Source: Streptomyces sp. NBC_00376 (GTDB taxonomy: Bacteria; Actinomycetota; Actinomycetes; Streptomycetales; Streptomycetaceae). Taken from it: DNA of 64,000 nucleotides. Shown piece after piece: positions 1 to 64,000 of the stretch. A program made the position numbers and the translations under genes. Each line of letters opens with the position of its first letter. The first letter of the stretch is position 1. The stretch covers positions 4,960,001 to 5,024,000 of the forward strand of contig NZ_CP107960.1 in the NCBI RefSeq assembly GCF_036077095.1, read 5' to 3'. The notes below the pieces were generated by a model that was not told where the DNA came from, did no database searches, and worked only from the letters and a program-made list of their open reading frames with translations.

Positions 1-6
1 TTACCC

Positions 7-564
7 ATGTCTGTACGCATCCTCGCGCTCGTCGGCAGCCTCCGCGCCGGTTCGCACAACCGCCAGCTCGCCGAAGCCGCCGCCAAGCACGCCCCTGAGG
101 GCGCCGATATCGAGCTGTTCGAGGGCCTGGCCGAGGTGCCCTTCTACAACGAGGACATCGACGTCGAGGGAAGCGTCCCGGCCGCTGCCGCCCGGCTGCG
201 TGAGGCGGCGGCGAACGCCGACGCGTTCCTGCTCTTCTCGCCCGAGTACAACGGCACCATGCCGGCCGTCCTGAAGAACGCCATCGACTGGCTGTCCCGC
301 CCGTTCGGCGCCGGCGCCATCTCCGGCAAGCCGGTCGCCGTGGTCGGCACCGCCTTCGGTCAGTACGGCGGCGTCTGGGCGCAGGACGACGCCCGCAAGT
401 CCGCCGGCATCGCGGGTGCCGCGGTCCTGGAGGACGTCAAGCTGTCCATCCCCGGCTCCGTGACGCGCTTCGCGGAGACCCACCCGGCCGACGACGCCGA
501 GGTCGTCACCGCCCTCGCCGACGTGATCGCCAAGGTCCGCTCGGCCGCTTCCGTGGCCGCCTGA
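7..564 (+). CDS. NADPH-dependent FMN reductase family protein
   Basis: Predicted 185-residue cytoplasmic flavodoxin-fold oxidoreductase that uses NAD(P)H to reduce FMN or, in related enzymes, quinones or azo dyes. The FMN phosphate-binding loop GSLRAGSHNRQ lies at residues 10-20 and the family signature PEYNGTMPAVLKNAIDW at about 79-95. Length matches the family (about 180-200). The ATG lies six bases from the window edge, so its ribosome site and promoter are mostly outside. It is followed by a 21-bp hairpin and converges on the next gene. The fold and cofactor are well supported; the physiological substrate cannot be told from sequence. Confidence 0.9.
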   Translation: MSVRILALVGSLRAGSHNRQLAEAAAKHAPEGADIELFEGLAEVPFYNEDIDVEGSVPAAAARLREAAANADAFLLFSPEYNGTMPAVLKNAIDWLSRPFGAGAISGKPVAVVGTAFGQYGGVWAQDDARKSAGIAGAAVLEDVKLSIPGSVTRFAETHPADDAEVVTALADVIAKVRSAASVAA

Positions 565-589
565 CCTTTCTGTTCCATCTCCGATTCAT

Positions 590-640
590 CCGCGTGCGGC
601 CGCGGGGTGGGCGAGGACGCCACCCCGCGGCCGCACGCGG
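590..640. terminator. bidirectional 21-bp perfect hairpin
   Basis: Positions 590-610 are an exact reverse complement of 620-640, with a 9-base loop. It lies between two convergent genes and can serve both. There is no T-run, which is common for terminators in high-GC actinobacteria. Confidence 0.75.
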
Positions 641-742
641 TGCTGTTCCCACGAGGGCTTGCGCTTCCTCACCCCGGGGCCACCGCCTCGCTGCCGGGCG
701 CCTGCCCCGTACGGCACGGCCCCCGGCCCCCGGCCCTCCGGG

Positions 743-1180
743 TCAGGGCCAGACCAGGCAGTACGCCTGGTGCCCCGCGTCGTGCAGCCGGTGCGAGAAG
801 TCCTGCCACTCGTGCAGGAGTTGGTAGACGTTGAACGCGTCGCGCGGGCCGCCGCGGTCCGGGACCGTGGACCAGATGAACGCCGCGGCACCCACCGACT
901 CCTCGCCGACGCCGCGCAGCGGGTCGACGACCGTCATCGGAAGCTTGACCACCGCGTAGTCGGGGTGCAGCACCACCAGTTCGAGTGGCGGGACCTTGTG
1001 CAGGGGCACGCCCTGAATTCCGGTGAGGACCATCGCCGCCACCGTCTCCGGCTTGATCTTGGTGAACATGCCGCCCATGCCCAGCTCGTCACCGCCGAGC
1101 TCCTCGGGGCGCATCGAAATGGGCACGCGTGCCGCGGTGGCCCCGTCGGGGGCACCGAAGTACTTGTAGGTCACCCCCAC
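743..1180 (-). CDS. conserved hypothetical protein
   Basis: A protein of about 145 residues starting at GTG 1180 (or GTG 1174); the longer reading frame to 1333 begins with arginine-rich, low-quality sequence and is probably not translated. An AGGAG lies about 10 bases before the chosen GTG. It contains a hydrophobic middle (PPLELVVLHPDYAVVKLPMT) and ends in HDAGHQAYCLVWP. No membrane segment or catalytic motif is recognised. I believe I have seen it next to hemL in other Streptomyces but cannot name a function. It converges with the FMN reductase and diverges from hemL. Confidence 0.65.
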   Translation of the reverse strand: MGVTYKYFGAPDGATAARVPISMRPEELGGDELGMGGMFTKIKPETVAAMVLTGIQGVPLHKVPPLELVVLHPDYAVVKLPMTVVDPLRGVGEESVGAAAFIWSTVPDRGGPRDAFNVYQLLHEWQDFSHRLHDAGHQAYCLVWP

Positions 1181-1471
1181 CCGGCCACCACTCCTGCTTC
1201 CGGCTTCGCCATGCTGCGCCCCACCGGCCCGTATGCCTTGCTCGCGCTCCGCATCACGCCGGTGCCGACCCCGCCGGGCAGGCTCGGGCCCCAGGTCGTC
1301 GGTCCCTTCGCCCACTCCGCCACCGCGATGCATATCTCATCCACCCGACTACTACTTAGGAGACACAGCCCCCGCCGCGCAACCCGATCATCGTGTCAGT
1401 GACCTCCCCCACGGGCGTGCGGTGAAACACCTGTCCGCAAGACCGTCCGTGGCTCTGACACCATGGCTTGT

Positions 1472-2779
1472 GTGAGCTTTCCCTATGACGCCCCAGTTTC
1501 GCAGACGCTTTTCGACCGCGCGTCCCTCGTGACGCCCGGCGGCGTGAACTCTCCCGTACGTGCCTTCCGGGCCGTGGGCGGTACGCCCCGCTTCATGGTG
1601 TCCGGCAACGGTCCGTACCTCACCGACGCCGACGGCCGTGAGTACGTCGACCTCGTGTGCTCGTGGGGGCCGATGATCCTCGGCCACTCCCACCCGGAGG
1701 TCATCGCCGCAGTCCAGGAGGCCGTCGCCCGCGGCACCTCGTTCGGTACGCCCGGTGAGGGCGAGGTCGCGCTCGCCGAGGAGATCGTGGCCCGGGTCGA
1801 GCCCGTGGAGCAGGTGCGGCTGGTGTCGTCCGGCACCGAGGCGACCATGTCCGCGATCCGCCTCGCCCGTGGATTCACCGGCCGGGCCAAGGTGGTGAAG
1901 TTCGCCGGCTGCTACCACGGCCACGTCGACGCACTGCTCGCCGCCGCCGGTTCCGGGGTCGCGACCTTCGGCCTCCCGGACACCCCGGGGGTCACCGGTG
2001 CGCAGGCCGGCGACACGATCGTGCTGCCGTACAACGACCTGGACGCCGTCCGCGAGGCGTTCGCCGCGCACCCCGGCGAGATCGCCTGTGTGATCACCGA
2101 GGCATCGCCGGGCAACATGGGCGTCGTACCGCCGCTGGACGGTTTCAACGCCGGGCTCAAGGAGCTGTGCGCCGCGAACGGTGCGCTCTACATCTCCGAC
2201 GAGGTCATGACCGGGTTCCGTACGTCGAAGGCCGGCTGGTACGGCGTCGACGGGGTGCGGCCCGACCTGATGACCTTCGGCAAGGTCATGGGCGGTGGCT
2301 TCCCGGCCGCGGCCTTCGGCGGGCGCGCGGACGTGATGGCCCACCTCGCCCCGGCCGGTCCCGTCTACCAGGCGGGCACCCTCTCCGGGAACCCGATCGC
2401 CACCGCCGCCGGTCTCGCCCAGCTGCGGCTGCTCGACGACGCGGCGTACGCCAAGGTGGACGCGGTCTCCGCGGAGATCCGCGGCCTGGTCAGCGAGGCG
2501 CTGGCCAAGGAGGGCGTGGCGCACACCGTGCAGGCGGCGAGCAACATGTTCTCCGTCTTCTTCACCGACCGCCCGGTGCGGAACTACGAGGACGCCAAGC
2601 AGCAGGAAGCTTTCCGCTTCACCGCCTTCTTCCACTCGCTGCTGTCGCAGGGCGTCTACCTGCCGCCGTCGGCCTTCGAGTCCTGGTTCGTCTCCACCGC
2701 CCATGACACGCAGGCCGTCGAGCGCATCGCCGCCGCCCTGCCCGCCGCCGCCCGCGCAGCCTCGGAGGCCACCGCATGA
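1472..2779 (+). CDS. hemL: glutamate-1-semialdehyde 2,1-aminomutase
   Basis: PLP enzyme converting glutamate-1-semialdehyde to 5-aminolevulinate in the C5 route to heme, siroheme and cobalamin. Conserved blocks: [12 protein letters not shown] near the N-terminus, [30 protein letters not shown], and the PLP-binding lysine in [12 protein letters not shown] (Lys271 counted from GTG 1472). Length about 435 residues is typical. The frame also has ATG at 1463; I prefer GTG 1472 because the protein then begins VSFPYDAP, as HemL proteins from relatives do, but neither start has a clear ribosome site. The stop overlaps the next start by 4 bases, implying co-translation. Confidence 0.96.
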
Positions 2780-3504
2780 GCGAGAACGGAAGCGGTAAGC
2801 AGGAGGACGGAGCCCGCAAGGGCAAGGACGGCAAGGACATCACCGTCGTCCATCTGATGCGGCACGGCGAGGTGCACAACCCGGAGGGCGTGCTCTACGG
2901 GCGCCGCCCCGGCTACCACCTCTCCGAGCTCGGCCGGCAGATGGCCGACCGGGTCGCCGAGCACCTGGCCGGCCGCGACATCACCCATGTCGTCGCCTCG
3001 CCGCTGGAGCGCGCCCAGGAGACGGCCACCCCGATCGCCAAGACGCACGGCCTGGACCTGGCCACCGACGGGCGGCTCATCGAGGCGGCCAACGTCTTCG
3101 AGGGCAAGACCTTCGGCGTCGGCGACGGCGCGCTGCGCAAGCCGGACAACTGGAAGCACCTGACCAACCCGTTCCGCCCGTCGTGGGGCGAGCCGTACAT
3201 CGAGCAGGTCGTACGGATGATGGGCGCTCTGGACGCGGCGCGCGACGCGGCCCGCGGCCACGAGGCGGTGTGCGTCAGCCACCAGCTGCCGATCTGGATC
3301 GTGCGCAGCTTCGTCGAGCGGCGGCGGCTGTGGCACGACCCGCGCAAGCGGCAGTGCACCCTCGCCTCGCTGACCAGCTTCACGTACCACGGCGACAAGA
3401 TCGTGTCGGTCGGGTACTCGGAGCCGGCGCGGGACCTGGTGCCGGCGCATCTGCTGGCCGGGGCGAAGCCGGTGAAGGGGAAGTCGAAGGCGTTCGGCGC
3501 GTAG
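2776..3504 (+). CDS. histidine phosphatase superfamily protein
   Basis: 242-residue phosphoglycerate-mutase-like phosphatase. After a charged Gly/Lys-rich start comes the catalytic LMRHGEVHN with the nucleophilic His at residue 30, then the second-half SPLERAQET and the C-terminal VSHQLP supplying the other active-site His. The first codon overlaps the hemL stop (ATGA), so it is translated with hemL; whether it acts in tetrapyrrole metabolism is unknown. It is followed by a strong hairpin. The superfamily call is firm; the substrate is unknown. Confidence 0.9.
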
Positions 3505-3597
3505 CCGGCCCATGGGTCGGCCAGGGCCGGGCGGGGTGCGGGGGTCCCGGGCCCGGTCGCCGGGTGCCGGTTTGTTCTTGGTCGATGTTTTGTCCTC

Positions 3598-3636
3598 AAT
3601 CGCCGGACGGGCGTGATCTTCGCCCGTCCGGCGATT
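3598..3636 (+). terminator. terminator of the hemL-phosphatase unit
   Basis: A 16-bp perfect stem (3598-3613 with 3621-3636, loop TGATCTT) starting AATCGCCGGACGGGCG. The same core, ATCGCCGGACGGGC, recurs widely in Streptomyces intergenic regions in my recollection. The rest of the 346-base gap 3505-3850 holds short direct repeats of CGCGGTCCGCGAT (about 3640-3666) and a comparatively AT-rich stretch (3741-3800) that probably contains the promoter of the next gene; no ORF in the gap is convincing. Confidence 0.75.
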
Positions 3637-3850
3637 CGTTCGCGGTCCGCGATCGCGGTCCGCGATGGCGGTCGAGCGCTGCTCCCGCCCTGTCTCGTCC
3701 CGCCTGCTAGGTCATGCGTTCGGTCATGGCTGGGGCCTGGTCACGCAAAGATTTGTGTGTTAATCAGCGGAACCCCTGTGTTGATTCCGCCATCTAACCC
3801 ATCGCCAGTTTGTATGGACTTAAGGCAAAACGACCGCAGATGGGGTAATC

Positions 3851-5107
3851 ATGCGTGACATCAGCCGAAGGGGTCTGCTCGGAGCCGGGCTTGGAGCCGC
3901 CGCCGTCGGGGTTGCGGGCTGCGGCACCTTCGGCTCTTCCGGCTCTTCCGGCACGAGCCGGTCGGGGACCACGGGGGAGAAGGGGTCCGACGGGAGCACT
4001 CGCGGAACCGGGCCCGCGAAGAAGGACGTGCGGGAGATCGGGGACGGTTCCACCGCCGACACCGGAAAGCAGCCGCACCAGCCCGCCAGGCCGGTGCCCC
4101 TCGAACCCGGCGAGACCCCGCCGCAGTTCGTGATCTTCTCCTGGGACGGGGCGGGCGAGGTCGGCAACGGACTCTTCCCGCGCTTTCTGGAACTCGCCAA
4201 GGAGCATGACGCGGCGATGACCTTCTTCCTGTCGGGGATCTATCTGCTGCCCGAGTCGAAGAAGTCCATGTACCGGCCGCCCAACAACCCCGTCGGCGCT
4301 TCCGACATCGGCTATCTCACCGACGCCCACATCAAGGAGACGCTGAAGAACGTCCGTCGGGCCTGGCTCGACGGGCACGAGATCGGAACCCACTTCAACG
4401 GGCATTTCTGCAGCGGTTCCGGATCGGTCGCGAACTGGTCGTCCGAGCAGTGGCGGAACGAAATCGATCAGGCGGTCTCGTTCGTCACCGAATGGCGCAC
4501 GAACACCGGCTGGACCGACCTCGACCCGCTGCCTTTCGACTACCGCAAGGAGCTGGTCGGCGGCCGCGCCCCCTGTCTGCTCGGCCAGGAGAATCTGCTG
4601 CCGACGGCGAGCAGGCTCGGCTGGCGCTACGACGCCAGCTCGCCCGGCGGCACCCAGGTCTGGCCCAAGAAGCGGGACGGTGTCTGGGACCTGCCGCTCC
4701 AGGCGATGCCCTTCCCGGGGCACACCTTCGAGGTCCTCTCCATGGACTACAACATCCTCGCCAACCAGTCGCTGAATTCGACCAAGGGCATGCCCTCGCG
4801 GTATCCCGAATGGCGCGAGCAGGCCACCCAGTCGTACCTCGCCGGTTTCAACCGCGCGTACTCCTCGAATCGCGCACCCTTCTACATCGGAAACCACTTC
4901 GAGGAGTGGAACGGCGGCATCTACATGGACGCCGTCGAGGAAGTGCTGAAGAAAATCGCGGGGAAGCCGGATGTGCGGCTCGTCTCCTTCCGGCAGTTCG
5001 TCGACTGGCTCGACGTCCAGACCCCGGCCGTACTCGACAAGCTCCGCACACTGGAGGTCGGACAGTCGCCCGAAGGCGGCTGGAACGCCTTCTTTAAACA
5101 AGCCTGA
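3851..5107 (+). CDS. secreted lipoprotein with polysaccharide-deacetylase-like fold
   Basis: 418 residues. The N-terminus has a twin-arginine motif (SRRGLLGAG) and a lipobox VAGC with Cys24, so it is probably folded in the cytoplasm, exported by Tat and lipidated. A Ser/Gly/Thr-rich linker (25-75) leads to a NodB-like barrel: FVIFSWDGAGE, then AAMTFFLSGIYLLP, DGHEIGTHFNGHF and the C-terminal FRQFVDWLDVQ. The Asp in SWDG and the His pair in GTHFNGH fit metal ligands of deacetylases, but the usual TFDDG is changed, so activity on cell-wall or other glycans is an inference. Its promoter should lie in the gap upstream; the next gene is a separate secreted redox lipoprotein. Confidence 0.8.
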   Translation: MRDISRRGLLGAGLGAAAVGVAGCGTFGSSGSSGTSRSGTTGEKGSDGSTRGTGPAKKDVREIGDGSTADTGKQPHQPARPVPLEPGETPPQFVIFSWDGAGEVGNGLFPRFLELAKEHDAAMTFFLSGIYLLPESKKSMYRPPNNPVGASDIGYLTDAHIKETLKNVRRAWLDGHEIGTHFNGHFCSGSGSVANWSSEQWRNEIDQAVSFVTEWRTNTGWTDLDPLPFDYRKELVGGRAPCLLGQENLLPTASRLGWRYDASSPGGTQVWPKKRDGVWDLPLQAMPFPGHTFEVLSMDYNILANQSLNSTKGMPSRYPEWREQATQSYLAGFNRAYSSNRAPFYIGNHFEEWNGGIYMDAVEEVLKKIAGKPDVRLVSFRQFVDWLDVQTPAVLDKLRTLEVGQSPEGGWNAFFKQA

Positions 5108-5174
5108 CAACGGGCTTTACGGGCACCGAGGGGGGTGCCCGAGATCGCCGGAACCGCCATGCGAAACTTTTCAC

Positions 5175-5786
5175 ATGAGCTATGGCCGCGCACCTCGACG
5201 CCGCTTCACCCTGCTCGCCGCCCCTGCTGCGGTCGCCGCCCTCGCCCTCACGCTGACCGCGTGCGGCGGGGACGGCAACAAGGCCGGCGGCGGTGGCAAC
5301 ACGAACTTCGTCACGGGCAGTGGCGGCATTTCCACCGTGGACAAGGGCGCCCGCAAGGCCGCCCCGAAGCTGGACGGCGAGACCCTCGACGGCAAGCAGC
5401 TCGACGTCGCCGACTACAAGGGCAAGGTCGTCGTGCTGAACATGTGGGGCTCGTGGTGCGGGCCCTGCCGTCTTGAGGCCCAGTACTTCTCGCGGGTCGC
5501 GAGGGAGATGAAGGACAAGGACGTCCAGTTCGTCGGGATCAACACCCGGGACCCCCAGAAGGGCCCCGCGGTGAGTTTCGAGAAGGACTACGGAGTCCCG
5601 TACCCGAGCCTCTTCGACCCGACCGGCAAGCTCATGCTCCGCTTCCCCAAGGGCACGCTGAACCCGCAGGCCATTCCGTCGACCGTGGTCCTGGACCGGG
5701 ACGGGAAGATCGCCGCCCGCTCGCTGGCCGCGCTCGACTCCGAGAAGCTGCACAAGATGATCGACCCGCTGATCGCGGAGAAGTGA
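5175..5786 (+). CDS. resA: thioredoxin-like lipoprotein of cytochrome c maturation (ResA/TlpA type)
   Basis: 203-residue extracytoplasmic thiol reductant thought to keep apocytochrome c CXXCH cysteines reduced. It has a lipoprotein signal with lipobox LTAC (Cys30), a Gly-rich linker, then a thioredoxin fold with the active site MWGSWCGPC (Cys95, Cys98) and the cis-Pro region AIPSTVVLDRDGKI. I chose ATG 5175 because it gives a clean signal peptide; the frame stays open to 4971 but that part overlaps the previous gene and lacks signal character. ccdA, resB and ccsB follow directly, completing the system II pathway. Confidence 0.92.
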   Translation: MSYGRAPRRRFTLLAAPAAVAALALTLTACGGDGNKAGGGGNTNFVTGSGGISTVDKGARKAAPKLDGETLDGKQLDVADYKGKVVVLNMWGSWCGPCRLEAQYFSRVAREMKDKDVQFVGINTRDPQKGPAVSFEKDYGVPYPSLFDPTGKLMLRFPKGTLNPQAIPSTVVLDRDGKIAARSLAALDSEKLHKMIDPLIAEK

Positions 5787-5790
5787 TCAG

Positions 5791-6549
5791 GTGATCGCCC
5801 TCGCCGCCGCCCAGAACGAGATCGTGAGGAGCGGGGCCCTGCTGGTCGCCCTGCCCCTCGCCGTGCTCGCCGGACTCGTCTCGTTCTTCTCGCCGTGCGT
5901 CCTGCCGCTCGTGCCCGGCTACCTCAGTTACGTCACCGGGGTCAGCGGCACGGACCTGGCGCAGGCCAAGCGAGGGCGCATGGTCGCGGGCGCCTCGCTC
6001 TTCGTGCTCGGCTTCACCGCCGTGTTCGTCTCCGGCGGCGCGCTCTTCGGCTTCTTCGGCCAGACCCTCCAGGCGCACAGCGAGGTGCTCACCAAGGTCC
6101 TCGGCGTGCTGATGATCCTGATGGGGATCTTCTTCATGGGTCTGATGCCCTGGATGACCCAGCGTGAGTTCCGTATCCACAAGAGGCCGGTGACCGGGCT
6201 GGCGGGCGCGCCCGTGCTGGGCGCCCTCTTCGGGATCGGCTGGACCCCGTGCCTGGGCCCCACTCTCAGTTCGGTGAGCATCCTCGCGGTGGACCAGGGC
6301 ACCGCCGGGCGCGGGGCGATACTGACCGTCGCGTACTGCCTCGGCCTCGGCGTCCCCTTCGTGCTCGCCGCCGTCGCCTTCCGCAAGGCGCTCGGCGCGT
6401 TCGGCTGGGTCAAGCGCCACTACGCATGGGTCATGCGCATCGGCGGCGGCATGATGATCGTGACCGGTCTCCTCCTGCTGACCGGCGCGTGGGGCACGAT
6501 GATGCAGCAATTGCAGGTCTGGTCCAACGGCTTCACGGTGGGGATCTGA
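5791..6549 (+). CDS. ccdA: cytochrome c biogenesis protein CcdA
   Basis: 252-residue polytopic membrane protein passing electrons from cytoplasmic thioredoxin to the outward-facing ResA-like protein. It has about six hydrophobic segments and the two conserved redox cysteines in FFSPCVLPLVPGYLSY and GWTPCLGPTLSS. It starts at GTG 5791, four bases after the preceding stop, so it is in the same transcript. It ends five bases before resB. Confidence 0.95.
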   Translation: MIALAAAQNEIVRSGALLVALPLAVLAGLVSFFSPCVLPLVPGYLSYVTGVSGTDLAQAKRGRMVAGASLFVLGFTAVFVSGGALFGFFGQTLQAHSEVLTKVLGVLMILMGIFFMGLMPWMTQREFRIHKRPVTGLAGAPVLGALFGIGWTPCLGPTLSSVSILAVDQGTAGRGAILTVAYCLGLGVPFVLAAVAFRKALGAFGWVKRHYAWVMRIGGGMMIVTGLLLLTGAWGTMMQQLQVWSNGFTVGI

Positions 6550-6554
6550 GTTCC

Positions 6555-8363
6555 ATGAGCAACACCAAGTCCAACCCCTCCGCCCCGGAGCGGGAGGCCC
6601 GGGACGAGCGGGAGCGGGAGAACGTCTCCGAACTGGGCGCGGCGGGCTCCCATCTCTCCACCGCCCCGAGCGAGGAGAGCTCGGCCGGGCTGCCGGCCAT
6701 GGGCGTCATCGGCTGGGCCCGCTGGTTCTGGCGGCAGCTCACCTCGATGCGGGTCGCGCTGATCCTGCTCTTCCTGCTGTCGCTCGGCGCCATCCCCGGT
6801 TCGCTGATCCCGCAGAACAGCGTGGACGAGCTGAAGGTGGAGACCTTCAAGAAGGCCCACACCACCGTCTCGCCGATCTACGAGAAGCTCCAGTTCTTCG
6901 ACGTCTACAGCTCGGTGTGGTTCTCCGCGATCTACATCCTGCTGTTCATCTCGCTCATCGGCTGCATCGTGCCGCGCACCGGCCAGTTCATCGGCCAGCT
7001 GCGCAGCCGCCCGCCGGGCGCCCCCAAGCGCCTGACCAGGCTGCCCGCGTACACCACCTGGCGCACCGGGGCCGAGCCCGAGCAGGTCCGTGAGGCCGCG
7101 CTCGCGATGATGCGCAAGCGGCGCTACCGCGCGCACACCGTGGGCGACGCGGTCGCCGCGGAGAAGGGCTATCTGCGCGAGGCCGGGAACCTGGTCTTCC
7201 ACATCGCCCTGATCGTGATGCTGGTGGCGTTCGCCGTCGGACAGCTCTACAAGTCCGAGGGCGGCAAGCTGGTCGTCGAGGGCGACGGCTTCTCCAACAC
7301 GCTCACCCAGTACGACGACTTCAAGTCCGGTTCGCTCTTCGACACCGACTCGTTCGCCCCGTTCAGCTTCAAGCTCGACAACTTCGTCGGCACGTACGAG
7401 CGCAGCGGCCCCCAGCGAGGTACGCCCAGGACCTACGAGGCCCATGTGACGTACGAGAAGGGTGCGTACGGCAAGTCGCAGAAGGCCGTCATCAGGGTCA
7501 ACGAGCCCCTCGTCATCGACGGCACCAAGGTCTACCTCAACGCGCACGGCTACGCGCCGATCGTCTCCGTCAAGGACGGCAAGGGCAAGGAGGTCTACCG
7601 GAGCGCGGTGCCGCTGCTGCCCATCGACAACAACGTCACCTCGTCCGGTGCGATCAAGGTCTTCGACGGCTACCGCGACAAGAACGGCAAGAAGACCCAG
7701 CTGGGCTTCCAGGCGTTCTTCGTGCCGACCTTCGCGGGCAACGGCAAGGGCACGATGTTCTCGCAGTTCCCGGCCGCCGACATGCCCGTACTGGCACTCA
7801 ACGGCTTCCACGGCTACCTCGGCCCCGACTCCGGGCTGGCGCAGAACGTGTACCAGCTGGACAAGTCCAAGATGACGGAGTTCAAGGACGCCGACGGCAA
7901 GCAGCTCAAGCAGCGGCTGCTGGTCGGCGAGACGATGAAGCTCCCCGACGACGCGGGCTCCATCACCTTCGAAGGCGTCCAGGAGTGGGCCAGCTTCCAG
8001 ATCACGGAGCAGCCGGCCAGCGGCTGGGCGCTCACCGGGGCCATCGCCGCCATCGCCGGACTCGCGGGCTCGCTGTTCATCCAGCGGCGCCGGGTCTGGG
8101 TGCGGGCGGTACGCGGCGCGGACGGCGTCACGGTCGTCGAAATGGCGGGTCTCGGCCGCAGCGAGTCCGCGAAGCTTCCCGAGGAGCTGGCCGACCTCGC
8201 GGGCACGCTCATCGAATCGGCACCCCCCAAGCCGGACGCCGAGCCCGGAAACGAGTCCGGAACCGGGTCCGATTCATCCCCCGAACCCGAACCCGATTCC
8301 GACTCCGATTCCGACTCCGTCGAAGAATCCTCCGAAGAACCTGCCGAAGGGGCTGAGAAGTGA
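6555..8363 (+). CDS. resB: cytochrome c biogenesis protein ResB
   Basis: 602-residue ResB (Ccs1) family protein, which with CcsB/CcsA carries heme across the membrane and ligates it to apocytochrome c. Hydrophobic segments: VALILLFLLSLGAIPGSLIP, the segment ending FISLIGCIVPR, NLVFHIALIVMLVAFAVGQ, then a large extracytoplasmic domain and a final segment near ALTGAIAAIAGLAGSLFI. ATG 6555 lies five bases after ccdA; the frame extends to 6249 but overlaps ccdA. Odd feature: an acidic low-complexity tail of Pro-Glu, Ser-Asp and Glu-Ser repeats (about the last 35 residues) encoded by short DNA repeats. It overlaps ccsB by 4 bases. Confidence 0.95.
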   Translation: MSNTKSNPSAPEREARDERERENVSELGAAGSHLSTAPSEESSAGLPAMGVIGWARWFWRQLTSMRVALILLFLLSLGAIPGSLIPQNSVDELKVETFKKAHTTVSPIYEKLQFFDVYSSVWFSAIYILLFISLIGCIVPRTGQFIGQLRSRPPGAPKRLTRLPAYTTWRTGAEPEQVREAALAMMRKRRYRAHTVGDAVAAEKGYLREAGNLVFHIALIVMLVAFAVGQLYKSEGGKLVVEGDGFSNTLTQYDDFKSGSLFDTDSFAPFSFKLDNFVGTYERSGPQRGTPRTYEAHVTYEKGAYGKSQKAVIRVNEPLVIDGTKVYLNAHGYAPIVSVKDGKGKEVYRSAVPLLPIDNNVTSSGAIKVFDGYRDKNGKKTQLGFQAFFVPTFAGNGKGTMFSQFPAADMPVLALNGFHGYLGPDSGLAQNVYQLDKSKMTEFKDADGKQLKQRLLVGETMKLPDDAGSITFEGVQEWASFQITEQPASGWALTGAIAAIAGLAGSLFIQRRRVWVRAVRGADGVTVVEMAGLGRSESAKLPEELADLAGTLIESAPPKPDAEPGNESGTGSDSSPEPEPDSDSDSDSVEESSEEPAEGAEK

Positions 8364-9454
8364 ATCTCGCCGCCGCAACCAACGAGAACCTGGCACACAC
8401 CAGCAATGTGCTGATCTATTCGTCGATGGCCGTCTACACCCTGGCCTTCTTCGCCCACATCGCTGAATGGGTGTTCGGCAGCCGCAGCAAGGTCGGCCGC
8501 ACCGCCGCCGCGCTGACCGGGGCCGGGGCCGAGGGCGCGGGCGCCGCGGCCTCGGTGAAGGTGCAGGTCGCGCAGCAGGGCGGCGGCACCGCCGTGATGG
8601 ACCGCCCGAAGATCATCACGCGTGCGGCGGCCGGAACCCGTGACGTACCGGACGGGCCCGGCGCGGCCGGCGGCACGTTCAAGGGCGACCTCTACGGGCG
8701 GATGGCGGTCTCCATGACCGTGCTCGCCTTCCTCGTCGAGGCCGGCGGGGTCATCGCCCGCGCGCTGTCCGTGCAGCGTGCCCCCTGGGGCAACATGTAC
8801 GAGTTCTCCATCACCTTCTCCACGGTGGCGGTCGGCGCGTACCTGGTCCTCCTCGCGTTGAAGAAGAACGTCCGCTGGATGGGGCTGCTCCTGGTCACCA
8901 CCGTCCTGCTGGACCTCGGCATCGCGACCACGTGGCTCTACACCGACAGCGACCAGCTGGTGCCCGCGCTGCACTCGTACTGGCTGTGGATCCACGTCTC
9001 CACCGCCATCATCTGCGGCGCCGTGTTCTTCCTCGGCGGCGTCGGCACGCTGATGTACCTCTTCCGCGACAGCTACGAGAACAAGATCGCCAACGGGGGC
9101 GAGCCGGGTGCGTTCGCGCATTCGGTGCTCTCCCGGCTGCCCTCGGCCGCCTCGCTCGACAAGTTCTCGTACCGCATCAACGCCGCCGTCTTCCCGCTGT
9201 GGACGTTCACGATCATCGCGGGCGCCATCTGGGCGGGCGACGCCTGGGGCCGCTACTGGGGCTGGGACCCCAAGGAGGTCTGGTCCTTCATCACCTGGGT
9301 CGCGTACGCCTGCTACCTGCACGCCCGCGCCACCGCCGGCTGGAAGGGCCGCAAGGCCGCCTACCTGGCGCTGATCGCCTTCGGCTGCTGGATCTTCAAC
9401 TACTACGGAGTGAACATCTTCGTCACCGGCAAGCACTCCTACGCCGGCGTCTGA
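8360..9454 (+). CDS. ccsB: c-type cytochrome biogenesis protein CcsB (ResC/CcsA family)
   Basis: 364-residue polytopic heme-handling protein, partner of ResB in heme delivery and thioether bond formation. The diagnostic Trp-rich WWD-type motif is WGRYWGWDPKEVWSFITW, with conserved His residues in the flanking membrane segments (for example HSYWLWIH and CYLHARAT). About eight membrane helices with a non-conserved linker near residues 45-110. It starts at GTG 8360 inside the resB stop region. It is the last gene of the four-gene maturation operon. Confidence 0.95.
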   Translation: MNLAAATNENLAHTSNVLIYSSMAVYTLAFFAHIAEWVFGSRSKVGRTAAALTGAGAEGAGAAASVKVQVAQQGGGTAVMDRPKIITRAAAGTRDVPDGPGAAGGTFKGDLYGRMAVSMTVLAFLVEAGGVIARALSVQRAPWGNMYEFSITFSTVAVGAYLVLLALKKNVRWMGLLLVTTVLLDLGIATTWLYTDSDQLVPALHSYWLWIHVSTAIICGAVFFLGGVGTLMYLFRDSYENKIANGGEPGAFAHSVLSRLPSAASLDKFSYRINAAVFPLWTFTIIAGAIWAGDAWGRYWGWDPKEVWSFITWVAYACYLHARATAGWKGRKAAYLALIAFGCWIFNYYGVNIFVTGKHSYAGV

Positions 9455-9506
9455 CCCGTTCCCCCGTACGGGTGCGGATCCCGCACCCGAGGGCCACGCT
9501 GGAACC

Positions 9507-10034
9507 ATGACCGACGCGACCGAGGTCATCGAGTCCGGAACCAGCGAGACCCACGGTGACCTGCACACTCTGAGGTTCACGCTACGGCTGCCCCACCCCG
9601 TTCCGCGGGTGTGGGCAGCCGTTGCCAGTTCCGGGGGGCTGGTCGGCTGGCTCGCCGCCGCCGACCCCTTCGAGCCGCGCATCGGCGGGGCGATCACGCT
9701 CCGCTGGCTCAACACCGGCCAGGACGGGCAGGCCACGGTCGCCTCCGGCACCGTCACCGCCTGGGACGTCGAACGGGTCGCCGAGTACACCCTCGAAGGG
9801 CTCCACGGCCGCATCCGCTTCCACCTGGAGCCACCGCGCGGCGACCATGTGCTGCTGCGGTTCACCAACGAGTTCCGGGGCGACGACGAACTGCGCCTGG
9901 ACTGTCTGGCCGGCTGGCACGACCACTTCGGCTACCTCGTGGACGCGCTCGACGGATACCCCGCCGACTGGTCGAGGTGGACCCCGGTCCGGTGGGCCGG
10001 GCTGCGTGAGGAGTACGTGGCGGCCGAGCGGTGA
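9507..10034 (+). CDS. SRPBCC (AHSA1-like) domain protein
   Basis: 175-residue soluble protein whose core RFTLRLPHPVPRVWAAVAS, GLVGWLAA, PRIGGAITLRW and LRFTNEF fits the START-like/AHSA1 superfamily, which binds hydrophobic ligands in a deep cavity. No specific function can be assigned. It begins 52 bases after ccsB and may be its distal cotranscript. Its stop lies inside the palindrome TGACCGGTCA (10032-10041), which also holds the stop of the convergent gene, so the two are only 4 bases apart. Confidence 0.75.
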   Translation: MTDATEVIESGTSETHGDLHTLRFTLRLPHPVPRVWAAVASSGGLVGWLAAADPFEPRIGGAITLRWLNTGQDGQATVASGTVTAWDVERVAEYTLEGLHGRIRFHLEPPRGDHVLLRFTNEFRGDDELRLDCLAGWHDHFGYLVDALDGYPADWSRWTPVRWAGLREEYVAAER

Positions 10035-10038
10035 CCGG

Positions 10039-11601
10039 TCACGGCGCCGAGGACGGCGGCAGGCACTTCGGGTCCGGCGGCCCGCCCTCCGGCCAGGCGA
10101 TCGCCACGAACCGCTGACGGGCGTCCTCGGGCGCCAGCTCCACCACCGGAACCGCCTTGTTGTAAGGGTTGCCGTGGTTGTCCAGGCAGATCCAGCCACC
10201 GGCCCCCGACACCTTCAGCGAGCTCTTCACCCGCGGCCACTGCTCGCCCACGTCCGCGAGGAGCGGCAGCCGCGCGTCCTGTGGGGTCGCCTGCCGGACG
10301 GCGTGCACCGCCAGGGTCATCGCGTCGTGCGCGACGATGACCTGGCCGTCGGTCAGGGCCTGGTGGTCCGTCGGGCCGATCGGGCCGGCCGGCTTCTTCG
10401 ACACCGTGGCCAGCAGATCCAGGAAGGCCCGGTAGTCCGCCGGGGAACCGCCCGTCGCGCTCTCGCCCTTCCGTCCGACCGCCCAGGTGTCCGGGTGCGC
10501 CAGCGAGGCGTAGCGGACGGTCACCTTCCGGCGCAGCGCGCTCCGGTCGAGCTTCTTGTCGCTGCCGAGGTACGAGCCCTCGTCGCCGGTCAGGACCGTG
10601 ATCGCGCGGCTCTGGCAGCCGCGCGCCCCGAGCGCGTTGATGAACTGCCGCAGCTGGACGTGGCGTCCCGCGAAGAACACCGTCTCCGCATCCGTGTCGC
10701 AGATCAGGTGGGTGATCTGCTGGAAGGTGTTGGCCGTGGTGCCCTCGTCGTTGGGGTCGCCGCGCGAGGTGAACAGCTCCGGCTGGTACCGGGTGCCCTT
10801 CACCAGCTCGGTGAAGGCCGCCCGCAGGGTGTCCGTGTAGTGGTCCCCGGTACGGGTGTCCTGCACCAGCAGCGCCCTGGCCGCCTTGACCTGCCCGAAG
10901 TGGGCCAGGGCGCGCGCCTCGTCCCGGTTGGTCGGCGAGACCCGTGCCAGGCCGGGGAACGGGTCGCCCTTCGGGCCGTTGGCGATGTCGTCGGCCGTGA
11001 TCGTGGTGCCGACGACCGCGATGTGCGCGGCGGTCAGCTCCCTGACCGCCGACTTGATCTGCGTACTGCTGGTGGCGACACCCGAGACGGCCCGCAGGTT
11101 GTCCGGGGCCCCGGTCATCGTCTTCAGCCGGTCCACCGTCGGCCGCCACAGCAGATTGTTCTTCCCGGTGTTGGCGAGCACCAGCCGGATCTTCGGCACC
11201 TGCTCGTTGGAGAGGTGGTTGGCCCGGTACTGCGCGGCGAACGCGCCCTGCAGCTCCCGCTGCATCTTCGTCTGCATCGCCGCGTCCGTCGACGTCAGCG
11301 GCAGCAGCAGCGCGATCGTCGCGTACCGGCCGGACTTCAGGGTGGCGTTCTCGCGGGCGATGGCCGAGGCCACCTCGGTCAGCTTCGACCGCCCGAAGTC
11401 GTAGCCGTCGCCGGAGACACCGACGCACTCGTCGCTGCCCTGCGGCCGTTCGACCCCCTTCGCGCAGGAACGGTCCTCGGGGGCGGTCAGCCGGCCGATG
11501 CCGTACCAGACGGACGTGATCACCAGGGCGCCGGCCAGCACCGAGGTGACGACCTTCTGCCGTGTCGTGTACCAGAGGCGGTAGCGCAGTGGATTACGCA
11601 T
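10039..11601 (-). CDS. membrane-anchored type I periplasmic-binding-fold (receptor-like) protein
   Basis: 520 residues. A short basic N-terminus (RYRLWYTTRQK) is followed by one hydrophobic segment (about 17-35) and no lipobox, so the protein is probably tethered by a single N-terminal helix. The rest resembles ABC-transporter branched-chain amino acid or LIVBP-type binding proteins: RYATIALLLPLTSTDAAMQ, GVATSSTQIKSAVREL, ARALLVQDTRTGDHYTDTL, DGQVIVAHDAMTLAVHAVR. No permease or ABC ATPase gene is nearby. Instead its start overlaps by 8 bases the end of an NTPase gene, suggesting a sensor rather than a transporter subunit. The ligand is unknown. Confidence 0.75.
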   Translation of the reverse strand: MRNPLRYRLWYTTRQKVVTSVLAGALVITSVWYGIGRLTAPEDRSCAKGVERPQGSDECVGVSGDGYDFGRSKLTEVASAIARENATLKSGRYATIALLLPLTSTDAAMQTKMQRELQGAFAAQYRANHLSNEQVPKIRLVLANTGKNNLLWRPTVDRLKTMTGAPDNLRAVSGVATSSTQIKSAVRELTAAHIAVVGTTITADDIANGPKGDPFPGLARVSPTNRDEARALAHFGQVKAARALLVQDTRTGDHYTDTLRAAFTELVKGTRYQPELFTSRGDPNDEGTTANTFQQITHLICDTDAETVFFAGRHVQLRQFINALGARGCQSRAITVLTGDEGSYLGSDKKLDRSALRRKVTVRYASLAHPDTWAVGRKGESATGGSPADYRAFLDLLATVSKKPAGPIGPTDHQALTDGQVIVAHDAMTLAVHAVRQATPQDARLPLLADVGEQWPRVKSSLKVSGAGGWICLDNHGNPYNKAVPVVELAPEDARQRFVAIAWPEGGPPDPKCLPPSSAP

Positions 11602-13708
11602 CCGGGCCGCCGTTCCCCCGCTGCCGCCGCTGCCCGCCGCCGTCCGCGTCCGGCTCTCCCGGAGGCATGGACAGCGGACGCCAGGCCCTGATGTCCCGCG
11701 GCCAGTGCGTCGCCGCGTCCCACAGCACGCTGTTGCCCGTCGGATGCCGGCCGGACAGTTGTCGCAGTTCGTGCGCCATCTTGTCGATCACCTCTTCGTC
11801 CGGCAGGGCCAGTGGATCGGACAGCAGCCAGATGCCGTGCAGCAGCCGGCGCAGCAGTACATGGAGCTCCGCGACCGCCGGTTCGAGCCCTCTCGGCGCC
11901 GCGTTGTCGGCCCTGCCGAGCGCGACCGCGCGCCGCGGATCGGGGCCGGTGTGTCCCCGGACGCGGGGGTACGGTGCCGAGGCGATGAAGCGCAGCGATT
12001 CGAGCCACTGGGTCACGTCCGGCCCGTCGAACCGCAGCCGCAGATGCCCCACGCACGCCTCCGCGTCGCCCAGCACCAGCTTCTGGTGCAGCAGATGCGG
12101 GACGCTGGGGCGGCGGCCGCCGGGCCCGTACGCCCCGCGCAGCGAGACGTGCACCGCCTGCCACACCGCGTACGAGGGATGGTCGCCGTCCCGGAACCGC
12201 AGGCGGTGCAGCAGCAGGGCGCGCAGCAGCGGATCGGCGACGAAGTGGCCGGGCCCGACCGGCCAGTCGTCCGCCCGCAGCGCGTCGCGCATCCGCAGCG
12301 CCACGTCCCCGTCCGGCGACCCCCGGCCCAGCCGGCTCTCCGCGAGCAGCCGCGCCGACTCCTCGCCGTGCGCGGCGGCCAGCACGGCGAGGAAGTCCAG
12401 CCGCTGCCCGGGGCCGGGCAGCAGCCGCGTCAGCAGTTCCTCGGCGACCTGGGCGGGCGCCCGGTCCTCGCGCACCTCCACCGTGCGGTCCAGCAGCGAT
12501 CCCGGCACCAGCGAGGCGGGCTCAGGCGCCTCGCCCGCCGCCAGCGCCAGCAGCTCGACCGCCAGCGGACGCCCGCCCGTCAGCCGGTGCACACCACGGG
12601 CCAGCCCGGCCGGGATGCGGCTCGCCCGGTCGTGCCGGTCGAACGCCGAGCGCACCTGTTCCGGGGTGAGCGGGGTCAGCTCCACGGCCAGGATCCCGGC
12701 CGTCACCCCCGTGCCCCTGGACCAGTGCGAGCCGTGCGCCACCTCCGGCAGCCGCCGCCGCACCGCATGGCTCAGCCCCTCGTGGTCCCGGACCCGGGAG
12801 GAGGCGAACACCGCGATCCGGTCGAGCACCCCGGCGGCCCGCTGCCGCAGCAGCGGCTCCACCAGCTGCCGGCCCAGCGGGGTGTGCGCGTTGTCGACGA
12901 GCAGCACCGGGCGGCCCCGGCGGGCGCCCCAGGCCAGGCCCCCGTACGCCGCGACCAGGTCGGCGGCGAGCGCGAGCACCAGATGGTCCTCGGCCCGGCG
13001 GCGCAGATCGCCGCCGCGCTCGAAGTCGACCGCCAGCTGCCGCAGCCCGGCCCGGCCGTTGCCGCCCGCGTGCGGATAGCGTCCGTACCAGTCGGCCGAG
13101 CGCCGCTGGAGGCGGCTGAACGACACCTCCAGGACCGTTTCGACCGTGGCCTCCGCGACCATTCCGGCCATCGGGGCCATCGAGTCGAAGGCGCTGGCGG
13201 CCAGCTTCGTCAGCACCTTGGTGACCCAGCCGGTCGCCGCCTCCCCGCGGCCGTCCACGGTCGCCAGCATCGGGCCGAGGGACTGGAGATCCCGCCGCGC
13301 CCGGGTCTCGTCCTCGCGGGTCCAGGAGATGGAGGCGATCGCCACCAGCCCGAGGCTCAGCCGGGGGAACTGCACCGGACGGGCGGCACGCACCTTCGCC
13401 GTCAGCTGGGTGGCGAGCTCCGGCAGCGCCCCGGTGACCGGGGTCCAGCCGGGGCCCGCGTCCTCGGGGGCCACGACGGCCTCGCAGTCGACCAGGGCGA
13501 CCGGGGTGATCTCCCGGTACAGATGGCGCAGCTGCTTGAGGACGGCCGTCTTGCCCATGCCGCGCCCGCCGGTCAGCACGGCGACCGGGAGATCGTCGCG
13601 GTGCTCGTAGCCGACCCGGGCGGAGCCGTACGGAGTGAGTCCGGTCAGGCGCGCCGCAAGTCCGTCGTTGCCGAAAATCGCCTCGCGCCCGTACAGCTCT
13701 CTCTCCAC
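11594..13708 (-). CDS. STAND-like P-loop NTPase
   Basis: 704 residues from GTG 13708. Walker A GGRGMGKT at residues 47-54, a Walker B-like RPVLLVDNAH near 270, and a GGRPLAVELLAL block resembling the GxP motif of STAND/NB-ARC ATPases, followed by an alpha-helical C-terminal half of unknown fold and a Gly/Arg-rich tail. No membrane segment. Annotation pipelines tend to call such proteins ATP/GTP-binding. It is the first gene of a two-gene unit with the receptor-like protein downstream (8-base overlap), which implies a shared complex or signal path. Transcription would start in the gap 13709-13824. Function unknown. Confidence 0.75.
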   Translation of the reverse strand: MERELYGREAIFGNDGLAARLTGLTPYGSARVGYEHRDDLPVAVLTGGRGMGKTAVLKQLRHLYREITPVALVDCEAVVAPEDAGPGWTPVTGALPELATQLTAKVRAARPVQFPRLSLGLVAIASISWTREDETRARRDLQSLGPMLATVDGRGEAATGWVTKVLTKLAASAFDSMAPMAGMVAEATVETVLEVSFSRLQRRSADWYGRYPHAGGNGRAGLRQLAVDFERGGDLRRRAEDHLVLALAADLVAAYGGLAWGARRGRPVLLVDNAHTPLGRQLVEPLLRQRAAGVLDRIAVFASSRVRDHEGLSHAVRRRLPEVAHGSHWSRGTGVTAGILAVELTPLTPEQVRSAFDRHDRASRIPAGLARGVHRLTGGRPLAVELLALAAGEAPEPASLVPGSLLDRTVEVREDRAPAQVAEELLTRLLPGPGQRLDFLAVLAAAHGEESARLLAESRLGRGSPDGDVALRMRDALRADDWPVGPGHFVADPLLRALLLHRLRFRDGDHPSYAVWQAVHVSLRGAYGPGGRRPSVPHLLHQKLVLGDAEACVGHLRLRFDGPDVTQWLESLRFIASAPYPRVRGHTGPDPRRAVALGRADNAAPRGLEPAVAELHVLLRRLLHGIWLLSDPLALPDEEVIDKMAHELRQLSGRHPTGNSVLWDAATHWPRDIRAWRPLSMPPGEPDADGGGQRRQRGNGGPDA

Positions 13709-13824
13709 AGCGCCCCCAGCGTCGACGATCGATCCGATCTGTCACACCGTCAACACCAGGATATCGCCCGGGTGTTGGAGAGGAGAGAGGAATTTCGAAC
13801 GATTACCGGCCGCGCGGCGGCGGA

Positions 13825-14268
13825 TCAGCCGGCGCCGATGTCCTCGTTCCAGAGCTCGGGGTGCTCGCGTACGAACTCCCGTATGAGCGCGACGCATTCG
13901 GCGTCGTCGAGCAGCACGATCTCCACCCCGTGCCGGGCCAGCCAGTCGTGCCCGCCGCTGAACGTCCGCGCCTCGCCGATCACCACCCGCGAGATCCCGA
14001 ACTGTCGCACGAGGCCGCTGCAGTACCAGCACGGGGAGAGCGTCGTCACCATCGTCGTGCCGCGGTACGAGCGCTGCCGGCCGGCCGCGCGGAACGCCGC
14101 GGTCTCCGCGTGCAGGGACGGATCGCCGTCCTGGACACGGCGGTTGTGACCACGGCCGAGCAGGGCACCGTCCGCTCCGTACAGGGCGGCGCCAACAGGA
14201 ACGCCGCCCTCGGCAAGACCCGTGCGGGCCTCGGCGAGGGCGGTGGCGAGCATGTCCGCGTCGTTCAC
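13825..14268 (-). CDS. cytosine deaminase-like nucleoside/base deaminase (yeast FCY1 type)
   Basis: 147-residue zinc deaminase of the cytidine/deoxycytidylate deaminase fold. Motif HAETAAFRAAG supplies the zinc His and catalytic Glu, and SPCWYCSG the two zinc cysteines. Beyond the fold it resembles yeast cytosine deaminase Fcy1 in LGRGHNRR, TTLSPC and the C-terminal W-EDIG ending, whereas tRNA adenosine deaminases lack these. I therefore favour cytosine-to-uracil salvage; guanine or other base deamination remains possible. It starts at GTG 14268, 11 bases after the preceding gene, so it is co-transcribed with it. Confidence 0.8.
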   Translation of the reverse strand: MNDADMLATALAEARTGLAEGGVPVGAALYGADGALLGRGHNRRVQDGDPSLHAETAAFRAAGRQRSYRGTTMVTTLSPCWYCSGLVRQFGISRVVIGEARTFSGGHDWLARHGVEIVLLDDAECVALIREFVREHPELWNEDIGAG

Positions 14269-14279
14269 GGTCGTGGGAG

Positions 14280-14675
14280 CTACTCGCCGGAGGCGCTGGG
14301 GCTCTCGCCGTTCTCACGGCGCTTCAGCTCCTCCTCGCGGCGGCGCAGGTCCGCCTCCCAGTCCTTGAGGAGCGACTCGTCCTTCTTGTTCTCGTCCTTC
14401 AGCGCCTTCAGGAACTCCGGATTGTCGTCCGGCGCCACCCACTGCGAGCGGTGGTTGCGGTGCCATTCGGAGGGCGTACGGCCCCCGGCGGGCGCGTGGC
14501 GCATCTTGCCCGCGGCGAGCCAGACGATCGGGCCGACGATCCAGAACAGCAGGATGATGAAGACCCAGGCGATCTTCGGAAGGTGCTTGGCCTCGTCCTC
14601 GGGGGTGTTCAGGCAGTCGATGAACGCGTAGATCGTCAGCGCCAGAGGCAGGAGATAGATCAGGGCCCGGAACAT
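14280..14675 (-). CDS. PLDc_N-type two-helix membrane protein
   Basis: 131 residues: two hydrophobic segments (about 4-20 and 35-54) with the PKIAWVFIILLFWIVGPIVWL pattern of the phospholipase D N-terminal (cardiolipin synthase membrane anchor) domain, but with no PLD catalytic domain. The C-terminal half is charged and predicted helical (DWEADLRRREEELKRRENG), possibly a coiled coil. A GGGGGA lies upstream of ATG 14675; the frame runs to 16343 only as antisense to the ubiD-type gene. It is upstream of the deaminase. Function unknown. Confidence 0.75.
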   Translation of the reverse strand: MFRALIYLLPLALTIYAFIDCLNTPEDEAKHLPKIAWVFIILLFWIVGPIVWLAAGKMRHAPAGGRTPSEWHRNHRSQWVAPDDNPEFLKALKDENKKDESLLKDWEADLRRREEELKRRENGESPSASGE

Positions 14676-14867
14676 GATGGAAAGGTCCCCCTGCGGAGAG
14701 TTGGCGGGGCTTGTCCCGCCCCGGTTCGGGCCCAGGGTAACCGGTGGCTGTGACATATCACGGCGAGCTGGGTGAACCGGCCGCGGGACGCGGGGGCGAC
14801 CGGGTCGCGGACCGGCCCGGGTGGGGCCCCCCGGGTGATCGCCGACGGTGATGACAAACTGGGCGGC

Positions 14868-16325
14868 ATGGCTTACGACGATCTTCGCTCCCTCCTCCGG
14901 GCCCTGGAGCGCGAGGGCGAGCTCAAGCGCATCAAGGCTGAGGTCGACCCCTACCTGGAGGTCGGCGAGATCGTCGACCGGGTGAACAAGGCGGGCGGCC
15001 CCGCGCTCCTCTTCGAGAACGTCAAGGGGTCCTCGATGCCCCTGGCCATGAACGTCTTCGGGACCGACAAGCGGTTGCTCAAGGCGCTCGGCCTGAAGTC
15101 GTACGCCGACATCAGCGACAAGATCGGCGGCCTCCTCAAGCCGGAGCTGCCGCACGGCTTCGTCGGGGTGCGGGAGGCCTTCGGCAAGCTCGGCTCGATG
15201 GTGCACGTGCCGCCGAAGAAGGTGAAGCAGGAGAGCGCCCCGGTGCAGGAGGTCGTCCTCACCGGCGACGACGTGGACCTGGACCAACTGCCCGCGCTCT
15301 TCACCTGGCCCGAGGACGGCGGCTCCTTCTTCAACCTGGGCCTCACCCACACCAAGCACCCGGAGACCGGCGTACGGAACCTGGGGCTGTACCGGCTCCA
15401 GCGGCACGACAAGCGCACCATCGGGATGCACTGGCAGATCCACAAGGACAGCCGCAACCACTACCAGGTCGCCGCCAAGCGGGGCGAGCGGCTGCCGGTC
15501 GCCATCGCGTTCGGCGCGCCGCCCGCGGTGACGTACGCCTCCACCGCGCCGCTGCCGGGGGACATCGACGAGTACCTCTTCGCCGGGTTCATCCAGGGCA
15601 AGCGGATCGAGATGGTCGACTGCAAGACCGTGCCGCTCCAGGTCCCGGCGCAGGCCGAGGTCGTCATCGAGGGGTGGCTGGAGCCCGGGGAGATGCTTCC
15701 CGAGGGACCGTTCGGCGACCACACCGGCTTCTACACGCCGCAGGAACCGTTCCCCGCGCTGACCATCGACTGCGTGACCATGCGGAAGCGTCCGCTGCTC
15801 CAGTCGATCGTGGTCGGCCGGCCGCCGACCGAGGACGGGCCGCTGGGGCGGGCCACCGAGCGGTTCTTCCTGCCGCTCCTCAAGATCATCGTGCCGGACA
15901 TCGTGGACTACCACCTGCCCGAGGCGGGCGGCTTCCACAACTGTGCGATCGTCTCGATCGACAAGAAGTACCCGAAGCACGCCCAGAAGGTGATGAGCGC
16001 CATCTGGGGCGCGCACATGATGTCGCTGACCAAGCTGATCGTGGTCGTGGACTCCGACTGCGACGTCCACGATCTGCACGAGGTGGCCTGGCGGGCGCTC
16101 GGCAACACGGACTACGCGCGGGATTTGACCGTCACCGAGGGGCCGGTCGACCATCTCGACCACGCCTCCTACCAGCAGTTCTGGGGCGGCAAGGCGGGCA
16201 TCGACGCGACGAAGAAGTGGCCCGAGGAGGGCTACACCCGGGACGGGGGCTGGCCGGACATGGTCGAGTCCGACCCTCAGACGGCGGCGAAGGTCGACCG
16301 CCGGTGGAAGGAATACGGACTGTGA
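14868..16325 (+). CDS. mqnL: menaquinone biosynthesis UbiD-family decarboxylase
   Basis: 485-residue UbiD-type decarboxylase requiring prenylated FMN, acting in the futalosine menaquinone route on the 1,4-dihydroxy-6-naphthoate branch (my recollection is that SCO4490 is the S. coelicolor counterpart). Family blocks: MAYDDLRSLLRALEREGEL at the start, DKRTIGMHWQIHKDS, EGPFGDHTGFYTP (the conserved Glu-Gly-Pro-Phe-Gly-Asp/His block) and KLIVVVDSDCDVHD. ATG 14868 gives the usual N-terminus; the open frame before it is unlikely coding. It overlaps mqnP by 4 bases; the matching UbiX lies 2.5 kb downstream. Confidence 0.92.
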   Translation: MAYDDLRSLLRALEREGELKRIKAEVDPYLEVGEIVDRVNKAGGPALLFENVKGSSMPLAMNVFGTDKRLLKALGLKSYADISDKIGGLLKPELPHGFVGVREAFGKLGSMVHVPPKKVKQESAPVQEVVLTGDDVDLDQLPALFTWPEDGGSFFNLGLTHTKHPETGVRNLGLYRLQRHDKRTIGMHWQIHKDSRNHYQVAAKRGERLPVAIAFGAPPAVTYASTAPLPGDIDEYLFAGFIQGKRIEMVDCKTVPLQVPAQAEVVIEGWLEPGEMLPEGPFGDHTGFYTPQEPFPALTIDCVTMRKRPLLQSIVVGRPPTEDGPLGRATERFFLPLLKIIVPDIVDYHLPEAGGFHNCAIVSIDKKYPKHAQKVMSAIWGAHMMSLTKLIVVVDSDCDVHDLHEVAWRALGNTDYARDLTVTEGPVDHLDHASYQQFWGGKAGIDATKKWPEEGYTRDGGWPDMVESDPQTAAKVDRRWKEYGL

Positions 16326-17239
16326 GCGCCGCCGAAGCAGCACTGGGCTCAGGGCCCGTACAGCCGAGCAGCAAGGTCAAGGCGTTCCTGCGGCTCGTGA
16401 TGATCGAGCACTCGGTCTTCGCGCTGCCCTTCGCGTACATCGCCGCCCTGACCGCGATGTTCCAGGCGGACGGGTCCATCGACTGGGTCACGCTGCTGCT
16501 CGTCACCGTCGCGATGGTGGGGCTGCGGACCTTCGCGATGGCCTGCAACCGGATCATCGACCGGGAGATCGACGCCCGTAACCCGCGCACCGCGAGCCGG
16601 GAGCTGGTCACCGGGGCGGTCTCGGTGAAGTCGGCGTGGACGGGGGCGCTCGTCGCCGTCGTCGTCTTCCTCGGCGCGGCCGCACTGCTGAACCCGCTCT
16701 GTCTGGCGCTCGCACCGGTCGCCGTCGTGCCGATGGTGGTCTATCCGTACGGGAAGCGGTTCACCCACTACCCGCACGCCATCCTCGGCATCGCGCAGGC
16801 CATAGGGCCGATCGGCGCCTGGCTGGCGGTGACCGGCAGCTGGTCGTGGGACGCGGTGATCCTCGGTCTCGCTGTGGGCATCTGGATCGGCGGCTTCGAC
16901 CTGATCTTCGGCTGCCAGGACGTCCAGGCGGACCGGGCGCACGGGGTGCGCTCGGTGCCGGCCCGCTTCGGCATCCCGGCCGCGCTGTGGGGCGCGCGGG
17001 TCTGCCACGTGGTGACGACCGGGCTGCTGGTCTGGTTCGGACTGGCCACCGAGGCCGGGCTGTTCTACTGGATCGGCATGGTGATCGTCGCCGTCGCGTT
17101 CGTGTACGAGCACCGGGTGGTGCGGCCGCACGATCTGTCCCGGCTGAACCGGGCTTTCTTCTCGGTCAACGGGTTCATCGGGATCGCGCTCTTCGCCTGC
17201 GCGCTGCTGGACCTGCTGGTGCGGGGCCTGACGGTCTGA
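16322..17239 (+). CDS. mqnP: menaquinone biosynthesis prenyltransferase MqnP (UbiA family)
   Basis: 305-residue membrane prenyltransferase that attaches the isoprenoid tail in the futalosine pathway. The two Asp-rich UbiA motifs are visible: NRIIDREIDARNPRT and DLIFGCQDVQADRAHG. About eight membrane helices. GTG 16322 overlaps the upstream stop as GTGA, so it is translationally coupled to the decarboxylase. S. coelicolor SCO4491 is the remembered counterpart. A GGCCGGGC/GCCCGGCC hairpin at 17325-17350 may end this transcript. Confidence 0.93.
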   Translation: MSAAEAALGSGPVQPSSKVKAFLRLVMIEHSVFALPFAYIAALTAMFQADGSIDWVTLLLVTVAMVGLRTFAMACNRIIDREIDARNPRTASRELVTGAVSVKSAWTGALVAVVVFLGAAALLNPLCLALAPVAVVPMVVYPYGKRFTHYPHAILGIAQAIGPIGAWLAVTGSWSWDAVILGLAVGIWIGGFDLIFGCQDVQADRAHGVRSVPARFGIPAALWGARVCHVVTTGLLVWFGLATEAGLFYWIGMVIVAVAFVYEHRVVRPHDLSRLNRAFFSVNGFIGIALFACALLDLLVRGLTV

Positions 17240-17324
17240 GCCGGTTCCGGGCCTGCCGTGCGGCGTGTCCGGGCGTGTCCGTCCGCGTGTGTAACAGGGA
17301 TGTCTTAGGGATGTATTAGAGGGT

Positions 17325-17350
17325 GGCCGGGCGGAACGCGTTGCCCGGCC
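17325..17350 (+). terminator. possible terminator after mqnP
   Basis: Short inverted repeat GGCCGGGC (17325-17332) and GCCCGGCC (17343-17350) with a 10-base loop. Position fits the end of the decarboxylase-mqnP transcript, but the stem is only 8 bp. Confidence 0.4.
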
Positions 17351-17441
17351 GGGTGGCTCTTGGTGATCAGGAACGCTCGCTCGTACGGACTCGTACCGGG
17401 CAACCGGCACCTCCCACCGAACCACCGAACCTGAGGACGAA

Positions 17442-18104
17442 ATGATGCGCGTACGCAAGCTCACCTTCGCAGCCCTGGCCGTTGCCGCAGGCCTCTCGCT
17501 CACGGCCTGCCAGAACGGTGAGGACGACATGGGGCAGAGCGCCCCGTCGTCCGCGGCCGGTGCGTCCTCCACGAGCGGCGGTTCGGGCTCGGGCGGTTCG
17601 GGCGGTTCGGGGCAGGACGGCGCGAAGGACTCCGGCGGGCAGGGCACGGCCGCCGGGACCGGCTCCAACGTGAACAGCAAGATCGGCAAGTGCCGCACCG
17701 ACGAGCTGGAGATCACGGCGTCGGACAGCACCGTCGGCGGCGACACCGACGGGACCGTCGCGGTGCAGCTGAAGAACGGCGGCGGCCGGGACTGCGTGCT
17801 CTCCGGCTACGCGGGCGTCGACCTGAAGACCAGCGCGGGGTCGCTGTCCGCGGAGCGCACCGGTGAGAAGGCCACCCCGATGACCCTCAAGGACGGGAAG
17901 TCGGTGTACTTCGGCATCACCTACCCGATCAACGAGTCGGGTGGCTCCGGCGTCCGCATCACGGGGCTGGTGGTGACCCCGCCGGACGAGACGAAGTCGG
18001 TCACCCTCGACTGGCCGGGCGCCGCCACGCTGCCCGTCACGGACGGCTCCGGCTCCCAGGTGAAGGTCGGCCCGATGGGGAGCGCCGGTCAGGGAGAGGG
18101 CTGA
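17442..18104 (+). CDS. DUF4232 lipoprotein
   Basis: 220-residue predicted lipoprotein: signal peptide with lipobox LTAC (Cys23), a Ser/Gly-rich linker to about residue 80, then a beta-rich domain beginning KCRTDELEITASD and ending in a VTLDWPG strand, typical of DUF4232. Two cysteines (in KCRT and RDCVLSGY) could form a disulfide. Role unknown; probably cell-surface. It is a single gene facing the convergent rhomboid gene, with which it overlaps by 16 bases at the 3' ends. Confidence 0.8.
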   Translation: MMRVRKLTFAALAVAAGLSLTACQNGEDDMGQSAPSSAAGASSTSGGSGSGGSGGSGQDGAKDSGGQGTAAGTGSNVNSKIGKCRTDELEITASDSTVGGDTDGTVAVQLKNGGGRDCVLSGYAGVDLKTSAGSLSAERTGEKATPMTLKDGKSVYFGITYPINESGGSGVRITGLVVTPPDETKSVTLDWPGAATLPVTDGSGSQVKVGPMGSAGQGEG

Positions 18105-18721
18105 GCCGGACGCAAGGGGATCCGGCCGCGCGCGGGGCGGCGGAAGACGAACGCCGCCGCCACGCCCGCCGCCAGTCCGAAGAGGTGGCCCTGCCAGCTG
18201 ACCGAGGTGTTGGCGGGGGAGATCCCCACCAGGATCGACGAGCCCCATACGGCGCCGATCGCCAGGCCGGCGCCGACGTCGAGCACTCTGCGGTCGACGA
18301 AGCCCCGGACCAGCAGATAGCCGAAGAGGCCGAAGACCAGTCCGGAAGCGCCCGCCGTGTTGGATCCGGCCGGTGAGACCAGCCAGACGCCGAGCCCGTC
18401 GACCACGATGATCACCGCGGCCACGGCGGCGAACCTGCGGAGGCCGCCGAGCGCGGCGAGGAAGCCGAAGACCAGCAGCGGCACGCTGTTGGAGGCGACA
18501 TGGCCGAAGCCGAAGTGGATGAAGGACGCGGGCACGACGTCCACCAGCTCGGCGGCCCGGCGGGGCTCGATCCCGAAGGTGTCCAGCGAATGGCCGGTCG
18601 AGGCGTCGACGATTTCGAGCAGCCAGAGGAGGGCCACCCAGCCCAGCATCACCTTGGCCGCGGCCCTGGCGCGGCCGCCCGCACTCCACGCCGGTGCGGA
18701 TCGATCCGGCATCGCGGCCAT
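18089..18721 (-). CDS. rhomboid family intramembrane serine protease
   Basis: 210 residues from ATG 18721, which has a G-rich ribosome site (GGGGGG) 5 bases upstream; the longer frame to 18817 adds a non-hydrophobic Arg/Gly-rich start and is less likely. The catalytic dyad is visible: Ser126 in GASGLVFG and His179 in WQGHLFGL, plus the upstream His74/Asn78 in HVASNS that forms the oxyanion site. Six to seven membrane segments. Substrates are unknown. It converges on the lipoprotein gene and diverges from ubiX. Confidence 0.9.
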   Translation of the reverse strand: MAAMPDRSAPAWSAGGRARAAAKVMLGWVALLWLLEIVDASTGHSLDTFGIEPRRAAELVDVVPASFIHFGFGHVASNSVPLLVFGFLAALGGLRRFAAVAAVIIVVDGLGVWLVSPAGSNTAGASGLVFGLFGYLLVRGFVDRRVLDVGAGLAIGAVWGSSILVGISPANTSVSWQGHLFGLAAGVAAAFVFRRPARGRIPLRPAQPSP

Positions 18722-18860
18722 CGTGCCCCCCTGCAGTCCGCTGCTGTCCCCTGCTGTCTCCTGCCGTCCTCGAAGTCCCGGCAGTCCCTGGTCCCGCCCC
18801 TGGAACGACCGGGGCACCTTACTCGGTTCCGGTTTCGCACCGCCGGATAGGCTCGGGTGT

Positions 18861-19553
18861 GTGGATTCCGGTACTTCAGTGAGTCAGCACCAGCGGCAGC
18901 CTTGGATTGTCGGGGTTTCAGGCGCTTCGGGCACCCCATTCGCCGCCGCCGTGCTGCGCGGTCTGCTGGCCGCCGGGGAGAGCGTCGATCTGGTGGTGAG
19001 CCGGGCCTCCCGGCTGACCCTGCTGGACGAGACCGGGATCGCGTTCCGCGACGGGCACTGGCAGGAGGATCTGCGCAGCTGGCTGGCGCGCGGGGCGGAC
19101 GGGAAGCCGCACACCTTCGACGTGGACGTCGAGAACGTACGGCACTGGGCGGCCGGTGACCTCGCGGCGGGACCGTCCTCGGGTTCGTACCCGGCGAAGG
19201 GGATGCTGATCGTTCCGGCCTCGACGGCCTGTGTGGCCGGAGTGGCGCTCGGGCTCTCGAAGGATCTGCTCCAGCGGGCCGCGAGCGTGACGCTCAAGGA
19301 GCGGCGGAAGCTGGTCGTCGCGGTGCGGGAGACTCCGCTGAACGGGCAGACGCTGAAACATCTGGTGAGCCTGGACGAGGCGGGCGCCGTGGTACTGCCC
19401 GCCTCTCCGGCGTTCTACGCGGGGGCGACGCACATCCAGGATCTGGTGGACTTCGTCGCCGGGCGGGTACTGGACGCGGCGGGGGTGCCGCACGACCTGT
19501 ACCGCCGGTGGGAGGGAGAGCTCGGTGGCGGCTCCCGTGACTCCCGAGGCTGA
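18861..19553 (+). CDS. ubiX: UbiX-family flavin prenyltransferase
   Basis: 230-residue enzyme that prenylates FMN to make the cofactor needed by the UbiD-type decarboxylase encoded at 14868. Key blocks: VGVSGASGTPFA, PSSGSYPAKGMLIVPASTACVAG, LKERRKLVVAVRETPL and the C-terminal FYAGATHIQDLVDFVAGRVLD. GTG 18861 is preferred; GTG 18879 (VSQH...) is also possible. The window therefore contains both halves of the decarboxylase system. S. coelicolor SCO4492 is the remembered counterpart. Confidence 0.92.
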   Translation: MDSGTSVSQHQRQPWIVGVSGASGTPFAAAVLRGLLAAGESVDLVVSRASRLTLLDETGIAFRDGHWQEDLRSWLARGADGKPHTFDVDVENVRHWAAGDLAAGPSSGSYPAKGMLIVPASTACVAGVALGLSKDLLQRAASVTLKERRKLVVAVRETPLNGQTLKHLVSLDEAGAVVLPASPAFYAGATHIQDLVDFVAGRVLDAAGVPHDLYRRWEGELGGGSRDSRG

Positions 19554-19561
19554 GGCTGTGG

Positions 19562-19696
19562 TCAGCGCTTCTTCATGGCGCGCGGCTTACGGGTCCGGTC
19601 GACCCGGTGCGCGGCGGCGGGCTGGTGGGCACGCGAGCGGTTGGCCAGGTCCTGCAGCTCGCGCATTCGGGCGTAGGCCATCTCGATCGTGTACAC
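19562..19696 (-). CDS. 44-residue small basic protein
   Basis: A short gene starting at GTG 19696 with a good ribosome site (AGGAG ten bases upstream) and ending TGA at 19562. The peptide begins VYTIEMAYARMRELQDLANR, an amphipathic helix, and ends in the basic tail RKPRAMKKR; it has 10 Arg plus Lys-rich end and no Cys. Codon third positions are mostly G or C, as in real genes here. It is divergent from the Lrp regulator and 9 bases from the ubiX stop (convergent). No function is known; the basic tail suggests nucleic-acid or ribosome contact, an inference only. Confidence 0.6.
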   Translation of the reverse strand: MYTIEMAYARMRELQDLANRSRAHQPAAAHRVDRTRKPRAMKKR

Positions 19697-19749
19697 GGTG
19701 TTTTCACTCCTGAAGATTCGAAAGCATTTTTTGGGTGCTCGGAAAGATT

Positions 19750-19791
19750 TGCAGGCGATGAAGCCTGCATGCCTTAGATTCTACACGTAGA
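19750..19791. promoter_or_regulatory. inverted repeats between the small gene and the Lrp gene
   Basis: Two dyads lie in this AT-richer divergent promoter region: TGCAGGC/GCCTGCA (19750-19756 and 19763-19769, 6-base loop) and the perfect palindrome TCTACACGTAGA (19780-19791), about 38 bases before the regulator start. They are candidate operators for the Lrp-type protein itself. Confidence 0.4.
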
Positions 19792-19828
19792 CTCGCGGTA
19801 CTGCTGAACAATGGAAGGTTTCAGTCAT

Positions 19829-20284
19829 ATGGACGCGGTGGACAGGCAGCTCATCCAGGCCCTCAGGGAGAACGGCAGGGCCTCGTACGCCGAGCTGGGG
19901 CGGCTCGTCGGGCTCTCCGGGCCCAGCGTCACCGACCGCATCAACCGGCTGGAAAGCGCCGGTGTCATCACCGGCTACCGCGCCACCGTCGACGCCGCGT
20001 CCCTGGGGCTCGGGGTCACGGCCCTGATCGGCATCTCGCTCTCCGACGCGGCCGATCACGAGGACGTGGCGCGTCGGCTGAAGGACCTCGCGGAGATCGA
20101 GGACGCCTGGTTCATCGCGGGCGACGACTCGTACATGCTCAAGGTGCGCGTCGGTGACGTGGACGGGCTGGAGAAGACCATCCGCCGGCTCAGCGGTACG
20201 CGGGGCGTCTCGCGCACCCGGACCACGATCGTGCTCTCCACCAAGTGGGAGAACCGGGTCGGGGAACTTCCCGAGGAGTCGTAG
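19829..20284 (+). CDS. Lrp/AsnC family transcriptional regulator
   Basis: 151-residue regulator: N-terminal winged helix (DAVDRQLIQALRENGRASYA, then LGRLVGLSGPSVTDRINRLE) and a C-terminal RAM domain (about 65-145) that binds amino acids and oligomerises, with GDDSYMLKVRVGD as the typical RAM strand. ATG 19829 has GGAAGG about 10 bases upstream; an in-frame ATG at 19811 would add six residues. It lies between ubiX and mqnE, so control of menaquinone genes or of itself is plausible but unproven. Confidence 0.88.
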   Translation: MDAVDRQLIQALRENGRASYAELGRLVGLSGPSVTDRINRLESAGVITGYRATVDAASLGLGVTALIGISLSDAADHEDVARRLKDLAEIEDAWFIAGDDSYMLKVRVGDVDGLEKTIRRLSGTRGVSRTRTTIVLSTKWENRVGELPEES

Positions 20285-20382
20285 GCGTAACGTGGTGGAG
20301 CCCCCGGGAGACCGGGGGTTGCGCCCGGTATCAACGGTCACCGGGAAACGCACAGCACATGGACGACTGGGAGGCAGCCGCA

Positions 20383-21546
20383 ATGGATGTCGGGCTCAAG
20401 CGCGAGCTGGAGGAGAAGGTCCGCGCAGGAGAGCGGCTGACCCGTGAGGACGGCATCGCCCTCTACGAGTCGGACGACCTGGCCTGGCTCGGCGGCCTGG
20501 CGCACGAGGTGCGGACGCGCAAGAACGGCGACGTCGTGCACTTCAACGTCAACCGGCACCTCAACATGACCAATGTGTGCACCGCGTCGTGCGCCTACTG
20601 CTCGTTCCAGCGCAAGCCGGGCGAGAAGGACGCGTACACCATGCGCATCGAGGAGGCCGTCCGCCTCGCGAAGGCGATGGAGGGCGAGAACCTCACCGAG
20701 CTGCACATCGTCAACGGCCTGCACCCCACGCTGCCGTGGCGCTACTACCCGCGCTCGCTCTCCGCCCTGAAGGAAGCCCTTCCGCAGGTCTCCCTCAAGG
20801 CGTTCACCGCCACCGAGATCCACCACTTCGAGACCATCTCCGGGCTCTCCGCCTCCGAGATCCTGGACGAGCTGATCGAGGCCGGTCTGGAGTCGCTGAC
20901 CGGCGGCGGCGCGGAGATCTTCGACTGGGAGGTCCGCCAGCACATCGTGGACCACGCCACCCACTGGGAGGACTGGTCGCGGATCCACCGCCTGGCGCAC
21001 GAGAAGGGGCTCAAGACCCCGGCGACCATGCTGTACGGGCACATCGAGGAGCCCCGGCACCGCGTCGACCACGTGCTGCGGCTGCGCGAGCTCCAGGACG
21101 AGACGAACGGCTTCCAGGTCTTCATCCCGCTGCGCTACCAGCACGACTTCGTGGACATGAAGGACGGCAAGGTCCGCAACAAGCTCCAGGCGCGCACGAC
21201 GATGGCGACCGGCGCCGAGGCGCTGAAGACCTTCGCGGTCTCGCGGCTGCTCTTCGACAACGTCCCGCACGTCAAGGTCTTCTGGGTGATGCACGGCGTG
21301 CAGACCGCCCAGCTCGCGCTCCAGCACGGCGCGGACGACATGGACGGCTCGGTCGTCGAGTACAAGATCACGCACGACGCGGACAACTACGGCACGCCGA
21401 ACAAGCTCGGCCGCGAGGACCTGCTGGACCTGATCCGTGACGCGGGCTTCCGTCCCGTCGAGCGCAACACCCGGTACGAGATCATCCGCGAGTACCCGGG
21501 CCCGGACGCCGGCCGGCGCGAGTCGCCGCAGCCGATGCGCGTCTGA
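20383..21546 (+). CDS. mqnE: aminofutalosine synthase MqnE (radical SAM)
   Basis: 387-residue radical SAM enzyme adding a SAM-derived adenosyl radical to 3-[(1-carboxyvinyl)oxy]benzoate to give aminofutalosine in menaquinone synthesis. The cluster motif is CTASCAYC (CxxxCxxC) in NVCTASCAYCSFQRKPGEKD. The protein begins MDVGLKRELEEKVRAGE, as in SCO4494, and ATG 20383 has GGGAGG 9 bases upstream; the open frame before it is not needed. It ends with ESPQPMRV. A strong hairpin follows at 21579. Confidence 0.96.
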   Translation: MDVGLKRELEEKVRAGERLTREDGIALYESDDLAWLGGLAHEVRTRKNGDVVHFNVNRHLNMTNVCTASCAYCSFQRKPGEKDAYTMRIEEAVRLAKAMEGENLTELHIVNGLHPTLPWRYYPRSLSALKEALPQVSLKAFTATEIHHFETISGLSASEILDELIEAGLESLTGGGAEIFDWEVRQHIVDHATHWEDWSRIHRLAHEKGLKTPATMLYGHIEEPRHRVDHVLRLRELQDETNGFQVFIPLRYQHDFVDMKDGKVRNKLQARTTMATGAEALKTFAVSRLLFDNVPHVKVFWVMHGVQTAQLALQHGADDMDGSVVEYKITHDADNYGTPNKLGREDLLDLIRDAGFRPVERNTRYEIIREYPGPDAGRRESPQPMRV

Positions 21547-21578
21547 CCCACCGGTCCCCAGCAGTCCGGAAGTACGGG

Positions 21579-21604
21579 AGCCCCGGCCGCCGGCCGGGGC
21601 TTTC
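21579..21604 (+). terminator. terminator after mqnE
   Basis: Inverted repeat AGCCCCGGCCG (21579-21589) and CGGCCGGGGCT (21591-21601) followed by TTTC. It lies 33 bases past the mqnE stop. Confidence 0.75.
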
Positions 21605-21658
21605 TCGCGTGCTGGACAGGGTTTGAGGCGGTGGATCGGTAATGGTTACTCTGCGCTT

Positions 21659-22186
21659 ATGGCACTTACATTTGAGCTGGATCCCGAGGTCGACGGCACG
21701 CTGCGGGACGGGATCGCCGGTCTGTGGACCGATGTCTCCAACGCGGGCGGCGCGGTCGGCTTCGTGCCGCCCGTCACGGACGACGACATCCGGCCCGAGC
21801 TGGCCAAGCATCTGGCCGCCATGGCCGAGGGGCGCACCCGCCTGCTGATCGGCCGCGACGAGGGCGGCGCCGTCGCCGCCACGGCCTTCCTCGCCCTCAA
21901 CACCCACCGGCTGATGACCCACTGGCTCTGGCTCTACACGGTGATGGTCCACCCGCGCCACCAGGGCAGGGGCTACGGGCGCGACCTGATGGACGCGGCC
22001 GCGCGGGCGGCCCGCGGGATCGACGGGATCGAGGCCGTCCGGCTCACCTGCCGCGGTGGCACCGGCGTCGACCGGTTCTACGCCTCGTGCGGGTACAAGG
22101 AGGTCGGGCGGGTGCCGGACGCGATCCGGGTGGCCGACGGGGACGACCGCGACGACATCGTCATGCTGCTGCCGCTCGGCCTCTGA
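21659..22186 (+). CDS. GNAT family N-acetyltransferase
   Basis: 175 residues with the acetyl-CoA pyrophosphate loop VHPRHQGRGYGRDLMDAA and the later strand FYASCGYKEVGRVPDA, typical GNAT. The substrate is unknown. ATG 21659 has no ribosome site; instead a -10-like TACTCT (21647-21652) ends six bases before the ATG, so the mRNA may be leaderless, a common arrangement in actinobacteria. The open frame before it is read into the mqnE 3' end and is not coding. Confidence 0.85.
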   Translation: MALTFELDPEVDGTLRDGIAGLWTDVSNAGGAVGFVPPVTDDDIRPELAKHLAAMAEGRTRLLIGRDEGGAVAATAFLALNTHRLMTHWLWLYTVMVHPRHQGRGYGRDLMDAAARAARGIDGIEAVRLTCRGGTGVDRFYASCGYKEVGRVPDAIRVADGDDRDDIVMLLPLGL

Positions 22187-22296
22187 AGCAGGCCCCGCAC
22201 CCTTTGGCGGAGCCCTGCGAACTGATCGATTCCGGGGCATGCTTCACTGGTCGGGCAGGATCGAAGGACCGTCACACGTCGAGAGAGGGGCCAACT

Positions 22297-22593
22297 GTGT
22301 CCGCTGCCAAGCCGAGCGCGACCATCCGGTACACCGCGATGCGCCTCAGCATCTTCGTCGGCTGCTTCGCCGTCGCCGCCGTGGCCGTCCACTTCGGTCT
22401 GCTGCCCTCCGGGACGAACGGTTCCAATTTCGTCTGGGTGATCCTGCTCGCCCTGGTCCTGTCCGCGCCGCTCAGCTACGTACTGCTGCGCAAGCAGCGC
22501 GACGAGATGTCCGAGCAGATCGTGTCCAAGGTCGACCGCGCCAAGGCGCGCCTCGAGGCGAACCGCACCCGCGAGGACCACGTCACCCCCTGA
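22297..22593 (+). CDS. DUF4229 small membrane protein
   Basis: 98 residues from GTG 22297 with a purine-rich site (GAGAGAGGGG) 7 bases upstream. Two hydrophobic segments (about 15-36 and 45-63) then a basic helical tail containing SEQIVSKVDRAKARLEANR. This matches the DUF4229 family found near menaquinone genes in actinobacteria. Function unknown. A strong hairpin at 22662 follows. Confidence 0.8.
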   Translation: MSAAKPSATIRYTAMRLSIFVGCFAVAAVAVHFGLLPSGTNGSNFVWVILLALVLSAPLSYVLLRKQRDEMSEQIVSKVDRAKARLEANRTREDHVTP

Positions 22594-22661
22594 CGGCGGC
22601 GGTGACGCGAAGGTTCCGCAGGGCTGCGTAACCTTCCTCACATCCGCATGGTTTCCGTTCG

Positions 22662-22703
22662 AAACCCCAGCGCCGGAGCATCCGCTCCTGTACTGGGGTT
22701 TTG
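22662..22703 (+). terminator. terminator with T-run
   Basis: AAACCCCAG (22662-22670) pairs with CTGGGGTTT (22693-22701), with an inner GGAGC/GCTCC pair (22675-22679, 22684-22688) and TTTT at the end: a classical intrinsic terminator closing the conserved block upstream of the symporter. Confidence 0.8.
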
Positions 22704-22769
22704 TCGTTCCTGCAGGGGTTCGGGGCGCGGTGAGGGCACCGGTGCGGGACCGTCGGGGTCAAAGAAGAG

Positions 22770-22801
22770 CTTTGAGCTTCTCAAAGTTCAAGTGTTAACG
22801 T
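22770..22801 (+). promoter_or_regulatory. promoter with overlapping operator for the Cys leader and symporter
   Basis: A -35 TTGAGC (22772-22777), an 18-base spacer and a -10 TAACGT (22796-22801) lie 7 bases before the leader ATG, so transcription should begin at or next to that ATG (leaderless). A perfect inverted repeat CTTTGAG-CTT-CTCAAAG (22770-22786) covers the -35 and is a likely repressor or activator site. Confidence 0.6.
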
Positions 22802-22808
22802 GTTCGAC

Positions 22809-22916
22809 ATGAAGACAGCAGTGCGCCATCGATCTGCCGCGAGCGTCCCGCTCGTGGAGCGCCTGCATGTCGATCTCTGCCGCTGTATGTCCGCGGTCTG
22901 TTGCCGCAACGTCTGA
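22809..22916 (+). CDS. Cys-rich leader peptide (attenuator upstream ORF)
   Basis: 35-codon ORF whose C-terminal part RLHVDLCRCMSAVCCRNV matches the R-x-H-x-DLCR-x-x-SA-x-C pattern of Streptomyces peptides annotated as putative leader peptides in front of sulfur-metabolism genes. It carries four Cys codons, two of them adjacent, close to its stop. A well-formed promoter ends 7 bases before the ATG. Cysteine starvation would stall ribosomes here; in mycobacteria, polycysteine leaderless upstream ORFs are reported to work as cysteine-responsive attenuators. Expected to control the symporter gene starting at 23021. Confidence 0.65.
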   Translation: MKTAVRHRSAASVPLVERLHVDLCRCMSAVCCRNV

Positions 22917-23020
22917 ACCGGCACCATGCAGCGGCGCCGCCCCTGACGCGGGCGCCGCACCCCCGTCCCCCTGCACGGTCGTCCCCGTGCGCCCCGATGC
23001 GTCACATCTGGAGTGTGTCC

Positions 23021-24364
23021 GTGTCCGCGAACCCCGCGTCCACCGCCGCCGGCAGCCAGTCCGGCTCCGGTTTCCGCATACCCAAGGTCCCGTTCTGGGC
23101 CCAGATAGTCGCCGGTCTCGTCCTCGGTGTCGTACTCGGCTGGATCACGCGTACGTACGACATCGGCTGGCTCTACACCACGCTCGACAAGGTCGGCCAC
23201 ATCTTCGTCCAGCTGCTGAAGCTGGCCGTCGCGCCCCTCGTCTTCTTCGCGATCCTGGTGTCGATCACCAACCTGCGCAAGGTCAACAACGCCGCCCGGC
23301 TGGCCACCCGCACCCTGCTCTGGTTCATGATCACCTCGCTGATCGCGGTCGCCATCGGCCTCGCGATCGGTCTGATCACCAACCCGGGCTCCGGGACGGG
23401 CCTCACGCCGAAGGACGGCAAGCTGCCGGAGCACGCGGGCTCCTGGCTCGACTTCCTCACCGGCATCATTCCGGACAACGTGATCACCCCGTTCACCGAG
23501 CTGAACGTGCTCCAGATCGTCTTCATGGCCGCCGTCGCCGGTATCGCGGCGCTCCAGCTCGGCGAGAAGGCCCAGCCGATCCTCACCCTCAGCGAGTCCG
23601 TCCTGGAGCTCCTCCAGAAGGCCCTGTGGTGGGTCATCCGCCTCGCCCCCATCGGCACCGTCGGCCTCATCGGCTACGCGATCGCCGACTACGGCTGGGA
23701 CCTGATCGGCAAGTACGCCACGTTCACCGCCGACGTCTACATCGGCTGCGCCCTGGTGCTGTTCGGCGTGTACCCGCTGCTGCTCGCCACGGTCGCCAAG
23801 CTCAGCCCGGTGCAGTTCTTCAAGGGCGCCTGGCCGGCCATCCAGCTGGCCTTCGTCTCCCGCTCCTCGGTCGGCACCATGCCGGTCACCCAGAAGGTCA
23901 CCGAGCGCCTCGGCGTCCCGAAGGAGTACGCCTCCTTCTCCGTCCCGTTCGGCGCCACCACCAAGATGGACGGCTGCGCCGCGATCTACCCGGCGCTGGC
24001 GGCGATCTTCATCGCGCAGATCTTCGACGTCCAGCTGGGTGTCGGTGACTACGTCCTGATCGCGTTCGTCTCGGTGATCGGTTCGGCGGCCACCGCCGGT
24101 CTCACCGGTGCGACGGTCATGCTGACCCTCACGCTGTCGACCCTGGGCCTCCCGCTGGAGGGCGTCGGCCTGCTCATGGCCATCGACCCGATCCTGGACA
24201 TGATGCGCACGGCCACCAACGTGGCGGGCCAGGCGCTGGTCCCGGTGATCGTCTCGGCCCGCGAGAAGATCCTCGACCACGACGCGTACAACTCGGCCAC
24301 GTCCTCCCCGGTCGACGACGAGGTGCGCGAGAGCGACCCGCAGAAGGTGGCGGTTGCCGCGTAA
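23021..24364 (+). CDS. dicarboxylate/amino acid:cation symporter (SLC1/DAACS family)
   Basis: 447-residue secondary transporter with eight helices and two re-entrant loops. HP1 carries the serine-rich motif as RSSVGTMP (281-288); the NMDGT sodium-site motif is KMDGC (315-319); HP2 is near ATAGLTGATVMLTL. I chose GTG 23021 because TGGAG lies 7 bases upstream; the open frame back to 22901 overlaps the leader ORF. Generic annotation would be C4-dicarboxylate or glutamate uptake. The Cys-rich leader in front, however, suggests a cystine or cysteine substrate, as for the DAACS member TcyP. A 20-bp hairpin follows. Confidence 0.88.
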   Translation: MSANPASTAAGSQSGSGFRIPKVPFWAQIVAGLVLGVVLGWITRTYDIGWLYTTLDKVGHIFVQLLKLAVAPLVFFAILVSITNLRKVNNAARLATRTLLWFMITSLIAVAIGLAIGLITNPGSGTGLTPKDGKLPEHAGSWLDFLTGIIPDNVITPFTELNVLQIVFMAAVAGIAALQLGEKAQPILTLSESVLELLQKALWWVIRLAPIGTVGLIGYAIADYGWDLIGKYATFTADVYIGCALVLFGVYPLLLATVAKLSPVQFFKGAWPAIQLAFVSRSSVGTMPVTQKVTERLGVPKEYASFSVPFGATTKMDGCAAIYPALAAIFIAQIFDVQLGVGDYVLIAFVSVIGSAATAGLTGATVMLTLTLSTLGLPLEGVGLLMAIDPILDMMRTATNVAGQALVPVIVSAREKILDHDAYNSATSSPVDDEVRESDPQKVAVAA

Positions 24365-24382
24365 GCACGCGCACGCACGGCA

Positions 24383-24433
24383 CACAGGAGCGCCCCCGGT
24401 CCGCCTCGCGGCAGGACCGGGGGCGCTCCTGTG
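24383..24433. terminator. 20-bp perfect hairpin after the symporter
   Basis: Positions 24383-24402 (starting CACAGGAGCGCC) are the exact reverse complement of 24414-24433, with an 11-base loop. It lies 18 bases after the symporter stop and should also insulate the TetR gene. Confidence 0.8.
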
Positions 24434-24540
24434 CCGTACCGGCCCCGTGCGGCCCCGCGGGCTCCGCCGCGTACGACGGGGCAGGGGCCCGCGCCGTACC
24501 CTTACCGGGGAGTGGCACACGGGGGTGGGAGGAAGTCGAC

Positions 24541-25218
24541 GTGGGTGCTGTGAAGAGCAAACGGATGCCGCGGGCCGTGCGTGAGCAGCAGATGATGGAC
24601 GCCGCCGTGCAGACCTTCGGGCAGCGTGGCTACCGGGCCGCCTCGATGGACGAGATCGCCGAGCTGGCGGGGGTGTCCAAGCCGCTCGTCTATCTGTACC
24701 TCAACTCCAAGGAAGAGCTCTTCACCGCCTGCATCAGGCGCGAGGCGAAAGCCCTGGTCGAAGCGGTGCGGGCGGGGGCGGAGCCGGGGCTGCCGGCCGA
24801 TCGGCAACTGTGGTCCGGGCTGCGGGCGTTCTTCACGCACACGGCGGAGCACCCGGACGGCTGGGCGGTGCTGCACCGTCAGGCGCGTACGCACGGGGAG
24901 CCGTTCGCGGGCGAGGTGACGGCGATGCGGGACGAGATCGTTGCTTTCGTGACGGAACTGATCGGGGCCGCGGCGCGCGAGGCGCACCACGACCCGGCGT
25001 TGCCCGACCGCGATGTGTCGGGGCTCGCGCAGGCGCTCGTGGGGGCCGCGGAGTCGCTCGCCGGGTGGGCGAACGAGACCCCGGGCGTCTCGGCGAAGGA
25101 GGCCGCGGCCACCCTGATGAACTTCTCCTGGGCGGGGCTGGAGAACCTTATGAACGGCCGCCCCTGGCAGCCGCCGGGCCCTGCCGCGGACCGTCCCCGC
25201 CGAGGATCCGGCCGGTGA
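24541..25218 (+). CDS. TetR family transcriptional regulator
   Basis: 225 residues from GTG 24541. The N-terminal helix-turn-helix is MMDAAVQTFGQRGYRAASMD, then EIAELAGVSKPLVYLYLNSK, and the remainder is an all-helical ligand domain. It is convergent with the MaoC-type gene, overlapping it by 71 bases (25148-25218). Given the neighbouring lipid genes it may be the regulator that reads the TTACTCCGGAGTAA palindrome at 27553; that link is inference. Confidence 0.9.
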   Translation: MGAVKSKRMPRAVREQQMMDAAVQTFGQRGYRAASMDEIAELAGVSKPLVYLYLNSKEELFTACIRREAKALVEAVRAGAEPGLPADRQLWSGLRAFFTHTAEHPDGWAVLHRQARTHGEPFAGEVTAMRDEIVAFVTELIGAAAREAHHDPALPDRDVSGLAQALVGAAESLAGWANETPGVSAKEAAATLMNFSWAGLENLMNGRPWQPPGPAADRPRRGSGR

Positions 25219-26113
25219 GGTGGACGCGGCCGGTGCCGCGCAGCTGGAAGCCGGTGGCGTCCGCCGCGTAGGTGACGGTGGCGGGCAGCAGGACGGGGGC
25301 CCTGAAGTCGGCCCGTACGCCCTGGACGTCATCGGGGCGCGGCGCCTCGGCCAGGCAGCGGGCGACGGTCCACATGCCGTGGGCGATGGCCCGGGGGAAG
25401 CCGAAGAGCCGGGCGGTGATCGGATACAGGTGGATGGGGTTCCGGTCGCCCGACGCGGCGCCGTATCGCCGGCCCAGATCGCCGGGCAGCTGCCACTGGG
25501 CGAGGGCGGGGAGCTCCGCGACCGGGGCCGTGTCTCTCGTGACCGAGGTCGCGCCCCGCGTGGCGGAGGCCGGGTCTGTCGCGATGGCGGAGGCCGGGTC
25601 CGTCGCGGTGGCGGTTGCGTCCCGCGTGGCGGGGATCGGGTCCGTCGAAGTGGCCGCGTCCCTCGCGTGCCGGGAGAGGTAGCCGCTGCGGGACTCCCAG
25701 ACCAGCTCGCCCGCCAGCCGCGCCTCGGTGACCATCGTGACCTCGGTGCCGCGCCGGTGTGGCGTCAACTTCTCGGCGTACACCGTGAGTTCGAGCAGGT
25801 CGGTGGGGTGCAGGGGGCGGTGCCGGGTGATCTCGATCCAGGTGTGGACGAGACCGACGACCGGCAGCGGGAACCTCCGGGCGGTCATCAGCCGCATGGC
25901 GAGCGGGAAGCCCAGTACGTGCGGGTAGGTGAGCGGCAGGGTGTCCGGTTCGGCGAAGCCGCAGATCCGGCGGTACGAGGCGAGCGGGGCGGCGGCGATC
26001 GGTGCGGCCGGGAGCACGGCCCGGTCGGCGGGCAGGGTGACCCCCGGGCGGCCGGCCCTCTTGAACGGGGACGTGACAGCTGCCCGTACGAGTGACACGT
26101 TCAGATTCGGCAT
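25148..26113 (-). CDS. MaoC-type hotdog dehydratase-like protein
   Basis: 321 residues with two hotdog halves. The C-terminal half bears the hydratase/dehydratase signature YGAASGDRNPIHLY, then FGFPRAIAHGMW, with the catalytic Asp and His. The N-terminal half contains SYRRICGFAEPDTLPLTYPHVLGF. Between them is an Ala/Thr/Asp-rich low-complexity linker (about 155-190) built from short repeats. It should act on acyl-CoA or acyl-ACP trans-2-enoyl groups. ATG 26113 is preferred; an 86-bp tandem duplication places a second copy of its start region just upstream. It lies 91 bases downstream of the FabG4-like gene. Confidence 0.85.
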   Translation of the reverse strand: MPNLNVSLVRAAVTSPFKRAGRPGVTLPADRAVLPAAPIAAAPLASYRRICGFAEPDTLPLTYPHVLGFPLAMRLMTARRFPLPVVGLVHTWIEITRHRPLHPTDLLELTVYAEKLTPHRRGTEVTMVTEARLAGELVWESRSGYLSRHARDAATSTDPIPATRDATATATDPASAIATDPASATRGATSVTRDTAPVAELPALAQWQLPGDLGRRYGAASGDRNPIHLYPITARLFGFPRAIAHGMWTVARCLAEAPRPDDVQGVRADFRAPVLLPATVTYAADATGFQLRGTGRVHLTGRILGGDGPRQGPAAARGGRS

Positions 26114-26206
26114 GGGGTCACATCCCCGTCGGGGTGGCCGGCCCTCTTGAACGGGAACGTGACAGTTGCCCGGCCAAGTGACACGTTCGGATTCGGCATG
26201 GGTGTC
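26050..26206. repeat. tandem duplication, 86-bp period, over the MaoC gene start
   Basis: The stretch GGCCGGCCCTCTTGAACGGG begins at 26050 and again at 26136; both copies run through to GATTCGGCATGGG with few differences. The period is 86 bases. The inner copy contains the actual start of the MaoC gene; the outer copy (minus-strand ATG at 26199) reads in the same phrase for about 27 codons but stops after 32 codons, so it is a duplicated, truncated 5' end. Confidence 0.8.
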
Positions 26207-27524
26207 ACGCCCCCAGCAGGCTCTGGCCGCAGACCCGTACGACCTGGCCGTTGACGGCGGTCGAGGCGGGCTGGGCGAACCAGGCGGTGGTCTCGGCGAC
26301 ATCGACCGGGAGGCCGCCCTGCGCGAGGGAGTTCATCCGGCGGCCCGCCTCGCGAATGAAGAGGGGGACGGCCGCGGTCATCTTCGTCTCGATGAAGCCG
26401 GGGGCCACCGCGTTGACCGTGACGTCGTGGTCGGCGGCGGCGCGCGGGGCCAGTGAGCGGACCAGCCCGATGATGCCCGCCTTGCTCGCCGCATAGTTCG
26501 TCTGGCCGTTGTTGCCCGCGATGCCGGCGATGGAAGCGGTGGCGACGATCCGGCCGCCGCGGTTGAGGGTGCCCGCCTTCAGCAGGGCGTCGGTGGTGCG
26601 CAGCACGCTGTCCAGGTTCACGTCGACGACCGAGGCCCAGCGTTCGGCCGGCATGTTGGCGAGGCGGCGGTCGCGGGTGATGCCCGCGTTGTGGACGAGG
26701 ACGTCCAGGCCGTCGGGGGCCGCTGCGGCGATCCGTTCCGCGGCGTCGTCCGCGGTGATGTCCAGCGGCAGCGCGGTGGCGCCGAGCTCCTCGGCGGTAC
26801 GGGCCAGCTCCTCGCGCACCTGCGGGATGTCCAGGCAGACGACCCGGGCACCGTCCCGGGCCAGCACCGAGGCGACCGAGGCGCCGATGCCGCGCGCCGC
26901 ACCGGTGACCAGCGCGGTGCGCCCGGCGAGCGGGGCCGCCCAGTCGGCGACGGGGCCGGGGGCGGCCGAGGTCAGCTCGATCACCTGGCCGTTGACGTAC
27001 GCGGAGCGGGGCGAGAGCAGGAACCGCAGGGTGGATTCGGCCGCGCCGACGGCTTCCGGCGCGATACGGAGCAGCTGTACGGTGGCGCCCCTGCCGATCT
27101 CCTTGCCCAGCGAGCGTACGAGCCCTTCCAGCGCCTGCTGGGCGGCGGCCTGGTGGTGGTCGTCGGCCGACGGCCGTACCCCCAGCACCACGACGCGCCC
27201 GCCCGGGGCGAGAGAGCGGATCACCGGGTGCAGCGCCGCGTGGACACCGGCCAGTTTGCCGGGGGTGTCGACGGCCGTGGCGTCCAGCACGATCCCGGCG
27301 GGGCGTTCGGAGCTCCCGGTGACTTCGAGGCCGGTGGCCGCGAGGAGCGCGCCGAGCTCGTCGGTGGCCGCGGAGTCACCGGCGGTGAGGTGCAGCAGCG
27401 GGCCGTCCAGCGTCGGGGTCCCGGGCGACCAGCGGCGCAGCGGGGCGGGCTGCGGGAGCCCGAGCCTCCGGGTCAGAAAGCGGCCGGGTGCTGTGCCGGT
27501 GAAGTGCAGATAGCGGTCGGCCAT
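26205..27524 (-). CDS. fabG: 3-oxoacyl-ACP reductase, FabG4-like (two-domain SDR)
   Basis: 439 residues, longer than ordinary FabG (about 245). The C-terminal half is a complete SDR: TGAARGIGASVA (NADPH loop), NAGITRDRRLANM, SIAGIAGNNGQTNYAASKAG (Ser, Tyr, Lys catalytic) and APGFIETKMT. The N-terminal half (1-205) is a flavodoxin-like or degenerate Rossmann domain as in mycobacterial high-molecular-weight FabG4. It should reduce 3-oxoacyl-CoA/ACP with NAD(P)H. The MaoC gene follows and the thiolase diverges, giving a coherent beta-oxidation or lipid set. Confidence 0.92.
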   Translation of the reverse strand: MADRYLHFTGTAPGRFLTRRLGLPQPAPLRRWSPGTPTLDGPLLHLTAGDSAATDELGALLAATGLEVTGSSERPAGIVLDATAVDTPGKLAGVHAALHPVIRSLAPGGRVVVLGVRPSADDHHQAAAQQALEGLVRSLGKEIGRGATVQLLRIAPEAVGAAESTLRFLLSPRSAYVNGQVIELTSAAPGPVADWAAPLAGRTALVTGAARGIGASVASVLARDGARVVCLDIPQVREELARTAEELGATALPLDITADDAAERIAAAAPDGLDVLVHNAGITRDRRLANMPAERWASVVDVNLDSVLRTTDALLKAGTLNRGGRIVATASIAGIAGNNGQTNYAASKAGIIGLVRSLAPRAAADHDVTVNAVAPGFIETKMTAAVPLFIREAGRRMNSLAQGGLPVDVAETTAWFAQPASTAVNGQVVRVCGQSLLGA

Positions 27525-27552
27525 TGTCCAGACTCCCTGCTCGGTCGTAGAT

Positions 27553-27566
27553 TTACTCCGGAGTAA
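27553..27566. promoter_or_regulatory. palindromic operator TTACTCCGGAGTAA
   Basis: Perfect 14-bp palindrome in the 71-base gap between the divergent FabG4-like and thiolase genes, followed by a second half-site TTACTC at 27569. Position fits a shared TetR-family operator for both promoters. Confidence 0.55.
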
Positions 27567-27595
27567 GGTTACTCAAGAGTCAGGAGCTGGTCGAG

Positions 27596-28864
27596 ATGAT
27601 CCCCCTCGAACTCCCGCAGCCCCGCAGGGTCGCGGTCATCGGAGGCAGCCGCGTTCCGTTCGCGCGCTCCGACGGCCCGTACGCGCATTCCTCCAACCAG
27701 CAGCTGCTCACGGCCGCGCTGGGCGGCCTGGTCGAGCGGTTCGGGCTCCAGGGGGAGCGGGTCGGCGAGTTCGTCGCGGGCGCCGTGCTCAAGCACAGCC
27801 GCGACTTCAACCTGGCCCGGGAGACCGTGCTCGGCTCGGCACTCGACCCGCGCACCCCCGCGTACGACGTCCAGCAGGCGTGCGGCACCGGCCTCCAGGC
27901 GGTCGTCGCCGCCGCGAACAAGATCATGCTCGGGGCGGTCGACTCGGCGATCGCGGGCGGCACCGACACCACGAGCGACGCGCCCCTCGGCGTCAACGAC
28001 GAGCTGCGCAGGCTGCTCCTCGCCGCCCGGCGGGCGAAGACGGCGGGCGGCAGGATCAAGGCGCTCGCGGGCGTACGCCCCCGCCACCTCGTCCCGGACA
28101 TCCCGCGCAACGCGGAACCCCGCACCGGCCTCTCGATGGGCGAGCACGCGGCGGTCACCGCCCGCCGGTGGGGCATCACCCGCGAGGACCAGGACCTCCT
28201 CGCGGCCACCAGCCACCAGCGGCTCGCGGCGGCGTACGAGCGCGGCTTCCTGGATGACCTCGTCGTCCCGTTCCAGGGCCTGACCCGTGACCAGAACCTG
28301 CGCCCCGGCTCCACGGCCGGGAAACTCGCCACGCTGAAGCCGGTGTTCGGCACCGACCACCCCGACGCGACGATGACCGCGGGCAACTCCACCCCGCTCA
28401 CCGACGGCGCCGCGACCGTACTGCTGGCGAGCGAGGAATGGGCCCGCGCGCACGACCTGGAGCCGCTCGCCTATCTCTCCCTGTACGAGACCGCCGCCGT
28501 CGACCACGTGAACGGCGACGACGGGCTCCTGATGGCGCCCGCGTACGCCGTACCGCGCCTGCTGGAGCGTGCCGGGCTCACCATCGAGGACTTCGACCTG
28601 TTCGAGATCCACGAGGCTTTCGCCTCCCAGATGCTGGCCACCCTCGCGGCCTGGGAGAAGCAGGGACTGGCCCCCGTCGACCGGGACCGGCTCAACGTCG
28701 CGGGATCGTCGCTCGCCACCGGCCACCCGTTCGCCGCGACCGGCGCCCGGATCGTCACCACCCTCGCCAAGCTCCTGGCGGAGCGCGACGGATCGTCCCG
28801 GGGCCTGATCTCGATCTGCGCGGCGGGCGGCCAGGGCGTCACGGCCATCCTCGAACGCCCCTGA
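27596..28864 (+). CDS. acetyl-CoA C-acetyltransferase (thiolase, FadA/FadI type)
   Basis: 422-residue thiolase performing thiolytic cleavage of 3-ketoacyl-CoA (or the reverse condensation). The nucleophilic Cys is Cys96 in YDVQQACGTGLQ, the His is in FEIHEAFASQ, a second His in SLATGHPFAATGARI, and the acid/base Cys in ISICAAGGQG near the C-terminus. Length is usual. It diverges from the FabG4-like gene across a palindrome and is followed 111 bases later by the acyl-CoA ligase on the same strand. Confidence 0.94.
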   Translation: MIPLELPQPRRVAVIGGSRVPFARSDGPYAHSSNQQLLTAALGGLVERFGLQGERVGEFVAGAVLKHSRDFNLARETVLGSALDPRTPAYDVQQACGTGLQAVVAAANKIMLGAVDSAIAGGTDTTSDAPLGVNDELRRLLLAARRAKTAGGRIKALAGVRPRHLVPDIPRNAEPRTGLSMGEHAAVTARRWGITREDQDLLAATSHQRLAAAYERGFLDDLVVPFQGLTRDQNLRPGSTAGKLATLKPVFGTDHPDATMTAGNSTPLTDGAATVLLASEEWARAHDLEPLAYLSLYETAAVDHVNGDDGLLMAPAYAVPRLLERAGLTIEDFDLFEIHEAFASQMLATLAAWEKQGLAPVDRDRLNVAGSSLATGHPFAATGARIVTTLAKLLAERDGSSRGLISICAAGGQGVTAILERP

Positions 28865-28975
28865 CCTCCTGCCCCCGAGACGCCCGAGGCATCCGCCATG
28901 CCCCCGACGCCTCGGACGAACCGGCCGCCGGACGGACCCGGCGGGATCACCCGACCCCACGTTGAGGAGCCGCAC

Positions 28976-30883
28976 GTGTCCACGTCACCCACCGCCCCCG
29001 CCGTCGTCCCCATCCTCGTCGAGCCGACCAAGGTCAGGGCCGCGGACGGCTCGGTGCGGCAGGTCTCCGTACCGCCGGCCGCGCCGCCCGTCCGTCGCGG
29101 CTCGCTCGCCGAGATCCCGTTCGACAACGCCCGCGAGGCCCCCGCCGACGCCGTGCTCAGCCGCAAGCAGCCGGACGGCGGCTGGCGGGACGTGACGGCG
29201 GCGGCCTTCGCCGAAGAGGTGCTCGCCGTCGCCAAGGGCCTGATCGCGGAGGGCCTCGGGGCCGGCGACCGGATCGCGATCATGGCCCGGACCACCTACG
29301 AGTGGACCCTGCTCGACTTCGCGGCCTGGGCCGCCGGGCTCGTCACCGTCCCCATCTACCCGACCTCCTCCGCCTTCCAGGCCCGCTGGATACTCCAGGA
29401 CTCCGGCGCCGTCGCATGCGCCGTCGAGACCGCGGACCAGGGCCGACTGATCAGCCAGGAGCGCAAGCAGCTCGGCGACCTGGACCACCTGTGGCAGTTC
29501 GACACGGGCGTGCTCGGCCGGCTGAAGACCCTCGGCCGGGACGTCCCCGACGACGCCGTCGCCGCCCGCCGCGCCACCCTGGAACCGGAGACCCCCGCCA
29601 CCCTCATCTACACCTCCGGCACCACCGGCCGCCCCAAGGGCTGCGTGCTCAGCCACGGCAACTTCTTCGCCGAGGTCGACAACGCGATCGAGCTGCTCCA
29701 CCCGGTCTTCAAGTCGGTCAGCAAGGACCCCGCCTCCACCCTGCTGTTCCTCCCGCTCTCCCATGTCTTCGGGCGGATGGTCGCGATCGGCTGCCTGCGC
29801 GCCCGGGTCCGCCTCGGCCATGCCCCGTCCATCCGGACCGAGGACCTGCTCGCCGACCTGGCGGGGTTCAAGCCGTCGTTCCTGCTGGCCATCCCGTACG
29901 TGCTGGAGAAGGTCTACAACACCGGCCGGGCCACCGCCGAGAAGATGGGCCGCGCCTCGTCGTTCGACCGCGCCGCCCGGATCGCCCAGCGGTACGGGGA
30001 GGCCGTCGAGGCCGCCGAACACGGCACCGGCCCCGGCCCCGGGCTGGGACTGCGGGCAGCCCGAGCCCTGTACGACCCGCTGGTCTACCGCCGGATCCGG
30101 GCCGCGCTCGGCGGCCATGTCCGGTACGCGATCTGCGGCGGCTCCCCGCTGGGCCACCGGCTCGCGGCGTTCTACGCGGGCGCGGGCATCGAGATCTTCG
30201 AGGGCTACGGCCTGACCGAGACCACCGCCGCCGCCACCGTCACCCCGCCGCTCAAGCCGCGACTGGGCACCGTCGGCTGGCCGCTGCCCGGCACCGCCGT
30301 ACGGATCGCGGACGACGGAGAGGTGCTGCTCAGCGGCGGTCAGGTGAGCCAGGGCTACTGGGACGCCGAACGGGGCCGGCCGGTACCCGTGCAGGAGGGC
30401 GGCTGGTTCGCCACCGGGGACCTGGGCGCGCTCGACGAGGACGGCTACCTCACGATCACCGGCCGCAAGAAGGACATCATCATCACCTCCGGCGGCAAGA
30501 ACGTCACCCCCGCACCCCTGGAGGACTGGCTGCGCGCCCACCCCCTGGTCAGCCAGTGCATGGTGGTCGGCGACAACCGCTCCTTCATCACCGCCCTGAT
30601 CACCCTGGAGCCGGACGGGCTCTCCCACTGGCGGCAGATGACGAAGAAGCAGCACCTGCCGATGCGGGAACTCGTCGACGACGAGGAACTGCGCAAGGCG
30701 CTGCAACGCGCCGTCGACGAGGCCAACCGGCTGGTCTCCCGTGCGGAGTCGATCCGTAAATTCACCGTCCTGCCCGTGGACTTCACCGAGGAGGGCGGCC
30801 ATCTGACGCCCTCGCTGAAACTGAAGCGGGACGCCGTCGCGCGGGACTTCGAGGCCGAGATCGAGGCGCTGTACCGGAAGTGA
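28976..30883 (+). CDS. long-chain fatty-acid-CoA ligase (AMP-forming)
   Basis: 635-residue ANL-superfamily enzyme activating fatty acids to acyl-CoA via acyl-AMP. P-loop TLIYTSGTTGRPKGC, adenine region EGYGLTETTAA, hinge and core motif FATGDLGALDEDGYLTITGR and the C-terminal SGGKNVTPAPLE. GTG 28976 has GAGGAG five bases upstream; the frame extends back to 28898 without support. Same strand as the thiolase, consistent with a beta-oxidation role. Confidence 0.93.
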   Translation: MSTSPTAPAVVPILVEPTKVRAADGSVRQVSVPPAAPPVRRGSLAEIPFDNAREAPADAVLSRKQPDGGWRDVTAAAFAEEVLAVAKGLIAEGLGAGDRIAIMARTTYEWTLLDFAAWAAGLVTVPIYPTSSAFQARWILQDSGAVACAVETADQGRLISQERKQLGDLDHLWQFDTGVLGRLKTLGRDVPDDAVAARRATLEPETPATLIYTSGTTGRPKGCVLSHGNFFAEVDNAIELLHPVFKSVSKDPASTLLFLPLSHVFGRMVAIGCLRARVRLGHAPSIRTEDLLADLAGFKPSFLLAIPYVLEKVYNTGRATAEKMGRASSFDRAARIAQRYGEAVEAAEHGTGPGPGLGLRAARALYDPLVYRRIRAALGGHVRYAICGGSPLGHRLAAFYAGAGIEIFEGYGLTETTAAATVTPPLKPRLGTVGWPLPGTAVRIADDGEVLLSGGQVSQGYWDAERGRPVPVQEGGWFATGDLGALDEDGYLTITGRKKDIIITSGGKNVTPAPLEDWLRAHPLVSQCMVVGDNRSFITALITLEPDGLSHWRQMTKKQHLPMRELVDDEELRKALQRAVDEANRLVSRAESIRKFTVLPVDFTEEGGHLTPSLKLKRDAVARDFEAEIEALYRK

Positions 30884-31147
30884 GCGCACGGGGCGCGACG
30901 CGGTGTTTCCGGGACGGCCTGCTCGGTTTCGCACCCGGATTCCCTCAATTGTCCGATACCGTCTCCGCCGAAATAACCAATAGATCCAATTACATTGAAA
31001 ATAGGGGTAGATGGTTGTGTCGGCCTCACCCGCAAGAGGTGTGGTCCGCGCTCAAACGGCAGATCGACGCGTGGCACATATGCCGATCACTCGTTGCAAA
31101 TGTCACATTCACGGCTCCAATCCCTGCAGAAGTGGTTAGGAACCGAG

Positions 31148-33205
31148 ATGTACAAATCGAGAAGTTGGGACATTTTGTCTCGCTCGACCCTGGGCGCCAT
31201 GTCGCTGGGCATGACGCTGGCGCTGTGCCCCATGAGCGCTGCTCACGGGGCGCCGAACCCCATGGGTGCGCAGGCGTCCAACCGAGTGATGGCCAGCCGG
31301 GTGCTGGCCAGCGTGTCCGGGACGGTCATCTCCAACATCTCTCAGAACATCCGCAGCGGTCCCACCACCCAGTCGGCGATCGTGGGCAGCGTGCCGTCCG
31401 GCGGCCAGGTGTCCATCGCCTGCCAGGTGTTCGGCCAGAACGTCGGCGGCAACTCCCTGTGGTACCTGCTGTCCAACGGCAGTGGCTGGATGAGCGCCCG
31501 CTACATCTCGACACAGACCACCGTTCCGTTCTGCGACGACTACCCGGGGACCGGCGCCACCGGTCCGACGGGCCCCACTGGTCCGACTGGCCCCACCGGT
31601 TCGATGGGTCCGACGGGTGCGACGGGTCTGCAGGGTCTGCAGGGTTCGACGGGTCCGACGGGTGCGACGGGTCTGCAGGGTTCGACGGGTCCGACAGGTG
31701 CGACGGGTCTGCAGGGTTCGACGGGTCCGACAGGTGCGACGGGTCTGCAGGGTTTGCGGGGTCCGACGGGTGCGACGGGTCTGCAGGGTCTGCAGGGTTC
31801 GACGGGTCCGACAGGTGCGACGGGTCTGCAGGGTCTGCAGGGTTCGACGGGTCCGACAGGTGCGACGGGTCTGCAGGGTCTGACGGGTCCGACGGGTGCG
31901 ACGGGTCTGCAGGGTCTGACGGGTCCGACGGGTGCGACCGGTGCCGATGGTGCGGCCGGTGCTGATGGTGCGACGGGTCCGACGGGTGCGGCCGGTGCTG
32001 ATGGTGCGACGGGTCCGACGGGTGCGACCGGTGCTGGTGGTGCGACGGGTGCGACCGGTGCCGATGGTGCGGCCGGTGCTGATGGTGCGACGGGTCCGAC
32101 GGGTGCGACCGGTGCCGATGGTGCGACGGGTCCGACGGGTGCGACCGGCGCCGATGGTGCGACCGGTGCGACTGGTGCCGATGGTGCGGTCGGTGCTGAT
32201 GGTGCGACGGGTCCGACGGGTGCGACCGGTGCGACTGGTGCCGATGGTGCGGTCGGTGCTGATGGTGCGACGGGTGCGACGGGTGCGACGGGTCCGACGG
32301 GTGCGACCGGTGCCGATGGTGCGGCCGGTGCTGACGGCGCGACCGGTCCGACGGGTGCGACCGGTGCCGATGGTGCGACGGGTCCGACGGGTGCGACCGG
32401 CGCCGATGGTGCGACCGGTGCTGACGGCGCGACGGGTCCGACGGGTGCGACCGGCGCCGATGGTGCGACCGGTGCGACCGGTGCCGATGGTGCGGCCGGT
32501 GCTGATGGTGCGACGGGTCCGACGGGTCCGACGGGTGCGACCGGTGCGACTGGTGCCGATGGTGCGGTCGGTGCTGATGGTGCGACGGGTCCGACGGGTG
32601 CGACCGGTGCGACCGGTGCCGATGGTGCGGCCGGTGCTGATGGTGCGACGGGTCCGACGGGTCCGACGGGTGCGACCGGTGCCGATGGTGCGGCCGGTGC
32701 TGATGGTGCGACGGGTCCGACGGGTGCGACCGGTGCCGATGGTGCGGTCGGTGCCGATGGTGCGACGGGTCCGACGGGTGCGACCGGCGCCGATGGTGCG
32801 ACCGGTGCGACCGGTGCCGATGGTGCGGCCGGTGCTGATGGTGCGACGGGTCCGACGGGTGCGACCGGTGCGACTGGTGCCGATGGTGCGGCCGGTGCTG
32901 ACGGCGCGACCGGTCCGACGGGTGCCACCGGGCCCGCCGGGCCTGTCGGTCCGTCCCAGACTGCTACCAGCGCAGCCACGCTCATTCCCGCCGGCGGCAG
33001 TGTCGAGAACATCATTGCCACTTGCCCTGCCGGGACCGTGCTGACCGGGGGAGGCGCCGTGAACCAGCTGCAGAACGATGAGATCCACTGGACCGCGAGC
33101 TACCCGGACACCCCGACCAACACCTGGCACGTCTCCGCGTACAACAGTGGTGCCGGCCCGCAGACCGTCCAGTCGTACGCGGTCTGCATTCCTGGCTCTG
33201 CATGA
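31148..33205 (+). CDS. secreted collagen-like protein with SH3 domain
   Basis: 685 residues. Signal peptide ([21 protein letters not shown]), an SH3-type domain (about 60-130: [20 protein letters not shown] ... [19 protein letters not shown]), then about 155 Gly-X-Y triplets (residues 134 to about 599) dominated by [14 protein letters not shown] and [11 protein letters not shown] units, and a compact C-terminal domain with three Cys ([13 protein letters not shown] ... YAVCIPGSA). ATG 31148 has AGGA six bases upstream. Thr-rich triplets are typical of bacterial collagens, where they may be glycosylated. Two strong hairpins follow. The AT-richer 264 bases upstream should hold the promoter. Confidence 0.85.
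31548..32945 (+). repeat. Gly-X-Y coding repeat tract
   Basis: About 1.4 kb of 9- to 27-base imperfect repeats such as GGTGCGACCGGTGCCGAT and GGTCTGCAGGGTTCGACG, encoding the collagen-like region. All six frames are largely open here, so apparent ORFs on the minus strand are artefacts. The tract should be prone to length change by slippage or recombination and to assembly error. Confidence 0.9.
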
Positions 33206-33221
33206 CCTGAACAGTTCTGAG

Positions 33222-33260
33222 GGGGCTGTCCCGAACCCGCCCAGGGATCGGGACAGCCCC
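33222..33260 (+). terminator. first of two hairpins after the collagen-like gene
   Basis: GGGGCTGTCCCGA (33222-33234) and TCGGGACAGCCCC (33248-33260) form a perfect 13-bp stem, 17 bases past the stop codon. Confidence 0.7.
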
Positions 33261-33264
33261 GGCC

Positions 33265-33297
33265 GCTGCTGCAGCAGAGATCCTCTGCTGCAGCAGC
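33265..33297 (+). terminator. second hairpin, CTG/CAG-rich
   Basis: GCTGCTGCAGCAGAG (33265-33279) pairs perfectly with CTCTGCTGCAGCAGC (33283-33297) across a 3-base loop. It lies 4 bases after the first hairpin, a tandem terminator arrangement. The following gap 33298-33895 (598 bases) has no ORF I can support and lower coding character. Confidence 0.6.
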
Positions 33298-33558
33298 TTC
33301 ATGTTGTCCTCGTCGAGTTCCGCGGCTCCGAGCAATCACCGAGGCGATCACGAGGCGGCTGGAAAACTATGTGGGGCATCTGCTCGAACAGTTCGACCGG
33401 TGGATCAGTCGTCGGCGTACCCCTGAGGGGTGGAACGTTACTGCTCGGACGGTCCGGTGTAATGCCGGACGGCGTCCTCCGCTGCCGCCGCTCCGGCGGT
33501 CCCTTGGGGCGTCAACACAGCGTATACGCAAGGCATTCGACGCTTTCCCGAGTTGTTG

Positions 33559-33575
33559 TTTCGGATGATCCGAAA
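33559..33575. promoter_or_regulatory. 17-bp palindrome TTTCGGAT-G-ATCCGAAA
   Basis: Perfect 8-1-8 dyad in the long gap before the PEP mutase-like gene, 320 bases upstream of its start. It resembles an operator; the protein that binds it is unknown. Confidence 0.4.
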
Positions 33576-33895
33576 GGAAGCGTCCGCCGGATTTCGTGCG
33601 CCCGCAACGAGCCCCCGGCGTGCACCCGAGAAGCCTCGCACGCAGGGTAAAAAGCGGCGCGTCCCAGAGTAAAGACACGGTCACGGATGTATGGATATAC
33701 GAGCCTTCGCAAGTGGGCAGCTTTCTTGCGTCCCGTGCGGTCGGAATACCGCTGCCTCTTTTGGCGGGCGAGTCCGCGCGTGGTGCTTCCGCGCCCGCGG
33801 CATCAGTGGCTCCGGGGCCCGGCGTCGACGGAGCCCGCAGTGCCCGGGACGGCATCGCTCAACACTCGTTCATCCATTGGTCAAGGAGAGGCGCT

Positions 33896-34759
33896 GTGAG
33901 TTACGGAACTGAGCTGAGGGCCGAAGTCCGGTCCCCGGGAACGACTCCGCTCATCGGTATCTACGACATGTACTCGGCCTCCGTCGTGGCCCGCCACTAC
34001 GACGGATTCTTCGTGTCCGGCTTCGGCTTCGCCGCCTCCCACTACGGGCTGCCCGACATCGGCTTCATCGCCTGGCCGGACATGGTCGCCTTCGTGGAGC
34101 GGCTGCGGCTGGCCTTCCCCTCCCACCACCTGCTGGTGGACATCGACGACGGCTACGTCGACCCCGAGGTGGCCTGCCACGTGGTGCAGCGACTGGAGCG
34201 GATCGGCGCCTCCGGCGTCATCCTGGAGGACCAGAAGCGCCCGCGCAGGTGCGGTCACGCGGACGGCAAGCAGGTGCTGCCGCTGGAGGAGTACCTGGAG
34301 AAGCTCAACCTCGTACTGGAGAGCAGGCGTGACCTGGTGGTCGTGGCCCGCACGGACGCCACGGAGGAGTCCGACATCCTGCGCCGCGCGGAGGCGCTGG
34401 CCGAGACGGACGCCGATGTCGTCCTGGTCGACGGGGTGCGCAGCGTCGAGTGGATCAAGCGCATCCGGAAGGTGGTCGGCGACAAGCCGCTGCTCTTCAA
34501 CCAGATCGCGGGCGGCAAGTCGCCCAGGCTCTCGCTCTCCGAACTGACCGACCTGGAGTGCCAGGTGGCCATTTACAGCACGCCCTGCCTCTTCGCCGCG
34601 CACGCGGCCATCGACAGCGCGCTGACGGATCTCAAGCGGTCCGACGGGCGGCTTCCCGAGTTCGTGGCCTCCGAGGGGATCGGGGTGCAGCGCTCGACGG
34701 AGCTGCTGGAGAAGAACATCAGCAGGCACCACCCCGCCCCTGAGCCCGCGACCGTCTGA
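33896..34759 (+). CDS. isocitrate lyase/PEP mutase family protein
   Basis: 287-residue alpha/beta-barrel of the PEP mutase/isocitrate lyase superfamily (C-C or P-C bond lyases and mutases, Mg-dependent). Family blocks: LIGIYDMYSASV, HHLLVDIDDGYVD (Mg-binding Asp), ILEDQKRPRRCGH (the K-R/K-C-G-H catalytic loop region), LVVVARTDA and PLLFNQIAGG. GTG 33896 has AAGGAGAG five bases upstream; the open frame back to 33596 lacks support. No phosphonate genes are nearby, so the substrate (phosphonopyruvate, methylisocitrate, oxaloacetate or other) is open. Confidence 0.85.
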   Translation: MSYGTELRAEVRSPGTTPLIGIYDMYSASVVARHYDGFFVSGFGFAASHYGLPDIGFIAWPDMVAFVERLRLAFPSHHLLVDIDDGYVDPEVACHVVQRLERIGASGVILEDQKRPRRCGHADGKQVLPLEEYLEKLNLVLESRRDLVVVARTDATEESDILRRAEALAETDADVVLVDGVRSVEWIKRIRKVVGDKPLLFNQIAGGKSPRLSLSELTDLECQVAIYSTPCLFAAHAAIDSALTDLKRSDGRLPEFVASEGIGVQRSTELLEKNISRHHPAPEPATV

Positions 34760-34898
34760 TCCGGACGTGGCGGAGCCGGGTGCGGTCGGCCCGGCTGGTC
34801 ACCTGACCGTCCGAATGCCGGGCCCCGATGGTGTGTCACCGTGCACTGCGGGGTCCCGGCGCCATGTGCACCACAGGCAAGAAGGAAGAGCAGGAACA

Positions 34899-35330
34899 AT
34901 GGGATTCACCTCGTCGAAGACGCGTGCGGTCCTGGTGATCGCCCTCGGGGCGCTCTGCCAGGGCCAGTTGGCCGCCGGAGCGGCCTGGGCCGACGCCCCC
35001 GACGGCGGCATGGAGACACACCACGGTCCGTCCGTGATCACCATCGACAACTCCAACGCCGACTCCTGGCTGGAGGTGGACCGGACGCTCAATGTGCTTG
35101 CCCCCCTGAGCAAGGGCACGGCGGGCAGCGACCACGACGGCGGTGGGGGCGCCATCGACCAGAACGTGTCCTCCTCGCAGGGCGTGGGCGTCCAGGCCGC
35201 GCCGGACGAGAACGAGGACGAGGGCGACGAGGACGAGGACGAGGGCGCGGCGCTGGGGAGCGACGCGGCTCCCGAGAGCGCGGCGACCGGCGGGGACGAC
35301 TACGAGGGCGACGCCGACACCGAGGCCTAG
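34899..35330 (+). CDS. secreted acidic low-complexity protein
   Basis: 143 residues from ATG 34899 (AGGA five bases upstream). Signal peptide (AVLVIALGALCQGQLAAGAAWA), a middle part SVITIDNSNADSWLEVDRTL, a Gly/Asp patch, and a strongly acidic C-terminus with runs of Glu and Asp. No known domain. It lies 139 bases after the PEP mutase-like gene on the same strand. The acidic tail could bind cations or basic surfaces; that is speculation. Confidence 0.6.
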   Translation: MGFTSSKTRAVLVIALGALCQGQLAAGAAWADAPDGGMETHHGPSVITIDNSNADSWLEVDRTLNVLAPLSKGTAGSDHDGGGGAIDQNVSSSQGVGVQAAPDENEDEGDEDEDEGAALGSDAAPESAATGGDDYEGDADTEA

Positions 35331-35441
35331 GCCGGCTGCCCGTCGGACGCGGTGCCGGACGCCGCCCCCTCTCCGCCCCTGCTCCGACCTCCGCGGAGAC
35401 GCCCGCTCTGCCGTGCGAGGCTGGGCCCGGAGGTGGTGGCC

Positions 35442-35972
35442 ATGGGAGGGTCGCGGGGCGAGGGGGCGGTCCCCGGCGGGCGCCTGGTGTTGCACCGGTT
35501 CAACGGTGACGAGGAGTACGGCCTCGACACGGCGGTGGTGCGGGTGATCCGCTCGCACGACGGTGACGCGAACGCCGGGGTGACCGTCTGGTTCGAGGCG
35601 CTGGCGGACCCGGACGCCGCGCGGCGCTGCGAGGACACGGCCGACGCGGGCGCGGCCCCGTCCGCCGAGGTGGGCGTCGCCATGGCGGCCGCCGAGGCGG
35701 ACATCGACCGGCTGGTCGGGCGTACGTTCCTGATGCCCGGGGTGGCCGAGGGCGAGGACTCGGCCATGTCGCTGCTCTACTACTTCGAGCACGAGCCGCT
35801 GCGGGACAACCGGATCACGGTGGTCGCGCGCGACGGCGAGCTGCTCCGGCTGCGCTGGACCGGGGAGTGCGACGACGTGAACTTCTACGACGGGAGCAAG
35901 GCCCCGACCCGGCTGGAGATCGAGGGCGAGTTCCTGTTCCGGGACGCCGACGGCAGGCCCCCGGCCTCGTAA
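35442..35972 (+). CDS. hypothetical protein
   Basis: 176 residues from ATG 35442, which has GGAGG 8 bases upstream; the frame continues back to 35352 in Pro/Arg-rich non-coding-like sequence. It contains RLVLHRFNGDEEYGLDTAVV and a C-terminal LEIEGEFLFRD; the middle is Ala/Asp-rich. No signal peptide, membrane segment or recognised motif. I do not recognise the family. It precedes the operator-controlled oxidoreductase gene by 105 bases. Confidence 0.6.
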   Translation: MGGSRGEGAVPGGRLVLHRFNGDEEYGLDTAVVRVIRSHDGDANAGVTVWFEALADPDAARRCEDTADAGAAPSAEVGVAMAAAEADIDRLVGRTFLMPGVAEGEDSAMSLLYYFEHEPLRDNRITVVARDGELLRLRWTGECDDVNFYDGSKAPTRLEIEGEFLFRDADGRPPAS

Positions 35973-35994
35973 CCACTCCTTCCCCGCCCCTTGC

Positions 35995-36009
35995 CTGATG
36001 AGGCGTCAG
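35995..36009. promoter_or_regulatory. operator copy 1 (CTGATGAGGCGTCAG)
   Basis: First and least conserved of four 15-bp dyads related to CTGACGGNGTGTCAG. It lies 69 bases before the first LLM oxidoreductase start. Confidence 0.45.
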
Positions 36010-36037
36010 GTATCACGATGGCCCCCGCGCCCGTCAA

Positions 36038-36052
36038 GTGACGGTGTGTCAG
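36038..36052. promoter_or_regulatory. operator copy 2 (GTGACGGTGTGTCAG)
   Basis: Second dyad, 14 of 15 bases identical to copy 3, centred about 33 bases before the LLM oxidoreductase start; a repressor bound here would block the promoter. Confidence 0.6.
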
Positions 36053-36077
36053 ATTCCCTCGGGGAGGAGGCCGTTCG

Positions 36078-37022
36078 ATGCCGATATCGACCACCGGGCC
36101 GCTGTCGTACGGGATGCAGCTGCCGATCCAGTCGCAGAGCACCATCTACGCCGAGGGGTGGGAGGCGGCGGCCGGTCCGGACGACCTCGCCGAGATCGCC
36201 CGGACCGCCGACCGCACCGGCTTCGCCTATCTGGCGAGCTGCGACCATGTCGCGATCCCGCGGCGGCTCGCCGGGGTCATGAGCACCGTCTGGTACGACC
36301 CGGTCGCCACCCTCGCCTATCTCGCCGGGATCACCGCGCGGGTCCTGCTGATGAGCCATGTCGCCGTCGTCGGGCTGCGCCACCCGCTGGTCACCGCCAA
36401 GCAGTACGCCACCCTCGACCACCTCTGCGGCGGCCGGCTGATCCTCGGCGTCGGCGCCGGGCACGTGGCGGAGGAGTTCGAGGCGCTCGGGGCGGACTTC
36501 GACGGGCGGGGCAGGGTGCTCGACGAGACCATCGACGCGCTGAAGGCGGCGCTCGGCCCGGAGGAGTACCCGGAGTTCGCGGGGGAGCGGATCTCCTTCG
36601 GCGGCCTCGGGCAGCTGCCGCGTCCGGCCCAGGAGCGGGTGCCGGTCTGGGTGGGCGGCTCCTCGCCGGCGGCGGTGCGCCGGGCGGCCGTGCGGGGCGA
36701 CGGCTGGCTGCCGCAGGGCGATCCCCGGGAGAAGCTGCCCGCGCAGATCGCCCGGCTGAAGGAGCTGCGGGAGGCGGCCGGGGTCGAGGCGCCGATCGTC
36801 ATCGGTGCGATCACCGAGCCGCTGTACGTCGGTGAGCCGGACTGGTCCGTCGGGCGGCGCACCCTCACCGGGAAGCCGGAGGCCCTCGCTCAGTCGCTGC
36901 GCGCGTACGCGGCCATGGGCGTCCACCAGATCCAGGTGCGGTTCCGCAGCCGGAGCCGCAGCGAACTGACCGACCAGATGGCGGCGTTCGCCGCCGAGGT
37001 CGCACCCCATCTCGACAGGTAG
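36078..37022 (+). CDS. LLM class flavin-dependent (F420-type) oxidoreductase
   Basis: 314-residue luciferase-like TIM-barrel enzyme. Family blocks: GFAYLASCDHVAIP, ATLAYLAGITARVLLMSHV, KQYATLDHLCGGRLILGVGAGH, VPVWVGGSSPAAVRRAA and the C-terminal GVHQIQVRFRS. The pattern resembles F420-dependent members more than FMN monooxygenases. GAGGAGG precedes the ATG. It is the first gene of a cluster with two operator dyads in its promoter; an SDR gene follows 10 bases later. Confidence 0.88.
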   Translation: MPISTTGPLSYGMQLPIQSQSTIYAEGWEAAAGPDDLAEIARTADRTGFAYLASCDHVAIPRRLAGVMSTVWYDPVATLAYLAGITARVLLMSHVAVVGLRHPLVTAKQYATLDHLCGGRLILGVGAGHVAEEFEALGADFDGRGRVLDETIDALKAALGPEEYPEFAGERISFGGLGQLPRPAQERVPVWVGGSSPAAVRRAAVRGDGWLPQGDPREKLPAQIARLKELREAAGVEAPIVIGAITEPLYVGEPDWSVGRRTLTGKPEALAQSLRAYAAMGVHQIQVRFRSRSRSELTDQMAAFAAEVAPHLDR

Positions 37023-37032
37023 GAGTCAGGCC

Positions 37033-37830
37033 ATGGGCAAGCTGGACGGGCGGGTCGTACTGATCAGCGGGGCGGCGCGCGGGCAGGGCGAGCAGGAGGC
37101 GCGGCTCTTCGCCGCGGAGGGCGCGCGGGTGGTGATCGCCGATGTGCTCGACGAGCAGGGCGAGGCGCTGGCCGAGGAGCTGCGGGGCGAGCTGGGGAAG
37201 GAGGCCGCCAGGTTCGTCCACCTGGACGTGAGCCGGGAGGAGGACTGGCAGGGCGCGGTCGCCGCCGCGAAGGACGCCTACGGGAAGATCGACGGGCTGG
37301 TCAACAACGCCGGGATCCTCCGGTTCAACGAGCTGCTGAGCACGCCGCTGGAGGAGTTCCAGCAGGTGGTGCAGGTCAATCAGGTGGGCGCGTTCCTCGG
37401 GATCAAGAACGTCGCGCCCGAGATCGAGGCGGCGGGCGGCGGGACCATCGTCAACACCGCCTCGTACACCGGGCTCACGGGCATGGCGTTCGTGGGCGCG
37501 TACGCCGCCACCAAGCACGCGGTGCTCGGGCTGACCCGGGTGGCCGCGATGGAGCTGGCCGCGAAGGGGATACGGGTCAACGCCGTCTGCCCCGGGGCCG
37601 TGGACACCGCGATGACCAACCCGGCGGCGCTGGACCCGTCCGCCGACCCGGAGGAGTCCAAGGCCGCGGTGGCCGAGCTGTACCGGAAGCTGGTGCCGCT
37701 GGGGCGGATCGGGCAGCCGGAGGAGGTGGCGGCGCTGGCGCTCTTCCTGACCTCGGACGACTCCTCGTACATCACCGGGCAGCCGTTCGTCATCGACGGG
37801 GGATGGCTGGCGGGCGTCAGCCTGTTCTGA
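37033..37830 (+). CDS. SDR family oxidoreductase
   Basis: 265-residue classical short-chain dehydrogenase: cofactor loop [14 protein letters not shown], catalytic Ser in VNTASYTG, Tyr/Lys in [10 protein letters not shown] and CPGAVDTAM. It resembles the 20-beta/3-alpha-hydroxysteroid dehydrogenase group of actinobacteria, but substrate assignment from sequence is weak. It lies 10 bases after the LLM gene, so both form one transcript under the upstream operators. Confidence 0.9.
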
Positions 37831-37841
37831 GCCGACCCAAG

Positions 37842-37856
37842 CTGACGGTGTGTCAG
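37842..37856. promoter_or_regulatory. operator copy 3 (CTGACGGTGTGTCAG)
   Basis: Best copy, with flanks extending the symmetry to AGCTGACGGTGTGTCAGCT (37840-37858). It begins 11 bases after the SDR stop. Confidence 0.6.
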
Positions 37857-37903
37857 CTATTGACGGGTAACGGTGCCGGTGGAACAGTCGGACGCATCAA
37901 GAT

Positions 37904-37918
37904 CTGACGGAGTGTCAG
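37904..37918. promoter_or_regulatory. operator copy 4 (CTGACGGAGTGTCAG)
   Basis: Differs from copy 3 at one base. It sits 26 bases before the second LLM gene, so copies 3 and 4, 62 bases apart, bracket that promoter just as copies 1 and 2 bracket the first. Confidence 0.6.
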
Positions 37919-37943
37919 AAACGATTGAGGACGGTGAACCCCC

Positions 37944-39065
37944 TTGGAATTCGGGCTCTTTGTACAGGGGTATGTGCCCGCCGCGCGGGCCAAGGTCGAC
38001 CCCGGGGCAGAGCACAAGGCGCTGATCGAGGAGACCGAGTACGTCATCCAGGCGGACAAGTCCGGCTTCAAGTACGCCTGGGCCTCCGAGCACCACTTCC
38101 TGGAGGAGTACTCGCACATCTCGGCCAACGACGTGTACCTGGGCTACCTCGCGCACGCCACCGACCGCATCCACCTCGGGTCCGGCATCTTCAACCCGCT
38201 GGCCCCGGTCAACCACCCGGTGAAGGTGGCCGAGAAGGTCGCCATGCTCGATCACCTGTCGGAGGGGCGCTTCGAGTTCGGCTCGGGGCGCGGGGCCGGC
38301 AGCCACGAGATCCTCGGGTTCATGCCGGGCATCACCGACATGAACCACACCAAGGAACTCTGGGAAGAGACCATCGCCGAGTTCCCCAAGATGTGGCTCC
38401 AGGACGAGTACGTCGGCTTCCAGGGCAAGCACTGGTCGCTGCCGCCGCGCAAGATCCTGCCCAAGCCGTACGGGAAGTCGCACCCGGCGATGTGGTACGC
38501 GGCCGGCTCGCCGTCCTCGTACGCGATGGCGGGCAGGAAGGGGCTCGGCGTGCTGGGCTTCAGCGTGCAGAAGGTCTCCGACATGGAATGGGTCGTCGAG
38601 TCCTACAAGAACGCCGTCAAGGAGGCGGAGCCCGTCGGGGACTTCGTCAACGACAACGTCATGGTCACCTCCACGGCCATCTGCGCCGAGACGCACGCCA
38701 AGGCCGTCGAGATCGCGGTGGGCGGCGGGCTGAACTACCTCCAGTCGCTGCTCTTCCGCTACCACGACACCTTCCCCCGGCCGGAGGGGATCCCGGAGTG
38801 GCCCGAGCTGCTCCCGGAGTACACCGAGGAGATCATCGAGCTGCTGATCGCCGAGGAGCTGATGATCTGCGGCGACCCGGACGAGGTGCTGGCGCAGTGC
38901 AAGAGGTGGGAGCAGGCGGGGGCGGACCAGCTGAGCTTCGGGCTGCCGATCGGGGTGAGCCGTGAGGACACGCTGAACTCGATCAAGCTGATCGGTGAGC
39001 ACGTGATCCCGAAGATCGACACGGACCCGGTGCACCGGACGTCCCGCTTCCGCGACGCGGCGTAG
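37944..39065 (+). CDS. LLM class flavin-dependent monooxygenase (luciferase-like)
   Basis: 373-residue bacterial-luciferase-type enzyme: MEFGLFVQGYVPAARAK start, WASEHHFLEEYSHI (the E-H-H active-site region of the luciferase family), HLGSGIFNPLAPVNHPV, GRFEFGSGRGAGSHE, and AMWYAAGSPSSYAMA. It begins at an unusual TTG 37944; GAGG lies 14 bases upstream and no ATG or GTG in frame fits better. Close to proteins annotated as alkanal or long-chain monooxygenases. It starts a separate unit with operators 3 and 4; a GC hairpin follows. Confidence 0.88.
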   Translation: MEFGLFVQGYVPAARAKVDPGAEHKALIEETEYVIQADKSGFKYAWASEHHFLEEYSHISANDVYLGYLAHATDRIHLGSGIFNPLAPVNHPVKVAEKVAMLDHLSEGRFEFGSGRGAGSHEILGFMPGITDMNHTKELWEETIAEFPKMWLQDEYVGFQGKHWSLPPRKILPKPYGKSHPAMWYAAGSPSSYAMAGRKGLGVLGFSVQKVSDMEWVVESYKNAVKEAEPVGDFVNDNVMVTSTAICAETHAKAVEIAVGGGLNYLQSLLFRYHDTFPRPEGIPEWPELLPEYTEEIIELLIAEELMICGDPDEVLAQCKRWEQAGADQLSFGLPIGVSREDTLNSIKLIGEHVIPKIDTDPVHRTSRFRDAA

Positions 39066-39071
39066 TGGTTT

Positions 39072-39090
39072 CCGGGGGCTCCGCCCCCGG
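39072..39090 (+). terminator. hairpin after the second LLM gene
   Basis: CCGGGGGC (39072-39079) with GCCCCCGG (39083-39090) across a 3-base loop, followed by a second imperfect CCCTCCG/CGGAGGG pair. This GGGGGCTCCGCCCCC element is frequent between Streptomyces genes in my recollection. Confidence 0.55.
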
Positions 39091-39228
39091 CCCTCCGCTC
39101 CTCGATCGCCGGAGGGGCTTCCAGAGCTGCGGCGTCTTCCCGGACCGCCGCTCCGTGGGGCCGGGGTGCGTACCGCGGCCGTGCGCACCCCGGCTGCACA
39201 TCCACCCACCACAGAAGGGAACCCCGCC

Positions 39229-40968
39229 ATGCTCGACCACCTCATCCGCGGAGCGACCGTCGTGGACGGCACCGGCGGGCCCTCGTACCCCGCCGACATC
39301 GGCATCCGCGACGGCCGCATCGCCGTCGTCGCCGAACCGGGCACGCTCACCGAGGAGGCCGTCACCACCGAGGACGCCACCGGCCTCGTCCTCGCGCCCG
39401 GGTTCGTCGACCCGCACACCCACTACGACGCCCAGCTCTTCTGGGACCCCTACGCCACCCCTTCCATGAACCACGGCGTCACCACCGTCGCCGGGGGCAA
39501 CTGCGGGTTCACTCTCGCACCGCTGCACCCCGAGCGCCCCGAGGACGCCGACTACACGCGCCGGATGATGTCGCGGGTGGAGGGCATGGCCCTCAAGGCG
39601 CTGGAGGAGGGCGTCGACTGGACCTGGTCCAGCTTCCGCGAGTACCTCGACGCCCTCGAAGGGCGGATCGCCGTCAACGCCGGGTTCATGGTCGGGCACT
39701 GCGCCCTGCGCAGGCACGTCATGGGCGCCGACGCGACCGGCGGACAGCCCACCCCCGAACAGCTCGGCGCCATGCTCGCGCTGTTCCACGACGCGATGGA
39801 CGCCGGGGCCTGGGGGCTGTCCACCACCCAGTCCAGCACCCACTCCGACGGCGACGGGCAGCCTGTCGCCTCCCGGCACGCCCTGCCCGAGGAGCTCCTC
39901 GCCCTCTCCCGGGCCGTCGGCGAGCACGAGGGCACCCAGCTCGAAGCGATCGTGGCCGGCTGCCTCGACCAGCTCTCCGACGAGGAGATCGAGCTGCTCG
40001 TCGACATGACCGCCACCGCCGGACGCCCGCTGAACTGGAACGTCCTCACCATCGACGCCGCCGTCCCCGAACGCGTACCGCGCCAGCTGGTGCCCAGCGA
40101 ACGGGCCCGCCGGGCCGGAGGCCGGATCGTCGCGCTGACCATGCCGATCCTCACTCCGATGAACATGTCGCTCGGCACCTTCTGCGCCCTCAACCTCATA
40201 CCCGGCTGGGGCGAGATCCTCGCCCTCCCCGTTCCCGAGCGCATCGAACGGCTCCGCGACGCGGACACCCGCGCCGAGATGCTCCGCCGCGCCGACAGCA
40301 AGGAGGCCGGAGTCTTCCGCCGCCTCGCCGACTTCGGCCGGTACGTCATCGGCGACACCTACAGCGAGGCCAACGAAGGACTGACCGGGCGCGTGGTGCG
40401 CGACATCGCCGCCGAGCGCGGGCTCGACCCCTTCCACTGCCTCGTCGAGATATGCGCCGCCGACGAGCTGCGCACCGTGCTGTGGCCGATGCCCACCGAC
40501 AACGACCCCGCGTCCTGGGCACTGCGCCGCGAGACCTGGGAGCACGAGGACGTCATGCTCGGCGGCTCCGACGCGGGCGCGCACCTGGACCGGATGTGCG
40601 GTGCCCCGTACACCACCCGGTTCCTCGGCGACTGCCTGCGCGGGCGCAGGCTCGTCCCCCTGGAGCGGGCCGTGAAGATGCTGACCGACGACCCCGCCCG
40701 GCTCTTCGGCCTCCGCGACCGGGGCCGGATCGAGGAGGGCTTCCACGCCGACCTCGTCCTCTTCGACCCGGAACGCATCGACGCCGGTCCCGCCACCCTC
40801 GTCCACGACCTGCCCGGCGACAGCCCCCGGCTCGACTCCAAAGCCATCGGCATCGTGTCGGTCCGGGTCAACGGGGTGGAGACGCTGCGCGACGACAAGG
40901 TGACCGGCGCGGTCCCCGGCACGGTGCTCCGTTCCGGCCGCGACACCCGGACGGTGAGCACGGTATGA
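39229..40968 (+). CDS. N-acyl-D-amino-acid deacylase family amidohydrolase
   Basis: 579-residue metal-dependent amidohydrolase. The N-terminal beta domain (LIRGATVVDGTGGPSYPADI) is followed by the metal motif FVDPHTHYDAQLFWDP, then GGNCGFTLAP, VGHCALRRHVMG and the late GGSDAGAHLDRMCGAPY with the catalytic Asp. This is the D-aminoacylase/dihydroorotase-like set; it hydrolyses amide or cyclic amide bonds. ATG 39229 has AGAAGGGA upstream. Its stop overlaps the aldehyde dehydrogenase start (ATGA), so the two are co-translated. Confidence 0.88.
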   Translation: MLDHLIRGATVVDGTGGPSYPADIGIRDGRIAVVAEPGTLTEEAVTTEDATGLVLAPGFVDPHTHYDAQLFWDPYATPSMNHGVTTVAGGNCGFTLAPLHPERPEDADYTRRMMSRVEGMALKALEEGVDWTWSSFREYLDALEGRIAVNAGFMVGHCALRRHVMGADATGGQPTPEQLGAMLALFHDAMDAGAWGLSTTQSSTHSDGDGQPVASRHALPEELLALSRAVGEHEGTQLEAIVAGCLDQLSDEEIELLVDMTATAGRPLNWNVLTIDAAVPERVPRQLVPSERARRAGGRIVALTMPILTPMNMSLGTFCALNLIPGWGEILALPVPERIERLRDADTRAEMLRRADSKEAGVFRRLADFGRYVIGDTYSEANEGLTGRVVRDIAAERGLDPFHCLVEICAADELRTVLWPMPTDNDPASWALRRETWEHEDVMLGGSDAGAHLDRMCGAPYTTRFLGDCLRGRRLVPLERAVKMLTDDPARLFGLRDRGRIEEGFHADLVLFDPERIDAGPATLVHDLPGDSPRLDSKAIGIVSVRVNGVETLRDDKVTGAVPGTVLRSGRDTRTVSTV

Positions 40969-42431
40969 GCGACGACAAGAAGCGCCGCCTGTTCATCGGC
41001 GGCCGGTGGACCGAACCCGACCACGGCCACTACGAGGTGATCGACCCGGCCACCGAGGAGGTGGTCGGCCTCGCCCCGGAGGCGAGCCGCGAGCAGGTGC
41101 ACGCGGCGGTGGCCGCGGCCCGGGAGGCCTTCGGCACCTGGTCGCGCACCCGCCCCGAGGAGCGGGCCGAGATCCTCGACCGGGCGGCCGGCCTGATGCT
41201 GCGCGACCTCGACGGCAACGCCGCGCTCGCCCGCGCGGAGAGCGGTGCCACCACGGGGACGGCCCGCGGCATGCAGGTCGCCGTCGGTGCCTCCCGCTTC
41301 CGGCGGTACGCCAAGGGCGCGCTGGAGCCGGTCGAGGAGGCGATCACGCCGCAGATCAACGAGGCCGGGCCGATGGGGCGGGCGGGGGTCTTCGGGGCCC
41401 TGGCCGTGCGCCAGCCGGTCGGAGTCGTCACCTGCATCACCTCGTACAACAACCCCTGGGCCAACCCGGCGGGCAAGGTGGCGCCCGCGCTGGCCATGGG
41501 CAACACGGTTGTCGTGAAGCCCGCCCCGCAGGACCCGCTCTCCGTCTTCCGGATGGCCGAGGCACTGGAGGAGGCGGGCGTTCCGCCGGGCGTCGTCAAC
41601 GTCGTCACCGGGTCGGGCCCGGAGGCGGGCGAGGCGGCCGTCGACTCCCCGGACGTCGACATGGTCAGCTTCACCGGCTCCACGGGGGTCGGGCAGCGCA
41701 TCGCCGAGGTGTGCGGGCGCGGGATGAAGCGGCAGCTGATGGAGCTGGGCGGGAAGGGCGCAGCGGTCGTCCTCGACGACGCGGACCTCGACTCGGCGGT
41801 GGCGGGCATCGGCACCACGTTCTCCTTCTACAGCGGTCAGATCTGTACGGCTCCGACCCGGGTCCTGGTCCAGCGCGATGTCCATGACGCGCTGATCGAG
41901 AAGCTCGCCGTCTACGCCGGTCATCTGAAGGTGGGTGATCCGGCGGCCAGGGGCACGGTCGTCGGCCCGGTCATCTCGGCCACCCACCGCGACCGCGTCG
42001 AGTCGTACGTGGAGCTGGGCCGGAAGGAGGGGGCGAGGGTGGTCACGGGCGGCGAACGCCCGGCCGGACTCGACCGCGGTTTCTATGTCGCCCCGACCCT
42101 GCTCGCCGACTGCACCAACGACATGCGCGTCGTCCGCGAGGAGATCTTCGGCCCGGTCGTCGTGGTCGTTCCCTTCGACGACGAGGAGGAGGGCATCGCG
42201 CTGGCCAACGACAGCGACTACGGGCTGATCGACTACGTCTGGTCCTCGGACGTGGCCCGCGCCTTCCGGGTGGCCCGGCGGCTGCGGGCCGGCGGGGTCG
42301 GTGTGAACACCATCGGGCGGAACATGGAGGCCCCGTTCGGCGGGTTCAAGAAGAGCGGTGTCGGGCGCGATGTCGGCTCGTACGCCCTGCACGCGTACAG
42401 CGAACTCCAGTCGATCGTCTGGCCCGGCTGA
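40965..42431 (+). CDS. aldehyde dehydrogenase family protein
   Basis: 488-residue NAD(P)-dependent aldehyde dehydrogenase. Catalytic Cys294 in SGQICTAPTR, general-base Glu260 in LMELGGKGAAVVL, the NAD motif FTGSTGVGQRI and the C-terminal PFGGFKKSGVGRDVG. Usual length. It is coupled to the amidohydrolase by a 4-base overlap and should oxidise an aldehyde made in the same pathway to an acid. A 14-bp terminator follows 13 bases after the stop. Confidence 0.93.
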   Translation: MSDDKKRRLFIGGRWTEPDHGHYEVIDPATEEVVGLAPEASREQVHAAVAAAREAFGTWSRTRPEERAEILDRAAGLMLRDLDGNAALARAESGATTGTARGMQVAVGASRFRRYAKGALEPVEEAITPQINEAGPMGRAGVFGALAVRQPVGVVTCITSYNNPWANPAGKVAPALAMGNTVVVKPAPQDPLSVFRMAEALEEAGVPPGVVNVVTGSGPEAGEAAVDSPDVDMVSFTGSTGVGQRIAEVCGRGMKRQLMELGGKGAAVVLDDADLDSAVAGIGTTFSFYSGQICTAPTRVLVQRDVHDALIEKLAVYAGHLKVGDPAARGTVVGPVISATHRDRVESYVELGRKEGARVVTGGERPAGLDRGFYVAPTLLADCTNDMRVVREEIFGPVVVVVPFDDEEEGIALANDSDYGLIDYVWSSDVARAFRVARRLRAGGVGVNTIGRNMEAPFGGFKKSGVGRDVGSYALHAYSELQSIVWPG

Positions 42432-42443
42432 ACCGGTACGCGA

Positions 42444-42483
42444 CCGTGGGTGTCCGCTCAGCGGACACCCACGGGAAATTTTG
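42444..42483 (+). terminator. terminator after the aldehyde dehydrogenase
   Basis: CCGTGGGTGTCCGC (42444-42457) and GCGGACACCCACGG (42461-42474), perfect 14 bp, followed by GAAATTTT. The 195 bases from here to the permease are AT-rich for this genome and probably carry its promoter. Confidence 0.8.
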
Positions 42484-42678
42484 AATGCCCACAAAACGGA
42501 CAGCGCTGCGGTTCCCGTACGGTGCTGCGGTCGGGTCTCGACCTCGCATCGAAAGGTAGAAATCGCGAACGGCCTTCAATTAATCAAGGTCTTTCCGTAT
42601 TGTTACCTGGAATTCAAGGATGAGACAGCGGAGTCTCGCGTTCCGGATGTGGAAATCGTAGCGTTTATCGTCCTTTTC

Positions 42679-44244
42679 ATGACTCAGCTGGACGCGCGGC
42701 CACAGGCCGGAGACACAGTGAGGGGCGCCGACCCGGTCGACGGCGGCGTACGCGGCAAGGGCCTCGGCGGGAACTCCGTCGGCCTGATGGGCAGCGCCGT
42801 CATCGGCATCTCCACCGTCGCCCCCGTCTACTGCCTCACCTCCACCCTCGGCTCCACCGCGGGCGAGGTCGGCGTGCAGATGCCCGCCGTCTTCCTGGCC
42901 GGCTTCCTGCCGATGCTGCTCGTGGCCTTCGCGTACCGCGAGCTCAACAAGGCGATGCCGGACTGCGGCACCTCGTTCACCTGGACGGTCAAGGCGTTCG
43001 GTCCGCGCGTCGGCTGGATGTGCGGCTGGGGCCTGGTCATCGCGACGATCATCGTCCTGTCGAACCTGGCGGGCGTCGCCACGTCGTACTTCTGGCTGCT
43101 GGCGGGCGAGATCACCGGCAACAGCTCCATCGCCGCCCTGGACGACAACAAGCCCGTCCACATCGTCACCTGCCTCGCCCTGATCGCGGTCGCCACGGCG
43201 ATCAGCTACCGGGGGATGACGGCCACCAAGGGCATCCAGTACGCGCTGGTGGGGCTCCAACTCGTCGTCCTCGCGGTGTTCGTGGCGATGGCCGTGCAGA
43301 AGGCGCACAGCGGCGAGTTCGCCTCGTCGCTGGACTTCTCCTGGTCCTGGCTGAACCCGTTCGCCGTGCAGTCGTTCGCCGCGTTCACCGCCGGCCTGTC
43401 GCTGTCGATCTTCATGTTCTGGGGCTGGGACGCCTGTCTGACCGCCAACGAGGAGACCACCGGCAGCGAGAAGACCCCTGGGCGGGCCGCGCTCATCGCG
43501 ATGGTCGTGCTCGTCGGCTCCTACCTGGCGACCGGCGTCGCCGCCCAGATGGCAGTCGGATCCGGCACCTCCGGGCTCGGCCTGGCCAACCCCGGCACCT
43601 CCGACAACGTCTTCGCCGCGCTGGCCGGTCCGGTCATGGGCCCCGGCCTCGGCATCCTGCTCTTCGTCGCCGTGCTCGCCTCGGCCGCCGCGAGCCTGCA
43701 GACCACCTTCATCCCGGTGGCCCGCACGGTGCTCGCGATGTCCACGTACGAGGCCCTGCCCGCCTCGTACGCCCGGGTCCACCCGCGCTTCCGGACCCCG
43801 GGGAAGGCCACGATCACGGCGGGCGTCGCGACCGGTGTCTTCTACACGGTCATGACCCTGGTCAGCGAGCACGTCCTGGTCGACACGATCTACGCGCTCG
43901 GCCTCATGATCTGCTTCTACTACGCGCTGACGGCGTTCGCCTGCGTCTGGTTCTTCCGCGCCGACCTGACCCGCTCCTTCCGTGACCTGGTCTTCAAGGG
44001 CCTGTTCCCGGGTGTCGGCGGCATCCTGCTCACCGCGGTCTTCGGCAAGACCCTCTACGACATGTGGGACCCGGCCTACGGCTCCGGCTCGTCGGTCCTC
44101 GGGGTCGGCTCGGTGTTCGTCATCGGTGTCGGGCTGCTGCTGCTCGGCGTGGTGCTGATGCTGGTGATGCAGCGCCGCAGCCCGTCGTTCTTCCGCGGCG
44201 AGGTGCTGACCAAGGAGACCCCGGCGCTGGTCGTGGAGGACTGA
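42679..44244 (+). CDS. APC family amino acid permease
   Basis: 521-residue secondary transporter of the amino acid-polyamine-organocation superfamily with about 12 helices. The first unwound-helix motif is VGLMGSAVIGISTVAPVY; others are the helix near VFLAGFLPMLLVAFAYRELN and WGWDACLTANEETTGSEKTPG, a known APC signature region. ATG 42679 is chosen on content; no ribosome site is visible before it, and the open frame back to 42358 is not coding. Its position after the amidohydrolase/ALDH unit suggests uptake of the substrate of that pathway. Confidence 0.87.
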   Translation: MTQLDARPQAGDTVRGADPVDGGVRGKGLGGNSVGLMGSAVIGISTVAPVYCLTSTLGSTAGEVGVQMPAVFLAGFLPMLLVAFAYRELNKAMPDCGTSFTWTVKAFGPRVGWMCGWGLVIATIIVLSNLAGVATSYFWLLAGEITGNSSIAALDDNKPVHIVTCLALIAVATAISYRGMTATKGIQYALVGLQLVVLAVFVAMAVQKAHSGEFASSLDFSWSWLNPFAVQSFAAFTAGLSLSIFMFWGWDACLTANEETTGSEKTPGRAALIAMVVLVGSYLATGVAAQMAVGSGTSGLGLANPGTSDNVFAALAGPVMGPGLGILLFVAVLASAAASLQTTFIPVARTVLAMSTYEALPASYARVHPRFRTPGKATITAGVATGVFYTVMTLVSEHVLVDTIYALGLMICFYYALTAFACVWFFRADLTRSFRDLVFKGLFPGVGGILLTAVFGKTLYDMWDPAYGSGSSVLGVGSVFVIGVGLLLLGVVLMLVMQRRSPSFFRGEVLTKETPALVVED

Positions 44245-44263
44245 GCGGACCGGTGGGGCGTCC

Positions 44264-44303
44264 CGAAAACCCCGTGCGCGTGCGCACCGGGACGGGTTAG
44301 GGT
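44264..44303 (+). promoter_or_regulatory. WblC/WhiB7-type promoter for the glycosyltransferase leader
   Basis: An AT-rich GAAAA (44264-44268) lies five bases before a -35-like GTGCGC (44274-44279); after an 18-base spacer comes the -10 TAGGGT (44298-44303), six bases before the upstream-ORF ATG. An AT patch just ahead of a poor -35 is the pattern known for WhiB7/WblC-dependent antibiotic-response promoters. Confidence 0.5.
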
Positions 44304-44309
44304 CCCGGC

Positions 44310-44339
44310 ATGTACTTCATGTATCAGATCTACGGCTGA
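44310..44339 (+). CDS. nine-residue leader peptide MYFMYQIYG
   Basis: ATG 44310 to TGA 44339, starting six bases after a -10 box, so the mRNA is probably leaderless and the ribosome loads at its 5' end. Four of nine residues are aromatic (Tyr or Phe). It is followed after 4 bases by the first of two hairpins and by the macrolide glycosyltransferase gene 125 bases downstream. This is the layout of ribosome-sensing attenuators of antibiotic resistance genes. It might instead be a minimal ribosomal peptide precursor, which I consider less likely. Confidence 0.5.
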   Translation: MYFMYQIYG

Positions 44340-44343
44340 CACA

Positions 44344-44415
44344 GGGGCGGGGCACGTACCCCGTCCCGCCGCATCCGAGTGCGCCCACGGTGTTTCGTTC
44401 CCGTGGCCGGCGCAC
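44344..44415 (+). promoter_or_regulatory. two attenuator hairpins in the glycosyltransferase leader
   Basis: Hairpin 1: GGGGCGGGG (44344-44352) with CCCCGTCCC (44359-44367), one G-T pair, 6-base loop. Hairpin 2: GTGCGCC-CACGG (44379-44390) with CCGTG-GCC-GGCGCAC (44401-44415), a 12-bp stem with a 3-base bulge. They separate the upstream ORF from the glycosyltransferase gene and are candidates for terminator or anti-terminator. Confidence 0.5.
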
Positions 44416-44464
44416 CGGATCGCTGTGTCCCATTCACCGCAGATCTGAAAAGAAGTGATCCTTC

Positions 44465-45652
44465 ATGTCACGTCGCACCTCACGTCGCCGCGCCCATGTC
44501 GCGATGATCGGTATCCCCGCCGTCAGCCACGTCCTGCCCAGCCTTGAGGTCGTCCGGGAGCTGGTGGCCCGGGGCCACCGGGTGACCTACGCCAACGACC
44601 CGGCGGTGGCCGGGCTGATCGAGGCCACCGGCGCCGAGTTCGTCCCCTACAGCTCCGTGCTGCCGGTCGCCGACAACGACTGGCCCGAGGACCCCATCGG
44701 CGCGATGGGCGTCTTCCTCGACGACGCGGTCCAGGCGCTTCCGCAGCTGCGCGCCGTCTACGACCGCGACCCCGCGGACCTGTATCTCTACGACATCGGC
44801 GCCTACCCCGCGCGCGTCCTCGGCGAGACACAGGACCGCCCCCTCCTGCAGCTGTCCCCGACCTATGTGGGCTGGGAGGGGTACGACCAGGAGGTCGCCG
44901 CGGCCCTGTGGCAGCTGCCGGGCGCCGACGCCTACCTGGCCAGGTTCACCGGCTGGCTCGCCGACTGCGGGGCGACCACCGGCGACGTGGAGGCCTTCTG
45001 CGGGCCGCCCGCGCGGTCCCTGGCGCTGATCCCGAAGGCGATGCAGCCGCACGCCGACCGGGTCGACACCGGCACGGTCACCTTCGTCGGCCCGTGCTTC
45101 GGCACCCGGGCGGACACGGGGGAGTGGACGCGTCCCGCCGATGCCGAGAACGTGCTGCTGGTCTCGCTGGGGTCGGCGTTCACGAGGCGGCCGGAGTTCT
45201 ACCGCCAGTGCCTGGCCGCCTACGGCGACCTGCCCGGCTGGCACGTCGTGCTCCAGATCGGCAAGTACACGGACCCCGCGGAGCTCGGCGCCATCCCGGC
45301 CAATGTGGAAGTGCACTCCTGGGTGCCCCAGCTGGCGATCCTGGAACAGTCCGACGCCTTCGTCACCCACGCGGGCATGGGCGGCAGCAGCGAAGGGCTG
45401 TTCACCGGCACGCCGATGATCGCCGTCCCTCAGGCCGCCGATCAGTTCATGAACGCCGACCGGCTCGTCGAGCTGGGCGTGGCCCGCCGCATCGACACCG
45501 ACGAGGCCACCGCGGAGGCCCTGCGGACCGCCCTGACCGAACTGGTCGCCGATCCGGAGGTCGCCAGGCGCTCGGCGGCGCTCCGCGCCGAGGCGCGGGC
45601 GGAGGGCGGTACCTCGCGGGCCGCCGACCTCATCGAGGACATGCTGGGCTGA
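44465..45652 (+). CDS. mgt: macrolide-type glycosyltransferase (MGT/OleD family)
   Basis: 395-residue GT-B glycosyltransferase of family GT1. It resembles S. lividans Mgt and OleD along its length: HVAMIGIPAVSHVLPSLEVV, LYLYDIGAYPARVLGE, ALIPKAMQPHADRVD, LLVSLGSAF, VEVHSWVPQLAILEQ and FVTHAGMGGSSEGLFTGTP (nucleotide-sugar site). Those enzymes inactivate macrolides by glucosylation from UDP-glucose. Difference: VSHVLPS replaces the HGHVNPS of Mgt, so the catalytic His position needs checking. It is preceded by a leader ORF and hairpins, which suggests antibiotic-inducible expression. Self-resistance or detoxification is inferred. Confidence 0.88.
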   Translation: MSRRTSRRRAHVAMIGIPAVSHVLPSLEVVRELVARGHRVTYANDPAVAGLIEATGAEFVPYSSVLPVADNDWPEDPIGAMGVFLDDAVQALPQLRAVYDRDPADLYLYDIGAYPARVLGETQDRPLLQLSPTYVGWEGYDQEVAAALWQLPGADAYLARFTGWLADCGATTGDVEAFCGPPARSLALIPKAMQPHADRVDTGTVTFVGPCFGTRADTGEWTRPADAENVLLVSLGSAFTRRPEFYRQCLAAYGDLPGWHVVLQIGKYTDPAELGAIPANVEVHSWVPQLAILEQSDAFVTHAGMGGSSEGLFTGTPMIAVPQAADQFMNADRLVELGVARRIDTDEATAEALRTALTELVADPEVARRSAALRAEARAEGGTSRAADLIEDMLG

Positions 45653-45710
45653 CCGGGGCGCCGCAGCGGCGCCTCGGGCGGAGGGCGGTTCTCAGGGGTG
45701 AGAGCCGCCC

Positions 45711-46370
45711 TCAGGCGTGAGACCTGACGTCGTCCACGACGTGCTTGTCGAGTGCGGCGCGCACCAGGGCCGCCGCGAGCACGGCGACCTCGTGCCCGTC
45801 CGTCGGCCCGGCCGACCCCGCCAGCTCCACCAGCTTCGCCGGGGAGGCGGGCAGCCCCAGCCGTTCGGCGCCCTGGAGGGCCTTCCCGTCCACGAACGGG
45901 GCCACCTCCGGCCACACCGCCTGCACCTCGCGGACGAAGATGTCCGCACCGGCCGGGCCGATTCCCGGGGTGCGCCGCAGCCCGGCCCGCAGGGCGTCCA
46001 GGTCGCCGTCGGCCTCCTCGCGCAGGCGCCGCAGATCGCCGCCGCAGTCGGCCAGCAGGAGCTGCGCCCCCTCGCCGAGCTGGGTCGCGGTCCGCTCGTC
46101 GTAACGCCGGTAGCCGCCCTCGCCCAGTGCGTCCACCCGCTGCTGCCAGGTCGCCCCGGCCATCCGTTGCGGTGAGCGCATGCCGTGGGCGAACAGCGCA
46201 CGCGCCGCCGACACCGCCACGGAGGCGCGGATGCGGGCGCTCAGCAGATCGCTGAGGACGAGGAGTTGGTACAGCGGCTGCGGGGTGTTCCGCAGCCGGA
46301 TCCCGGCTTCGGCCGCGTACGTGGTTCCGCAGCGGGTGAGCAGGGCGTCCACGGTGTCGCGGGCGGTCAC
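45711..46370 (-). CDS. endonuclease III-like (HhH) DNA repair protein
   Basis: 219 residues from GTG 46370. The first part TVDALLTRCGTTYAAEAGIRL, the LLVLSDLLSARIRASVAVSAARALF helices and the helix-hairpin-helix GLRRTPGIGPAGADIFVRE resemble the endonuclease III/DNA glycosylase fold, but there is no Cys4 iron-sulfur loop and the usual catalytic Lys of bifunctional enzymes is not evident. It overlaps the LigD-type phosphoesterase stop (GTGA), implying a two-gene DNA repair unit. The activity is inferred. Confidence 0.7.
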   Translation of the reverse strand: MTARDTVDALLTRCGTTYAAEAGIRLRNTPQPLYQLLVLSDLLSARIRASVAVSAARALFAHGMRSPQRMAGATWQQRVDALGEGGYRRYDERTATQLGEGAQLLLADCGGDLRRLREEADGDLDALRAGLRRTPGIGPAGADIFVREVQAVWPEVAPFVDGKALQGAERLGLPASPAKLVELAGSAGPTDGHEVAVLAAALVRAALDKHVVDDVRSHA

Positions 46371-46936
46371 GGGGGCCCGCTGCCCTCCTCGGCCGCGACC
46401 TGGGCCAGGGTGCGGCCGGTGCGGGCCGAGCGTGCCAGGTACGGGTCCGGCAGGTCGGCACTCTCCTGGGTGGCCCGTCCGTCCTTGGCCTTGATCAGCA
46501 GCCACACCTCTTCGCCCGGGGCGTCGCCGCCCTTGAAGCGGGTGAGCGCGAACTCGCCCTGCAGTTTGGTCCCGTCGAGCCAGAACGTCGCGTGCCCGTC
46601 CTCCAGGGACTGCTCGAACGGCACGGGCGCACCCCACCGGTCGTGGCTGAGCGGCCGGTAGGTGCCCTGGTCCCAGACGATCACCGTGTCATCGCCGTAC
46701 TCGCCCTTCGCGATGACGCCCTCGAAGGTGCGGTACTCCAGCGGATGGTCCTCGGTGGGGACGGCCAGCCGTCGCACGCGAGGGTTCTCCGACGGGCCGC
46801 GCGGCACCGCCCACGACTTCAGTACGCCGCCGACTTCCAGCCGGAAGTCGAAGTGCATGCGCCGCGCCTGATGGATCTGCACGACGAAGCAGGGGGCCGG
46901 CCCCGTCCGATCGCCGTTGTCGCCGGTCCTGTCCAT
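46367..46936 (-). CDS. stand-alone LigD-type DNA 3'-phosphoesterase domain
   Basis: 189-residue protein matching the phosphoesterase (PE) module of bacterial NHEJ ligase D. The hallmark FVVQIHQARRMHFDFRLE carries the manganese-binding His and the Arg/Asp set; later blocks are LAVPTEDHPLEYRTFEG, VIAKGEYGDDTVIVWDQGTY and WLLIKAKDG. It should trim 3'-phosphates or ribonucleotides at DNA ends. No ligase or polymerase domain is attached. It is the first gene of a unit with the HhH protein. Confidence 0.9.
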   Translation of the reverse strand: MDRTGDNGDRTGPAPCFVVQIHQARRMHFDFRLEVGGVLKSWAVPRGPSENPRVRRLAVPTEDHPLEYRTFEGVIAKGEYGDDTVIVWDQGTYRPLSHDRWGAPVPFEQSLEDGHATFWLDGTKLQGEFALTRFKGGDAPGEEVWLLIKAKDGRATQESADLPDPYLARSARTGRTLAQVAAEEGSGPP

Positions 46937-47058
46937 CCGGACACCTCCTCCGGCAGCCCCGCCCGGTGTTCCCCTTCCACTGTGACGCCCCTGGTGGCGA
47001 AGCGCACCGGGACGGGTTCCGGCGCCGGTCCGGGGCCCGTCCGGAACCGGCCCTCACG

Positions 47059-47093
47059 CAAGTATCTCGCCATCAAGTATCTTGACATCGAGA
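47059..47093 (+). promoter_or_regulatory. MarR-like operator and -35 upstream of the MFS gene
   Basis: CAAGTATCT repeats at 47059 and 47074 (15-base period), and the dyad TCTTGA-CA-TCGAGA (47080-47093) contains a perfect TTGACA -35 (47082-47087). Such ATCTTGACATCGAGA-type sequences are typical MarR-family operators. Confidence 0.45.
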
Positions 47094-47152
47094 CTGTTTC
47101 CCCGGCAGTCTTCGTCCTGCTGTTCAAGATCTCTTGTCCGAGGGGGCGCGTG

Positions 47153-48508
47153 ATGCGGCGAGGCGAAGGGCGACGCGAAGGGCGAGGAAAGGGAAGCGGG
47201 CGGGAGCGCGGGCCGGGGTTGCTGGCGCAGTTGCGCAATCCGCCGGGCGGCCGCAACGCGCGGATCATGCTGCTCGCGCTGGCCGTGGACCGGACGGGCT
47301 CGGGGCTGTGGGCCGCGTCCTCTGTCCTGTACCTCACCTTCGTGACGCATCTGAGCGCCCAGCAGATCGGGGTGCTGCTGGGCGTGGCCGGAGTCGCGGG
47401 CATCGCCGGCTCCCCGCTGGCCGGGCGGCTGGCCGGCCGCTTCCCGGTGCGCGGGCTGCTGATCGGCTGTCACCTGCTCCGGCTGGTGACGCTCGGCCTG
47501 GTCCTGGTGTGCACGGGATTCGACGCGCTGCTCCCCGTGGTCGCCGTGACCTATCTGGGCGACCGGGCCGCCAAGACGCTGGAGATGCTCTTTGCCACCC
47601 GGGCCGCAGGCGAGCGCCGCGCCGCGTACCAGGCGCTGTCGCGCAGCGCGGCCAATGCGGGCTACGGCGTCGGCGCGGGGCTCGCGGCCATCGGCCTGGC
47701 GGTGGGGACCACGGGCGCCTACCGCGTCCTGATCCTGGGCAACGCGCTCTCGTTCGTCGTCGCCGCGGTGCTGGTGTGGCGTACCGGCGAGCCGGCGGGG
47801 AGCGCCGTCGAGGTGGCGCGGTCCGGGGGTGCGGCACCCGCTGCTCCGGTACCGGACGGGCGGGCTCCCGCCCGGAGGTCCAGCCCGTGGCGGGACCGGG
47901 GGTACCTCAAGTTCGCCCTCCTGGACATCCCGATGAACCTCGACGACTCGGTCCTCGCCGTCGGCCTGCCGCTGTGGCTGGTGAACCGCACCTCCGCGCC
48001 GCACGCCCTGGTCCCGGCCTTCCTGGTCATCAACACCGTGCTGGTGGTGGTGCTCCAGCTGAGCGTGTCGAAGCGGGCGGAGGGGCCGCGCCGGGCGACC
48101 CGGGCGGTGTTGCTGTACGGAGTCCTGATGTTCGTGTGCTGCGGCTTGCTGGCCGCCGCCACCCGGGGCGGGGCCTGGGTGGCCGGGGCGGTCCTGCTCG
48201 CGGCGGCGCTGCTGGTCACGCTGGCGGAGCTGATGCGGTCGGTGAGTTCGTGGGAGCTCGCGGTGCTGCTCGCGCCGCAGGACGCCCGCGCCGCGTATCT
48301 GGGGGTGGCCGGAATGTCGCAGTCCATCCAGAAGTCCGCCGGGCCACCGCTGCTGACCGGTGTGGTGATGGCCGCCGGACCGGTGGGCTGGCTGGTGCTC
48401 GGGGCGGCGGTCGCGGGCCTGGCGGTCGTGCAGCGACGGGCCTGTGTGCGGCGGCTCGGCATCGGCTCGCCCCGGTCCGAGGATGCCGCCACCCTCACTG
48501 TTAGGTAG
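47153..48508 (+). CDS. MFS transporter
   Basis: 451-residue major facilitator superfamily exporter with about 12 helices and a polar central loop (about 215-245). ATG 47153 has AGGGGG seven bases upstream; the N-terminal 25 residues are Arg/Gly-rich. Conserved loop regions GSPLAGRLAGRFPVR (the A-motif area) and PAYQALSRSAANAGYG-like AAYQALSRSAANAGYGV. Its stop overlaps the palindrome in front of the TetR gene. Drug efflux is likely but the substrate is unknown. Confidence 0.88.
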   Translation: MRRGEGRREGRGKGSGRERGPGLLAQLRNPPGGRNARIMLLALAVDRTGSGLWAASSVLYLTFVTHLSAQQIGVLLGVAGVAGIAGSPLAGRLAGRFPVRGLLIGCHLLRLVTLGLVLVCTGFDALLPVVAVTYLGDRAAKTLEMLFATRAAGERRAAYQALSRSAANAGYGVGAGLAAIGLAVGTTGAYRVLILGNALSFVVAAVLVWRTGEPAGSAVEVARSGGAAPAAPVPDGRAPARRSSPWRDRGYLKFALLDIPMNLDDSVLAVGLPLWLVNRTSAPHALVPAFLVINTVLVVVLQLSVSKRAEGPRRATRAVLLYGVLMFVCCGLLAAATRGGAWVAGAVLLAAALLVTLAELMRSVSSWELAVLLAPQDARAAYLGVAGMSQSIQKSAGPPLLTGVVMAAGPVGWLVLGAAVAGLAVVQRRACVRRLGIGSPRSEDAATLTVR

Positions 48509-48522
48509 ACTGACCTACCTAA
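48501..48522. promoter_or_regulatory. 22-bp palindrome, TetR auto-operator
   Basis: TTAGGTAG-ACTGAC-CTACCTAA, perfect 8-bp arms around a 6-base centre. It covers the MFS stop codon and ends 17 bases before the TetR ATG, right over its ribosome-site and promoter region. Confidence 0.65.
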
Positions 48523-48538
48523 TTAGGAGGTGGGCGGC

Positions 48539-49150
48539 ATGGGCGAGGCGAAGCCCGAGGAGAAGCAGCCGGTGAAGCGGCGGCGCGGGGCGGCGCGCGG
48601 GCGGATTCTCGACGCCGCCGCGCGCCGGTTCTACGCGGACGGCGTGGCGGCGACGGGCATCGACACGATCACGGCCGAGGCCGGCGTCGCGAAGATGAGC
48701 CTCTACAACAACTTCGACTCCAAGGCCGACCTGGTCTGTGCCTACCTCCGGGCCAGGCACGAGGAGTGGCTCGACCTCTACCGGCGGCGCCTGGCCGACG
48801 CGCAGGGACCGGCGGAGGCCGTGCTGGCCGTCTTCGACGCCTACGCCGACCACGCCGATTTCGCCTACGAGCACGGCTTCCGGGGCTGCGGCCTGCTCAA
48901 CGCGGCCGCCGAACTGCCCACCGGGCACGAGGGCCGGACCGTGGTGCGCCACCACAAGGAACAGGTCGAGGGCCTGCTCGCCGCCCACCTCCAGGAGCTG
49001 CTGCCCGGCCGCGACGAGCAGGCCCGGTCCGTGGCGGAGCACCTGGCGTTCCTGCTCGAAGGGGCCATCGTGCGCGCGGGCCTCGAAGGCGACGGCACGC
49101 GCATGCGGCGCGCCCGGGACCTGGCGGCATCCCTGGTGGGCGCCCTGTGA
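48539..49150 (+). CDS. TetR family transcriptional regulator
   Basis: 203 residues. HTH: GRILDAAARRFYADGVAATG, then IDTITAEAGVAKMSLYNNFDSK, close to the AcrR/TetR consensus. ATG 48539 is eight bases after AGGAGG; the GTG at 48530 overlaps that ribosome site and is unlikely. The ligand domain contains two Cys near GFRGCGLLNAA. It overlaps the EamA gene by 4 bases (GTGA), so it probably controls that exporter together with itself through the 22-bp palindrome. Confidence 0.92.
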   Translation: MGEAKPEEKQPVKRRRGAARGRILDAAARRFYADGVAATGIDTITAEAGVAKMSLYNNFDSKADLVCAYLRARHEEWLDLYRRRLADAQGPAEAVLAVFDAYADHADFAYEHGFRGCGLLNAAAELPTGHEGRTVVRHHKEQVEGLLAAHLQELLPGRDEQARSVAEHLAFLLEGAIVRAGLEGDGTRMRRARDLAASLVGAL

Positions 49151-50169
49151 CCGGGGCGGCGGCCCGGCCCACAGCTGGAGCGGGCCTCGGCGCACTCGCG
49201 GTGCTGCTCGCCTCGGTGCTCTGGGGCACCACGGGCACCGCCGCGACCTTCGCGCCCGAGGTGGGCCCGCTGGCGATCGGTGCGGCGGCGATGGGGTTGG
49301 GCGGCCTGCTCCAGGCACTGGTGGCCGGGCGCCGCATCGCCGGGGCCCGCACGGAGCTGAGGGCGCAGTGGCGGACCGTGCTCGTCGGGGGAGCGGGCGT
49401 GGCGCTGTATCCGCTCGCGTTCTACACCTCCATGCATCTGGCCGGGGTCGCGGTCGGGACGGTCGTCTCCATCGGCTCGGCCCCGCTGGCATCGGCCCTG
49501 ATCGAGCGGTTCGCGGACGGCCGGACCCTGTCCCGGCGATGGCTGGCGGGGGCCGCCCTGGGGCTGGCCGGCACGGTGCTGCTCTGCGCGGCCGAGGCCG
49601 CGCAGGCCGGTGCCGGAACGGGCACCGGCTCCGCCCGGCAGACCGTCGTCGGCGTGCTGCTCGGGCTGGTCGCGGGCCTGACGTACGCCGTGTACGCGTG
49701 GGCGGCCCACCGCCTCATCACCCGGGGCGTCACCTCGCGGGCGGCCATGGGCGCGGTGTTCGGCCTCGGCGGGCTGATGCTCGTACCGGTGCTGCTGGCC
49801 ACCGGGGCGCCGCTGGTCGCCTCCTGGACGAACGCGGGCGTCGGGATCTACATGGCGCTGGTGCCGATGTTCACCGGGTACGTCCTGTTCGGCTACGGCC
49901 TGTCCCGGATCCCCGTCAGCACCGCGACGACCCTGTCCCTGCTGGAACCCGCCGTGGCGGCGGTCTTCGCGGTGCTGGTCGTGGGCGAACACCTGCCGGC
50001 CCTCGGCTGGACCGGCATCGCACTGGTCATCGCCTGCCTCGGCGTACTGACCGCCCCGTCCCGCCCCTCCCGCCGTCTCCGCGCCGCGACAGTGCCGGAG
50101 CCGGAGCCGGGCCAGGGGCGTGAGGTCACATGGGCCTCTGACGCCCCTCCAGGAACACCGGATTGGTGA
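49147..50169 (+). CDS. EamA/DMT family transporter
   Basis: 340 residues, ten hydrophobic helices in two EamA halves: LAVLLASVLWGTTGTAATF at the start, LSLLEPAVAAVFAVLVVGE in the second half (the classic DMT end motif). Metabolite or drug exporter. GTG 49147 overlaps the TetR stop. Its 3' end overlaps the convergent PHP hydrolase gene by 44 bases. Confidence 0.9.
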   Translation: MTGAAARPTAGAGLGALAVLLASVLWGTTGTAATFAPEVGPLAIGAAAMGLGGLLQALVAGRRIAGARTELRAQWRTVLVGGAGVALYPLAFYTSMHLAGVAVGTVVSIGSAPLASALIERFADGRTLSRRWLAGAALGLAGTVLLCAAEAAQAGAGTGTGSARQTVVGVLLGLVAGLTYAVYAWAAHRLITRGVTSRAAMGAVFGLGGLMLVPVLLATGAPLVASWTNAGVGIYMALVPMFTGYVLFGYGLSRIPVSTATTLSLLEPAVAAVFAVLVVGEHLPALGWTGIALVIACLGVLTAPSRPSRRLRAATVPEPEPGQGREVTWASDAPPGTPDW

Positions 50170-51667
50170 GCGCCGCCATGGCTCCGGGCAGCCCCGGCAC
50201 CGTCGCCGGATGCCGGACCTCGGCCCGTACGTAGGCGGCGTAGGCCGGAGTCGTACGCCATTCCACCGCCCCCGTGCCCGACCCGGGCAGCCCGGCCGTG
50301 AACAGCGTGCCCTGGTCGGTGACGAAGTGCGCGGTGCAGCCGGGCGCCCCGGTCACCTCCAGCCGCACGGTGACCGGGGTGTCGTCCCCGTCCACCCGCA
50401 GCCGCTCACCGATCCCCGCGTGCTGTCCGCGCCCGCCCGAGACACCGAAGGAGAGCGTGACGGCGGACGACTCCGCGATGTACGAGTGCCCGGCCCGGAT
50501 GCCCGCCACGATCGCCTCGCGCGACAGCTCGTCGGCGAGGACGACGGTCTGCGGCAGCCCCACCACGTCCGGCTCCCGGTGCGCGTCGCTGTTGCCCATC
50601 GCCGCGACCCACGGCTTCGCCCAACGGACGGCGGCGACCAGGGAGTTGTCCCACTCGGCGAGGGCGATCTCGTCGTCCGGGGTGTACGCCCCGTTCCACA
50701 CCTCCACCGCGTCCGCCTCGCCGAAGCCGAACTTCCAGTGGCAGCCGATGCAGGTGGCGTGCGGATGGGCGGGCACCACCAGACCGCCGGCCCGGCGCAC
50801 GGCCTTCGCGTAGTGCCCGAACCGGTTGTCGCGGGCCCGGTAGCGCCAGTCCACGAACGTGCCCGGATCGGTGGCCACCGTGAGCACGTGCCCGTTGCGG
50901 GTGGTGATCTCCTCGCCGGTGAGGACGAGCAGGTCCTCGCCCCACAGCCCGCCCCACGCCCCGTGCGCGGAGTACGTGTTGTGTTCGCTGCTGTTGATGA
51001 AGTCGAGCCCGGCCGCGCGTGCGGCGGCGGCGATCTCGGCGGGGGTGCGCCTGCCGTCCGAGTGCACGGAGTGCAGATGGCAGTCGCCCCGGTACCAGGC
51101 CCGCCCGCGCCCCTTCGCCCGCTTCGGCGGATACACCGGCTCCGGCGTGGACCCGGCGGGCCCGAACCGCAGGGTGACCGTCACCTCGTACGGCAGCCCC
51201 TCGGGCGCCACGGTGTAGGGGCCGAGCGCGATGTTCCACGTACCGGCCCGCACCGGCCCCGCGATGTAGCCGGGCGTCGCCTCGTCCGCCCGGATGAAGA
51301 AGCTGCCGCGCGCCCCGCCGGACCAGCCCCGGAACCCGTGCCCGCCGAGTTCGGTGCCGCGTTCGTCGAAGATGCCGATGTCGAGGGCGTTGCCCTGTGT
51401 CCCGGCCGGTACGGGGGTCTTCTCGTACGCGTACGAGACGGCGATCTCCCGTACCCCGAGCGGTACTTCGACCGGCAGGTACACGAAGTCCGGCGACCCG
51501 GCCGGCAGGGTGCCGCGCACGGTCCTGGTGTCCTCGTTGCCTGCGTTCGAGGCGGTGGTGGCGTCGGCGAAGCTCACAGTGCCCAACGTTAGAGCGGTGG
51601 CGGCCGTACCGATGAGAAGGCCGCGCCTGGCCATCGGGCGGCCGTGAGCGGAGTGCGATCCGGACAT
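50126..51667 (-). CDS. CehA/McbA-type PHP-domain metallohydrolase, Tat-exported
   Basis: 513 residues from ATG 51667. Twin-arginine signal ARRGLLIGTAATALTLG, a beta-sandwich N-terminal region (about 45-185), then a PHP catalytic domain: YRGDCHLHSVHSDGRRTP (metal HxH), FINSSEHNTYS, VVPAHPHATC and AMGNSDAHREPDVVG. The carbaryl hydrolases CehA and McbA belong to this family, but substrates are diverse (phosphoesters, carbamates). The C-terminal portion is beta-rich. A four-unit 8-bp tandem repeat lies in its promoter gap. Confidence 0.87.
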   Translation of the reverse strand: MSGSHSAHGRPMARRGLLIGTAATALTLGTVSFADATTASNAGNEDTRTVRGTLPAGSPDFVYLPVEVPLGVREIAVSYAYEKTPVPAGTQGNALDIGIFDERGTELGGHGFRGWSGGARGSFFIRADEATPGYIAGPVRAGTWNIALGPYTVAPEGLPYEVTVTLRFGPAGSTPEPVYPPKRAKGRGRAWYRGDCHLHSVHSDGRRTPAEIAAAARAAGLDFINSSEHNTYSAHGAWGGLWGEDLLVLTGEEITTRNGHVLTVATDPGTFVDWRYRARDNRFGHYAKAVRRAGGLVVPAHPHATCIGCHWKFGFGEADAVEVWNGAYTPDDEIALAEWDNSLVAAVRWAKPWVAAMGNSDAHREPDVVGLPQTVVLADELSREAIVAGIRAGHSYIAESSAVTLSFGVSGGRGQHAGIGERLRVDGDDTPVTVRLEVTGAPGCTAHFVTDQGTLFTAGLPGSGTGAVEWRTTPAYAAYVRAEVRHPATVPGLPGAMAALTNPVFLEGRQRPM

Positions 51668-51810
51668 GAGAGGGGCTCCCCGGGTGTCGTGGGTGTCGCG
51701 GGTGGCGAGGAATGACACGCCCCTGACACCCTGGCGGCCGGCGGTGAACCACGGAAGAACGCCGGTGGACCTGACCGGACCGGGCCACCGACTCCTCGCC
51801 CCCGCCCTTC

Positions 51811-51842
51811 CGGAAGCCCGGAAGCCCGGAAGCCCGGAAGCT
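51811..51842. repeat. 8-bp tandem repeat CGGAAGCC x4
   Basis: Three exact units and one with a final T, between the divergent PHP hydrolase and LLM genes. Simple-sequence tract, likely length-variable. Confidence 0.7.
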
Positions 51843-51912
51843 CGGCTTTCCGCACCGCACGGCATACGTTGGGTTCTCGTCCCTCACCGGATCACGACGG
51901 AGGTGTCCTCAG

Positions 51913-52758
51913 ATGCGGATCGGCACAACGATCTTCCTCACCGACGAGACGATCACGCCGCTGCGGCTCGCCCGCGAACTCGAACAGCGCGGCTTCGGCG
52001 GGCTCTACCTGCCCGAGCACACCCACATCCCGGTGAGCAGGGACACCCCCTACCCGGCGGGCGGCGAACTCCCGCCCGAGTACGGCCGCACCCTCGACCC
52101 CTTCGTCGCCCTCGCCCAGGCCGCCGCCGTCACCGAACGCCTGACCCTGGGCACCGGCATCACACTCGTCGCCCAGCACGACCCGATCGACCTGGCCAAG
52201 CAGATCGCCACCCTCGACCACCTCTCCGGCGGCCGGTTCACCCTGGGCGTCGGCTACGGCTGGAACGTCGAGGAGGCCGCCGACCACGGCGTCGACTGGC
52301 CGTCCCGCCGCGACCTGGTCCGCGACCGGATGGCCCAGATGCGCGCCCTGTGGGCGGACGAACCCACCGCGTACGAGGGCGAGTTCGGCTCGGTCCGGGC
52401 CAGCCACGCGTACCCGAAGCCGGTCCAGGAGCCGCGCGGTCCGGTGAACGGACCCCGCACCATGATCGGCGGCGCGGCGGGCCCGAAGCTGTTCGCCCAC
52501 ATCGCCGAGTACGCCGACGGCTGGCTCCCCATCGGCGGCCGGGGCCTGACCGAGTCCGTCCCGAAGCTTCGCGCGGCCTGGGACGCGGCGGGCCGCGACC
52601 CCAAGCACCTCCAGATCGTCCCGTACGCCGTCCTCCCGAGCGCGGGCAAGCTGGCGCACTACGCGGACCTGGGTATCGAGGAGATCGTCCTGCAACTACC
52701 CCCGGCGGGCGAGCCGGAAGTGCTGCGGGCGCTCGACGCCTACGCCCAGTACCTCTGA
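51913..52758 (+). CDS. LLM class F420-dependent oxidoreductase
   Basis: 281 residues: MRIGTTIFLTDETITPL, GFGGLYLPEHTHIPVS, TERLTLGTGITLVAQHDPI, KQIATLDHLSGGRFTLGVGYGWN and FAHIAEYADGWLPIGG, matching the TIGR03619-type F420-dependent subfamily. It should use reduced F420 on an unknown substrate. AGGTGT precedes the ATG. A 10-bp hairpin follows it at 52781. Confidence 0.9.
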   Translation: MRIGTTIFLTDETITPLRLARELEQRGFGGLYLPEHTHIPVSRDTPYPAGGELPPEYGRTLDPFVALAQAAAVTERLTLGTGITLVAQHDPIDLAKQIATLDHLSGGRFTLGVGYGWNVEEAADHGVDWPSRRDLVRDRMAQMRALWADEPTAYEGEFGSVRASHAYPKPVQEPRGPVNGPRTMIGGAAGPKLFAHIAEYADGWLPIGGRGLTESVPKLRAAWDAAGRDPKHLQIVPYAVLPSAGKLAHYADLGIEEIVLQLPPAGEPEVLRALDAYAQYL

Positions 52759-52780
52759 ATCCCTGAACCTCTGGACCTCT

Positions 52781-52804
52781 GGATGGTTGCGGGCGCAACC
52801 ATCC
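52781..52804 (+). terminator. terminator between the LLM and PBP genes
   Basis: GGATGGTTGC (52781-52790) and GCAACCATCC (52795-52804), perfect 10-bp stem with loop GGGC, 22 bases past the LLM stop. Confidence 0.7.
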
Positions 52805-52885
52805 GCCCGGAATCAGCATCCTTACGGGCTAAGGGCCGAATCGTTGGTGAGCACGTGAGCAGATGAGTTACGGGAGTGGATCAGG

Positions 52886-54367
52886 ATGAACAGGCCGCTG
52901 CGGCGCATAGCCATATTCTGCGGGCTGCTGGTGATGGCGTTGCTGCTGCGGGCGAACTGGCTCCAGTACTTCCAGAGCGAGCCCCTGGCCACGCATGAGC
53001 AGAACCGCCGGGTCAAGATCACCCAGTTCGCCACCCCGCGCGGCGACATCGTCGTGGGCAGCGACGCGATCACCGGTTCCAAGGCGGTCGACGGAACGGA
53101 CTTCAAGTACAAGCGGACCTTCAAGCAGGGCCCGATGTACGCCCCCGTCACCGGATACGCCTCCCAGTCGCAGGGCATGTCCCTCCTGGAGAAGACGTAC
53201 GACAGCATCCTCAGCGGCCAGGACGACCGCTTCGCCTTCCGGCACGCCAAGGACGTCATCACCGGCGAGCCGCGGCGCGGCGGCGATGTGATCACCACGA
53301 TCGACCCGAAGGCGCAGAAGGCCGGCTACAAGGGGCTGACCGACCTCGGCGCGCGCGGCGCGGTCGTCGCGCTGGAACCGGAGACGGGGAAGGTCCTGGC
53401 CCTGGTCTCCACGCCCTCGTACGACCCGTCCGTCTTCGCCGGGAACTCGTTCAAGGAGGGGGACAAGTTCCAGGCGCTCGTCAAGGACAAGAGCAAGCCG
53501 CTGGCCAACCGCCCGCTGCGGGAGACCTTTCCGCCCGGCTCGACGTTCAAGATCCTCACGGCGGCCGCGGCCCTGGAGAACGGCGTGGTCACCGATGTCG
53601 ACGCGCGGTCCGACGCGGTCTCCCCGTACCCCCTGCCGCTCTCCACGAACAAGATCGGCAGCGAGGCCGGCGACGCGGTGTGCAACAAGGCGTCCATGAA
53701 GACCGCGATGCAGTACTCCTGCAACAACGTCTTCCTCGACGCGGCGTCCAAGGTCGGCGACAAAAAGATGCGGGAGACCGCGGAGAAGTTCGGCTTCAAC
53801 GCCGATGTGTACTCCGACGAGTTCGGCGACATGCTCGCCACCAAGAGCCTCTACCCGGAGAAGCTGGACAAGCCCGGCACCGCGCTGACGGGCATGGGGC
53901 AGGGCAGCCTCACCAGCACGCCCATGCAGATGGCGATGGTGACGGCCGCCCTCGCCAACGACGGCAAGCTGATGCAGCCGTACATCGTGGACGAGCTGCG
54001 CGGCCCCGATCTGTCGGTCCTGGAGAAGAACGAGCCGAAGCTCAAGAGCCAGGCCGTTTCCGAGGAGACGGCGAAGAAGGTCCAGGAAATGATGGAGTTC
54101 ACCGCCAAGGAGGGCAGCGCCCAGCGCGCCCTGATCGACGGCGTCACGGTCGGCGGCAAGACCGGCACGGCGCAGCGCGGTGTCGATGTGAACGACGAGG
54201 TGCCGTACGGCTGGTTCGTCTCGTACGGCAAGTCCGGCGGCAAGTCGGTGGCGGTGGCGGTGTTCATCGACCCGACGGCCATGGACATCTCCCGGTCCGA
54301 CATCTCCGGTGGCCGGCTGGGCGCGCCGATCGCGAAGAGCGTGATGAAGGCGGTGCTGGGCAAGTAG
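52886..54367 (+). CDS. class B penicillin-binding protein (transpeptidase)
   Basis: 493 residues: one N-terminal membrane helix (IAIFCGLLVMALLLRANW), a dimerisation domain, then a transpeptidase with SxxK STFK (Ser219, Lys222), SxN SCN (278-280) and KTGT (425-428). Cross-links peptidoglycan; resembles PbpA/PbpI-type class B enzymes of Streptomyces. No FtsW or RodA partner is adjacent. The stretch 52805-52885 before it should hold the promoter. Confidence 0.95.
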   Translation: MNRPLRRIAIFCGLLVMALLLRANWLQYFQSEPLATHEQNRRVKITQFATPRGDIVVGSDAITGSKAVDGTDFKYKRTFKQGPMYAPVTGYASQSQGMSLLEKTYDSILSGQDDRFAFRHAKDVITGEPRRGGDVITTIDPKAQKAGYKGLTDLGARGAVVALEPETGKVLALVSTPSYDPSVFAGNSFKEGDKFQALVKDKSKPLANRPLRETFPPGSTFKILTAAAALENGVVTDVDARSDAVSPYPLPLSTNKIGSEAGDAVCNKASMKTAMQYSCNNVFLDAASKVGDKKMRETAEKFGFNADVYSDEFGDMLATKSLYPEKLDKPGTALTGMGQGSLTSTPMQMAMVTAALANDGKLMQPYIVDELRGPDLSVLEKNEPKLKSQAVSEETAKKVQEMMEFTAKEGSAQRALIDGVTVGGKTGTAQRGVDVNDEVPYGWFVSYGKSGGKSVAVAVFIDPTAMDISRSDISGGRLGAPIAKSVMKAVLGK

Positions 54368-54549
54368 CCCGTGACCGGAACGGAAATTCCTCGGCGGCCC
54401 CGGACACCTGTGCGATGATCACGTGCGCTCATCTCTACGAGTCGCACACATCTCGCTTGTGTTCCGGGCCGTCCCGCGTTCGCGCGCTCGCGCGTCGTCC
54501 GTGAAACCCCTGGCAGAGGCGCACACTTCACCGGTCCGGGGGGAACGGA

Positions 54550-57500
54550 ATGCCCAGCCATCCACATACGGCGGCGAGATCCAGGAGAGCGGCGGCGTAC
54601 GCCGCGCTGCTGCTCGCGCTGTCGGTCCTGCTCCCGCTGCTGGTACCCGCGAGCGCCGCACAGGCGTACGCCCCCGCGGTGACGGCGGCCGATGCCCCGG
54701 TTGACGAGAACTGTCCCGTCCTGCCGCTCTCCGGCTTCGGCGAGGCCGCCCCGGCCCAGGGCAGGCCGACGATCCCGGGCGACGGCACGGCCTGTTTCAC
54801 GTTCACCGCCGGGGTCGCCGGACTGCACAAGGTCGTGCTCGTCGGCGGCGCCAACGCCAGCACGTACTTCTCCGTCTACGACGGCGACACGAAGATCGAC
54901 TGCTACGACCCCTCGTGGGGCGAGGGCTGGTGCCGGCTGCCCCGCGCGGGCGAGTTCACGCTCCAGCTGTACAACGGCTGGTCCGAGACGAGCAGGCCCA
55001 CTGTCGCCGTCACCTCCCTCGTCACCACCGAGGGCTGCGCGCCGGAGATCGGCACCGCCTGGGACACCGCCCCCGTCGTCGGCTCGGCCGCCGGGCCGAC
55101 CGCCATCCAGTGCCGGCTCTTCACCGGCAAGCCGGGCGAGCGGATCACCACCGAGATCAGGACGACCGCGTACGGCCAGGCCCTGGCCTGGATCACCGAC
55201 GAGACCGGCGCCCGGATCTGCCCGCACCTCAACGAGGACGGCAACAAGGGCTGCGTACTGCCCGGCGACGGCCCCTACCGGGTCCTCTCGCAGGTCGGCG
55301 AGGCCGAGCACGGCTTCCCCGCCGAGTACACCCTCGCCGTCCGCCGTATCTCCGACCCGGCCGGCTGCGCCCACCCGCCGTTGAACGGATACAACTCCGG
55401 TCCCACGGCCGCCGACCCGGCCCACGGCTGCCGGACCTTCACCGCCCCGGCCGCCGGACGCTTCGACGCGTACTCCGTCTACGACGGCGTGCGCTCCGCG
55501 CTCACCGTGTACGACCGGAACGGCCGGACCGCCTGCGAGACCTGGAACGACTTCTGCACACTCCCGGCCGCCGGTGAGTACACCGTCTACACCAACTCCG
55601 CCACACTGATCATCGACGGCTCCGCCACCACGGGCTGCGAGCCGGTCGACATGGGCGTGCACCGTTCCGAGTTCACTGTCGGCGGCGAGATCGACTGTCT
55701 GTCCCTGCCGCTGCCCGCAGGCTCCCGGATGGCTGCGCTGGAGCCCGTCTTCAACGGCGCGCCGTACCCGGCCGTCTCTGTCGTCGATGCCGACGGCGTT
55801 CAGGTCTGCGTCCCCTCCCGGCCCGCGAACGGCACCTGCGGGCTCACCGGCAAGGCCCCGTTCCGGGCCCTGGTCACCAACGACAGCGAGTCCAAGCCGA
55901 CCGGCCCGTACACCCTCGCCCTGTACCGCACCGACGCGCCGGCCGACTGCCCGGTCCTCCCGGCGGGCGACTTCACCGCGACCGGCCCCACCGCCCGCGT
56001 CGCCACCGGTGACGGCGTCTTCTCGCGCTGCCTGAGCATTCCGGCGAACGACCACAGCGCCGAGGAGAACATCCAGCTCCGGGCGGCACCCGGCACCACG
56101 GCCCTGGCCCAGTTCGTCGTCGTGGACGTCCAAGGCAAGGAGATCTGCTCGACCCGCCCCTCCGTCTCCACCTGGACGACCTGCGCGCTGACCCCGGGCG
56201 TCGCCCACACCGTGCTGGTCACCGGCCGCGACACCCCCGCCGAATACATCCTGGCCCGCCGCGACGTCACCGCGACCGCCAAGGGCTGCACCCCGAACCC
56301 GGCGACGAAGCCTGGCGGCCCGTCCACCGGCGGCACCATGGGCGCCCCCGGCGAGCTGCGCTGCCGCCAGGTCACCACCGCCGACGCCAAGGACACCCTG
56401 CACATCAATGTCCGCGACGCGCTCGGCACCGCCAACGCGGTGGTGTACGGCGCCGACGGCACCCCCCTCTGCGACAGAAACCAGGCGTGCGCCGTCACCG
56501 GCTCCACCCACTACCAGGTCCTGGTCACCGTTCCCACGACGCTGAAGGCCGCCGACTCGTACCGCTTCGACGCCCTGCGCATCGCGGGCCCGGACGGACC
56601 GGCCGCCGAGTGCGAGAAGGTCGCGAGCATCGCGTACGGCTACGGCCCGGTCACCGGCACCCTCGACGAGGAGCACACCGCCGTCTGCGCCGCGCTGCCC
56701 ACCGCGTACAGCGACCGCTTCACGATGGACATCAGCGACACGACCGGTGCCACCGACACGGCGGTGCCCGCGCTGCACGACCCGAGCCTCGACAACGGCT
56801 GCGTACACGGCACCCCCGGCGGCTACCAGTGCTCGGTGATCGAGCGGTACTCCAGGGAGCTCACCCCGAGCATCCTGGTCCTCTCCCTGCCGGAGAAGGC
56901 CTCGCGGACCTCGTACAAGGCCGAGGCGGTCTGCCCGGGGCTCTGCGGCCTGGAGCGGGTGACCGTCACCAAGCTGGCCCCGGTCACCGGCGCCTCCGGT
57001 ACGAGGACGACGGTCACGGTCACCGGCACCGCCCTGCACGAGGACGACCACGTCGTACTGCGCAACGCCGGCCGCGAGATCACCGGAACCACGGTCTCCG
57101 TCTCGCCCGACCGCCGTACCCTCACCGCCGAGCTCGACCTGACCGGCGCGGCCGAGGGCGCCTGGAGCGCGAGCGTCATCACCCACCGCAGCGCGGAGTA
57201 CTCGCGGGGCGACTTCACCGTCACCTCGGCCCCGCTCCGCAACAGCGCACCACCGACCATCGGCACCACCGCCCGCGTCGGCGACCACCTCACCGCGTCC
57301 CCCGGCACCTGGACCCCTGCCCCGACCTCGTACACCTACCAGTGGGACGCCGACGGGCAGCCGATCACCGGCGCGACCGCCGCCACCTACACCGTCCCGG
57401 TCTCGCTGCTCGGCAAGAAGATCGGCGTCACCGTCACGGCCCGCCGCACCGGCACGGCGGACGTCCCGGCCACCTCGGCGGCGCTCACGGTCGCCAAGGG

Positions 57501-58050
57501 CGCGGCGCCCAGGGTGACGACCGCCCCGAAGATCACCGGTACTGTGAAGGTCGGCGCCAAGCTGACCACCACGGGGGGCAGTTGGACGCCCGCCGCCACC
57601 TCCTACGGCTATCAGTGGAAGGCCGACGGCAAGGCCATCAAGGACGCGACGGCATCGACGTACACCGTCCCGGCGTCGCTGCTCGGCAAGTACCTCACCG
57701 TCACCGTCACGGCCCACCGCACCGGTCACGCCGACGGTTCCGCGACGCCCGCCTCGGTGAAGGTCGCCAAGGGCAGCGCGCCCAAGGCCACCAAGCAGCC
57801 CACGATCTCCGGCACGGCAAAGGTCGGCCGCACCCTCAAGGCCGCCCACGGCACCTGGACGCCCACCCCGACCTCGTACGGCTATCAGTGGTACGCGAAC
57901 GGCAAGGCGATCTCCGGCGCGACCAAGTCCTCGCTGACGCTCAAGTCCGCCCAGCGCGGCAAGAAGATCACCGTCAAGGTGACCGCCCGCCGCACCGGCC
58001 ACGCCAGTGGTACCGCCACCAGCAAGGCGACCAAGGCGGTCGCCCGCTGA
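54550..58050 (+). CDS. large secreted protein with C-terminal Ig-like repeats
   Basis: 1166 residues. Signal peptide (AAYAALLLALSVLLPLLVPASAAQA), about nine Cys-paired beta domains (each with CxxL and C-x-F/L-P patterns such as DENCPVLPLSGFGEA and RLPRAGEFTLQLYN) over residues 45-800, one IPT-like segment, then three tandem Ig-like domains of about 88 residues (from 898) with GTWTPAPTSYTYQWDADG, GSWTPAATSYGYQWKADG and GTWTPTPTSYGYQWYANG. No enzyme motif or sortase signal. Probably a surface or matrix adhesion protein. A strong terminator follows. Confidence 0.75.
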   Translation: MPSHPHTAARSRRAAAYAALLLALSVLLPLLVPASAAQAYAPAVTAADAPVDENCPVLPLSGFGEAAPAQGRPTIPGDGTACFTFTAGVAGLHKVVLVGGANASTYFSVYDGDTKIDCYDPSWGEGWCRLPRAGEFTLQLYNGWSETSRPTVAVTSLVTTEGCAPEIGTAWDTAPVVGSAAGPTAIQCRLFTGKPGERITTEIRTTAYGQALAWITDETGARICPHLNEDGNKGCVLPGDGPYRVLSQVGEAEHGFPAEYTLAVRRISDPAGCAHPPLNGYNSGPTAADPAHGCRTFTAPAAGRFDAYSVYDGVRSALTVYDRNGRTACETWNDFCTLPAAGEYTVYTNSATLIIDGSATTGCEPVDMGVHRSEFTVGGEIDCLSLPLPAGSRMAALEPVFNGAPYPAVSVVDADGVQVCVPSRPANGTCGLTGKAPFRALVTNDSESKPTGPYTLALYRTDAPADCPVLPAGDFTATGPTARVATGDGVFSRCLSIPANDHSAEENIQLRAAPGTTALAQFVVVDVQGKEICSTRPSVSTWTTCALTPGVAHTVLVTGRDTPAEYILARRDVTATAKGCTPNPATKPGGPSTGGTMGAPGELRCRQVTTADAKDTLHINVRDALGTANAVVYGADGTPLCDRNQACAVTGSTHYQVLVTVPTTLKAADSYRFDALRIAGPDGPAAECEKVASIAYGYGPVTGTLDEEHTAVCAALPTAYSDRFTMDISDTTGATDTAVPALHDPSLDNGCVHGTPGGYQCSVIERYSRELTPSILVLSLPEKASRTSYKAEAVCPGLCGLERVTVTKLAPVTGASGTRTTVTVTGTALHEDDHVVLRNAGREITGTTVSVSPDRRTLTAELDLTGAAEGAWSASVITHRSAEYSRGDFTVTSAPLRNSAPPTIGTTARVGDHLTASPGTWTPAPTSYTYQWDADGQPITGATAATYTVPVSLLGKKIGVTVTARRTGTADVPATSAALTVAKGAAPRVTTAPKITGTVKVGAKLTTTGGSWTPAATSYGYQWKADGKAIKDATASTYTVPASLLGKYLTVTVTAHRTGHADGSATPASVKVAKGSAPKATKQPTISGTAKVGRTLKAAHGTWTPTPTSYGYQWYANGKAISGATKSSLTLKSAQRGKKITVKVTARRTGHASGTATSKATKAVAR

Positions 58051-58068
58051 CGTAGCCGAGTCGAACGC

Positions 58069-58115
58069 AAGGGCCGGGCGACCCGCACCAGACGGTGCGG
58101 CGCCCGGCCCTTTCG
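58069..58115 (+). terminator. terminator after the Ig-repeat gene
   Basis: AAGGGCCGGGCG (58069-58080) with CGCCCGGCCCTT (58101-58112), plus inner CCGCACC/GGTGCGG arms, then TTCG. Long, nearly perfect stem. Confidence 0.85.
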
Positions 58116-58328
58116 CTTATGGGCGACCGGAGTTCGCCGTCCGTTTCCGAACGTCAGTGGGGCATCAGTGGGGCATCAGCGGGATTGGTCATCATGAGGC
58201 CGCCGCGATCGTCGGTCCCCGTGGGCCGACGATCGCGGCGGCGTGGTCGCGAGGAAACTTCATGGCACCCCCCGCCGCGAATGCTTCGCATGCGCGCCGT
58301 CCGGAATGTGACATTCAGAGAGGGAACG

Positions 58329-58967
58329 TTGAGAGCAAAGATCGTCAAAATCGCGGCGGCCGCATTACTGGCCGTCGGTTCCGCTGCCGTGATCGTCGCC
58401 ACCGCCTCCGCCTCGGAGGACACCGACATCCCCGTCCCGGCATCGAGCGCTTCAGGGCAACCGGAGGACCCCGCCCCCAGCCTGACCGAGTCGCCCCGTT
58501 CCACTCTCGCCCCGGAACCCAGCGGGACGATGCCGCCCCCGGAGCCGGGCCAGACAACGACGCCACCCCCGGAGCCGGGCCAGACAACGACACCGCCCCC
58601 GGAGCAGGGCAAGGCGACACCCCCGGCGTCGGGCCGGACGTCGGGGCCGCCCGCAGAGCCGCCGTCGAGCGGCTACCACGGAGACGCGACGTACTACCAG
58701 GCCGGACTGACGGCGTGCGGCATCGTGGTCACGGACAGTGATTTCGCTGTTGCGCTCGACTCCAGCATGTTCGAATCCGGATACCCGTCTCCCTCCTGCG
58801 GGAAGCAGGTCGAGATCACGCACAACGGAAAGTCCATAACCGCGACGGTCGTTGACCAGAGCCCGGGTGCGGGCAGGTACGGCCTCGATCTGACGCCCGG
58901 CGCATACAGTGCGCTCGCCTCCCTCGACCAGGGTTCGATCGACGTCACCTGGCGTTTCGTGGAGTAG
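58329..58967 (+). CDS. secreted double-psi beta-barrel (RlpA/expansin-like) protein
   Basis: 212 residues. TTG 58329 has GAGGG four bases upstream and gives a clean signal peptide (RAKIVKIAAAALLAVGSAAVI). A Pro/Thr-rich linker with an 11-residue repeat PEPGQTTTPPP leads to the barrel: GYHGDATYYQAGLTACG, SDFAVALDSSMF, CGKQVEITHNGKSITATVVD and LDLTPGAYSALA. The Asp in VVDQ and the TACG strand fit expansin N-terminal domains and the Streptomyces papain inhibitor. There is no second expansin domain. Enzyme activity or protease inhibition is undecided. Confidence 0.8.
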   Translation: MRAKIVKIAAAALLAVGSAAVIVATASASEDTDIPVPASSASGQPEDPAPSLTESPRSTLAPEPSGTMPPPEPGQTTTPPPEPGQTTTPPPEQGKATPPASGRTSGPPAEPPSSGYHGDATYYQAGLTACGIVVTDSDFAVALDSSMFESGYPSPSCGKQVEITHNGKSITATVVDQSPGAGRYGLDLTPGAYSALASLDQGSIDVTWRFVE

Positions 58968-59001
58968 CCGGCTCGCCCTTGAGCAGAGGCTTTCGAAAAT
59001 G

Positions 59002-59041
59002 TCGCGAGGCGGGACCCGGTCGTCCGGGTCCCGCCTCGCGA
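59002..59041 (+). terminator. 18-bp perfect hairpin
   Basis: Arms 59002-59019 and 59024-59041 (starting TCGCGAGGCGGGACC) are exact complements with loop TCGT. It ends the barrel-protein transcript. The rest of the 337-base gap 58968-59304 holds short GGCATCGGCA repeats (about 59129-59160) and the next promoter; nothing else is supported. Confidence 0.85.
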
Positions 59042-59304
59042 ATTTCGGGGGTCCATCGCCGCACTGTCCGGCCGGTCCGCGACCACTGGCACGCGACCCG
59101 GGTCCGGAACGCTCAGCTCCTGGACAGCGGCATCGGCAACGGCATCGGCAGCGGTATGGGTATGCGTGGAATGCCTTCTTTGTACCCGACCGGTCCTGCG
59201 GTGTCACGCCCTGGGCTTGCCCGAAATGACAGGTATGGGGCCCGTCGGTACGTTCGCCGCAGGTTGGCCGTCCGGCCGACGTCTCTGAGACGGAGAGAAG
59301 TGAC

Positions 59305-60060
59305 ATGCCTTCGCGTACCTTCGCCGTGGCGGCCGCTGTAGTCGGCGCAGCGGCCCTTGCCACCGGTATCACCTATGCGACTGACGGATCCACCCAGGCC
59401 GAACCGGCCGCCGCGCGGGCCGAGCAGCCCGTTCACCAGGCCGCCCCGCCCGCCCGGCAGGCCGCCCCCGCACCGGCCCCCCTCGGCAGCGAAAGCGACA
59501 GCGGAAGCGGAACGGAGGGCAAGACGGACGAGGGGAACAAGGCGGACGAGGGAGGCCAGGGAGACCAGGGCGGCGACCGCGAGGGTGGCGACCGCGGCGG
59601 CTCCGACCGCGAGGGCTCCGACCGCGGCGGGCGCGACGACGAGGGCTCCGACCGCGGCGGGTACGGCGACGAGGGCGGCGGCCGGGGCGGGCGCGGCGAC
59701 GAGGGCGGCGGCCGGGGCGGGCGCGGCGACGAGGGCGGCGGCCGGGGCGGGCGCGAGCGCGGCTACGACCGGAAGGGGGAGGAGAGGATCTACTTCAACG
59801 AGCGGGAGTACGCCGCCTATCCGGGGGGCTGCGTCCCCGCGGCCAGCGGGCTTGGATCGAGCAGCTTCAGCATTACCAACAACAGTCGGCACGCGGTCGA
59901 GGTCTTCCGGGGGTTCGCCTGTGACGGCGGTGCTCCGGTCGCCACAGTCGGCCCCTACGGCAGCACCTACGGTGTCGTGACCCCCGACGTCCAAGGCGGC
60001 GTGTTCATCAACAACGGCGTCGCGGGCAGCTTCCGGGTGATCGGCCGCGACGAGTGGTGA
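59305..60060 (+). CDS. secreted Gly/Asp/Arg-rich repeat protein
   Basis: 251 residues: signal peptide (AVAAAVVGAAALATGITYA), Ala/Pro/Gln-rich segment, then a Gly/Asp/Arg-rich region (about 60-155) with three exact 10-residue repeats GDEGGGRGGR, and a C-terminal domain with two Cys (GGCVPAASGLGSSSF ... VFRGFACDGGAPVATVGPYG). The repeat region should be disordered. Function unknown; the C-terminal domain looks folded and disulfide-linked. ATG 59305 follows GAGAGAAG. Confidence 0.65.
   Translation: MPSRTFAVAAAVVGAAALATGITYATDGSTQAEPAAARAEQPVHQAAPPARQAAPAPAPLGSESDSGSGTEGKTDEGNKADEGGQGDQGGDREGGDRGGSDREGSDRGGRDDEGSDRGGYGDEGGGRGGRGDEGGGRGGRGDEGGGRGGRERGYDRKGEERIYFNEREYAAYPGGCVPAASGLGSSSFSITNNSRHAVEVFRGFACDGGAPVATVGPYGSTYGVVTPDVQGGVFINNGVAGSFRVIGRDEW
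59671..59760 (+). repeat. 30-bp tandem repeat x3
   Basis: Unit GAGGGCGGCGGCCGGGGCGG plus 10 bases, three copies, the last ending GCGCGAGCGC. It codes the GDEGGGRGGR repeats of the secreted protein. Confidence 0.9.
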
Positions 60061-60082
60061 CGGCCTGAAGCCCCGCGAGTCA

Positions 60083-60730
60083 TCAGCTCCCGGACAGCAG
60101 CGACGGCAGCTTGCGCATGTCGTCGAAGACCACAGTGTCCGGACCTTCCAGCCAGTGCGCCGGAGTCAGCCCGCCCGCGAAGCCGAATGCCCGCATCCCG
60201 GCTGAACGGGCGGCCTGCACCCCGTACTTGCTGTCCTCGACGACCACGCAGGCGGCGGGTTCGACACCCATCCGCCGGGCGGCGTGCAGAAAGAGATCGG
60301 GGGCGGGCTTTCCGCGTTCGACCTCGGTGGCGCTGAAGATGCGTCCCTCGAAGTGCGCGTAGAGCCCGGTGTGGCCCAGGGTGTGGCGCATCTTCTCGTG
60401 GCTGCCGCTGGACGCCACGCAAGTGGGGAGCGCGAGGGCGGCCAGCGTTTCGTGGATGCCTTCCACTGCGACGAGTTCGGTCTCGACGGCATCGCGGTGG
60501 AGGTCCTCGAAGCGCTTCTGCCAGGCGGCGGAAGCGCCGGGCAGGATCGCTTCGACCAGTTCGCCGATGGACTTGTTCGACCGCCCCACGAACTTCTCGA
60601 CGACCTCCTGCGCCGTCAGCGGCCATCCCAGCTCGGCGCCCACCTGGACCTGGATGCGTACGGCGATCCGTTCGCTGTCGACGAGCACGCCGTCGCAGTC
60701 GAATATGACGAGTTCAGGAGCGGTGATCAT
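60083..60730 (-). CDS. HAD family hydrolase (beta-phosphoglucomutase-like)
   Basis: 215-residue HAD phosphatase: motif I IFDCDGVLVDSE (nucleophile Asp11, acid Asp13), cap helices with VEKFVGRSNKSIGELVE, motif II Ser in CVASSGSHEK, motif III/IV region GKPAPDLFLHAARRMG and VVVEDSKYGVQAARSAGM. Likely sugar-phosphate or phosphoglycolate-type substrate. It is convergent with the repeat-protein gene. Confidence 0.92.
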   Translation of the reverse strand: MITAPELVIFDCDGVLVDSERIAVRIQVQVGAELGWPLTAQEVVEKFVGRSNKSIGELVEAILPGASAAWQKRFEDLHRDAVETELVAVEGIHETLAALALPTCVASSGSHEKMRHTLGHTGLYAHFEGRIFSATEVERGKPAPDLFLHAARRMGVEPAACVVVEDSKYGVQAARSAGMRAFGFAGGLTPAHWLEGPDTVVFDDMRKLPSLLSGS

Positions 60731-60847
60731 CCACTCAGGATAGGGACTTCGCCGGTCGGCGAAGATGCGAGCAGGGCGGGACGGGCGCCGGGCGGGACCG
60801 GACGCCTCTGCCCGAGCCGGGTGGCTCGGGCAGAGGCGGCATCCGCG

Positions 60848-61264
60848 TCACAGCATGAGCAGCGCCCGTGCGGGGACGAGAGTGTCCGACAGGGGGCGTA
60901 CGGCCATGCGCATCAGCGCGAGGGCGTTGTCGTCCCCCGCGATGCGGTTGGCACTGAGCTCACCGCAGGTCAGGCACTCATGGATGAGTGTCCATTCCCC
61001 GTCCTGCCGGACGGACAGGCTGAGCGCCGTCATCCGCCCGCGGCAGTCGGCGGCCCGGTCGCCCGGAATCCGCAGATCGACGTGCAGGCTGGTCAGGCAG
61101 TGCGGGCAGTGGTTGCGATGGGTGGTGCCCGGGGCGGTCAGTGGTACGTCGAGCCGACAGCCGGCGCAACGGAACGCGTCGCCACGGGTGCCGCCCGGCC
61201 CGTGCAGGACGTCCTTCCGTCTCTGCGGGCGGTACGACGACTGCCGGGGTCCACGTCGTGGCAT
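60848..61264 (-). CDS. RNHCP domain protein (copy 2)
   Basis: 138 residues. A CxxC (FRCAGC), the family-defining HRNHCPHCLTSLHVD, an ADCRGRM and a CLTCGE supply four Cys/His groups that fit a zinc-binding fold. The N-terminus is Arg-rich. The family is actinobacterial and of unknown function. It lies 39 bases after a homologous gene on the same strand, an obvious tandem duplication. Confidence 0.85.
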   Translation of the reverse strand: MPRRGPRQSSYRPQRRKDVLHGPGGTRGDAFRCAGCRLDVPLTAPGTTHRNHCPHCLTSLHVDLRIPGDRAADCRGRMTALSLSVRQDGEWTLIHECLTCGELSANRIAGDDNALALMRMAVRPLSDTLVPARALLML

Positions 61265-61303
61265 GGTGGGTCCTCCGTCCGTTCCTCGGTCGTTTCCGGC
61301 TGG

Positions 61304-61705
61304 TCACAGATCGCCGAACGCTTCGAGCGGGAAGGGCGGTTGGGCCAGCGGGCGCACAGCCATCCGCATCAGGATCAGCTGGTTGTCGTCCCCGCAGACC
61401 GGGTTCGAGGTCAGCTCGTCGCAGCAGGTGCAGCGGTGGATGACCATCCAGTCACCGGTGCGGAGTACCGCGATGGAGATCGGGGTCATACGTGACCCGC
61501 AGTCGGACGGGCCGCCCTCGACGTGGTCGAGGCAGTGCTTCGAGTGCAGGCAGCTGGGGCAGTGGTTGCGACGGCTGCCGTCGGGCGCGAGCGTGGCGAT
61601 GGTCAGCCCGCACCACAGGCAGGTGAAGGTGTCGGTCCTCAGATAGGCGCTGGGGCCGTGGTGGGAGGACTTGGTCGTACGGTGCTTGGGGTTGTCGGTG
61701 GACAC
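61304..61705 (-). CDS. RNHCP domain protein (copy 1)
   Basis: 133 residues: FTCLWCG, RRNHCPSCLHSKHCLDH, SDCGSRM, CTCCDELTSNPVCGDD, then ILMRMAVRPLAQPP, aligning with the copy downstream. It has two more Cys than the other copy. ATG 61705 follows GGAG-like AAGGAGAAAC. The pair probably forms one transcript. Function unknown; zinc binding is inferred from Cys spacing. Confidence 0.85.
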   Translation of the reverse strand: MSTDNPKHRTTKSSHHGPSAYLRTDTFTCLWCGLTIATLAPDGSRRNHCPSCLHSKHCLDHVEGGPSDCGSRMTPISIAVLRTGDWMVIHRCTCCDELTSNPVCGDDNQLILMRMAVRPLAQPPFPLEAFGDL

Positions 61706-61837
61706 CCGGGTTTCTCCTTGCCGAAGAGGATGAGCAATGCAGCAGGGAAGTACCGAGCGGCCCTCGGGGGCGGCGGCCGAAGAGGCATGAGGCGGCGGCC
61801 GGGAATCACGTACTGACGGAAAGGACGCGCGTACCGG

Positions 61838-61954
61838 TCAGGTCGCGCGGGTCAGTGCGATGCCGCAGGCGTGCGCGTGCACGTGGCTCCGGTCGCCCCG
61901 GCGCGGATGAAGACGCGGCGAGGGAGGCTCGGAACTACTGGCCGGGGCATACAT
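61838..61954 (-). CDS. possible 38-residue small protein
   Basis: ATG 61954 to TGA 61838, with a weak GGAAAG site five bases or more upstream. The C-terminus DRSHVHAHACGIALTRAT is His/Ala-rich with one Cys. Coding evidence is modest: GC-rich third positions only partly. It occupies most of the 388-base gap 61706-62093; the rest of that gap shows nothing I can support. Confidence 0.3.
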   Translation of the reverse strand: MYAPASSSEPPSPRLHPRRGDRSHVHAHACGIALTRAT

Positions 61955-62093
61955 CAACTGCTTTCCAGGGCGAACGCCCATAGGTCACCGACGGTCGGCA
62001 CCGTGGTGGAGGTGCGAGCACCGTAACAACGCACTCCCGCCGGATCCAGCGAATATCGGTGCGGACGTGTGCGGGGTGGCCCGGGGCCAGTGA

Positions 62094-62960
62094 TCATCCG
62101 CCCGGGACGGGGAACCGTGCGGGGGCGTCGTCGGCCGAGCAGCCGGGGCAGTTGCCCGGGGTGGGGGAGCGGAAGGCCCGGTCGCAGCGGTCGCAGTTCT
62201 GGAGCAGGACGGTGGGGTGCTCCGGGGTCGGCGGGGGCGGCAGGAGAGCGGTGAGGCGGTACCGGAGGAGCTTGGCGGGGCGTTTGAGGGGCTGGGGCAG
62301 ATCGTGGGTGAGCGCGTGCCGGAGGGCGGCGGGCGTGGCGCCGCGCTCGAACCAGGTGGCGGCGGCGGGGGCGAGCAGGACGACGTCCTTCTCGGTGAGG
62401 GTGATCGCGGCCGAGTGCCGGTGGAGATCGGTGAGCAGCGCGGTGGCGGCGCGGAGGTACTGGGGGAGCGGGTTGCGGGGCTGAGGGAGCGGCGGGGGCG
62501 TGGGTGTTGCGGCCGTGGGTGCGGGCGCGGGGGCCGGTGCGGGTGGCTGGTGGCGCGGCTTGGGCGTGGGGGCTGAGCGTCGTTGTGCGGCGCCGTTCGG
62601 CTGGTTGTAGGAGCAAGTACGCGTGACGACGCGGCCGTTGGGCAGCCGCTCGCGGGTACGGCTCAGGTAGCCGTGCGCCTCCAGCTCACGTAACGCGGCG
62701 GCGATGCGGGCCTCGCTGTCGGGAAACCGCTCGGAGAGCGACTTGATGCCGATCCGCGCCCCGGCGGGAAGTGACTGGATGTACGTCGAGAGCCCGATCG
62801 CGAGCAGGGAGAGCTCGCGGTGCTGGGCGAGGTGGTTGCCGATGACGGTGAAGCGGCTGGTGTGCCGGGTGTTGATGTGCATGACACCGGATGTCGGCGT
62901 GGCGCTCCTGCGAACGGGAGACGGGGCGCGCGGGGCCGCGCTAACCTGCTGTGTATCCAT
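62094..62960 (-). CDS. winged-helix domain protein with C-terminal zinc finger
   Basis: 288 residues from ATG 62960 (GGAG seven bases upstream); an in-frame ATG at 63011 would add 17 residues. A winged helix, about 45-110 (SLLAIGLSTYIQSLPAGAR, then LSERFPDSEARIAAALRELE), resembles those of plasmid replication or MarR-type regulators. A Pro/Ala-rich linker (about 130-180) leads to an Ala-rich helical region and a final CDRCDRAFRSPTPGNCPGC zinc knuckle. Known as a helix-turn-helix protein repeated in Streptomyces genomes; target unknown. The 284-base gap before it is noncoding. Confidence 0.75.
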   Translation of the reverse strand: MDTQQVSAAPRAPSPVRRSATPTSGVMHINTRHTSRFTVIGNHLAQHRELSLLAIGLSTYIQSLPAGARIGIKSLSERFPDSEARIAAALRELEAHGYLSRTRERLPNGRVVTRTCSYNQPNGAAQRRSAPTPKPRHQPPAPAPAPAPTAATPTPPPLPQPRNPLPQYLRAATALLTDLHRHSAAITLTEKDVVLLAPAAATWFERGATPAALRHALTHDLPQPLKRPAKLLRYRLTALLPPPPTPEHPTVLLQNCDRCDRAFRSPTPGNCPGCSADDAPARFPVPGG

Positions 62961-63295
62961 CAGGAAGCTCCGAACTTCCTCGGTGGTCAGGCCCTCGGGT
63001 GGGAGTCGCAATCCCGGTCGGGGGCCGACGCATGTCTGGGGGTTGTCGCGGCGAGCATATGCCAGCGAACCCCTGTGAAACCCAGCTCAGTTGGCGAACC
63101 TCACCCGTGCGAGTGACGGGCCCCTGTACGTGGCTGGGGGAAGGGTTGGGTTGGGGAAGTTCCTTCTTCCCAAAGCCTTTAAAAGCCTTTTTACGTCGGG
63201 GCCCGCCGCGTCGCGGTCCCCCGGGTCGCGGCGCACCGGGTCGCGGCTGTCGCGATCCGGTGCGGGGCGGGCGAGTGGGGGCTGACCTGGTGCGA

Positions 63296-63541
63296 TCAGC
63301 CCTGACGCGCGTACGTGACGAACGCGGACCAGGCGCCGGGGGCGAGGTCGAGGTGGGGGCCCTGGGTGTTCTTGGAGTCGCGGACGTGGATGGTGGTGGG
63401 GCAGGTCGCGACTTCGACGCAATTGCCGCCTTCGCCGGTGCTGTGGCTCGACTTGCGCCAGTTGTAGGCGACCTCGATGCAGTTACCGCCCTCGCCACTG
63501 CTGTAGCTGCTCTTGAACCAGTTCAGTTGCCCGATGCTCAT
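63296..63541 (-). CDS. DUF397 protein (double motif)
   Basis: 81 residues containing two DUF397 starts in series: WFKSSYSSGEGGNCIEVA and WRKSSHSTGEGGNCVEVA, then VRDSKNTQGPHLDLAPGAW. Usual DUF397 proteins have one; here the first half is a truncated duplication. The gene overlaps the XRE gene end by 4 bases (ATGA on the minus strand), the classic Streptomyces XRE-DUF397 pair, in which the small protein is thought to modulate its regulator. Confidence 0.9.
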   Translation of the reverse strand: MSIGQLNWFKSSYSSGEGGNCIEVAYNWRKSSHSTGEGGNCVEVATCPTTIHVRDSKNTQGPHLDLAPGAWSAFVTYARQG

Positions 63542-64000
63542 CGTTCTCCCAGCATCTTCTCGATCGCGGCCAAGGACTCCCCCGGAGTGAGAGCCACGGA
63601 CTGCATAATTCCATAGCGGATGGCCAGCACCCGGACTTCTTCTGGCTCGGTGATGAGCCTCGGGTATCCGTGAATCTCCAGGTAGGCGAGCTGCTGCTTC
63701 CCCTTGGGGGTGATCATGGTGAACGGCCCGTCGAGGCTGGGCTGTTCGGTGCGGTCGAGCGGCACCACCTGGAGCTGCACCGTCCTGAGACGGCCGATGC
63801 GCAGGAGTGCCTGCAACTGTTCCCGGTGCACATCCCGGCCTCCGATGGGACGCATCAGCACGCTCTCGTCCAGGATGAAGTGGAACGTCGGAGGAGGCCA
63901 GCGCTCGAAGACCTGCTGCCGGTCCATGCGGTCGGCCACGCGCTTCTCGATGGTCTCCTCGCTGAGCAGCGGGCGTCGCTGGGTAAAGATCGCCCGCGCG
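63538..64000 (-). CDS. XRE/DUF5753 regulator, 5' end cut by the window
   Basis: The C-terminal DUF5753 part only: the frame is open to the window edge (at least 153 codons). Blocks RMDRQQVFERWPPPTFHFIL, LMRPIGG, QLQVVPL and TMITPKGKQQLAYLEIHG are characteristic. The helix-turn-helix N-terminus lies beyond 64000. It ends in LAAIEKMLGER and overlaps the DUF397 gene. Confidence 0.88.
   Translation of the reverse strand, partial: ARAIFTQRRPLLSEETIEKRVADRMDRQQVFERWPPPTFHFILDESVLMRPIGGRDVHREQLQALLRIGRLRTVQLQVVPLDRTEQPSLDGPFTMITPKGKQQLAYLEIHGYPRLITEPEEVRVLAIRYGIMQSVALTPGESLAAIEKMLGER

Follow-up and report, generated by a model that had tools for sequence, protein, structure and literature searches.

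What does a nine-codon open reading frame do between a promoter and a gene for a macrolide-family glycosyltransferase (GT)? The question is raised by a window of 64,000 nt from Streptomyces sp. NBC_00376 (NZ_CP107960.1, 4,960,001–5,024,000), in which positions are counted from the first letter. The GT gene lies on the plus strand at 44465–45652 and encodes 395 amino acids. Its product scored above the curated cut-off for TIGR01426, the family of macrolide glycosyltransferases (389.9 bits; cut-off 260). The score against NF033129, the macrolide-inactivating Mgt model, was 538.9 bits and thus below the curated cut-off of 700, so we leave the enzyme outside Mgt proper. Its best matches among solved structures are oleandomycin glycosyltransferases, and the named rows among the 120 database relatives listed mostly read 'macrolide family glycosyltransferase'.

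An amino-acid permease gene (42358–44244) precedes the GT gene, and the leader described here sits in the intergenic stretch between the two. On the 3' side of the GT gene lie a gene for a LigD 3'-phosphoesterase-domain protein (46367–46936, minus strand), an MFS transporter gene (within 46592–48508) and a TetR-type regulator gene (48530–49150). We saw no connection between these neighbours in 46367–49150 and the leader.

A WblC-type promoter in front of a leaderless-type upstream ORF

The intergenic stretch reads, on the plus strand, GAAAAC (44265–44270), CCC, GTGCGC (44274–44279), 18 nt, TAGGGT (44298–44303), CCCGGC and the ATG at 44310. The published WblC promoter consensus consists of GAAAWY, 3 nt, the −35 region, a spacer of 16–19 nt and TANNNT (PMC7157823). 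The box, the 18-nt spacer and the −10 element of the window fit this consensus exactly, whereas the −35 region is a weak match to TKGMNN that differs at its first base. Among 101 leader promoters that were distinct, N-free and complete, a strict GAAAWY box at the published spacing occurred in 31 (shuffle mean 0.1), and a relaxed WblC-type pattern of our own in 65 (shuffle mean 0.8). The −10 element was exactly TAGGGT in 26 of 57 leader promoters. These counts support a WblC-type promoter, as the sequence-only reading of this DNA had proposed, and WblC itself would act there. Most start sites of WblC promoters fall 7–8 bp past the −10 element (PMC7157823), so transcription in the window is expected to start on the A of the upstream ATG or one base later.

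The ATG, 6 nt past the −10 element, opens an upstream ORF (uORF; 44310–44339, plus strand) that encodes MYFMYQIYG-stop. The distance from its stop to the GT start is 125 nt. In 57 rows, comprising 56 related loci found by pattern and the window, the uORF start lies 6 nt (12 rows) or 7 nt (45 rows) past TANNNT, where the pattern allowed 5–8. The peptides of these rows have 7–9 residues, with 4–10 allowed, and all finish with [I/L/M/F]-Y-[G/S]-stop. When the matches of a 15-mer scan (see below) are included, the length ranges over 7–10 residues and the end stays constant, mostly as Q-[I/L]-Y-G-stop.

The starts of the peptides are diverse, as in MNIVQLYG, MDSFLQIYG and MHLFQIYG. Among 76 distinct leaders, the Tyr two codons before the stop is invariant (76/76). 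The final Gly is replaced by Glu in two leaders and by Ser in two; the Gln is replaced by Pro in two, by Arg in one and by Leu in one. The codon six before the stop has T as its middle base in 71 of the 76 leaders, with an entropy of 0.40 against 1.45 for the first base and 1.22 for the third, so that a hydrophobic residue is kept there. This test is not clean because the same U may also pair with the Shine-Dalgarno (SD) region. With the present comparisons, the constraints from RNA pairing and from the peptide are not fully separable. Four of the 76 leaders use GTG instead of ATG as the uORF start. The aromatic peptide of the window therefore stands in part: the uORF is real, but its aromatic start is not conserved, only the [I/L]-Y-G end and the hydrophobic position six codons before the stop.

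The leader is conserved in front of related GT genes

A scan with one genome per species yielded 128 GT relatives; the comparison uses the best 80 loci. The leader precedes the GT gene in 58 of these 80 loci, 56 found by pattern and two Actinoalloteichus loci (L031 and L032, both with the peptide MAFLPIYE) by a covariance model. Grouped by record titles, it is present in 48 of 55 Streptomyces loci and in 10 of 25 others. The latter belong to Pseudofrankia, Parafrankia, Sphaerimonospora, Nocardia (two), Actinoalloteichus (two), Nonomuraea, a record titled Rhodococcus and Actinocorallia (L050, a doubtful member). The record titled Rhodococcus sp. JCM 9791 (L044) carries a label clash, as tree taxonomy places it in Cyanobacteriota. 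Absence of the uORF from homologous loci, named beforehand as an outcome that would speak against the leader, was thus not what we found. Similar uORFs do stand before GT genes in other Streptomyces, though their MY... aromatic start is not kept.

On the GT tree, the leader label requires 11 changes against 19.5 for shuffled labels, with none of 500 shuffles as low. The leader occurs on both sides of the midpoint root of this tree, whose bootstrap had not converged. This distribution is as expected if the leader were old and had been lost several times.

An acetyltransferase gene lies upstream of the GT gene in 26 of 81 rows, once on the opposite strand (L017). We take these genes to be vat-like on the basis of a WWDWP stretch. 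In 18 rows the gap between this gene and the GT gene is 155–374 nt, and the leader is present in all of them. Eight of the 22 leaderless loci (L024, L040, L048, L065, L068, L069, L072 and L075) have a vat-like gene ending only 9–154 nt before the GT match; all loci with so short a gap lack the leader. This suggests that the GT gene has joined another transcript there.

The link to the enzyme was also approached through the 15-mer CAGHTCTACGGCTGA, which is blind to start codon, promoter and enzyme. In 392 genomes of the same genus it gave 66 matches in 64 genomes, compared with 3 matches for the reversed pattern. The 15-mer was drawn from known leaders and the genomes partly overlap the named species (11 identical leaders), so the scan is not an independent sample. 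Besides the window there were 65 matches, and 56 of these showed a −10 element, a gap of 6–7 nt, an in-frame start and a GT gene. The uORF start was in frame in 56 of 56 GT-linked matches. The GT match, 69–86% identical, begins 88–255 nt past the uORF stop. The other 9 of 65 matches had neither leader nor GT in the 0.8–1.7 kb read downstream (least for L120). Three of the matches (L127, L137 and L138) share downstream sequence after the 15-mer, without GT or leader.

Of the 59 leaders at the 58 loci and in the window, 32 were used to build a covariance model, R1. It recovered 26 of the 27 leaders outside its training set and missed the doubtful L050. The lowest scores were those of L073 (31.7 bits), L044 (28.9), L037 (22.8, where masking interrupts the match) and L071 (18.8, E 0.032). 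On the strand opposite to leaders, 36 mirror matches of up to 30.5 bits turned up in this search, besides 3 of 13.4–14.9 bits elsewhere; these four leaders therefore rest on their sequence more than on their score. In a search of 26 genomes, with 118 first-look candidates scored per genome, R1 matched in three, the window's included, always at GT loci. As far as the exact 15-mer and R1 in 26 genomes show, the leader appears tied to the GT enzyme; leaders with other peptides before other genes could escape both searches. Rfam gave no family match for window positions 44200–44560; the best score was 16.4 bits, where the gathering score is 80.

The uORF pairs with the strand beside the GT ribosome-binding site

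Of 200 dinucleotide shuffles of the window RNA from 44310 to 44520, 199 fold less well than the original (z −2.96). The native fold contains a long-range helix, P1, which the sequence-only reading had missed. In P1, codons of the uORF are paired with the sequence adjacent to the GT ribosome-binding site, and both hairpins of the leader lie within the helix. In P1a, the codons Gln-Ile-Tyr-Gly (44325–44335) pair with 44437–44447 in 10 of 11 positions, with probabilities of 0.96–1.0. The 3' strand lies just upstream of the GT SD region, GAAGTGA (44452–44458, 6 nt before the ATG at 44465), and ends 4 nt before it. In P1b, the end of the stop codon and the next bases (44338–44343) pair with 44424–44429 (probabilities 0.78–0.97). 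A third segment, P1c, consists of ACTTC in codons 2–3 (44314–44318), which is complementary to the GAAGT of the SD. P1c is a minority state in the window (probability 0.30–0.34). Its rival is a local stem across the GT start, and with either of them the start region is largely paired. All of these elements are on the plus strand.

The two hairpins that had been noticed between uORF and GT both exist in the window. Hairpin 1 has a 9-bp stem (44344–44367; 44344–44352 with 44359–44367), and hairpin 2 a compound stem (44371–44423; 44371–44392 with 44400–44423) with compensatory changes in related leaders. They are, however, unlikely to be the switch, as several leaders lack one while P1 is nearly universal: among the short leaders, L046 and L057, for instance, are without hairpin 1 and have a single hairpin. 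In one leader (L001:2789–2991), hairpin 2 is by eye duplicated in tandem along with the 3' strand of P1b.

By comparison, P1 is the most constant structural part, kept in nearly all leaders. For pairing and energy we pooled 115 leaders (59, and 56 from the scan) and removed 28 without the SD pattern and 11 duplicates, leaving 76, of which 72 entered the duplex and SD-accessibility tests and 75 the opening-cost test; as the 28 include a second leader group, the figures describe the main one. Ungapped P1a pairs number 10 or more out of 12 in 67 of the 76 distinct leaders, against 1.5% in shuffles of the 3' region. Duplexes of each uORF with its own 3' arm (−28.8 kcal/mol) are more stable than swapped ones (−27.1 kcal/mol; 0 of 2000 permutations as low). 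The first codons likewise pair better with their own SD tail than with swapped partners (6 of 2000 permutations as low; 72 leaders). In an alignment of 32 leaders, the first codons pair with the GAGTG of the SD (columns 9–12 with 180–184) in 89% of cells.

Over the whole structure of this alignment, 31 cells are changed on both sides, compared with 13.4 in shuffles (0 of 500 as high), almost all of them in hairpin 2 and the stem closing it. This structure derives from the fold of a single member (L023), from which 8 poor pairs were removed, and so has an advantage in the slide control. Shuffles and swaps are free of this bias but take no account of relatedness, and kinship alone can produce values beyond theirs. 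No P1 pair is changed on both sides among the 32 leaders, which do not include Actinoalloteichus. With two strands so nearly invariant, P1 offers little classic covariation. In the two Actinoalloteichus leaders, CAG..GGC has become CCG..GAG and the partner is altered to match, so that three P1a pairs are changed on both sides; this is a single event in two close relatives. In L073, where the uORF ends in TAG and ungapped P1a pairs number only 7 of 12, the bases past the stop have changed together with the 3' strand, and by eye a shifted pairing is kept.

RNAalifold on the raw MAFFT alignment of 52 leaders returned 3 local pairs and did not find P1, probably because of misaligned hairpins and mixed leader lengths. 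P1 was instead examined by a named structure, single folds, partner swaps and ungapped pairing.

At the fourth P1a position (44328 with 44444 in the window), 60 of 75 leaders have a mismatch flanked by neighbours that almost always pair, which looks like retention of the mismatch. The pair is intact in the other 15 leaders, the window among them.

A ribosome on the uORF is predicted to open the GT start region

A ribosome was mimicked by blocking the uORF and 12 nt beyond it; the control was a block in mid-leader of the same length, or shorter in short leaders. The mean cost of opening the GT start region fell from 16.1 kcal/mol in the free RNA to 10.7 kcal/mol with the uORF block, compared with 16.05 for the control. 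The uORF block lowered the cost in 71 of 75 leaders; the drop exceeded 2 kcal/mol in 64 of 75 (control, 2 of 75). The SD alone responded less: its mean unpaired probability rose from 0.29 to 0.38, with an increase in 48 of 72 leaders, and gained more than 0.2 in 21 of 72 (control, 0 of 72). A sequestering structure linked to the uORF is thus present by comparison and by computation, and the SD itself is only partly covered. The start region opens to much the same extent whichever uORF codon is blocked, slightly more at the first codons, codon 1 among them. As all positions work alike, the computation points to no single stall codon or drug; in this model, the GT gene should be released by a ribosome on the uORF regardless of what detains it.

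A translational attenuator as the preferred explanation

Comparison across loci points to a leaderless-type uORF, P1, a link to the GT gene and a WblC-type box as the shared parts of the leader. We consider it likely that they form a translational attenuator of the cat/erm kind with a layout of its own and a putative drug response. The sequence-only reading had seen an attenuation-like layout in this locus, and the presence of the leader before the GT gene in 58 of 80 loci agrees with it.

According to this proposal, WblC and the housekeeping sigma factor would start transcription at the uORF ATG or 1–2 bases from it, judging from the spacing. Without drug, ribosomes would traverse the 8–9 codons and leave, and the freed uORF strand would pair through P1 beside and partly over the GT SD, a step that comparison supports; this pairing would keep GT translation low. 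A ribosome held on the uORF would cover the 5' strand of P1, upon which the start region is computed to open, and GT would be made. The attenuator probably responds to ribosome-targeting drugs as inducers. The drug would most likely be a macrolide, with a putative stall site near the stop-anchored [I/L]-Y-G end. We propose a macrolide because the enzyme family is named for it and because known macrolide leaders have lengths similar to those seen here.

The same P1 switch could also respond to another trigger. Any slow ribosome, whether halted by one of many drugs or by an uncharged tRNA, might open P1, with the peptide being incidental. Such a general sensor of ribosome occupancy or amino-acid supply would agree with the nearly equal effect of every codon position in the model, codon 1 being slightly best, with the widely varying peptide starts and with the response of WblC expression to many drugs and starvation (PMC12421871, PMC11550727). 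It accounts less well for the invariant Tyr two codons before the stop (76/76) and the hydrophobic residue six codons before it in most leaders, part of which RNA pairing explains. We regard this general sensor as unlikely, although a serious contender; as it overlaps with the preferred attenuator, the likelihoods of the two are not exclusive. At the other extreme, a drug-binding RNA or stability element without any role for uORF translation would be in keeping with the conservation of P1 and hairpin 2 as RNA. An in-frame start 6–7 nt from the −10 element in 56 of 56 GT-linked matches, the exchange of ATG for GTG in 4 of 76 leaders and the middle-base conservation six codons before the stop make it very improbable, and we set it aside. 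GC-rich stems and short ORFs are to be expected in such DNA, so an accidental ORF beside ordinary hairpins had to be considered. Its conservation in 58 of 80 loci and its link to the GT gene refute this; we give mere chance practically no credence.

The uORF could instead set the balance between read-through and premature termination within the leader. Transcription attenuation of this type is described in actinobacteria for wblC/whiB7 (PMC11550727) and in Streptomyces for ARE5 ABCF genes (PMC12421871), leader peptides without a typical U-run terminator are reported from S. lividans (PMC8079986), and at cplR transcription and translation levels act together (PMC10201436). Hairpin 2 is strong, in keeping with such a role. 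Yet it is with the sequence next to the GT start that the uORF has conserved pairing, and not with a terminator arm. Within 44000–45700, the region of the window that was scanned, no intrinsic-terminator-like site was found, and an intrinsic terminator in the window's leader was rejected. We therefore consider termination in the leader quite improbable, and the translational attenuator remains our preferred reading.

Relation to known attenuators

Like attenuators of the cat/ermC type, the leader places a short uORF before a putative gene for resistance to a ribosome-targeting drug and would hold the SD region in a stem until a stalled ribosome opens it; the ribosome on cat leaders also masks the 5' strand of the stem directly. 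Unlike them, it has a leaderless uORF under a WblC-type promoter, and its target encodes a macrolide-family glycosyltransferase. The uORF codons themselves pair next to the start of this gene, at a distance of more than 100 nt in the window, and the helix encloses hairpins. Most of what is understood about inducible macrolide resistance comes from erm, cat and ABC-F leaders. By its title, a study by Jenkins and Cundliffe from 1991 is said to concern inducible lincomycin and macrolide resistance from two S. lividans genes. The same study is cited for the S. lividans MGT in PMC8657839.

Within actinobacteria, the wblC/whiB7 attenuator also uses a uORF and answers translation stress; as described in PMC11550727, it works by transcription attenuation with a Rho-independent terminator, whereas the window's leader shows no terminator and its uORF pairs at the region of the GT start. 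The Streptomyces ARE5 ABCF leaders tiaA and are5sc are likewise antibiotic-sensing uORFs before resistance genes. Unlike the leader described here, their uORFs encode MVGDDDISG and MLV and have predicted terminator and anti-terminator forms, and in the toeprints given in the same source erythromycin did not stall them (PMC12421871). Short leaderless uORFs followed by hairpins are also described from S. lividans, where they differ in serving amino-acid and tRNA-ligase genes and in holding codons of the amino acid concerned (PMC8079986).

In the open-access literature, a scope outside which most subscription papers fall, we found no report of this leader. The leader is real, widely conserved in actinobacteria and, as far as the searches show, dedicated to the GT gene; it seems as yet undescribed. 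More tentatively, and with more doubt than confidence, we suggest an undescribed family of RNA and leader peptide for macrolide glycosyltransferases, in which one leaderless ORF of 8–9 codons would combine the roles of a promoter-proximal start, a nascent peptide that senses the drug and an RNA strand directed against the start. In this family, [I/L]-Y-G-stop would be a new stop-anchored arrest sequence, and a kept mismatch would tune the release of the helix. To our knowledge, [I/L]-Y-G-stop matches none of the known macrolide arrest motifs.

Macrolide-family GTs of many actinobacteria have this one dedicated leader in common, which would couple a WblC-type promoter to a post-transcriptional gate by means of a leaderless uORF. 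It offers a testable minimal system for leaderless ribosomes as sensors, as well as a candidate for a new drug-dependent arrest sequence. The covariance model R1, which gives one match in the window's own genome, can be used to annotate GT genes of this kind. A second group of leaders (L090, L094, L098, L108, L110, L115, L122, L132, L136, L141 and L153), which lies outside the energy tests, has GAAGGAA-type or otherwise different ribosome-binding sites and, by eye, a shorter P1a with the same uORF end.
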